From: Planctomycetota bacterium
GTDB taxonomy: Bacteria > Planctomycetota > Planctomycetia > Pirellulales > UBA1268
Direction of reading: 5' to 3'
Assembly (NCBI GenBank): GCA_003671185.1
Contig: QWPN01000156.1
Span: 1 to 36,700 of the forward strand
DNA length: 36,700 bases
In this document: one piece after another, positions 1 through 36,700 of the stretch
How positions within the stretch are numbered: position 1 is the first letter of the stretch
Layout: every line of letters begins with the position of its first letter
Notes under the pieces: model-generated
Database searches by the model: none
The model's input: the letters and a program-made list of their open reading frames with translations, nothing else
What the model was told of the DNA's origin: nothing
Position numbers and translations under genes: made by a program

Positions 1-1667
1 ACGCGCAGGCTGTAGTCGCCGTCCTGCGGCACCGTGAAGCGCAGAAATTCGGTGGTGCTGTAGGTGGCGGCCGAACTGGCGACGAGGGACTCGCCGGAGC
101 CGGTGCTACGCCACACCTCCAGGGAGAGATTGCTGAGCGCCACGTCCGTAGCCGATGCCAGCGTCGTGCCCAGGGTGCGATCGGCGAACCAGGTGAGGCA
201 GGCCGTGAAGGTATCGCCGGCCGCGAGCGGCGCCGCGAACGAATAGGAGTTGATGCGGCCACTGCCCGCCGTTGAGTCGCTGAACACGCTCCCCAGGTCC
301 CAACCACGAAGCGCCAGGCCACTGCCACCGGTGTCACCCGGCAGGCCCAACGTGGTGTTCTGTCCAGCGATCACGTACTGTGCTCCGTTGAAGGTGATGC
401 TGGCGGGATCGCCGACATAGATCCGGTACGTCGCGTCGAGGTCGAGAATGCCCGCTCCCGAGGCCTGGTCGAGCGCCTGCGTGGTGGTGATCACGCCGCC
501 CAACGTGGCCTGGCCATTGTTCCAGCCTGCCGGGGCCCTGGCTCCCGCCAGCAGGGCCGCTTTGACCACGCGGGCGTCGAGCATTTCGCTCGACGCGACT
601 GCGTCATCAACGAACAGTTTGCCGGCATCGACCATCAGGGCCGCCGCGCCGGCCACGACCGGTGCTGCGAAGCTGGTGCCGCCGATGTTCGGAACGTAGT
701 AGGCCCCCGCGGGTATCGTGGGTTCGTCGAGGGTTGGGTCGGTGCCCGACGTGTGGCCGCCGGTCACGCCGCCGTAGAGGGCCAGCGTCAGGTCGTCGCC
801 CGGGGCGGCGATGTCGACGGTGGGCCGCACGGCGGGGATCATCGTGTTGGTGGCGGGATTGAAAAAATCACCCGGGCCGCGGCTGGAGAACCCGGCCACG
901 GCCGAAAATGGTGGCGTGAGAGTGTCCCCCGTGAGCGCCGCCACCGAGATGCTGTTGTACCCCGAGGCCGGGCCGCCGACGGTGTTGGCCGTGGGGCCCG
1001 CGTTGCCGGCGGCCATCACGGCGACGACGTTGTTCTCCAGCGCCAGGGCGTCGATGGCGATCGTTTCGGCGAACTGCCCGGGTGAATCCGCATAGCCCCA
1101 GCTGCTGTTGAGCACGTTGGCCTTGAGTGTGGAGCCGCCTCCGCTGATCCCGGTCCGCATCGTGGTCACGTAGGGGTAGAGGAAACTCTCCTCGGTGATG
1201 TCGAACGCCCCCGTGTAGTCGCTGCCAGTTTCCGGTATCCAGGCCGTGGCGATCGAGCCCGACCAGAGCTGGGCCGTAGGGGCGATGCCTTCTTGGAAGG
1301 TGTACAACCCGGTGCCGCCGATCGCCTGGCCGACCATCGTGGCGTGCCAGTCGAATTGGCCCAGTTGAGTCCCCACGATGGCCGGATTCTTCACGTACTG
1401 CGAGATGCGGCCGGTCAGGGTGTCGTGGCCGTTCCAGATCGCGCCGGCTTCGACGTTGGCGACGACCGCCCGGCTGCCCCCGAAGCCGAGCCCGTAGAAG
1501 GTCCGGGCTCCGACCAGGTCATTGACATAGACGCCGTTGAAGATGTTGTTGGCGGGCGTTCCGGAGTTGCTGCCCACGATGGCGTGGGTCTCGGATGCGC
1601 CCAAAATGCTGGCCGCTGCGGCAACGACCACCAGCAGGCGGCGCCACGCTGTGCTGCCCCTTCGCAT
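1..1667 (-). CDS. S8 family (subtilisin-like) serine peptidase, truncated at window edge
   Basis: Continuous minus-strand frame from ATG at 1667 with signal-peptide-like N-terminus (MRRGSTAWRRLLVVVAAAASILGASETHA). Contains FDWHATMVGQAIGG (His region), NSSWGYAD, AVMAAGNAGP and NIGGTSFAAPVVAGAAALM (Ser motif). The Asp motif reads VANVEAGAIWNGHDTL. Confidence 0.85.
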   Translation of the reverse strand, partial: MRRGSTAWRRLLVVVAAAASILGASETHAIVGSNSGTPANNIFNGVYVNDLVGARTFYGLGFGGSRAVVANVEAGAIWNGHDTLTGRISQYVKNPAIVGTQLGQFDWHATMVGQAIGGTGLYTFQEGIAPTAQLWSGSIATAWIPETGSDYTGAFDITEESFLYPYVTTMRTGISGGGSTLKANVLNSSWGYADSPGQFAETIAIDALALENNVVAVMAAGNAGPTANTVGGPASGYNSISVAALTGDTLTPPFSAVAGFSSRGPGDFFNPATNTMIPAVRPTVDIAAPGDDLTLALYGGVTGGHTSGTDPTLDEPTIPAGAYYVPNIGGTSFAAPVVAGAAALMVDAGKLFVDDAVASSEMLDARVVKAALLAGARAPAGWNNGQATLGGVITTTQALDQASGAGILDLDATYRIYVGDPASITFNGAQYVIAGQNTTLGLPGDTGGSGLALRGWDLGSVFSDSTAGSGRINSYSFAAPLAAGDTFTACLTWFADRTLGTTLASATDVALSNLSLEVWRSTGSGESLVASSAATYSTTEFLRFTVPQDGDYSLR

Positions 1668-1705
1668 GACGGTGTGCCCGGGTGTTGTGGAGCCGGTGAA
1701 CCGGA

Positions 1706-1960
1706 TCAGCGCGGGCCAGCCGTGGTTCTCGGTCTGGGACGGAAGGCCCGAGGTCGGACCACGTTCGGCTTGCGCCGTGGGCCGGCAGCGGTCGGTCCTG
1801 CAGTGCGGCGAGGCGGAGGTGCGGCCCGCGTTTTCTCGATCTCCAGAATTCCGAAGTAGGGATCGGGATACTGCCAGTCGTTCTGGGCCCGGGCGTCGGC
1901 CTGGCCCAGGGCTGCAGCGAAGCATAGAGACGCCGCGATCACTCGAATCACGCGCATGCC
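1706..1960 (-). CDS. short secreted hypothetical protein
   Basis: ORF with signal-peptide-like start MRVIRVIAASLCFAAALGQADARAQ, then WQYPDPYFGILEIEK and a basic Pro/Arg-rich tail. Lies just upstream of the subtilase on the same strand. Confidence 0.5.
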   Translation of the reverse strand, partial: GMRVIRVIAASLCFAAALGQADARAQNDWQYPDPYFGILEIEKTRAAPPPRRTAGPTAAGPRRKPNVVRPRAFRPRPRTTAGPR

Positions 1961-2018
1961 ATAGCTCTCGCAACAGGGACATCCGTCCCCAGAAGTACGC
2001 ACCAGCCGTCCAAATGGA

Positions 2019-2537
2019 TCAGCCGATCATCAGCACGGCGATGGCGATGACGGCTGCACCGACACCGACGGGCAGCGTCAGGTACGGCCTCGCCAGACCG
2101 GCTTCAGCCAGCATCTCGGACCGTGCGTCGGAGGACAGGCCAAGCAAATTTTCGAGGTCGTCGAAACTGATGGGGTGAGAAAGCAAGGCGTCGGCGCCCG
2201 ACTCTCGCGCCTCTGATTCGGCGATGCCCCGGCGACGATCGTGGATGCGCGGGGCATCGACCACCGCCACCCTGGAGTCGGTGGGGATGCCCGCCTTGAG
2301 CAGGGAGACGAAATCGTGCCCCGACATGTCGTCGAGGTGTTCGGCCACCAGCCATGCATCTACATCGAGGTGCCGGGCGAGTTTCAAGGCCTCGGCTCCA
2401 CTGGAGCGGAAGTGGATCGTGAGCCTCCCCTGCCTGGCGCTCGCGGCCAGAGGCCTGTAGGCCTCGAATCGCGGATCGACGACCACCACGTGCGGCACGA
2501 ACGGTTCGCCGAGATCGAACTGCAGCGACGGGCTCAT
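2019..2537 (-). CDS. receiver-like (degenerate response regulator) protein with C-terminal transmembrane segment
   Basis: HVVVVDPRFEAYRPL...DAWLVAEHLDDMSGHDFVSLL...VAVVDAP...GADALLSHPISFDDLENLL resembles a REC fold. C-terminus LPVGVGAAVIAIAVLMIG is hydrophobic. SD-like GGAG precedes the ATG at 2537. Confidence 0.65.
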   Translation of the reverse strand: MSPSLQFDLGEPFVPHVVVVDPRFEAYRPLAASARQGRLTIHFRSSGAEALKLARHLDVDAWLVAEHLDDMSGHDFVSLLKAGIPTDSRVAVVDAPRIHDRRRGIAESEARESGADALLSHPISFDDLENLLGLSSDARSEMLAEAGLARPYLTLPVGVGAAVIAIAVLMIG

Positions 2538-2592
2538 GGTGGTCTCCAGAAGAACGCGTCTGCCGGTCACATGATGACCGAGAAAGCCCCAC

Positions 2593-3114
2593 TCACTCCA
2601 CGGTCACGGCGTCATGCGACGTCGGCGCCCGCGACCGGCGGATGACGTCCACGGTCACGGGACGAACGAGGTAACCGGACACGCCGGACGCCAAAGCCCG
2701 CTGCTCGTCTTCCAACCGGTAGATGTCGGACACGATGAAGATGCCGGAACGCATGCCCACGCCCACGCGGTCGAGCGACACCCGCGAGCCGGAGAGCAGC
2801 GGATCGACGTCGCCCTGCAGCACGTGCGGCGAGAGCATGTCGAGCAGATCGAAGCCTGACATGTCGGGCAGATCCGAGGCCAACAGCCAGGCATCGGCGC
2901 GGAATCGCCGGGCCAGCCTGACCGCGGAACGGCCATCCACGCAGAAGTGCAGACCAACGTCACCGGACTGGGCAGCCTGCACGAAATCCGGATACCGATC
3001 ACAGGTGGCATCGACGATCACGATCTCGTGGATGCCGACGCTCCGCAGCGACGCGAGGCTGGATGCCGACCGATGATCGGCGCTGGTGTCTGAAATGGCC
3101 TGCGGGGAATTCAT
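2593..3114 (-). CDS. receiver-like (degenerate response regulator) protein, paralogue of the downstream gene
   Basis: EIVIVDATCDRYPDF...DAWLLASDLPDMSGFDLLDML...GIFIVSDIYRLEDEQRALASGVSGYLVRPV aligns with the neighbouring ORF. SD-like AGAGG precedes the ATG at 3114. Confidence 0.65.
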   Translation of the reverse strand: MNSPQAISDTSADHRSASSLASLRSVGIHEIVIVDATCDRYPDFVQAAQSGDVGLHFCVDGRSAVRLARRFRADAWLLASDLPDMSGFDLLDMLSPHVLQGDVDPLLSGSRVSLDRVGVGMRSGIFIVSDIYRLEDEQRALASGVSGYLVRPVTVDVIRRSRAPTSHDAVTVE

Positions 3115-3332
3115 GTGAAGCGCCTCTGATGTTGAAACGGACAAGTCTTCGTGAACCGTGTTTTTTCAGTGCTGGACCGGCGCGGCGAACGTGACCGCGA
3201 CAAGTCGCACATTTTCTGGGAGGTCAAGTACCGGCCATCAACTCGCAGCAAACCGTCGAACACCAATCTCCCACAGACCTTGCAGCCAGCAGACAACCGC
3301 CAGCCGCTCGGCACCGGGAATCGATTTCGAAT

Positions 3333-3455
3333 TCAGACCAAGGAAACGATCGACAGGAACACAGCGATCGGGAGGGCGCAGAGCAGGAGGTCGACCTGCG
3401 TGAGAGCCCAGCGCGATCCAGCGGCGCAGGAACCCGAACCGGACGAGATGTTCAT
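3333..3455 (-). CDS. 40-aa putative single-pass membrane peptide
   Basis: MNISSGSGSCAAGSRWALTQVDLLLCALPIAVFLSIVSLV. Strong SD (aaaaaGGAGtttgctcATG) and one hydrophobic helix at the C-terminus. Confidence 0.5.
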   Translation of the reverse strand: MNISSGSGSCAAGSRWALTQVDLLLCALPIAVFLSIVSLV

Positions 3456-3534
3456 GAGCAAACTCCTTTTTCCGACAGACTGAATTCGGTGGCAGACTGA
3501 GGCGGAACGCCCGACCGCTGCCAAGGAAGCAGAT

Positions 3535-3549
3535 GCACGCGGCGTGCCA
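3535..3549 (-). promoter_or_regulatory. candidate sigma54 (-24/-12) promoter
   Basis: Minus strand reads TGGCACGCCGCGTGC, against consensus TGGCACG-N4-TTGC: one mismatch (T to G), correct GG/GC spacing. Lies about 80 nt upstream of the 40-aa ORF start. Confidence 0.4.
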
Positions 3550-3662
3550 GAACTGCGTGGCGTTTCGAAAAAAATCGGAAATGGCTGAAATGAGGCCCAA
3601 AAATCGAGTCGTGAGCCGAAGGTCAAGGGCCGGTTCGGCAACCATACAGCCGGGGCGCTGGA

Positions 3663-3714
3663 GCGAATCGCCCCACTCGCTTGGTCGCTGGCGACCGGGG
3701 GTGGGGCGATTCGC
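3663..3714. repeat. 52-bp nested inverted repeat
   Basis: Perfect 14-bp arms GCGAATCGCCCCAC (3663-3676) and GTGGGGCGATTCGC (3701-3714), enclosing a second stem GGTCGC/GCGACC (3683-3688/3691-3696). Confidence 0.9.
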
Positions 3715-3812
3715 ACCACTCCCTGGAACAGCCGATAAGACGGGTTTTTCAGCCTGGGGCAACCCTGCGGCCCGTGATCAGATCCCCCGGGCTGCCGCCG
3801 CAGGTGTGCCGG

Positions 3813-4940
3813 CTACCCGGCAAGTATCCGTCTCACGACGTCGGCTGCGACGCCGTCGACGACGTCCACGCTGCCGAGGCGGCTGGGGAGCACGAAACGG
3901 AGCCTGCCGTCCAGGGTCTTCTTGTCCCGGCCCATGATGGCGAGCAGCAGTTCCGAATCGAACGAGCCGGCGACGCGGGGGTCGACGGGCAGCCCGAATG
4001 CCTCGATCAGCCGATCCTGTCGGGCAACGAGATCCTGGGGGATGCGGCCCAGGGCGGCGGCCAGCCGCGCGGCCAGCGCCATCCCGATCGCCACCGCCTC
4101 GCCGTGCAGCAGCTTGCCGTAGCCCGATGCCGTTTCGTAGGCATGGGCGAACGTGTGCCCGTAGTTGAGGGCCGCCCGCAGCCCGGAGATCTCTCGCTCG
4201 TCTCGTTCCACGACACCCGCCTTGATGGCGGCTGACCGCTCGACGGCCAACGCCAGGGCCTGTGGTTCCCTGGCCAGAAGGGCCGCCGCATGCTGTTCCA
4301 GCCAGGCGAAGAAGTCGGCATCGAGGATCATTCCGTACTTGATGATCTCGGCGATGCCGCTGACGAATTCCCGGTCCGGGAGCGTCACCAGGGTGTCGAT
4401 ATCCGCCAGCACGCCCCGCGGTTGCCAGAAGGCACCGACGAGGTTTTTGCCGGCGGCGAGGTTGATCCCCGTTTTTCCGCCGATCGCGCTATCGACCTGG
4501 GCGACAAGGGTGGTGGGAACCTGCCAGAGAGCGAGGCCGCGGGCGAACGTCGCCGCCACGAATCCCACCAGGTCCCCGACGACTCCGCCCCCCACGGCCA
4601 CCACGTGGGTGCCGCGGTCGACGGCCAGGCGGCCGAATTCGTTCCACAGCCGTTCCGCCTCCGCCGCCGATTTCGAGGCCTCACCCGAGGCCACGGTAAG
4701 AGCCGTCACGTCGATGCCGACGGCACGGATCGCCTCCGCGACCGTGGCGGCATGCGTGGCAGCGACGGCAGCGTCCGCGATCACGATGGCCCGCCGGGCG
4801 GCGGCGGAGCGCAGGCATGCGCCGCTGGATGCCAGGATGCCTCGTCCGCAGACGATGTCGTATGAGCGATCCGTGACCGCCGCCGCGTCGCCGGGGGGCG
4901 CTGCAACGACGGCCGGGAGATGAACTCTGATCCTGGCCAC
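3813..4940 (-). CDS. aroB: 3-dehydroquinate synthase
   Basis: VVAVGGGVVGDLVGFVAATFARGLALWQVPTTLVAQVDSAIGGKTGINLAAGKNLVGAFWQP and LNYGHTFAHAYE...LHGEAVAIGM. GTG start at 4940 close behind the upstream ORF's stop. Confidence 0.95.
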   Translation of the reverse strand: MARIRVHLPAVVAAPPGDAAAVTDRSYDIVCGRGILASSGACLRSAAARRAIVIADAAVAATHAATVAEAIRAVGIDVTALTVASGEASKSAAEAERLWNEFGRLAVDRGTHVVAVGGGVVGDLVGFVAATFARGLALWQVPTTLVAQVDSAIGGKTGINLAAGKNLVGAFWQPRGVLADIDTLVTLPDREFVSGIAEIIKYGMILDADFFAWLEQHAAALLAREPQALALAVERSAAIKAGVVERDEREISGLRAALNYGHTFAHAYETASGYGKLLHGEAVAIGMALAARLAAALGRIPQDLVARQDRLIEAFGLPVDPRVAGSFDSELLLAIMGRDKKTLDGRLRFVLPSRLGSVDVVDGVAADVVRRILAG

Positions 4941-4942
4941 GG

Positions 4943-5170
4943 TCAGGCGACGCTCACCCGGTCGAGGTCTGCCCGGGTGACCGCGATGACGCGGGCGAAG
5001 CCAGTGTGCTGCCGCACGTAATCGAGTTCCACAGCTTCCTGGGGGCTGGCATGGAGCAGCGACGCCACGCGATCTTTGTCCGCCTCGGACCAGTCTTCGC
5101 ACTCCGCGGGCCACACGGTGTGCCGCTCGACGACGAGGGCTTCACGGTACGGGTCGAAGGTGTTGGCCAT
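4943..5170 (-). CDS. small hypothetical protein
   Basis: MANTFDPYREALVVERHTVWPAECEDWSEADKDRVASLLHASPQEAVELDYVRQHTGFARVIAVTRADLDRVSVA. Its stop is immediately upstream of the aroB start. Confidence 0.6.
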   Translation of the reverse strand: MANTFDPYREALVVERHTVWPAECEDWSEADKDRVASLLHASPQEAVELDYVRQHTGFARVIAVTRADLDRVSVA

Positions 5171-5286
5171 GGTCGGCTCCAAAAACGTGCTGCTGACGCC
5201 GCCTGAAGGACGGATTGCCGAGTCTCCGAGTATACAGTGATCGACGGGCCACGCAGGCCAGCCGATTTTCCCCGGTGACATTCAGG

Positions 5287-5844
5287 ATGGCAGCCACGCG
5301 TCCAGCGTCGGATCCCATGATGGCAGAGCCTCGGATCCGGCCCCGGGCCGGAACCATGATCGTCGTGAGCCTGCTTTTGCTGGCCCTCGGGTTGGCCGCA
5401 TTCGCGGTCTGGTTCCAGTGGCGGCAGACCCGGCTTTGCCTGGGGTTCTATGGCGCCGACGCGGCCCGGCGAATCCAAACCTCCGATCGCGTGGAGTTGT
5501 GGCGACTGGCGTGGGACGGGTCGAGGCGGCGGCCCGTCGTGGCGGAGCGACTCGACGTGTCGCGGGCCGGGGGCCTCGTGCACCTGCGGCGTGGCCTCGT
5601 GGAGGACGCGAACTTCGCCTGGGGTGACGGGGGGACAGGCTCGCGTCTGCCGGATGGTGCGTGGGACGAGGCGTTGGCGTTCTTCGAACCCGCGGCGGAT
5701 GCGCCGGCGACGGTGCTGGCCTTCGACATGGACGCGCCGGCCGCCATCACGGTGGTCGGCAGGCCTGGCCGAGTGACCCTGGGGAGGATCGCGGCTGGGT
5801 TCAAGACCTGGATTGATGCCACACGGACTCTGGCACGGCCCTGA
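5287..5844 (+). CDS. hypothetical membrane-anchored protein
   Basis: N-terminal transmembrane segment MIVVSLLLLALGLAAFAVWFQW followed by a soluble domain. Start codon uncertain. Confidence 0.55.
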   Translation: MAATRPASDPMMAEPRIRPRAGTMIVVSLLLLALGLAAFAVWFQWRQTRLCLGFYGADAARRIQTSDRVELWRLAWDGSRRRPVVAERLDVSRAGGLVHLRRGLVEDANFAWGDGGTGSRLPDGAWDEALAFFEPAADAPATVLAFDMDAPAAITVVGRPGRVTLGRIAAGFKTWIDATRTLARP

Positions 5845-5954
5845 TCGAGCATGTTTCCCCAAGATTTGCCGGGAAATTCGGGCTTTTGAAGGTGACGGCC
5901 GCGGCCTATTCTCCCCGGCCCGCGATCTGCCGCGGCCCCCAGGAACTGCCAGCC

Positions 5955-6803
5955 ATGCGCTCGATCGCAGTCGCAAACCAGAAGGGCGGTGTGGGCAAAA
6001 CCACGACCGCCGTGAATCTGGCCGTGGCCCTGTCGCGCGCCGGCAGGAGCGTGTGCGTGATCGACCTCGACCCGCAGTCGCATGCCACGCTGCACCTCGG
6101 CGTAACCCCCGGCGCGCACGGCACGTCGGCGTATGATGTGCTCACGGCCGGCCAGCCCCTGGCGGCGGCAAGCGTCCGGGTCAGCGACACCATCAGTGTT
6201 GTGCCGTCTCACATCGACCTGTCGGCCGTGGAAATGGCCCTCGCCGGCAAGGCTGGACGGGAGTCCATTCTGAGGCAGCGGATCGCGGCCGACCCGCGTT
6301 GCAACGGGCAGGCATGCGGCGGCCCCGCGTTCGACTACCTGATCATCGACTGCCCGCCCTCGCTCGGGCTGCTGTCCCTCAACGCCATGGCCACGGCCGG
6401 CGAGGTGTTGTTGCCGCTGCAGCCCCACTTCCTCGCCCTGCATGGCCTGAGCAGACTGCTGGAGACGATCGAACTGGTTGCCGACCGTGTGAACACCCAG
6501 TTGCGACTGCTCGGCGTCGTGCTCTGCATGTACGAGGCCGGCACCCGCCTGGCCGCGGAGATCGGCCGGGACGTGGAGGCGTTTTTCGCCGGATCCGCGG
6601 CTGCTCACCCGGCCTGGGCCACGGCAAAGCTGTTCCAGGCCCGGGTCAGACGGAACATCCGCCTGGCTGAGGCCCCCAGTTTCGGGCAGTCGATATTCGA
6701 CTATGCCCCAGATTCGCACGGGGCCGAGGACTATGCCGCCTTGGCGGTCGAGGTCGATCAGGCGGCCGCCGTCGACCGTGCCGGGACATCGCGGGCAGCC
6801 TGA
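5955..6803 (+). CDS. ParA/Soj family partitioning ATPase
   Basis: MRSIAVANQKGGVGKTTTAVNLAVALSRAGRSVCVIDLDPQSHATLHLGV (deviant Walker A), DYLIIDCPPSLGLLSLNAM and FQARVRRNIRLAEAPSFGQSIFDYAP. Confidence 0.93.
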   Translation: MRSIAVANQKGGVGKTTTAVNLAVALSRAGRSVCVIDLDPQSHATLHLGVTPGAHGTSAYDVLTAGQPLAAASVRVSDTISVVPSHIDLSAVEMALAGKAGRESILRQRIAADPRCNGQACGGPAFDYLIIDCPPSLGLLSLNAMATAGEVLLPLQPHFLALHGLSRLLETIELVADRVNTQLRLLGVVLCMYEAGTRLAAEIGRDVEAFFAGSAAAHPAWATAKLFQARVRRNIRLAEAPSFGQSIFDYAPDSHGAEDYAALAVEVDQAAAVDRAGTSRAA

Positions 6804-7090
6804 CCGGCGGAACGCAGCCGGGCGGCCAAGGCCTGGGATGCCCGTGCCGCCGGACGAGCTGACAGAGGGGCGTCCGGGCCGTACAGCTCGGGCATCCACC
6901 AGTACCGCGACTCGCAGGGATCGATGCCGGCGAGAATGCCAGTGCCATCGAAATCAGCGGCGGAAAAGAGCGGGGTGCCCGGCCGGCCGACGGCGGCAGC
7001 CCCTGCCTCTGCGGGCGGAGCGTAAGGACGCGGCGGTTGCAGTTGGTTTTTCTGGAGCATCGCGGAGGATCGGCCCGAAAGGCTAGACAT
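6758..7090 (-). CDS. hypothetical protein
   Basis: ORF containing PGTPLFSAADFDGTGILAGIDPCESRYWWMPELYG, convergent with and overlapping the 3' end of the parA-like gene. No clear family. Confidence 0.35.
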   Translation of the reverse strand: MSSLSGRSSAMLQKNQLQPPRPYAPPAEAGAAAVGRPGTPLFSAADFDGTGILAGIDPCESRYWWMPELYGPDAPLSARPAARASQALAARLRSAGQAARDVPARSTAAA

Positions 7091-7289
7091 CCCGCCACCG
7101 CGACCGGGCAAAGCCGATCGCGGCGGGAGTGTGTGTCGGAAGGCCGCCCTGGCGAAGGTCAGTTTTCCGTCACTTTTTCGAATACCCCACTAGTCTGCCT
7201 TGGGTAATTTGGGCAAGCAAGGGATTTTGGATAATCTGTGACGCGCGACGTATTCCCATGCCCAGCAAGGGTTTTGGTACGATTCAGGC

Positions 7290-9026
7290 ATGATGTCTGA
7301 CCTGGCCTCGCTGGCGATTGCCGGCGTGAAAACGTGGTTCTGGGGATCTCGGCCGTCACCTGGGCGGCCGGTTTGGGGGCGTTGTACGAAGGCAACGATC
7401 CTCGTCATCGCGGGCATGGCCGCTCTCGTGGGGCCCGATGCAGCGGCCCAAAAGGGTGGATTCCGCAAACTCGCGCCCGGGGTGCTGACCGTCATCCCGC
7501 CCGACAAAACGAGCGCCGACGAACTGCTCCACGGCGACCTCCTAGAGGTGACCGAGGGACTGTCGCGGCCGCCCGAGAACATGGTGTGGGAACCCAAACG
7601 TGCACCCGCGAATACGACCCTCGTGGAACGGGCGCGGGGGCGATCCTTCCCGCGCGACATCTGGTGCCTGGAGTTCGCCTTCAAGCCACCGCGGATGATC
7701 GAAGTCGACATTCCGGCTGCTGACCTGAAGATGCAGCGAAAGCGGGTCTGGTACCTGGTCTACCGGGTCAAAAACACGGGCGGCCGCCGCACCGTGATCG
7801 ACAAACAGGACCCCACGAAACTCACCACCGTGCCCTTTGAGACGCCGGTGCGATTCATCCCGCATTTCGTGCTGGAGAGCCTGGAAGCGCTGTCGGACGC
7901 CGAGGATCTGGCCAAGCATCGTGCCTATCTGGATCGCGTCGTGCCCGCCGCCATGGAGGCCATCCGCCGCCGGGAGGATCCGCGGCAGCGGTTCTACAAC
8001 AGTGCCGAAATGGTGGCGAAGGAGTTGGCGTTCGGCGAGGAACGCTGGGGCGTCGCGGTCTGGACGGATGTCGATCCGCGCATCGATTTTTTCTCGATCT
8101 ACGCCAGCGGCCTGACGAACTCGATCCGCTGGCGGAAACGCAAAGGCGCCGTGATCAACGCCAACGACCCGCCTGGCAGCGACATGGAAGTGGCGCTGGA
8201 GAGCCTGCGGCTCGACTTCTGGCTGCCGGCCGCCGCCGGGGCCGCCGAGCAGGAGATGAGCGTGGGGTATCGCGGCATGTTCGAGCGCATGACGCTGGGC
8301 AGCCGAGTGTTGGAGGCCGCGGGCTGGCCGGCGACGACGAAATCGAATCCTGCAGCGGCCCTGGAACGCATGGGTTTGAAGTGGGACGACCTGCTGGAAC
8401 CTGGCGGAGGAGGAGGCCCCAGCCTGCTGCCGTTGGAGAAAGTGCTGGGCACCATTGCCGGACTGAAGGACCCCGGGGCGCGGGCCACACTCGTGCGGGA
8501 GATGTTTGGCGACGTCGGGGAGGCGGCGCTCGAGTCGCTGGCCGCCGCCGCCGCCGGACCGGTCGATGCGGAACAGGACAAACGCCGCCGTGCGGCTTTG
8601 CAGGCGATGGACCTCACGCCGGAGCAGGTAGGCAAGGATCCCTACTCGGCACTCGCACGAATCGTCGGCAAACTCGATTCCCAGCCCGGCTACGCCCAAC
8701 GGCAGGCCATGGCGGCGAGGTGCTTTGGACCCGCCGGCCGGCGGCTGGAATGGCTGTCGAAGGGAGCCAAGGCGGCGCGGGCGCTGGCGGCGCTCGAGTC
8801 CGTGGCGATCGATCCCAGCAGCATGGCCACCAGCAACGCGCAGGCGGCCTTCGATGCCGTGCGGCCGTCGATCAGCGCCGAGGCCGACCCCGCCGTGCGG
8901 CAGAAGGTGTTGCAGGGGGTGTTTGGCCCGCGTGGCCCGGAACTGTTCGCCGCCGCCGTGGCGGTCCACGAGGGCATTGACCATGACTGGATTTTCCGAT
9001 ACGACACGGACGGACCCGGTCTGTAA
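7290..9026 (+). CDS. large hypothetical, probably exported, protein
   Basis: 578-aa ORF with a non-random protein-like sequence (KLAPGVLTVIPPDKTSADELLHGDLLEVTEGL...VWYLVYRVKNTGGRRTVIDKQDP). Hydrophobic region near the N-terminus; start uncertain. Confidence 0.7.
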   Translation: MMSDLASLAIAGVKTWFWGSRPSPGRPVWGRCTKATILVIAGMAALVGPDAAAQKGGFRKLAPGVLTVIPPDKTSADELLHGDLLEVTEGLSRPPENMVWEPKRAPANTTLVERARGRSFPRDIWCLEFAFKPPRMIEVDIPAADLKMQRKRVWYLVYRVKNTGGRRTVIDKQDPTKLTTVPFETPVRFIPHFVLESLEALSDAEDLAKHRAYLDRVVPAAMEAIRRREDPRQRFYNSAEMVAKELAFGEERWGVAVWTDVDPRIDFFSIYASGLTNSIRWRKRKGAVINANDPPGSDMEVALESLRLDFWLPAAAGAAEQEMSVGYRGMFERMTLGSRVLEAAGWPATTKSNPAAALERMGLKWDDLLEPGGGGGPSLLPLEKVLGTIAGLKDPGARATLVREMFGDVGEAALESLAAAAAGPVDAEQDKRRRAALQAMDLTPEQVGKDPYSALARIVGKLDSQPGYAQRQAMAARCFGPAGRRLEWLSKGAKAARALAALESVAIDPSSMATSNAQAAFDAVRPSISAEADPAVRQKVLQGVFGPRGPELFAAAVAVHEGIDHDWIFRYDTDGPGL

Positions 9027-9107
9027 CCCGCTCGCATGTGGGCACCGGGTAGGGTATCCTTGACTTGGTCGGATAAGCGTGACGGTCCTCGCCGTGGAGC
9101 GGATCAG

Positions 9108-9362
9108 ATGGCACATAAAAAGGGTCAGGGTTCGAGCCGTAACGGCCGCGATTCGAATGCCCAGCGCCGTGGCGTGAAGAAGTTCGGCGGCCAGCAGGTG
9201 CGGGCCGGCAACATCCTCGTGCGGCAGGTGGGCACCAGTTTCCACCCCGGCAAGAACGTGGGCATGGGTACCGATTACACGCTGTTCGCGCTCTCTGACG
9301 GCGTTGTGATGTTCGACCGCGAAGGCCGCCGCGTGAACGTCGTGGCCGGCTCAAAGGCGTAA
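9108..9362 (+). CDS. rpmA: 50S ribosomal protein L27 (bL27)
   Basis: [69 protein letters not shown] upstream. Confidence 0.97.
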
Positions 9363-9369
9363 CCGCCGC

Positions 9370-10368
9370 GTGTTCGTCGACCGCGTGCAGATCGAGGTGG
9401 CGGCCGGCAACGGCGGCCGCGGCATCTGCAGTTTCCGCCGCGAGAAGTACGTCCCCTTGGGGGGCCCCGACGGCGGCGATGGCGGTGACGGCGGCAGCGT
9501 GATCATGCGGGCTGAGGAGGGCGTCGACTCGCTGGCGGCCCTGGCCCACCGCCGCCAATGGCGGGCCACGGACGGCGAATCGGGTGGACCTGCCAATCGC
9601 CAGGGGGCACGGGGCGCGGACCTGGAACTCCGGGTGCCGCCCGGCACGATCGTGATCGACGAGTCGAGTGGCCTGGCGCTCAAGGATCTGGCGGCCGGCG
9701 AGTCGATCGTGGCCGCCCGGGGCGGGGCGGGGGGCCGCGGCAACCTGTTCTTCAAGTCGTCGACCAATCGCGCCCCGCGGGAGACGAAACCGGGCGAGAA
9801 AGGGGAGTGCCGCCGGCTGCTGCTCGAACTCAAGGTGATCGCCGACGTGGGGCTCGTGGGCAAGCCGAACGCGGGCAAGAGCACGTTGTTGTCGCGGGTG
9901 TCGCGTGCCCGGCCCGAGATCGCCGACTACGCCTTCACCACCAAGACGCCGATCCTGGGGATCGTGGCCGTGTCCCGCGACCGGAGCTTCGTGCTGGCCG
10001 ACCTGCCCGGGCTGATCGAGGGCGCCCATGCGGGCGTGGGCCTGGGCCATGAATTCCTCCGGCACGTGGAACGGGCCGGCATCCTCGTGCACGTGGTGGA
10101 GCCCCTCCCCGTCGACGGCAGCGATCCGCTAGCGAATTACCGGGCGATCCGTGATGAACTCGAGCGTTACGATGCCTCGCTGGGCACGCGGCCGGAGATC
10201 GTCGTCATGAGCAAGTGCGAACTTCCTGGCGCCGAGGAGGTGCGGGCGGAGTTCTCACGGGCCATTGGCCGGGAGGTGCTGGCCTTGAGCGCGGTGACGG
10301 GCCAGGGGCTCGACGCCTTGCTGCGGGCAGTGGTGGCGGAACTCGACGCGCGGAGGCCGAGCCCGTGA
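9370..10368 (+). CDS. obg: GTPase Obg
   Basis: Glycine-rich Obg fold (VEVAAGNGGRGICSFRREKYVPLGGPDGGDGGDGG), G1 GLVGKPNAGKSTLL, G3 DLPGLIEGAHAGVGLGHEFLRHVER. Confidence 0.96.
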   Translation: MFVDRVQIEVAAGNGGRGICSFRREKYVPLGGPDGGDGGDGGSVIMRAEEGVDSLAALAHRRQWRATDGESGGPANRQGARGADLELRVPPGTIVIDESSGLALKDLAAGESIVAARGGAGGRGNLFFKSSTNRAPRETKPGEKGECRRLLLELKVIADVGLVGKPNAGKSTLLSRVSRARPEIADYAFTTKTPILGIVAVSRDRSFVLADLPGLIEGAHAGVGLGHEFLRHVERAGILVHVVEPLPVDGSDPLANYRAIRDELERYDASLGTRPEIVVMSKCELPGAEEVRAEFSRAIGREVLALSAVTGQGLDALLRAVVAELDARRPSP

Positions 10369-11195
10369 GCACGACGGCGGGTGGCGGCCCGGTTCCCGGT
10401 GACGCGCTGCTCGTCGCCGATGTGGGCAACTCGCGGATCAAGCTGGCGGTCGTCGCCGACCCGGGCGGCGCCGGACGGCTGCCGCGGGTGCAGAGGCGGC
10501 AGGATTTTCTGAGCCGCGACTTCCGCCCGCGGAACATCGAGCAATGGCTGGCGGGGGCCGCGCCGGGACCGGCCCTGCTGCTCGTGGCCAGCGTGCACGA
10601 CGCCGCGGCCGCGAGGTTGGAGGCCGCTGTCGCAGAGGTGTCGGCCACCCAGCACCGGCCGCTGCGGCAGCGGCGGGTGGCACGCGCCGACCTGCCCGTC
10701 GAGGTGCTCGTCGACGAGCCCCACCGGGTGGGCATCGACCGGGTGGCCGCAGCTGCGGCCGCCGCACTGGTCGCGCCGGCGGGTCGCGGAGCCATCGTGG
10801 TCGACTGCGGCACCGCCACGACCGTGGACATGATTTCGCCCCAGGGCTGCTTTTTGGGCGGGGCGATCCTGCCCGGCCCGGCTCTCCTGGCGCGGGCGCT
10901 GGCCGAGGGCACGAGCCGCCTGCCCGCGGTGGCGGCGCTCGACCACGACCTGCCACCGGCCATGCCTGGACGAACCACGCAGCAGGCGATCGCAGCGGGT
11001 ATCGGCTGGGGCATGCGGGGAGCCGTGGCCAGGCTCGTGGCGGAGGCCCGGGCGTCGCTCGGCGAGGGGGCCGAACTGATCCTCACTGGCGGCTCCAGCG
11101 GCGTCGTGCGCGACGCCCTGCCCGGGGCCCGGGACATGCCAGACCTGGTCCTGCTCGGCATCGCCATGGCGGCCGCCCGTGCCAGGGGGCGGTAG
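10365..11195 (+). CDS. coaX: type III pantothenate kinase
   Basis: LLVADVGNSRIKLAVV, VGIDRVAAAAAA, AIVVDCGTATTVDMISPQGCFLGGAILPG. GTG start overlaps the obg stop. Confidence 0.88.
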   Translation: MSTTAGGGPVPGDALLVADVGNSRIKLAVVADPGGAGRLPRVQRRQDFLSRDFRPRNIEQWLAGAAPGPALLLVASVHDAAAARLEAAVAEVSATQHRPLRQRRVARADLPVEVLVDEPHRVGIDRVAAAAAAALVAPAGRGAIVVDCGTATTVDMISPQGCFLGGAILPGPALLARALAEGTSRLPAVAALDHDLPPAMPGRTTQQAIAAGIGWGMRGAVARLVAEARASLGEGAELILTGGSSGVVRDALPGARDMPDLVLLGIAMAAARARGR

Positions 11196-11302
11196 ACGGC
11201 ATCGCGTCCGGGGGCGATCTGCACCGCTTCCAGCGGATCGTTCTCGGATACAATCGGCGGGCTCGCGGATCGCCAGGCACCCCACACACAGTGACCACCA
11301 GC

Positions 11303-11692
11303 ATGGACCAGCCGACACCTCGGGCCGATCTGGCACGGACGTTGGCGCTGGCCGTGGCGCGGGTGGCCGAAGAGACGCGGGGCAGCGACGTGCGCATCCT
11401 CGACCTGCGCGGCCTGACCCCCGTGTTCGACTACTTCGTGATCGCCACCGGGTCGAGCCGGCGGCAGATGCACGCCATGGCCGACGAGATCGAGGCCACG
11501 GTGAAACGTGAGCTTCGCGATCGCAAACGGGGTGGCGAGGGGTACGAGGAGGGCCGCTGGATCGTGCTCGACTACGGCAACGTGCTCGTGCACCTGTTCG
11601 ATGCCGAATCCCGCGAGTACTGGGACCTCGAGCACTTGTGGGGCGATGCCAAGCAGGTGCCCGTCCCCGCGGCGGGAGCCTCCGCCCGATGA
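11303..11692 (+). CDS. rsfS: ribosome silencing factor RsfS
   Basis: DVRILDLRGLTPVFDYFVIATGSSRRQMHAMADEIE...GRWIVLDYGNVLVHLFDAESREYWDLEHLWGDA. Confidence 0.95.
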   Translation: MDQPTPRADLARTLALAVARVAEETRGSDVRILDLRGLTPVFDYFVIATGSSRRQMHAMADEIEATVKRELRDRKRGGEGYEEGRWIVLDYGNVLVHLFDAESREYWDLEHLWGDAKQVPVPAAGASAR

Positions 11693-13527
11693 GCGACGGC
11701 GACGGCCCATCGGCCCGCGTGAACTTCCGCGCGGCCCTGCGGGGGATGTTTCGCCAGGCGCTCGAGCGGCTGGCGGCCGACGGCGTCGTGGCCATCCCGG
11801 CGGAGGAGATGCCGGCCCTCCTGGAACAGGTGCGGGAGACGGCCGAACCGAAGTTCGGAGACTATTCAGGGACGATGGCGATGGGGCTGGCCAAGCGCGC
11901 CGGCAGGAAGCCCCGCGACGTGGCGGCCGACATCAGCGGCCGGCTGGCCGCGGCCGCCGGCTACGCCGAACTCTTCGAGCCGCCGGGTGATCCCGTCGGC
12001 CCGGGGTTCATCAACGTCCGCGTGCGAGACGAGGCCCTCTGCGCGGCGGTGGCTGCGGCCGTTCGCGACGATCGGCTCGGTGTGCCGACCGTGCATCCGC
12101 CGCAGACGATCGTCATCGACTTCTCGTCGCCCAATGTCGCCAAGCCGATGCACGTGGGGCACATCCGCTCCACCGTGATCGGCGACGCGCTGGCGCGGAT
12201 CCTGCGGTTCCGCGGCCATGACGTGATCACGGTGAATCATCTGGGCGACTGGGGAACGCAGTTCGGGATGATCCTCTGGGGCTACAAGCGGCTCCGCGAC
12301 CAGCAGGCATACGACGCGCATCCCACCAGGGAACTGGGCCGGCTGTATCGCCTCGTGCGCAAACTCGTCGACGCCAAGCCCGAGGAACTGGCGGCCGATC
12401 CCGAGGCGGCCGCGGTTCTGAGCCGGCACCCGGACGTGGCCCGGGAGGTGCTCGAGGAAACGGAAAAATTGCACCGCGAGGAGGAGGAGAACCTGGCCCT
12501 GTGGCGCACGTTCGAGCCGTTCTGCCACGAGGAGATCGACAGGATCTACGGGCGGCTGGGGGTGACCTTCGACCACGTGCGTGGAGAGAGCTCCTACCGG
12601 AAACTCTTGGCCGGCGTGGTCGAGGATCTGCAATCGCAGGGGTTGGCCCGGGAGAGCCGCGGGGCGATCGGCGTGTTTCTCGACGGCGATGACAAGCCCC
12701 CGTTCCTGGTGCGCAAGGCCGACGGCGGCTACCTGTATGCGACCACCGACCTGGCCGCGATCCGCTGGCGGCTGGAGCACTGGAAGCCCGACCGCATCCT
12801 GTATGTCGTCGACCATCGGCAGAGCCAGCACTTCGACCAACTCTTCGAGACGGCTCGTCGCTGGGGCTGCGGCCCGGTCGCCCTGGTGCACGTGGCATTC
12901 GGCACGGTGCTGGGCGACGACGGCCGGCCGTTCAAGACCCGGTCAGGCGACACGGTGGGGCTGGAGTCGCTGCTCGACGAGGGCGTGGAGCGGGCGCTGG
13001 CCGTGGTGGCGGCCGACGAGGAGATGACCGGCGCCGAGCGGCAGCGGGTCGCCGAGACGATTGGCATCGGGGCCATCAAGTACGCCGATCTGAGCCAGAA
13101 CCGCACCACGGATTACGTGTTCAGCTACGACAAGATGCTGCAGCTGACCGGCAACACCGCGGCCTACATGCAGTATGCCGTGGCCCGGGTGGAGGGGATC
13201 TACGTTAGGGGAGGCGTTGATCGGGATGCCCTGCGGGCGACCTGTGGCCGCGTGATCGCGGCGGACCCTCGCGAGCGGGCGCTGGCGCTCGAACTGCTGC
13301 GTTTCGGCGAGGCCCTCGAGGACGTGGAAGCCGACTACCGGCCCAACCTGCTGACCGCCTATCTCTACGACCTCGCCGGCTGCTACTCGACCCTCTACGA
13401 CGCGCTGCCGGTGCTCAAGGCCAAGGAACCCGAGCGGGGCAGCCGACTGGCACTCTGCGATCTCACTGGAAGGATTCTGCGAAAGGGACTGCAGCTGCTC
13501 GGCATCGGCACCGTGGAGAAGATGTGA
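11689..13527 (+). CDS. argS: arginyl-tRNA synthetase
   Basis: IVIDFSSPNVAKPMHVGHIRSTVIGDALARIL, VNHLGDWGTQFGMI, VVDHRQSQHFDQLFETAR, LQLTGNTAAYMQYAVARV. ATGA overlap with rsfS. Confidence 0.97.
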   Translation: MSDGDGPSARVNFRAALRGMFRQALERLAADGVVAIPAEEMPALLEQVRETAEPKFGDYSGTMAMGLAKRAGRKPRDVAADISGRLAAAAGYAELFEPPGDPVGPGFINVRVRDEALCAAVAAAVRDDRLGVPTVHPPQTIVIDFSSPNVAKPMHVGHIRSTVIGDALARILRFRGHDVITVNHLGDWGTQFGMILWGYKRLRDQQAYDAHPTRELGRLYRLVRKLVDAKPEELAADPEAAAVLSRHPDVAREVLEETEKLHREEEENLALWRTFEPFCHEEIDRIYGRLGVTFDHVRGESSYRKLLAGVVEDLQSQGLARESRGAIGVFLDGDDKPPFLVRKADGGYLYATTDLAAIRWRLEHWKPDRILYVVDHRQSQHFDQLFETARRWGCGPVALVHVAFGTVLGDDGRPFKTRSGDTVGLESLLDEGVERALAVVAADEEMTGAERQRVAETIGIGAIKYADLSQNRTTDYVFSYDKMLQLTGNTAAYMQYAVARVEGIYVRGGVDRDALRATCGRVIAADPRERALALELLRFGEALEDVEADYRPNLLTAYLYDLAGCYSTLYDALPVLKAKEPERGSRLALCDLTGRILRKGLQLLGIGTVEKM

Positions 13528-13613
13528 CCTCATCCGGAAACGGCGGCCGCTTCCCGGCCGTGCCGATCCGCCCGCCCGCCCACAGGCGACGGCAGCACCA
13601 CTCGTGAAGCATC

Positions 13614-15713
13614 ATGGCAGGCACTCTGGAAAAAATCCGCAACATCGGCATCGTGGCCCACATCGATGCCGGGAAGACGACGCTCACCGAGCGGATGCTG
13701 TTTTTCACCAAGACGAGCCACCGGCTCGGCGAGGTCGATCGGGGCACGACGATCACCGACTTCGACCCCGAGGAGCAGGAGCGCGGGATCACGATCTACT
13801 CGGCCGCGGTGTCATTCCGCTGGCAGGACGTGAGCGTGAACCTCATCGACACGCCAGGGCACGTTGACTTCACGGCCGAGGTGGAGCGCAGCCTGCGGGT
13901 GCTGGACGGGGCGGTGGTGGTGTTCTCGGCCCGCGAAGGAGTCGAGGCCCAGAGCGAGACGGTATGGCGGCAGGCCGACAAGTACGGCGTGCCCCGGCTG
14001 GCGCTCGTCAACAAGCTCGACCGCGAGGGGGCGGATTTCTTCGGCACGGTGACCCAGATCGAGAAGCGGCTGGGGGCGCGGCCGCTGGTGCTGCAGATCC
14101 CGCTTGGGCTGGGGCCGCCGCACGTCAACGACCCGTTCCGCGGCCTCGTCGACCTGGTGGAGATGCAGCTGCTCACGTTCCCTCCCAAGGACGAGGCGCT
14201 GGCAGGCGGGGCCGCCCTCGGTGCCGTGACAAGGGGGCCGATCCCGGCCGAACTCGCCGACACGGCCGCCGAGTGGCGGGAGCAATTGGTGTCGAATTTG
14301 TTCGACTTTTCCGACGAACTTGCCGAACTCGCCATGGGCGAGGCGCCGATCCCGGGGGATGCCATCCGCCGGGCGGTTCGGCAGGCCACGATCCGCCGTC
14401 AGGTCGTGCCCGTGCTGGCCGGATCGGCGCTCGACTGCATCGGCATCCAGCCCGTGCTCGACGCCGTCGCCTGGTACCTCCCCAGCCCCGCCGACGTGCC
14501 GCCCGTGGAGGGGCTGGACCCGACCAAGAAGACACCAACGACCATCTCCCGACGGGCCGATTCCCAGGACCCGTTCTGCGGCCTGGTGTTCAAGATCGTG
14601 GCCGAAAAGCATGGCGACCTGTATTTCGTGCGCGTCTACTCCGGCACGCTCAAGGCGGGCAGCCGGGCCTGGAATCCGCTCCAGCAGAAGAAGGAGAACA
14701 TCGCCCAGCTCTGGCACGTGCAGGCCGATCGACGCGAGCAGGTGGACGAGGCCCGGGCCGGTGACATCGTGGGGGTGATCGGCCCCCGTGCCAGCGTCAC
14801 GGGTGACACGCTCTGCGACGCTGCGGCGCCGATCGTGCTGGAGTCGATCCAATTTCCCGAGACCGTGATCTCGATGGCGATCGAACCGGAGACGAGCCTG
14901 GAACGGAAGAAACTGGCCGAGACGCTGGAGATGATGAAGCGACAAGACCCCACGTTCCGGGCCCTGGAAAGCGAGGAGACGGGCCAGACGCTGATCTCGG
15001 GCATGGGGGAGTTGCACCTGGAGGTGATCAGGCATCGGCTGGAGCGGGATTTCAATCTCCATTGCCGCGTCCACAAGCCGCGGGTCAGTTACAAGGAGAC
15101 GGTGGGTCGGGTCGCGACGGTCAGCGGCGAGGCCAACAGGCAGGTGGCGGGCCAGTCGCTGGTGGCCACGGTCACTGTGCGTGCCGAGCCGAACGACCAC
15201 CAGGGCCCGGTGACGGTCGAACAGGGCTGGTTTCCCGAGCAGGAGGCGGTGGCCGCCACGGCGGCGTTGATGACCGAGGCGGTGCGGGAGAGTGCCGAAC
15301 GGGGCGGCCTCAAGGGCTGCCCGCTGTGGGGCGTGCGGATCGTGGTGCTGGAAAGCCCGCTGCCCGAGCCTCCCCCCTCTGACGTGGCAATCCGCATCGC
15401 GGCCGCCGACGCCATCGACAAGCTCCTCAAGGAGGCGGGGACGGTGCTCCTGGAGCCGGTGATGAGGGTGGAGGTCACGGTGCCCGAGGAGCACCTTGGC
15501 GATGTGATCAACGACCTGCAGCAGCGGCGGGCGATCATCACCGCCACCGAAATTCGCGGCGGGGCCACCGTACTCACGGCCGAGGCGCCGCTGGCGAGCA
15601 TGTTCGGTTACTCGGCCGCGGTCCGCAGCGTGAGCCAGGGGCGGGCCAGTTTCACGATGGCCCCGCTCAAGTATGGGCCGGCACCGGCCGAGACGGCCGA
15701 GGCGTTCGTATGA
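13614..15713 (+). CDS. fusA: elongation factor G paralogue, mtEFG2/spdEFG2-like
   Basis: IRNIGIVAHIDAGKTTLTERML, EEQERGITIYSAAVSF, VNLIDTPGHVDFTAEVERSLRVLDGAVVVF, ALVNKLDREGADF, and EF-G domains II-V. Confidence 0.93.
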   Translation: MAGTLEKIRNIGIVAHIDAGKTTLTERMLFFTKTSHRLGEVDRGTTITDFDPEEQERGITIYSAAVSFRWQDVSVNLIDTPGHVDFTAEVERSLRVLDGAVVVFSAREGVEAQSETVWRQADKYGVPRLALVNKLDREGADFFGTVTQIEKRLGARPLVLQIPLGLGPPHVNDPFRGLVDLVEMQLLTFPPKDEALAGGAALGAVTRGPIPAELADTAAEWREQLVSNLFDFSDELAELAMGEAPIPGDAIRRAVRQATIRRQVVPVLAGSALDCIGIQPVLDAVAWYLPSPADVPPVEGLDPTKKTPTTISRRADSQDPFCGLVFKIVAEKHGDLYFVRVYSGTLKAGSRAWNPLQQKKENIAQLWHVQADRREQVDEARAGDIVGVIGPRASVTGDTLCDAAAPIVLESIQFPETVISMAIEPETSLERKKLAETLEMMKRQDPTFRALESEETGQTLISGMGELHLEVIRHRLERDFNLHCRVHKPRVSYKETVGRVATVSGEANRQVAGQSLVATVTVRAEPNDHQGPVTVEQGWFPEQEAVAATAALMTEAVRESAERGGLKGCPLWGVRIVVLESPLPEPPPSDVAIRIAAADAIDKLLKEAGTVLLEPVMRVEVTVPEEHLGDVINDLQQRRAIITATEIRGGATVLTAEAPLASMFGYSAAVRSVSQGRASFTMAPLKYGPAPAETAEAFV

Positions 15714-15760
15714 GGGGGCACCGCAACGCCGGCCGTTTTCCCGAGCGAAAATCCCGCGTG

Positions 15761-15789
15761 TTGACAGTCCTCGCCGCCGACTTTAGAGT
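15761..15789 (+). promoter_or_regulatory. sigma70-type promoter of the S10 supercluster
   Basis: TTGACA (15761-15766) - 17 nt - TAGAGT (15784-15789): consensus -35 with ideal spacing, in the fusA-rpsJ gap. Confidence 0.65.
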
Positions 15790-15806
15790 TCGAGACTCGA
15801 TCGCTG

Positions 15807-15900
15807 CGACGCCCCCGGCCCCTGGCCGCAGGTTGGCGTCGAAAGGAGCCTTTCACGAGGCTTTTTCGGGTGCCGCCGGCATGAGTGCCGCTGGCGGCGG
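15807..15900 (+). promoter_or_regulatory. structured 5' leader upstream of rpsJ (three stem-loops)
   Basis: (1) CGACGCC 15807-15813 / GGCGTCG 15835-15841 with inner CGGCC-CCT-GGCCG. (2) AAGGAGCCT-TTCACG-AGGCTTTTT, about 15843-15866, resembling an intrinsic terminator. (3) GCCGCCGGCA-TGAG-TGCCGCTGGCGGC, about 15872-15898. Confidence 0.55.
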
Positions 15901-15956
15901 GCGGTCGACATGCTGCCGGTTGTTCGAGCGTTCGTTGGTTTGACTGGAGTTGTTCA

Positions 15957-16286
15957 GTGGCCGGTCCGACACAAGAGATCATCCGCATCCGGATGGAGGC
16001 CTACGACCACGCTGTGCTCGACCAGAGCGCCGCGGAGATCGTGGACACTGCCAAGCGGACGAATTCCGAGGTTCATGGACCGATCCCGCTGCCCACCCGG
16101 GTCGAGCGGTACACGGTGCTCTCCAGCCCGCACATCGACAAGAAGGCCCGCCAGCAGTACGAAATTCGCACGCACAAGCGGGTCATCGACATCGTGCAGG
16201 CAACCGCCAAGACGATCGAGGCCCTCAACAAACTGAGCCTGCCCGCAGGCGTGGACATCAAGATCAAAGCTTCCTCCCGGTCGTGA
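15957..16286 (+). CDS. rpsJ: 30S ribosomal protein S10 (uS10)
   Basis: [75 protein letters not shown] start with GGAG 7 nt upstream. Confidence 0.96.
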
Positions 16287-16373
16287 TCGGGATGGAGTTG
16301 GGAATGCAATTCACGGACTCACACTGAAGGAGCGCACGACACGACATGCTTGGAAGGCGTTGTGGGTAAGGCC

Positions 16374-16485
16374 CGGGAGTCCTCCCTGGCGCTCCCGCAG
16401 CCAACGGCTTCGAGCGTGAAGGCGAGGCACGCACGCATGGCTGCCGCAGGGCGGCGGCCAGTGAAAGCGTGTCGCGACGGCGACC
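16374..16485 (+). promoter_or_regulatory. structured rpsJ-rplC spacer, candidate cis-regulatory RNA
   Basis: CGGGAG/CTCCCG (16374-16379/16393-16398); TGGCTGCCGC-AGG-GCGGCGGCCA (16439-16461, 10-bp stem with one T-G pair); GTCGC/GCGAC (16472-16476/16481-16485) just before the rplC ATG. Confidence 0.45.
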
Positions 16486-16491
16486 ATCATC

Positions 16492-17265
16492 ATGACTGCA
16501 TCGACGAAGTCGCTGGAAAAGCCCGCCCGCAAGGGTCTTCTCGGCCGCAAGGTCGGGATGACGCAAATTTTCGCAGCCGACGGCACTGTGGTGCCCGTCA
16601 CGGTGATCGAAGCCGGACCGTGTCCCGTGCTCCTGGTTCGTTCGGCGGACCGTGACGGTTATTCCGCCGTACAGGTCGGCTTTCTCGACAAGCCGCGTCG
16701 GTTGGCCGGTCGGGCGGTGCGGGGCCAGGTGGCCAATCTCGATGGGCGTCGCGCCAAGCGGCGCGTCGAAGCCGGGGTGGCGGCGCCGATCAAGGCTGAC
16801 TGCGAGCCGAAGCGTTTCGTGCGTGAGTTGCGCGGCGTTCACGAGGGTGTCGCGGTGGGGCAGGTCCTCACGGTCGAGGTCTTCGAGGGCGTCGAATATG
16901 TCGACGTTGTCGGCACCACGAAGGGTCGTGGCACGGCCGGCGTCATGAAGCGTCACGGCTTCAAGGGGCAGCGGGCCAGCCACGGCGTGAAGAAAGTCCA
17001 CCGCCATCAGGGTGGCACGAGCATGAACACCTCGCCCGCGCGTGTCTTCAAGGGCAAGCGCATGGCGGGCCGCTTCGGCAACGAGCGGTCGACGATGCGG
17101 AACGTGAAACTCGTCGGCGTCGACAAGGAGCGCCACCTGCTGCTCGTGCGCGGTGCCGTGCCGGGGCCGAACGGGGCCTTTGTGACGGTGATGCAGACCA
17201 ACAAGATTCGTCGGGTGGGCAGTCCCGCCGGCGCGACGGCCAAGAAGAAGGCTGGTGCCAAGTGA
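16492..17265 (+). CDS. rplC: 50S ribosomal protein L3 (uL3)
   Basis: GLLGRKVGMTQIFAADGTVVPVTVIEAGPC and GRGTAGVMKRHGFKGQRASHGVKKVHRHQGGTS. Confidence 0.96.
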   Translation: MTASTKSLEKPARKGLLGRKVGMTQIFAADGTVVPVTVIEAGPCPVLLVRSADRDGYSAVQVGFLDKPRRLAGRAVRGQVANLDGRRAKRRVEAGVAAPIKADCEPKRFVRELRGVHEGVAVGQVLTVEVFEGVEYVDVVGTTKGRGTAGVMKRHGFKGQRASHGVKKVHRHQGGTSMNTSPARVFKGKRMAGRFGNERSTMRNVKLVGVDKERHLLLVRGAVPGPNGAFVTVMQTNKIRRVGSPAGATAKKKAGAK

Positions 17266-17981
17266 ACCTCGCGGTCTACGACATGACGGGCAAGCAGGTG
17301 GGGAGCTACGAGATAGACCCCGCCGAGTTGGCTCCTCGGGTGAGCAAGCAGTTGCTGCACGACGCCGTGGTCATGTACCAGGCCAATCAGCGGCAGGGTA
17401 CGCAGAAGACGAAGACCCGTGGCGAGGTCGCCGGGTCGACCCGGAAGTTGTACCGTCAGAAGGGCACGGGCAACGCCCGTGCCGGAGGTCGACGCAGCGG
17501 CACCCGGCGCGGCGGCGGCCACATCTTCGCCAAGCGGCCGCGCGACTTCGGCTGGCGCATGCCGCGCAAGGCCCTGCAGGCGGCCACCCGCATGGCTCTG
17601 GCCTCGCGGATCGCCGACGACGAAGTGAAACTGATCGACTCGCTGGCGGTGGCGGCGCCGAAGACGGCGGCCGTGGCCGGAATGCTCCGGGCTCTGGGGC
17701 TGGGCGAGAAGACCGTGTTGCTGGCTCCCGAGAAGCACGATGCGAATTTCTGGAAGAGTGCCAGGAACATTTCGGGCGTTTCGGTCGCGCCGGTGGCGGA
17801 GCTCAATGCCTGGTCGATCCTGCGGTCGCGGTCGATCGTGATGACCAAGGCCGCGATCGATGCCTTCCGTGCGGCTGCGAAGCCAGTGGTCGAGCGCAAG
17901 CCGGCGACCGGTGGCCGGAAGCCAGTTGCGGCCAAGGCCAAGCGGCCTTCGCGGGCCGCGGCCGGAAAGGGGGGCAAGTAA
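17262..17981 (+). CDS. rplD: 50S ribosomal protein L4 (uL4), with basic C-terminal tail
   Basis: AVVMYQANQRQGTQKTKTRGEVAGSTRKLYRQKGTGNARAGGRRSGTRRGGGHIFAKRPRDF. Confidence 0.96.
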   Translation: MNLAVYDMTGKQVGSYEIDPAELAPRVSKQLLHDAVVMYQANQRQGTQKTKTRGEVAGSTRKLYRQKGTGNARAGGRRSGTRRGGGHIFAKRPRDFGWRMPRKALQAATRMALASRIADDEVKLIDSLAVAAPKTAAVAGMLRALGLGEKTVLLAPEKHDANFWKSARNISGVSVAPVAELNAWSILRSRSIVMTKAAIDAFRAAAKPVVERKPATGGRKPVAAKAKRPSRAAAGKGGK

Positions 17982-17984
17982 GTC

Positions 17985-18305
17985 ATGGCAGTGCCCGTTC
18001 CTCCTCCTCCCACCTTCTCGCCCCGGTTGGCGCCGCATCAGGTGATCCTGCGGCCGCTGGTCACCGAGAAGGGCATGCACCGCGCCAACCGGCACAACGC
18101 CTACTCGTTCGAGGTCGTGGTTGAGGCCACCAAGGCCGATATCCGCCGTGCCGTCGAAGAACTGTTCAGCGTCAAGGTCGACAAGGTCGCCGTGCAAAAC
18201 CGGGCGGGCAAGATGCGCCGCAGCCGGGTGCGGCGCACCAGCACGAAGGCGTGGAAAAAGGCCGTCGTGAAGCTCAAGCCGGATTTCAAGATCAACCTGT
18301 TCTAG
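17985..18305 (+). CDS. rplW: 50S ribosomal protein L23 (uL23)
   Basis: QVILRPLVTEKGMHRANRHNAYSFEVVVEATKADIRRAVEELFSVKVDKV. Confidence 0.95.
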   Translation: MAVPVPPPPTFSPRLAPHQVILRPLVTEKGMHRANRHNAYSFEVVVEATKADIRRAVEELFSVKVDKVAVQNRAGKMRRSRVRRTSTKAWKKAVVKLKPDFKINLF

Positions 18306-18356
18306 TCCTGGCCGGCCGCAGGTCGGCCGTGTCCACAACTCACCGGTCCAACTCGC

Positions 18357-19214
18357 ATGGGCATCCGCACATACAACCCCACCAGCCCCGGCCGCCGCGG
18401 CGCCAGTGTCTCGGATTTTGCGGAACTGACGCCGGGCGCTGCCGCTCCGAAGGGGCTTCGTGTCCGCAAGAAGAAGAAGGGCGGCCGGAACAACCAGGGC
18501 AAGATCACGGCCCGGCATCGTGGCGGCGGCCACATGCAGCACTACCGGCTGATCGACTTCCGTCGCAACAAAGATGGTGTGTTGGGGACGGTCCACTCGA
18601 TCCAGTACGACCCTAACCGCACCTGCCGCGTGGCGCTCGTGCACTACGCCGATGGCGAGAAGCGATTCATCCTCGCGCCGGAGGGGTTGGTTGCGGGCGC
18701 CAAGGTGCAGAGTGGCGACTCGGCGCCGCCGGAAGTTGGCAACTGCTTGCCTATGTCGGCGATTCCGCTCGGCATGCAGGTCCACAATATCGAGTTGCAG
18801 GCGGGCCGGGGTGGGCGGTTGTGCCGGTCGGCCGGCTCGTCGGCGGTGCTCGTGGCCCGCGAGGCGCAGTGGGCCCAGCTCACGCTGCCGTCCGGGGAAA
18901 TTCGCCGCGTGCCGGCGGCGTGCCGTGCCACGATCGGCGCTATCGGCAATTCCGAGCACATGAACGTCCGCCTTGGCAAGGCTGGCCGGTCGCGTTGGAT
19001 GGGGATTCGGCCCCACGTCCGCGGCACAGCCATGAACCCGATCGACCATCCGCACGGCGGTGGCGAGGGCCGCACCAAGGGTGGTCGGCATCCTGTCAGC
19101 CCCACCGGTAAGAGTGCCAAGGGCGGCGGCACCCGCAAGCCGCGCAAGCCGTCGGGGTCCGCGATCATTCGGCGGCGCAAGAGCCGTCGCTACGGCCAAT
19201 TGAAGTTGAGGTAA
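18357..19214 (+). CDS. rplB: 50S ribosomal protein L2 (uL2)
   Basis: [85 protein letters not shown]. Confidence 0.98.
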
Positions 19215-19221
19215 GCATCAC

Positions 19222-19518
19222 ATGGGACGCAGTGCCAAGAAGGGGCCGTATATCGACCCCCGCGTGTTCGAGAAGGTCGAGTCGCAACTGTCGAGCGGCA
19301 AGCGCGACCCGATCAAGACCTGGTCGCGGTCGTGCACGATCGTGCCAGAGTTCATCGGGCTGACGTTCATGGTGCACAACGGCAAGCAGCATTTGAAGGT
19401 GTTCGTGACGGAAGACATGGTGGGCCACAAACTCGGAGAGTTTGCCCCGACGCGGACGTTCCGCGGCCATGGTGGCAAGGTCAAGGAGGCCGCCACGCCG
19501 GCGCCGGCCGCCAAGTAG
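19222..19518 (+). CDS. rpsS: 30S ribosomal protein S19 (uS19)
   Basis: [19 protein letters not shown]...[55 protein letters not shown]. Confidence 0.97.
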
Positions 19519-19547
19519 CGGCCAGTCCCGGAAGCAGGAAGTGATCC

Positions 19548-19910
19548 ATGCCATACACAGCCACCCACAAGTATGCCCGCATCAGCCCTCGCAAGGTGCG
19601 GGCGCTGGCCGATCTCGTCCGCGGCAAATTTGCCGACGAGGCGCTCGACATCCTGCGCTTCCAGCCACACCGCGGGGCGCGGATGCTGGAGAAGGTGATC
19701 AAGAGCGCGTTGGGCAATGCCGAGCATCAGCAGGCGCCGGGTGTCGACGATCTGGTGGTCGTGGACGCGCGGGTCGACGGTGGTCCGATGTTCAAGCGTA
19801 TCCGGCCGCGGGCCCGCGGCATGGCGTTCGGGATCAAGCGGCGCATGTCGCACATCAAGGTCTCGCTCGACGCGGTGGCGGCCGCACCGAGCGTCGACGC
19901 GGCGGAGTGA
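19548..19910 (+). CDS. rplV: 50S ribosomal protein L22 (uL22)
   Basis: ATHKYARISPRKVRALADLVRGKFADEALDILRFQPHRGARMLEKVIKSALGNAEH...FKRIRPRARGMAFGIKRRMSHI. Confidence 0.96.
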   Translation: MPYTATHKYARISPRKVRALADLVRGKFADEALDILRFQPHRGARMLEKVIKSALGNAEHQQAPGVDDLVVVDARVDGGPMFKRIRPRARGMAFGIKRRMSHIKVSLDAVAAAPSVDAAE

Positions 19911-19920
19911 GGGCAGAATA

Positions 19921-20616
19921 ATGGGTCAAAAAGTCCATCCGGTCGGTTTTCGCACGGGCATCACCGAGCCCTGGAAGAGCCGTTGGTATGCGTCAAAGAA
20001 GGACTTTCGCGAACTCCTCCTCGAGGACGTGCGCGTGCGGAAGTTCCTCAAGACGAAGTACCGCGCGGCCGCGATCCCCAAGGTCGAGATCGAACGCACA
20101 CGCGACGAGGTGAAGGTCATCCTGCACTCGGCCCGGCCTGGTGTGATCATCGGACGCAAGGGGCAGGAGGTCGATCGCCTGCAGGATGAGTTGCAGGAAC
20201 TGCTCGGTCGGCGCGTGAACCTCAAGGTCGAAGAGGTCAGTCATCCCGAGATCCAGGCCCAGTTGGTCGCCGAGGACATCGCCGACCAGCTCACGAAGCG
20301 AGCGGCTTTTCGGCGAACGCTGAAGCGGGCTCTCGAGACCACCATGGGTGCCGGCGCGAAGGGCGTGAAGATCCAGTTGTCCGGCCGACTCGGCGGCGCC
20401 GAAATGTCGCGATGTGAGAAGGCGATCGCGGGCTCGATGCCGCTGTCGACGCTGCGTGCAAAGATCGATTACGGGTTCTGCGAGGCTCCCACGGCGCAGG
20501 GCAACATCGGGGTCCAGGTGTGGGTCAACCAAGGCATGTACGAGGAGAATGGCGATGGCGCTGATGCCCAAGAGGGTCAAGCACCGAAAAAGCCAAAGAG
20601 GTCGTATAAGAGGTGA
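19921..20616 (+). CDS. rpsC: 30S ribosomal protein S3 (uS3)
   Basis: MGQKVHPVGFRTGITEPWKSRWYASKKDF...RPGVIIGRKGQEVDRLQDELQ. Confidence 0.97.
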   Translation: MGQKVHPVGFRTGITEPWKSRWYASKKDFRELLLEDVRVRKFLKTKYRAAAIPKVEIERTRDEVKVILHSARPGVIIGRKGQEVDRLQDELQELLGRRVNLKVEEVSHPEIQAQLVAEDIADQLTKRAAFRRTLKRALETTMGAGAKGVKIQLSGRLGGAEMSRCEKAIAGSMPLSTLRAKIDYGFCEAPTAQGNIGVQVWVNQGMYEENGDGADAQEGQAPKKPKRSYKR

Positions 20617-20971
20617 CGCCTCCCGCGGGAATCGCGTCGTCTTCGGCGACTTCGGCCTCCAGGCCGAGCAGCCGGGATGGCTCCCCGCGGCGACCATCGA
20701 GGCAGGCCGCATCGCGGCGCAGCAGTACCTGCGCACCGATGGCCGGCTCTTCGTGCGCGTGTTCCCCCACAAGTCGATCACATCGATCCCACTCGAGACC
20801 CGTATGGGCAAGGGCAAGGGCGAGCCGGAGTACTGGGCCGCGGTCATCAAGCCCGGCATGATTCTTTATGAGATCGGCGGCGTGGCCGAGGAAGCGGCGC
20901 GGATGTGCTTGGCGCGTCTCGCGCACAAGATGCCGATCCGCGTGCGGTTCGTGAAGCGACGGGTGATGTGA
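20555..20971 (+). CDS. rplP: 50S ribosomal protein L16 (uL16)
   Basis: MALMPKRVKHRKSQRGRIRG...FGDFGLQAEQPGWLPAATIEAGRIAAQQYLRTDGRLFVRVFPHKSITSIPLETRMGKGKGEPEYWAAVIKPGMILYEI. GAGGAG 7 nt upstream of the ATG, within rpsC. Confidence 0.95.
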   Translation: MALMPKRVKHRKSQRGRIRGDASRGNRVVFGDFGLQAEQPGWLPAATIEAGRIAAQQYLRTDGRLFVRVFPHKSITSIPLETRMGKGKGEPEYWAAVIKPGMILYEIGGVAEEAARMCLARLAHKMPIRVRFVKRRVM

Positions 20972-20979
20972 GGTCAGCC

Positions 20980-21333
20980 ATGAATACCAAAGCCAAGGAA
21001 TTGCGCGACATGGGCGATGAGCAGATCCGGCTCGTCTGGAAGGACGCCGCCGAGACGCTGTTCCGGCTGCGTATCCAGGCGCAGACCGAGAAGCTGGCCG
21101 CCCCGTCGGAAGTTCGAAAGCAGCGCCGCACGATCGCCCGCTGCCAGACGATCCTCGCTCAGCGAGGCACGCTGGCACCGGCAGTGCCCGTGGCCGCGGG
21201 CGACGACTCGCCGCGGCACGAAAAGCACGCCCGCAAGCATCGGGCCAGTGGTCGTGCCAAGTTGCGGGCGCCGGGCAAGGCCGGCGTGGCCCGGCGGCGC
21301 ACGTTCAAGAAGCGCACGCAGAGCGGCACGTAA
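20980..21333 (+). CDS. rpmC: 50S ribosomal protein L29 (uL29), with about 50-aa basic C-terminal extension
   Basis: KAKELRDMGDEQIRLVWKDAAETLFRLRIQAQTEKLAAPSEVRKQRRTIARCQTIL, followed by an Arg/Lys-rich tail. Confidence 0.92.
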   Translation: MNTKAKELRDMGDEQIRLVWKDAAETLFRLRIQAQTEKLAAPSEVRKQRRTIARCQTILAQRGTLAPAVPVAAGDDSPRHEKHARKHRASGRAKLRAPGKAGVARRRTFKKRTQSGT

Positions 21334-21366
21334 CCCCACCACGAAAGCCATCCTAGGAACGAGCCC

Positions 21367-21729
21367 ATGCCGAAGCGAGTCGAAACAGGAACGGTCACCA
21401 GCGCCGCCGCCAGCAAGACGCGGCGAGTGGAGATTCCGCGTGTCGTGCGGCATCCCAAGTACGGCCGGATTCTCCACCGGCGCACGGTGTGTCACGTCCA
21501 CGACGAGGCTGGCGAGTCGCAGCCTGGCGATCTGGTGGAGATCATCGAGTGCCGCCCCCGCAGCCGCCTCAAGCGCTGGGAGCTCGTGCGGGTGGTGAAG
21601 AAGAGCACGGCTGTTGACGTGGCGTCTCTACGCAGCGGTGCCCGGGCAACCCGTTTGAAGGAGACAGCGGCCAAGGCCGAGGAGGCCGCCGCGGCCGGCG
21701 TCGAGTCGCGTGAGGGACGGACATCATGA
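21367..21729 (+). CDS. rpsQ: 30S ribosomal protein S17 (uS17), C-terminally extended
   Basis: [78 protein letters not shown]. Confidence 0.94.
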
Positions 21730-22094
21730 TTCAGATGCAGACGCGACTCACGGTCGCGGACAACACGGGCGCCAAGGAAGTCATGTGCTTCAAGGTGCTG
21801 GGCGGGAGCCGCCGGCGCACGGCCGGCCTGGGCGACGTCATCGTGTGCAGTGTGAAGTCGGTGATTCCCGGCAGTGACGTGAAGAAAAAAGCGGTGGTCA
21901 AGGCGGTGGTGGTCCGCTGCCGGAAGCCCACGCGGCGCGAGGATGGCAGTTATGTCCGCTTCGACGCGAATGCCTGCGTGATCATCGACAACGAGCAGAA
22001 CCCGAAAGGCACCCGCATCTTCGGCGCCGTGGCCCGGGAACTGCGAGACCGCAATTTCATGAAGATCGTCAGCCTGGCGAGCGAGGTGGTGTGA
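21726..22094 (+). CDS. rplN: 50S ribosomal protein L14 (uL14)
   Basis: [49 protein letters not shown]...[28 protein letters not shown]. Confidence 0.98.
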
Positions 22095-22462
22095 TGCTGA
22101 TCCGATCGGGTGATCTGGTCGAGGTGCGGACGGGCAATGCCCGTGGTACTCGCGCCAAGGTTCTGTCCGTGCTGCCGGCCAAGGAGCCGTCGGGCGCCGT
22201 ACGGCTGGTCGTGGAAGGCGTGAACCGCGTCTATCGGCACGTGCGTCGGAGCCAGAAGAACCCGCAGGGTGGCCGGCTCTCCAAGGAGTTGCCGATCAAT
22301 GCCTCCAACGTGCTGCTGGTCTGCACGGCGTGCGGCAAGCCCGCCCGGCTGGGGGCGCGAGCCACAACGGAAGGCGGCAAGGTGCGGTTTTGCAAAAAGT
22401 GTGGTGCCGACCTGGGCGCCCTGCGGCGTGCCAAGGCGGTGAGGGCCAAGTCGGGCGGCTGA
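22094..22462 (+). CDS. rplX: 50S ribosomal protein L24 (uL24)
   Basis: IRSGDLVEVRTGNARGTRAKVLSVLPAK...VEGVNRVYRHVRRSQKNPQGGRLSKELPINASNVLLVCTACGKPARLG...VRFCKKCGADL. Confidence 0.95.
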   Translation: MLIRSGDLVEVRTGNARGTRAKVLSVLPAKEPSGAVRLVVEGVNRVYRHVRRSQKNPQGGRLSKELPINASNVLLVCTACGKPARLGARATTEGGKVRFCKKCGADLGALRRAKAVRAKSGG

Positions 22463-22532
22463 TTCGTGCGGTGGCCGCTCGCAGGCCGCCGGACGCAGAA
22501 GACAAAATCCAGGACTTTCGAGGGTCGATTCG

Positions 22533-23141
22533 ATGGCGAAGAAGAGCAAGGCAACTGCAGCAGCGGCACCGGCTGGCACCCCGCGCATGCTGGAGCACTA
22601 CGTGAACGCCGTGCGGCCCCAGTTGGCATCGTCGCTGGGCCGCACCAATCCGCACGCCATCCCGCGGCTGGAAAAGATCGTGGTCAGCATGGGTGTCGGT
22701 GTGGCGGTGACCGAGAAGAAGTACCTGGAGGAGGCGATCGGTGCACTCGCCCAGGTGACGGGCCAAAAGCCGGTCGCGACCCTGTCGAAGGCGGCCGTGT
22801 CGGGCTTCAAGCTCCGGGAGAACCTTCCGATCGGCTGCAAGGTCACGCTGCGAGGTCGCCGCATGTACGAATTCATGGATCGGCTCGTCTCGCTCGCCCT
22901 CCCCCGGGTCCGCGACTTCCGCGGCCTTTCCAGCACCGCCTTCGACGGCAATGGGAACTACAGCCTGGGGCTCTCGGAGCAGATGGTGTTTCCCGAGATC
23001 AATCCCGACAAGTACACCCGCCCGCAGGGCATGAACATCACCTTCGTCACGTCGGCCCGCAGCGACGACGAGGCGCGGGCGTTCCTGTTGGCGATGGGCA
23101 TGCCGCTCAAGAAGGAAGGCGAGGGCGACGCCGCGGCGTAG
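22533..23141 (+). CDS. rplE: 50S ribosomal protein L5 (uL5)
   Basis: NPHAIPRLEKIVVSMGVG, ALAQVTGQKPVATLSKAAVSGFKLRENLPIGCKVTLRGRRMYEFMDRLVSLALPRVRDFRGLS. Confidence 0.97.
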   Translation: MAKKSKATAAAAPAGTPRMLEHYVNAVRPQLASSLGRTNPHAIPRLEKIVVSMGVGVAVTEKKYLEEAIGALAQVTGQKPVATLSKAAVSGFKLRENLPIGCKVTLRGRRMYEFMDRLVSLALPRVRDFRGLSSTAFDGNGNYSLGLSEQMVFPEINPDKYTRPQGMNITFVTSARSDDEARAFLLAMGMPLKKEGEGDAAA

Positions 23142-23198
23142 CGGTGTCACCGGATGTGAATCCCGGGCCGAGGCAATCGGACTGATCGAACGAGAACT

Positions 23199-23384
23199 AT
23201 GGCAAGTAAATCCAAGATCGCAGCCGCAAAACGGAAGCCGAAATACTCCACGCGCGTGGTACGCCGCTGCATGTTGTGCGGCCGTCCGCGTGCCGTGTAC
23301 CGCAAGTTCGGCACCTGCCGGATTTGCTTCCGGAAGTTGGCCGATCAGGGCCTGATTCCCGGCGTGAAGAAGGCCAGTTGGTAG
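23199..23384 (+). CDS. rpsN: 30S ribosomal protein S14 type Z (uS14, Zn-binding)
   Basis: [61 protein letters not shown] (CxxC...CxxC). Confidence 0.97.
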
Positions 23385-23458
23385 TCGTCCACAAAGCGGC
23401 GTTCCGCGTACCTGTCGAGACTTCGGACAAGCGAGACTAAGAGAAGGGTTCAGCTGAC

Positions 23459-23854
23459 ATGATGACCGACCCTATCGCCGACATGCTCACCCGTATCCGC
23501 AACGCGGTGCGCATCGAACGCGCGACCGTGGAGGTGCCGAGCTCGAAGGTGAAGCGCGGCCTGGCCGAGGTGCTGAAGCGTGAGGGCTTCATCTGGGACT
23601 GGCGCGAGGTCGAGGCGGCGCCAGTGCCGCACCTGCAGCTGGAGCTCAAGTATGGCCCCAACGGCGAGCGGCTCATCCGGCATATCCGCCGGGTCAGCTC
23701 GCCGGGGCGGCGCGTGTACAGTCGTTCGGTGCGGCTGCGGCCGGTGCTGGGCGGGCTGGGCATCTCGATCCTGTCCACGTCGAGCGGCGTGGTCAGCGAC
23801 CGCGAGGCACGGCAGAAGAAGTTGGGCGGCGAAGTCCTCTGTGAATTGTGGTAG
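23459..23854 (+). CDS. rpsH: 30S ribosomal protein S8 (uS8)
   Basis: MMTDPIADMLTRIRNAVRIERATVEVPSSKVKRGLAEVLKREGFI...ILSTSSGVVSDREARQKKLGGEVLCELW. Confidence 0.97.
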   Translation: MMTDPIADMLTRIRNAVRIERATVEVPSSKVKRGLAEVLKREGFIWDWREVEAAPVPHLQLELKYGPNGERLIRHIRRVSSPGRRVYSRSVRLRPVLGGLGISILSTSSGVVSDREARQKKLGGEVLCELW

Positions 23855-23874
23855 TCGGAAAGGGCAGGTAGGCA

Positions 23875-24414
23875 ATGTCGCGTATCGGCAAGGCACCAGT
23901 TTCGATCCCCAAAGGCGTAAAGGCGGCCGTGTCCGCCGGCACGCTCACGGTTGAGGGACCGCTGGGCAAACTCGAGCACCGTCTGCATCCGGCGGTGAGC
24001 ATCGACGTGGACGCCACGGCGATCCGGGTGACGCGTAAGAGCGACGGCCGGCTCGACCGTTCGGTGCATGGACTGACCCGTGCTCTGGCGGCCAACATGG
24101 TGGAGGGAGTTTCCAAGGGCTTCGAGAAGAAGTTGGAGATCGTGGGCGTCGGCTATCTGGCCGCCATCCAGAAGAACCTGCTCCAGTTGCGCGTCGGCTT
24201 CGCCAACGAACTTCAGGTGCCAATCCCGGCCGGGCTCACGGTGACCTGCCCCGACCAAACCCACGTCACGATCAAGGGCATCGACAAGCAACTGGTGGGC
24301 CAGTTTGCCGCCGAAGTCCGCTCGCTGCGGAAGCCCGAGCCCTACAAGGGCAAGGGCATCCGTTACGAGAACGAGCAAGTTCGTCGCAAGGCCGGTAAGG
24401 CCGTCACCAAGTAG
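23875..24414 (+). CDS. rplF: 50S ribosomal protein L6 (uL6)
   Basis: [37 protein letters not shown]...[28 protein letters not shown]. Confidence 0.97.
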
Positions 24415-24424
24415 GACGATCACC

Positions 24425-24793
24425 ATGGACCATTCCCGATCCATTCTCCGGCAACGACTGCGGCGGCGGCACCGTGTGCGCCGCGACATCCGCGGCACTG
24501 CCGACAGGCCACGGCTCACGGTATTCCGTTCGCACAAGCACATCTATGCCCAGGTCATCGACGATGCGGCAGGCCGGACGCTGGCCTCTGCCAGTTCTCG
24601 GGACCGCGAAATTCGCGACTCGGTGGGCTTCGGCGGCAACAAGCAGGCGGCCGAGGCGATCGGCCGTGCGGTGGCCGAACGGGCGAAGGCGGCTGGCGTC
24701 AAGCAGGTCTGCTTCGACCGCGGCTCCTTCCGGTATCACGGTCGCGTGGCGGCCTTGGCTGATGCGGCCCGAGCCGCGGGATTGGAGTTCTGA
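24425..24793 (+). CDS. rplR: 50S ribosomal protein L18 (uL18)
   Basis: [46 protein letters not shown]...[53 protein letters not shown]-type motif. Confidence 0.95.
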
Positions 24794-24862
24794 TCGGGCG
24801 TGTCAGCGACTGCATTCATGGTTTGAACACGGCACCGCACACACCAGGGGAGATCATTCAAC

Positions 24863-25354
24863 GTGTCGACAGGCAAGGAATCACGGACCGGTGAGTTCGT
24901 GGAAAAGGTGGTGAAGGTGCGTCGCTGCGCCACGGTCGTCAAGGGCGGCCGGCGGTTCAGTTTTGCCGGCCTCGTCGTCGTGGGGAACGGCCGCGGCAAG
25001 GTGGGGTGCGGCTACGCCAAAGCGAACGAGGTGCCTCCTGCCGTCGAGAAGGCGATCAAGGACGGGATGAAGAATCTCATCGAGGTCCCGGTCGAGGCGG
25101 GCACGATCCCGCATCGCGTGGAGGGGCGTTACGAGACCGCCAAGGTGATCCTCCTGCCGGCCAGCCCCGGCACAGGCATCATCGCCGGCGCGGCCGTCCG
25201 TGCCGTGTGCGAATCGGCCGGCATCCACGACGTGCTCTCCAAGGCCCACGGCTCCACGAATCCCGTTAATCTGGTCAAGGCCTCGCTGCATGCCCTCCAG
25301 CAGTTGCGCACCAAGGCCGAGGTGGAGCGGTTGCGCGGCGTGTCGCTGGGCTGA
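24863..25354 (+). CDS. rpsE: 30S ribosomal protein S5 (uS5)
   Basis: VKVRRCATVVKGGRRFSFAGLVVVGNGRGKVGCGYAKANEVPPAVEKAIKDGMKNLIEVPVEAGTIPHRVEGRY. GTG start. Confidence 0.97.
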   Translation: MSTGKESRTGEFVEKVVKVRRCATVVKGGRRFSFAGLVVVGNGRGKVGCGYAKANEVPPAVEKAIKDGMKNLIEVPVEAGTIPHRVEGRYETAKVILLPASPGTGIIAGAAVRAVCESAGIHDVLSKAHGSTNPVNLVKASLHALQQLRTKAEVERLRGVSLG

Positions 25355-25430
25355 GAAACGATCGGTTCACCGCGTTTGGCGCCGGTGCCGAACGCTTGCT
25401 CGACCAGAGGAATTTGAATCCCACGCGATC

Positions 25431-25937
25431 ATGAAACTCAACGACGTCAACAACGGAATCCACGGGCACGAAAAGCGGCTGCGGGTCGGCCGGGGCCCGG
25501 GGTCGGGTCGGGGCCGCACGGCGGGCCGCGGCAACAAGGGGCAGGGGCAGTTGGCCGGTTGGTCGGCGCCCGCCATCTTCGAGGGTGGCTGCATGCCGCT
25601 CATCCGCCGCATTCCCAAGCGCGGCTTTCACAACAGCCACGGACGGATCGTCAAGAGCGTCAACGTCGAGGATCTCCAGGAGGCGTGCGCCGCGGGCAGC
25701 GACGTGACTCCGGCCTCCCTGCGTTCGGTTGGAGTGGCCAAGGGCATCTGGCATGAGTTAAAAATCCTCGGGAACGGGGAGTTGTCGAAGGCGCTCAAGG
25801 TGTCCGCCCACCACTTCAGTGCCCAGGCGCGGGCCAAGATCCTCGCCGCGGGTGGCACCGTGACGGAACTGCCCGGGCCGGCTCCCGTGGTTCGCAAGGT
25901 GAAAAAGACGTCGCGGAAAAAGCCTGCCGCCGGGTAG
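25431..25937 (+). CDS. rplO: 50S ribosomal protein L15 (uL15)
   Basis: MKLNDVNNGIHGHEKRLRVGRGPGSGRGRTAGRGNKGQGQLAGWSAPAIFEGGCMPLIRRIPKRGFHN. Confidence 0.95.
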   Translation: MKLNDVNNGIHGHEKRLRVGRGPGSGRGRTAGRGNKGQGQLAGWSAPAIFEGGCMPLIRRIPKRGFHNSHGRIVKSVNVEDLQEACAAGSDVTPASLRSVGVAKGIWHELKILGNGELSKALKVSAHHFSAQARAKILAAGGTVTELPGPAPVVRKVKKTSRKKPAAG

Positions 25938-25980
25938 GGTACGGCTCCCCGTCCCCAGCCGCTCCCCAGGAGTTCAGGCC

Positions 25981-27357
25981 GTGCTTGAGAAAATCCGCGT
26001 CATCTTCACGATCCCGGAGTTGCGGCAGAAGATCCTGCTCACGCTGGGCCTGCTGGCGATTTACCGGGTCGGCTGGCAGGTTCCGCTGCCGATCGTCGAT
26101 GCCAAGGTGATGACGGCTTTCGCCCAGCAGACCGGCGGCATCGGCGACCTGCTCAAGACGGTTGCCGTGTTCTCCGCCAGCCAGTTGTCTCAGGCCACCA
26201 TCTTCGGCCTGGGCATCATGCCCTACATCTCGGCGTCGATCATCTTTCAGTTGCTGGGGACAGTCTGGCCGCCGCTGGAGCGGTTGCAGAAGGAAGGCGA
26301 GGCCGGCCGCAAGAAGATCAACGAGTACACCCGGTACGCCACCGTGCTGATCTGCGTCGTGCAGAGTTGGGCCTACGTGGCCTTCTTGGCGTCGCAGCGG
26401 GCGCGGGTCGGCGACCAGGAGCAGTCGCTGATCCAGGAGAGCCTGCTCGACGCACAGGGCGGCCTGCCATTCACCTGGCAGTTCGTGGCAGTCATGACCA
26501 TGACCGCGGGCACGATCTTCCTCATGTGGCTGGGCGAGCAGATCGACGAGTTCGGAATCGGCAATGGCATCAGCCTGCTGATCATGGCTGGCATTCTTGC
26601 CGGCATGCCCAGTGCCCTGGTCGAGCTCGGCAGTGACATGACATGGGAACTGGGGGGCGGTGGCGGCAAGATGGGCGTGGAGACGTTGCTCGTGCTGGCG
26701 GCGCTGTTCGTGGGCGTGGTGGCGGGCGTGGTTTTCATGACGCAGGGGCAGCGCCGTATTCCTACGCAGAGCCAGAAGGCCGTGCGTGGCCGTCGCGTGT
26801 TCGGCGGCACGCGGCAGTACCTGCCGTTGCGGGTCAACCAGGCGGGCGTGATGCCGATCATCTTCGCCAGTTCGCTGCTGCTGTTCCCGCAACTGCTGTT
26901 CCAGTACCTGAGCATGGCGTTTCCCGGAAATGCGGTGCTGACGTCGCTCCACGACTCGTTCCAGCGCGGTCAGTCGTACCTCTACAACATCTGCTACATC
27001 GCGCTCATCTACTTCTTCTGCTACTTCTGGACCGCCATCACCTTCAACCCCAAGGAGATGGCCGACAACCTCAAGAACTTCGGTGCCTTCATCCCGGGGT
27101 ATCGTCCCGGCAAACGCACGGCTGACTATCTGGAGAAGGTGATGGAGCGGATCACCTACGTGGGAGCCGGCTTCCTGGCCCTGGTGGCCGTGATCCCCAC
27201 GGTGGTCGGTGGGTTCCTGGGCATTCCCGCGCAGATCGCCAGTTTCTACGGCGGCACAGGGTTGCTGATCGCTGTCAGTGTGGCCTTCGATCTCGTGCAA
27301 AAGATCGACAGTCACCTCGTGATGCGAAACTACAGCGGATTGCTGGAGAAAAGCTGA
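25981..27357 (+). CDS. secY: preprotein translocase subunit SecY
   Basis: LRQKILLTLGLLAIYRVGWQVPLP, ATIFGLGIMPYISASIIFQLL, IGNGISLLIMAGILAG, YLPLRVNQAGVMPIIFASSLL, NPKEMADNLKNFGAFIPGYRPGKRTADYLEKVMERIT. Confidence 0.98.
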   Translation: MLEKIRVIFTIPELRQKILLTLGLLAIYRVGWQVPLPIVDAKVMTAFAQQTGGIGDLLKTVAVFSASQLSQATIFGLGIMPYISASIIFQLLGTVWPPLERLQKEGEAGRKKINEYTRYATVLICVVQSWAYVAFLASQRARVGDQEQSLIQESLLDAQGGLPFTWQFVAVMTMTAGTIFLMWLGEQIDEFGIGNGISLLIMAGILAGMPSALVELGSDMTWELGGGGGKMGVETLLVLAALFVGVVAGVVFMTQGQRRIPTQSQKAVRGRRVFGGTRQYLPLRVNQAGVMPIIFASSLLLFPQLLFQYLSMAFPGNAVLTSLHDSFQRGQSYLYNICYIALIYFFCYFWTAITFNPKEMADNLKNFGAFIPGYRPGKRTADYLEKVMERITYVGAGFLALVAVIPTVVGGFLGIPAQIASFYGGTGLLIAVSVAFDLVQKIDSHLVMRNYSGLLEKS

Positions 27358-27447
27358 CTCCGGTAGGGCCGTCCGCCCTGCCGCCGCCCGCCATCCGGAG
27401 TCCGGGTAAGCGGCCTTCCCTTCCACCCCTCGCCACGCGGACGTTCC

Positions 27448-28023
27448 ATGCGGCTCATCCTCATCGGCCCTCCGGGCGCCGGCAAGGGAACGCAGTGCCA
27501 ACGGCTCGTGGAATTGCTTCGGGTGCCGCACCTCTCCACCGGCGAAATGCTGCGGGCCGAGGTGCGTTCCGCCACGACCGCCGGCCGCGAGGCGGCCCGC
27601 TTCATGGACCAAGGCCAGTTGGTGCCGGATCCGATCATCGTGGGGATGGTGAGCCGGCGGTTGCAGGCCCCGGATTGCCGTGGTGGCTGCCTGCTGGACG
27701 GATTTCCCCGCACCCTTCATCAGGCCGAGACGCTCGATGACCTGCTGGAACGACGCGCCATGAGCGTGGACGGAGTCATCGAACTGGCCGTGCCACGGGA
27801 CGAACTGGTGCGCCGCATGTTGGCGCGTGGTCGCGAGGACGACGACCCGGAAATTTTCGCCAAACGGATCAGCAGTTTCGAGGTGCAGACGGCACCCCTG
27901 CTCGATTACTACGGCCGCCAGGGAAAGCTCGCCTCGATCGACGGCCTGGGCACGGCCGACGAGATTTTCGAGCGCGTCAGGGCGGCGGTGCGCCGGTTCG
28001 ATCGCACCCTCCGGGGCCGCTGA
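27448..28023 (+). CDS. adk: adenylate kinase
   Basis: MRLILIGPPGAGKGTQCQRLVELLRVPHLSTGEMLRAEV...DGFPRTLHQAETLDDLLE. Confidence 0.96.
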   Translation: MRLILIGPPGAGKGTQCQRLVELLRVPHLSTGEMLRAEVRSATTAGREAARFMDQGQLVPDPIIVGMVSRRLQAPDCRGGCLLDGFPRTLHQAETLDDLLERRAMSVDGVIELAVPRDELVRRMLARGREDDDPEIFAKRISSFEVQTAPLLDYYGRQGKLASIDGLGTADEIFERVRAAVRRFDRTLRGR

Positions 28024-28128
28024 CGGTGCCGCCGTGGCCGGGCCGTGCAGCGGGAATCCGCAGCGGTATACTGTGGGGGGTCGTGGTGCCGGTGGTCGTT
28101 CCGTTCCGGACAAGGGTGATCAGCCTTG

Positions 28129-28935
28129 GTGAATCTGCGTTCTCCGCGTGAAATCGCCCTCATGCGCCGCGCCGGCCTCGTGGTCTGGGGCGCCCACCAG
28201 TTGGCCGCCTCGATGGTTCGGCCCGGTGTCACCACGGGCGAGATCGATGCCGCCGTGGACAGCTTCTTCGCTGCGCACGGCGCGGTGGCCTTGTTCAAGG
28301 GCGTCCCGGGCAAGGTGCCCTTTCCCGCCGCGTGCTGCATCTCGGTCAACGACGAGGTCGTGCATGGCATTCCCGGCCCTCGCGTGTTGCGATCCGGAGA
28401 CGTGGTGAGCATCGACACTGGCTGTAGCGTGGGAGGCTGGTGCGGCGACTCGGCCGTGACGCACCCGGTCGGCGAAGTTTCCCCGGAGGTGCGGCGGTTG
28501 CTCGACTGCACGTCGGGTGTGCTGGCGCTGGCGATCCAACTGATGGCCACGCGGAGCCGCTGGAGCGACGTCGCCACGGAGATGGCCAAGTTCGTGCGGG
28601 ATTACGGCTTTGCGGTGGTGGAGAACTTCGTGGGCCACGGCATTGGCCGCAGCATGCACGAGGACCCCCAGGTCCCCAATTTCTGCACGCCGGCCTTTCG
28701 CAAGAACCATGATTTCGACCTCGAACCCGGCTTGGTGATCGCGGTTGAGCCGATGGTGAACATGGGCTCGAAGAAGGTGCGGGCACTGCCCGATCACTGG
28801 ACGCAGTCGACGATCGACGGGATGCCCAGCGCCCACTTCGAGCACACGGTGGCGATCACCGACGGGGGGCCGGTCGTTCTCACCGCCCAGCCGGGGGCGG
28901 GGGAGGAGATCGGAGCCTCGGGGTCGGCGGCCTGA
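28129..28935 (+). CDS. map: type I methionine aminopeptidase
   Basis: [109 protein letters not shown]. Confidence 0.96.
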
Positions 28936-28981
28936 CGCCGACCCCAAAACGACCGTGCAGGCCGGGAATTGCAGCACCCCC

Positions 28982-29011
28982 TTGTGAACGGCCGGTGCCG
29001 CGATCTATAGT
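28982..29011 (+). promoter_or_regulatory. candidate promoter of the rpmJ/alpha-operon segment
   Basis: TTGTGA (28982-28987) - 18 nt - TATAGT (29006-29011) in the map-rpmJ gap. Confidence 0.5.
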
Positions 29012-29078
29012 CTGTGGCTCGGTCGATGTCAGCCAATTTCCGTCCCAGGCGTGGTCGGTTGTCGCCACGAGTTCGTCC

Positions 29079-29192
29079 ATGAAGGTCCGTGCCAGCGTCC
29101 GTCGCATGTGCGAGAAATGCAAGATCGTGCGCCGTCGTGGCGTGGTGTTCGTGGTCTGCGCGGACCCGCGGCACAAGCAGCGGCAGGGGTGA
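29079..29192 (+). CDS. rpmJ: 50S ribosomal protein L36 (bL36)
   Basis: [37 protein letters not shown], Zn-binding C/H pattern. Confidence 0.96.
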
Positions 29193-29350
29193 CGGATGAT
29201 GGCGGGTGACGATCGTGGCCGGTGGTGGCTCGTTTCCGGACGGGCCGCCCCGCGAGCGGCGGCAGGAACGGCGACGAGTGCCCGTTCCGCTTGTGTGCTC
29301 CACGGTTCGATGTTTCACGTTTCTCAGCTTCACGTTTCGGGAATCCAGCC

Positions 29351-29734
29351 ATGCCGCGTCTGATGGGCGTCGACATCCCCTCCGAGAAGAAGACCATCTT
29401 CTCGCTGCAGTACCTGTACGGGGTCGGAGCCCGCGTGGCCCGCGAGTTGTGCCACAAGGCTGGCGTCGATCCGCTGGGGCGGGCCCGCGACCTGCATGAG
29501 GATGAGCTGGCGAGGCTGGCCGCCCTGCTCGACAAGGACTACACGGTGGAGGGCCAGCTGCGGCGGCAGGTGGCCCAGAACATTTCGCGGCTCAAGGACA
29601 TCGGTAGTTATCGCGGCTTGCGTCATCGCCGCGGGTTGCCCGTACGCGGGCAGCGGACACGGACAAACGCCCGCACCCGCAAGGGACCGAAGAAGACGGT
29701 TGCCGGGAAGAAGGGCGTGAAGGATCTCAAGTAA
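29351..29734 (+). CDS. rpsM: 30S ribosomal protein S13 (uS13)
   Basis: [41 protein letters not shown]...[42 protein letters not shown]. Confidence 0.97.
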
Positions 29735-29797
29735 CAGGCGGCGGGGCGCACCGCGCCATTCCCCTCACGGACCACGTACGACCCCCAGGACGAGAGC

Positions 29798-30175
29798 ATG
29801 TCGAAGGTTGCCAAGACGAAGAAGAAGAGCGTGACGGCGGGCATCGCCTACATCGTCGCCAGTTTCAACAACACGACGGTCACGATCACCGATGTTCGCG
29901 GTGACACGCTGTGTTGGGCGAGCGGTGGCACGTGCGGCTTCAAGGGAAGTCGCAAGGCCACTCCCCACGCCGGCCAGTGCGCCGCCCAGCAGGCCGCGGA
30001 AAAGGCCGCCAAGTTCGGCGTCAAGGATCTCGAAGTGCGGGTCAAGGGGCCTGGTTCGGGTCGGGAAAGCGCCATCACTGCCCTGCAGGCTGCCGGCATG
30101 AACGTGAAGAGCATCGAGGACATCACCCCGCTGCCCCACAACGGCTGCCGGCCGCCCAAGAAGCGCCGCGTCTGA
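29798..30175 (+). CDS. rpsK: 30S ribosomal protein S11 (uS11)
   Basis: [56 protein letters not shown]...[16 protein letters not shown]. Confidence 0.97.
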
Positions 30176-30248
30176 TCCGGCCTCGCCGGCACTTGTACCG
30201 CCCACCCCTCACGTCATCCCCACTCCCTCGCACGAACGATAGCCGACC

Positions 30249-30875
30249 ATGGGACGCATCACCGGACCTGTTTGCCGCCTCTGCCGCCGTGACGGACTCA
30301 AGTTGTTCCTCAAGGGCAGTCGCTGCGACACGCCCAAGTGCGCCCTCGAGCGCCGCGCCACGCCTCCCGGCATGGTGCAGAAGCGACGCAGCAAGCCGAC
30401 CGACTACGGCCTGCATCTTCGCGAGAAGCAGAAGGTCAAGCACTATTACGGCGTTCTGGAGCGGCAGTTCCGCACGTACTTCGCCCGCGCCGAGCGTGGC
30501 AAGGGCAACACCGGCGAGTCGCTGATGTCGCTGTTGGAGCGACGGTTGGACAACGTGGTGCATCGGCTCGGGTTCGCCGCGTCGCGGGCCGCGGCCCGGC
30601 AGGTCGTGCTGCACGGCCACATCACCATCAACGGCAGGCGCGTCGACGTCCCCAGTTACCTCGTCAAGGCGGGGGACCTGGTGCGCGTGAAGAATCGGGC
30701 CAAGAGCCTGCAGCTGGTGCATGCCGCCCTGGCTGACTTCCGTCGCGAGGTGCCCGACTTCCTCTCGCGGGGCGAGGGTGCCATTCCGGAGGGCCGCGTC
30801 GATCGGCTGCCGGTCGCCGAGGACGTGTCGATCCCGGTGCAGGCGAATCTGATCATCGAATTGTGTTCCAAGTGA
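30249..30875 (+). CDS. rpsD: 30S ribosomal protein S4 (uS4), Zn-finger form
   Basis: MGRITGPVCRLCRRDGLKLFLKGSRCDTPKCALERRATPPG...LLERRLDNVVHRLGFAASRAAARQVVLHGHITINGRRVDVPSYLVKAGD. Confidence 0.97.
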   Translation: MGRITGPVCRLCRRDGLKLFLKGSRCDTPKCALERRATPPGMVQKRRSKPTDYGLHLREKQKVKHYYGVLERQFRTYFARAERGKGNTGESLMSLLERRLDNVVHRLGFAASRAAARQVVLHGHITINGRRVDVPSYLVKAGDLVRVKNRAKSLQLVHAALADFRREVPDFLSRGEGAIPEGRVDRLPVAEDVSIPVQANLIIELCSK

Positions 30876-30893
30876 CTTTTCAAGGAGTCTCGC

Positions 30894-31883
30894 ATGCATA
30901 TCCGCTGGCGTGGTCTTGAGCTGCCCGGTGCGGTCACGGCCGACCCCAAGACGCTGTCGTCGACGTACGGCAAGTTCACTGCCGAGCCGTTCGAGCGCGG
31001 GTTCGGCACTACGGTGGGCAACAGCCTGCGTCGCGTGTTGCTGTCGAGTCTGGAAGGCAGCGCCGTCACGCAGATCAAACTGTCTGGCGCCCTGCACGAG
31101 TTCACGACCATCAAGGGCGTTCTCGAGGATGTCACCGACATCGTGCTCGCCGTGAAGAGCCTGGTCGTCAAGAACCACAGTGACTCGACCCGCGTGGTCC
31201 GCATCGAGAAGAGTGCCCGCGGCCCGATCACGGGAGCAGACATCCAGACCGACGACGCCGTGGAGGTGGTGAACAAGGATCTGCTGATCGCGACGCTCAC
31301 CGACGACGTGCCGTTCGAGTTGGAGATGGTGGTTGAGAACGGCCGTGGCTACGTGCCGTCCAGCGAGCACAGCCAGGCCTCCCAGGAAATCGGCATCATC
31401 CCGGTCGACGCGGTGTTCAGCCCTGTGACCCGAGTCAAGTACGAGGTCGAGGAGACTCGTGTCGGCCAGAAGACCAACTACGACAAGCTGACGATGGAGA
31501 TCTGGACCAACGGCACCGTGACGCCCGAGATGGCGCTGGTGGAGGCCGCCAAGATCCTGCGGAAGCACCTCAACCCGTTCGTGGGCTACACGAAGCCGGG
31601 GCCGGTCGTGCCTCTGGCTGCCGCCGCGAGCTTGTTTGCGGTGGAGGCGCCCCTGGAGAGCCGGCTGGGGATGCTGGTCTCCGACCTGAGGCTGTCCCTG
31701 CGTGCCAGCAACTGCCTGCACGAGGCCGGCATCGAATCGCTGCGGGATCTCGTGTCGCGTCCGCGTGAAGAGTTGCTCGAGGTGCGGAACTTCGGCGACA
31801 CCACGCTGGAGGAGATCGAGGGCAAGTTGAAGGAACTGGGCCTGCACCTGGGCATGGAAGTGGCGGCCGGCGCCAACGCCTGA
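30894..31883 (+). CDS. rpoA: DNA-directed RNA polymerase subunit alpha
   Basis: [38 protein letters not shown], alpha-[60 protein letters not shown]. Confidence 0.98.
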
Positions 31884-31935
31884 GCGTTGCCGCGACCCGC
31901 TGCCGCAGAATAAAGAGCATTCGGAGGAGCACGTC

Positions 31936-32517
31936 ATGCGTCATCGTCGCAAAGGTCGCGTCCTGGGCCGCAGTCCGTCCCATCAGCGGGCACTGCTGAG
32001 GAATCTCGCCTCGGCCCTCATGCTCACCGAGCGGAAAGGCGACGCCGACGAGGTCGGTGCGCCGAAGGTGGCCGGCCGGATCGTGACCACGCTCGCGAAA
32101 GCCAAGGAAGTCCGGCCGCTGGTGGAGCGGTGTGTGACCGTCGCCAAGCGCGGTCTCGTGGCGGCCGAGCGGGCGCGGCAGTTCGGCACGTCGGCCGAGC
32201 GGGACTCCGCGGAATGGAAGCGTTGGCGCGAAAGCGAGCAGTGGCAGTCTTGGGCGAAGGCCATGGCGCCGGCTGTGGCGGCTCGTCGCCGGGTCGTGCA
32301 ACTGCTTGGTGACAAGAAGGCGGCCCGCATCGTGTTCGAGCAGGTCGCTCCGCGGTTCACCGACCGGCCGGGCGGCTACACTCGGATTCTTAAGTTGGCC
32401 ACGCCCCGGCTCGGCGACGCCGGCCCCCGGGCGATTCTGGAATTCGTGGGGGCTGACGTGGCCGGCAGCGTTTCGCGGCCGCCCCGGGTCGAGTCGGCCC
32501 GGCCATCCCGGGCCTGA
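31936..32517 (+). CDS. rplQ: 50S ribosomal protein L17 (bL17), with insertion and extension
   Basis: MRHRRKGRVLGRSPSHQRALLRNLASALMLTERK...VVQLLGDKKAARIVFEQVAPRFTDRPGGYTRILKLATPRLGDAGPRAILEFV. Confidence 0.93.
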   Translation: MRHRRKGRVLGRSPSHQRALLRNLASALMLTERKGDADEVGAPKVAGRIVTTLAKAKEVRPLVERCVTVAKRGLVAAERARQFGTSAERDSAEWKRWRESEQWQSWAKAMAPAVAARRRVVQLLGDKKAARIVFEQVAPRFTDRPGGYTRILKLATPRLGDAGPRAILEFVGADVAGSVSRPPRVESARPSRA

Positions 32518-32618
32518 CGTCCCTGCGGGAATAGGCTCCCGGGCGTGATGCGAATAGAATCGTAGGTCGCGGGAGTGTCCCGTGGGCCGCGTTTCGCAGT
32601 ACCCCGGCTGAGGAAACC

Positions 32619-34322
32619 ATGCGGGATCGCTTCGCTTCAACGCGGGCATTCGGCCCCTGGCTGTTCCTGGCCGCGGCGCTCACGCATCTGCCGCTGCAGT
32701 CGGCCGAGGATGAGCACTTCGGCATTCCCCAGGTCAAGTTCATCAACGCGCAGATCTCAGCCGGCTGGACCGACGCCAAGCTCACGCCGTCGAAGGCCGC
32801 CAACGACGGCGAATGGTGCCGCCGTGTGCACCTCGACCTGATCGGCCGCGTTCCCACGGTCGACGAGTTGAACCGGTACGTGGCCGACTCCTCGCCCGCC
32901 AAGCGGGCGGAACTGGTGTCGCGGCTGCTGGGCGACGATTACGTCGACGAATATGCCCGTCACTGGACCGACGTGTGGGCGACCGTGCTCATCGGCCGCA
33001 ACGTGCAGAACGAGCGGGTCAATCGTCCGGGCATGCGTCAGTACCTGCGGCGGGCCCTGTCCAAGAACATCCCCTACGACCAGTTCATGGAGGAATTGGT
33101 GACGGCCACCGGAGCCAACACCAACAAGAAGGACGTGGAGGGATTCAACGGCGCTACCAACTTCCTCAGCGGGAAGATGGAGGAGATGGGGGTCGAGAAT
33201 GGCGTGCAGGCCACGGCCAAGACGGCGCAGATTTTCCTGGGGCTGCAGGTGCAGTGCACGCAGTGCCACAATCACCCCTTCAACAAGGGGAAGCAGAATC
33301 AGTTTTGGGAGATGAACGCCTTCTTCCGGCAGACGCGGGCCCTGCGCAAGCGTGCCGGGACCGACGACGTGCAGTGGGTCGAGCTGGTCGACGAGGATTT
33401 CGCCGGGGAAGGGGGCAATCCCGAGGAGGCTGAGCTCTACTACGAACTCCGCAACGGCCTCATGAAGGTGGCCTATCCCGTGTTTGTCGACGGCACGGAA
33501 ATCTCCAAGAGCGGCTACCTGCCCGCCAAGCTCGAGGACGGCTCGTCGTACGGGGTGCACCGGCGGCGCGAACTGGCCCTCCTCATCAAGGCCAGTCCCT
33601 TTTTCCCTCGGGCGATCGTCAGCCGCATGTGGGCCCATTTCCTGGGCTACGGCTTTACCAAGCCGGTGGACGACATGGGCGAGCATAATCCGCCCTCCCA
33701 TCCCGAACTCCTCGACGGCCTGGCGGAGCGATTCCGCGAACAGAGCTTCGACCTCAAGGAACTGGCCCGCTGGATCGTGCTGTCCAGGGCGTACTCACTG
33801 TCCAGTGTGACGTTGGCGGGCAACTCCCGGGACGATCCCGCGCTCGGTGAAAAGCCGAAGTTCTCGCACTTCTACCTGCGGCAGATGCAGGCCGAGCAGC
33901 TGTACGAATCGCTGCTCACCGCCACGCAGGCCGACAAGACCCGCAGCGGCGAAGACGCGGCCAAGACCAAGGACAAGTGGATGTCCCAGTTCGTGATCGC
34001 CTTCGGCACGGATGAGGGGGACGACGCCACCACCTTCAACGGCACGATCCCGCAGGTGCTGATGATGTTCAACGGAGAACTGGTCAAGCAGGCCACCAGT
34101 ACCGGCAAGGGCGGTTTCCTCGACAAGGTGGCCAGCAGCCCCATGGCCAGCAAGAAAAAGATCGAGACGCTCTACCTGGCCGCGTTGGCCCGCAAGCCCT
34201 CGACCACGGAGATCGAGACCGCCAACAAGCTGCTGGTGGCCCGGGGCGGCGACGTCGTGGGGGCCCTGCAGGATGTCTGGTGGGCCGTGCTCAACTCCAA
34301 CGAATTCATCATCCAGCACTGA
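32619..34322 (+). CDS. DUF1549 / DUF1553 domain protein
   Basis: VHLDLIGRVPTVDELNRYVADSSPAKRAELVSRLLGDDYVDEYARHWTDVW, CTQCHNHPFNKGKQNQFWEMNAFF, PRAIVSRMWAHFLGYGFTKPVDDMGEHNPPSHPELLDGLAERF. Signal-like N-terminus. Confidence 0.92.
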   Translation: MRDRFASTRAFGPWLFLAAALTHLPLQSAEDEHFGIPQVKFINAQISAGWTDAKLTPSKAANDGEWCRRVHLDLIGRVPTVDELNRYVADSSPAKRAELVSRLLGDDYVDEYARHWTDVWATVLIGRNVQNERVNRPGMRQYLRRALSKNIPYDQFMEELVTATGANTNKKDVEGFNGATNFLSGKMEEMGVENGVQATAKTAQIFLGLQVQCTQCHNHPFNKGKQNQFWEMNAFFRQTRALRKRAGTDDVQWVELVDEDFAGEGGNPEEAELYYELRNGLMKVAYPVFVDGTEISKSGYLPAKLEDGSSYGVHRRRELALLIKASPFFPRAIVSRMWAHFLGYGFTKPVDDMGEHNPPSHPELLDGLAERFREQSFDLKELARWIVLSRAYSLSSVTLAGNSRDDPALGEKPKFSHFYLRQMQAEQLYESLLTATQADKTRSGEDAAKTKDKWMSQFVIAFGTDEGDDATTFNGTIPQVLMMFNGELVKQATSTGKGGFLDKVASSPMASKKKIETLYLAALARKPSTTEIETANKLLVARGGDVVGALQDVWWAVLNSNEFIIQH

Positions 34323-34441
34323 TCATCGCCCCGGTTTCGGGCCCGCGGTCCGGTGGCGACGGGGCTGGGAATAACGGATACTGCAAAGGGCGAATCACAA
34401 CGGGACGCTGTTCGTCCCGCATCCTCCCGGGGAGTCCTGCC

Positions 34442-35719
34442 ATGTCCCGCCTGATCGACATCCCCCACGGCATGAGCCGTCGCCACTTCCTCAGCCACAT
34501 GGCCGGGGCCGCCGCTTTGGCTGCGCCGGCGACGGCGTTCACGAACTCGATCCTCGCCAACGCCACCGACATGCGGAAGCGGCACAAGGCGGCCATCCTG
34601 CTCTGGATGGGCGGCGGGCCGAGCACCATGGACATCTGGGACCTCAAGCCCGGTGCAGCCACGGGCGGTCCCTTCAAGCAGATCGCCACCAGCGCCGACG
34701 GCGTCGCCATCAGCGAGCACATGCCGCTCATGGCCAAGCAGATGCACCACATGGCGATCGTGCGCTCCATGAGCACACGCGAGGCCGACCACATGCGCGG
34801 CCGCTATTACATGCACACCGGCTACGTCCCCAACCCGAACGTCGAGCACCCCGGGTATGGCTCGGTGATCGCACACGAACTCGTCAGCCAGGTGCCCGAT
34901 CTTGAGATCCCTCCGTTCGTCTCCGTGGGAGGCGGCAGCGTAGGCCCGGGCTTCCTGGGCATGACCTGGGCGCCATTCGTGGTCGATTCCAACGGCAACG
35001 TCCGTAACCTCGACATGGGCATCGACCCGGCCCGTCTCCAGCAGCGCATGGCGATGCTGGAGACGATCGAGAAGAAGTTCATCGGCGAGAAGCGCGGCGG
35101 TTCCGCCGACGACCACATGAAGGTGCTCGACAAGACCGTCAAATTGATGACGAGCCAGCAGATGTCGGCCTTCAAGGTGGCCCAGGAGCCGAAGGACGAG
35201 CAGGACAAGTATGGCACCACTGGATTCGGCAAGGGCTGCCTGATGGCCCGCCGGCTCGTGGAGATGGGCGTGCCTTTCGTGGAGGTCGACCTGGGAGGCT
35301 GGGACAACCACGCCAACATCTTCACCACCCTGCAAAACCAGAAGTTGCCGGAACTCGACAAGGCGATGAGTGCCCTGGTCAGCGACCTGGCCGACCGCGG
35401 CATGCTCGAGGATACGGTGGTGATGTGGATGGGCGAGTTCAGCCGCACGCCCAACATCAATGGCGGTGGCGGCCGCGATCACTGGGCTCGCAGTTGGAGC
35501 GTGGTGGTGGGCGGCGGCGGTTTCAAGCGCGGGGTGGCCGTTGGTGAGACGAGTTCCGACGGCAAGGAGGTCGTCTCCGAGCCCTACACATCGCAGGACC
35601 TGATGGCCAGCACACTGAAGGCCCTGGGCATTTCGCTGGAGACGACGTTCACGGCGAAGAACGGCCGGCCGATGAAGATCGCCAACTCCGGCAAGGTGAT
35701 CAAGGAGCTGTTTGCCTGA
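34442..35719 (+). CDS. DUF1501 domain protein with Tat-type signal
   Basis: SRRHFLSHMAGAAALAAPA twin-arginine motif; LLWMGGGPSTMDIWDLKPG, MGEFSRTPNINGGGGRDHWARSWSVVVGGGGFKRG. Confidence 0.93.
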   Translation: MSRLIDIPHGMSRRHFLSHMAGAAALAAPATAFTNSILANATDMRKRHKAAILLWMGGGPSTMDIWDLKPGAATGGPFKQIATSADGVAISEHMPLMAKQMHHMAIVRSMSTREADHMRGRYYMHTGYVPNPNVEHPGYGSVIAHELVSQVPDLEIPPFVSVGGGSVGPGFLGMTWAPFVVDSNGNVRNLDMGIDPARLQQRMAMLETIEKKFIGEKRGGSADDHMKVLDKTVKLMTSQQMSAFKVAQEPKDEQDKYGTTGFGKGCLMARRLVEMGVPFVEVDLGGWDNHANIFTTLQNQKLPELDKAMSALVSDLADRGMLEDTVVMWMGEFSRTPNINGGGGRDHWARSWSVVVGGGGFKRGVAVGETSSDGKEVVSEPYTSQDLMASTLKALGISLETTFTAKNGRPMKIANSGKVIKELFA

Positions 35720-35790
35720 TTCCCCCGCGCCCCGTCCGGCCGCCCGCCGCCGATGATGCACCGACGGGCATTACCGGGGCGAAGGGCACT

Positions 35791-36700
35791 GTGAGGCCGA
35801 TGCTCCGCCTGGTGGCACCGGTGCTGCTCGAACAGGTGCTGGCCCTGTCGGTCGGCTTTGTGGACAAGTGGCTGGCGGGCAACCTGTTCTCCGGCGCGGA
35901 GCCGCTGGCGGCGGTGGGCCTCGTCGCCTACAGCCTGGCGTTCCTGCCCGTACTGTTCGTGCTGCCGTCGGCGGCCGCGACCGCACTTGTGGCACGGCAT
36001 GTCGGGGCGGGTGACTGGGCGGCCGCCCGCCGGGCCGCCGCCCAGGCGTTCCTGGTGGCGGTTGTGCTGACCATCGTGTCGCTCGCGGCCGCGGCCGTCT
36101 GGGGCCCTGGGCTCGTGCGGGTGCTGGGGCTGCCCGAGGGCAGCGGCCGCCTGGCGGTCGCCTACTTGGCCATCGTGCTGCCCGCCCTGCCGGCCATGAT
36201 GCTGATCCAAGTCGGGGTGGCAGCCCTGCGTGGTGCCGGGGACATGGTGGCCGGCCTCCTGGCAATGTCGGTCGTGAACCTGGTCAACGCGGGGGCCAGT
36301 TTTGCGCTGGCCACAGGACTGCTCGGCCTGCCCCGACTGGGGTGGGAGGGGCTCGCCTGGGGAACGGTGCTGGGCTATGGCTGCGGCGCGGCCTGCGTGC
36401 TGATCCTGGTTCGCACCCGGGATGCCCGCATGCGGCCCCGGGCCGCGGACTGGCGTCCGCACTGGGACTGGATGCGGCGAATCGCCCGCATCGGGCTGCC
36501 GGCCGGCACCGATGCCGCCGCCAACGCCTGCTGCCACATGGTGTTTCTGTCGGTTGTCAACCGGCTGGGGGACGTGGGCGCCGCGGCCCATGCGGTGGCG
36601 ATCACGATCGAGTCGCTCGCGTTCCTCCCAGGCAGCGCCTTCCAGGTGGCGGCGGCGACACTGGCGGGGCAGTTTCTCGGGGCCCGAGATGAACGTCGGG
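35791..36700 (+). CDS. MATE family efflux transporter, truncated at window end
   Basis: Open frame to window end: MLRLVAPVLLEQVLALSVGFVDKWLAGNLFSGAEPLAAVGLVAYSLAFLPVLF...GLPAGTDAAANACCHMVFLSVVNRLGDVGAAAHAVAITIESLAFLPGSAFQVAAATLAGQFLGA. GTG at 35791 or ATG at 35800. Confidence 0.85.
   Translation, partial: MRPMLRLVAPVLLEQVLALSVGFVDKWLAGNLFSGAEPLAAVGLVAYSLAFLPVLFVLPSAAATALVARHVGAGDWAAARRAAAQAFLVAVVLTIVSLAAAAVWGPGLVRVLGLPEGSGRLAVAYLAIVLPALPAMMLIQVGVAALRGAGDMVAGLLAMSVVNLVNAGASFALATGLLGLPRLGWEGLAWGTVLGYGCGAACVLILVRTRDARMRPRAADWRPHWDWMRRIARIGLPAGTDAAANACCHMVFLSVVNRLGDVGAAAHAVAITIESLAFLPGSAFQVAAATLAGQFLGARDERR

Follow-up and report, generated by a model that had tools for sequence, protein, structure and literature searches.

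Predicted sigma54-dependent PEP-CTERM operons with a 40-aa membrane peptide and two pseudo-receivers in one planctomycete family, and a possible membrane-linked feedback

PEP-CTERM proteins form a large class of proteins that bacteria export, and they are poorly understood. In Proteobacteria, Haft et al. (2006) described a PEP-CTERM sigma54 regulon with PrsK, PrsR and PrsT, whose motif they found among Proteobacteria only (PMC1569441). A short sensor-less activator, PspF, is subject to control in trans by PspA, which itself belongs to the PspF regulon (PMC3128695, PMC2763126). Exosortase is not mentioned in a 2025 survey of sigma54 regulons, and we found no account of a cassette that joins a small membrane peptide to pseudo-receivers in the literature searched, where coverage of subscription papers was thin.

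Here we analyse a 36,700-nt stretch of DNA (the window; contig C138) from an 85%-complete planctomycete genome of 2.75 Mb, in which a first-pass annotation had proposed a sigma54-driven cassette working as one envelope-linked regulatory unit. Our best explanation of the whole, to which we give not quite an even chance, is a sigma54 PEP-CTERM operon with membrane-linked pseudo-receiver feedback. The relatives used for comparison are draft genomes, and gene calls are simple ORF choices. The names recA and recB denote receivers A and B throughout and have nothing to do with the recombinases.

The operon and its products

All coordinates of the first-pass annotation were found to be correct when the sequence was re-examined, including those of its two tandem receiver-like genes, one of which ends in a transmembrane (TM) helix (recA and recB; Table 1). 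The operon also extends beyond position 2019, a part that had been overlooked: recB is followed by a gene for an 83-aa secreted protein with an NDWQYPDPYFG motif, for which family searches gave no match, and then by a subtilase gene truncated by the contig end. The orthologues of this subtilase terminate in PEP-CTERM, and one of them (L042:6879-8759) carries both PF00082 (Peptidase_S8) and PF07589 (PEP-CTERM). In the window subtilase (2-1661, minus strand) the His and Ser motifs look intact, and the catalytic Asp motif reads VEAG, where Asp may be replaced by Glu.

Table 1. Features of the cassette and its surroundings in the window
Feature	Coordinates	Strand	Remarks
aroB	3813..4946	-	Pfam DHQ synthase domains; conserved upstream neighbour and syntenic landmark outside the unit
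Predicted enhancer (UAS) palindrome, copy 1	3702..3718		TGGTGCGAATCGCCCCA on the minus strand; 17-bp, tandem, conserved
Second palindrome	3683..3696		GGTCGCCAGCGACC; between both UAS copies
Predicted enhancer (UAS) palindrome, copy 2	3659..3675		TGGGGCGATTCGCTCCA on the minus strand; 17-bp, tandem, conserved
Predicted sigma54 -24/-12 promoter	3534..3549	-	TGGCACGCCGCGTGCA; conserved in 35/39 orthologous or paralogous cassettes; rpoN in genome
40-aa membrane peptide	3333..3455	-	MNISSGSGSCAAGSRWALTQVDLLLCALPIAVFLSIVSLV; SD AAGGAG; invariant columns, pN/pS
recA, soluble pseudo-receiver, 173 aa	2593..3114 (ATG 3114)	-	Phospho-Asp replaced by Ala
recB, pseudo-receiver, 172 aa, C-terminal membrane anchor	2019..2537 (ATG 2537)	-	Phospho-Asp replaced by Ala
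Small secreted protein, 83 aa	1706..1957	-	NDWQYPDPYFG motif; homologues after recB in several genomes
Subtilase (S8) family protein	1..1661	-	Pfam PF00082, E=1.5e-19; runs off the left contig end

The 40-aa ORF with its strong Shine-Dalgarno (SD) sequence, which had been put forward as a small membrane peptide, is a real gene: pN/pS is 0.33, with pN below pS in all 703 pairs compared, and by this measure purifying selection acts on the peptide family, which evolves as a protein. Seven columns (L, T, D, C, P, F and S) are invariant among 25 sequences, and the peptide terminates where its hydrophobic helix ends. The peptide profile matches 42 of the 397 genomes of the order, 40 of them in one GTDB family, where the peptide family spans several genera; the divergent genera g24 and g25 give weaker matches, several of them next to PEP-CTERM genes.

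By sequence, recA and recB match the Pfam Response_reg family weakly and under the cut-off, and searches of Pfam, NCBIfam and the PDB returned only sub-threshold or marginal matches. AlphaFold models, which rest on 12-17 sequences, gave receiver folds for both proteins, and the best PDB matches of these models in Foldseek are receivers or response regulators (E 1e-6 to 3e-8); as modelled, then, recA and recB have the receiver fold. In recB the receiver domain is modelled with good confidence and the membrane tail, a C-terminal TM helix with a KD18 of 2.46, poorly. The phospho-acceptor Asp is absent from 24/24 recA-type and 25/25 recB-type homologues (49/49); its place is mostly taken by Ala, with Ser, Asn and other residues besides. 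Also lost is the second residue of the acidic pocket, and the Lys of recA is mostly Arg. Judged from these residues, the usual site of the pseudo-receivers cannot accept a phosphoryl group.

The cassettes sit at several separate loci, and their gene content varies. The main type runs aroB, enhancers, promoter, peptide, small secreted protein, recA, recB, NDWQYPDPYFG protein and PEP-CTERM subtilase, with aroB upstream of the cassette at orthologous loci as in the window; the window copy is without the small secreted gene between the peptide and recA. This gene (about 140-160 aa) shifts its place in L043-L050, lying in either the peptide-recA or the recA-recB gap. The second type runs enhancers, promoter, short PEP-CTERM-like protein, peptide and recB-like gene, and cassettes of this type (L062, L065, L066, L068 and L072) lie near a gene of the endonuclease/exonuclease/phosphatase family. 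Public database records titled Candidatus Kuenenia stuttgartiensis (L030, L031 and L035) hold relatives of the window proteins with 55-85% identity; their titles look like misassigned MAG names.

Promoter, enhancer and the PEP-CTERM regulon

We collected 42 distinct peptide genes and used the 39 with at least 450 nt of upstream sequence for the promoter and enhancer counts of the cassettes, which come from related sequences and do not represent independent events. The reported -24/-12 match TGGCACGCCGCGTGC (3549-3535, minus strand, one mismatch) is present in the window. It had come with the caveat that it is itself a palindrome and might be a coincidence, and this caution was justified as far as the single match goes: at up to two mismatches the window holds 27 such matches, where 17.9 are expected, and one match is not significant alone. 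Conservation settles the point, since the element recurs with at most two mismatches in 35 of the 39 peptide genes and with at most one in 27, and on these grounds we reject a chance match. In first-order Markov shuffles of the same upstream regions, a promoter with at most one mismatch arose in 0.3% and the palindrome never. One exception (L043) has the peptide shifted to a later place in its operon, with the promoter before the first gene. Because the orthologous elements read differently (TGGCACGGAATGTGCA, TGGCACGCCGTCTGCA and TGGCACAGCGATTGCA), the self-palindromic look of the window copy is incidental and unconserved.

The palindrome noted further upstream also proved to be real, and consists of two copies of a 17-bp enhancer palindrome. 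Copies of this palindrome, TGGRGCGAWTCGCYCCA, lie approximately 110-270 bp upstream in 36 of the 39 peptide genes, tandem copies being common to the upstream regions, and the median distance from the -24 element up to the start of the nearest copy is 137 bp. In the window the two copies start 126 and 169 bp upstream of that element and 43 bp, or about four helical turns, apart. In 98 clusters the spacing of neighbouring copies is quantised at 22-23, 32-33, 43-44 and 66 bp, near whole turns of the helix, with R=0.84 at 10.5 bp. The sequence between the promoter and the enhancer copies has diverged among loci. Given this helical phasing and the distance from the -24 element, the layout is the usual one for sites of bacterial enhancer-binding proteins (bEBPs). 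Promoter, palindrome and gene order, whose conservation in relatives the first-pass annotation had proposed to check, are all conserved, the last as a recurrent operon.

In recA-type cassettes the enhancer copies flank a second palindrome, GGTCGCNNGCGACC, which is exact in the window. Of 52 cassette promoters, 15 have it within one mismatch, most of these being of the recA type; it is rare to nearly absent at ordinary PEP-CTERM promoters and may bind a further regulator.

In the source genome the exact enhancer sequence TGGNGCGAWTCGCNCCA occurs only at the window cassette and at a paralogous cassette on C117; a third cassette, on C37, has a copy with one mismatch, and two further one-mismatch matches, unassigned, lie on C91 and C103. 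Among 40 relatives, exact sites are found in those members of the family that have cassette genes, and G031 has a single isolated one; several relatives hold 10-32 sites. The 51%-complete genome G005 has enhancer sites, and recA and peptide searches found nothing there. We rejected two other readings of the palindrome, as a generic repeat or as an aroB terminator: it turns up away from aroB, at cassettes and at PEP-CTERM genes, cassette-negative members of the genus and family lack it, and a reversed control pattern gave zero matches in the 40 relatives.

For a regulon test, enhancer sites elsewhere were fetched, a promoter was sought within 330 bp, and the next gene was read. Of 27 enhancer-promoter pairs inspected outside the cassettes, 26 precede genes for PEP-CTERM proteins, with VPEP, a hydrophobic helix and a basic tail. 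Exosortase is present in every enhancer-positive genome tested in the genus, while G001 and G007, of the same genus, have no receivers, enhancer, peptide, exosortase or PEP-CTERM protein over the cut-off, and G022 and G023, of the same family, no receivers, enhancer, peptide or PEP-CTERM; the exosortase test among cassette-negative relatives covered G001 and G007. These comparisons support the assignment of the cassette to a PEP-CTERM/exosortase sigma54 regulon of one planctomycete family. They give the presumed envelope link a direct context in that regulon, and they back the view that promoter, enhancer, peptide and both pseudo-receivers are conserved together as a unit. On comparative grounds we are confident of the operon, its predicted promoter and enhancer, its regulon membership and the loss of the phosphorylation site, taken together.

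The regulon may be reduced in the source genome itself, since three PEP-CTERM genes there are without a clear enhancer. One of them (G000:C130:11823-13797; L155) has a near-perfect -24/-12 element and no recognisable enhancer palindrome, and the two others have neither element.

Candidate activator and competing explanations

The source genome encodes rpoN (C13) and gives eleven strong matches to the bEBP family (PF00158). As queries against the relatives we used the C-terminal parts of these eleven proteins, and then those of the three without an N-terminal domain. The protein at G000:C121:12201-13385 has 394 aa, with an AAA+ domain from near residue 15 and a Fis-type HTH, and without an N-terminal regulatory domain it has the architecture of a PspF-type short bEBP. 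Its type is found in 20 of the 21 enhancer-holding genomes of the family, the exception being 51% complete. The 19 other genomes gave weak matches only and no clear orthologue. Because this distribution matches that of the enhancer, the C121-type protein is strongly suggested, and in our judgement probable, as the activator. The assignment is not unique, as the short activators C36 and C162 also partly track the cassette. The C36 type is weakened as a candidate by its occurrence in families without the enhancer, and the C162 type was not found in the enhancer-positive genomes G016, G019 and G024. C37, which carries a recA paralogue, also encodes a bEBP; this one was rejected since its type also occurs in cassette-negative genomes. 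PrsR was likewise rejected: in a scan of eight of the eleven bEBPs (all but those on C37, C46 and C6) against TIGR02915, the best score was 372 bits, against a cut-off of 502.6.

The neighbourhood of the C121-type gene is conserved (G000:C121:6410-13385 and 13398 onward; L206 and L207). It contains a TPR protein and lpxA and, divergently, a periplasmic-binding protein followed by MCP, CheW, CheR, CheW, CheA-REC and CheB, which is the gene order of Wsp operons; no WspR-type (REC-GGDEF) gene was seen in the chemosensory stretch read. The 1460-aa TPR protein is related to PrsT, with 211 bits in G009, under the 312 cut-off of that family. Adjacency suggests that the chemosensory operon may be the input of the C121-type activator.

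We propose that an enhancer-binding protein, most likely the short sensor-less C121-type bEBP beside the Wsp-like operon, would bind the tandem palindromes and open the -24/-12 promoter. The membrane peptide, the two pseudo-receivers, the small secreted protein and the PEP-CTERM subtilase would then be produced alongside the other PEP-CTERM proteins of the cell. Since their usual phosphorylation site is missing, the pseudo-receivers could serve as constitutive protein-binding modules, and the tail anchor of recB and the helix of the peptide could hold a signalling partner at the inner membrane, the simplest candidates being the activator, which has no receiver, and its chemosensory input; this tethering would tune PEP-CTERM expression by feedback. 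The principle has a precedent in PspF, which is sensor-less and held in check by PspA. That receivers and peptide provide such feedback here is less likely than not, and the receivers might act elsewhere, e.g. on export.

Export is indeed the subject of the main rival, in which the peptide and the pseudo-receivers would be accessories of PEP-CTERM export or sorting near the exosortase, e.g. scaffolds or positioning factors at the inner membrane, co-regulated with their clients and taking no part in transcription control. It would account for the fact that both membrane elements stop exactly at the C-terminus, for the PEP-CTERM proteins inside the cassette operons, and for the exosortase found in every enhancer-positive genome of the family tested. 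Receiver folds, on the other hand, are usually signalling modules, the cassettes lie at several separate loci, and no cassette gene was found at the two exosortase loci inspected, so that we regard this role as a minority prospect. A further reading makes the pseudo-receivers decoys or adaptors in the Wsp-like pathway, where they would compete with true receivers for CheA-REC or CheB. The position of the candidate activator beside a Wsp-order operon, with no WspR-type output gene seen in the stretch read, would suit it, yet that adjacency is the activator's and not the receivers', which have no known kinase partner, and we consider it improbable. It is hardly credible that the unit is transcribed from an ordinary promoter next to a fortuitous -24/-12 match: one match this good is expected by chance in the window, but the element is conserved at 35 of 39 loci in a fixed relation to the enhancer copies, with diverged sequence in between.

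Returning to the proposed sigma54 operon with feedback, a bolder version, which we rate as unlikely, is that a Wsp-like pathway acts through the sensor-less activator to drive the sigma54 transcription of surface proteins sorted by exosortase. This would amount to a split, membrane-linked NtrC-type switch: the regulatory receiver of the activator would have become a separate, duplicated protein that can no longer be phosphorylated and is tied to the membrane along with a dedicated mini-membrane protein.

Comparison with known systems

The cassette suggests that a control module not yet described serves the building of the cell surface or the biofilm matrix. This planctomycete group has an enhancer sequence of its own, together with a short candidate activator and a conserved cassette of phospho-dead receivers and a mini-membrane protein. 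If the proposal is true, a control circuit open to testing becomes available for surface building in bacteria in which few regulators are known, along with a small-protein family missing from the libraries searched.

The nearest counterpart is the proteobacterial Prs regulon, in which PEP-CTERM genes likewise follow a -24/-12 site and a 17-nt activator motif that is repeated in some cases (PMC1569441); a PrsT-like TPR protein near the planctomycete candidate activator is a further likeness. In comparison with the published motif, however, the planctomycete enhancer TGGRGCGAWTCGCYCCA differs from the 17-mer of Haft et al., which ends in TTTACA, and the receiver and peptide cassette has no counterpart in their description (PMC1569441). 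Moreover, the best planctomycete candidate activator is without a receiver domain. Since the enhancer sequences differ and no PrsR reached the cut-off among the eight bEBPs scanned, the planctomycete system, by the features tested, works like the Prs regulon but is not a member of it.

With PspF and PspA it shares a sensor-less enhancer-binding protein and a regulon that includes a membrane-associated candidate for control, although the candidates here are receiver folds and a single-helix peptide rather than the PspA coiled coil, and their control of the activator is our inference. The gene order beside the candidate activator is that of the Wsp system, from which it differs in having a short enhancer-binding protein as divergent neighbour; no WspR was seen in the stretch read. 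Finally, like atypical response regulators, recA and recB combine a receiver fold with the loss of the phospho-acceptor Asp, but here the domains stand alone, one of them anchored at its C-terminus, in a predicted sigma54 PEP-CTERM operon with a mini-membrane protein.
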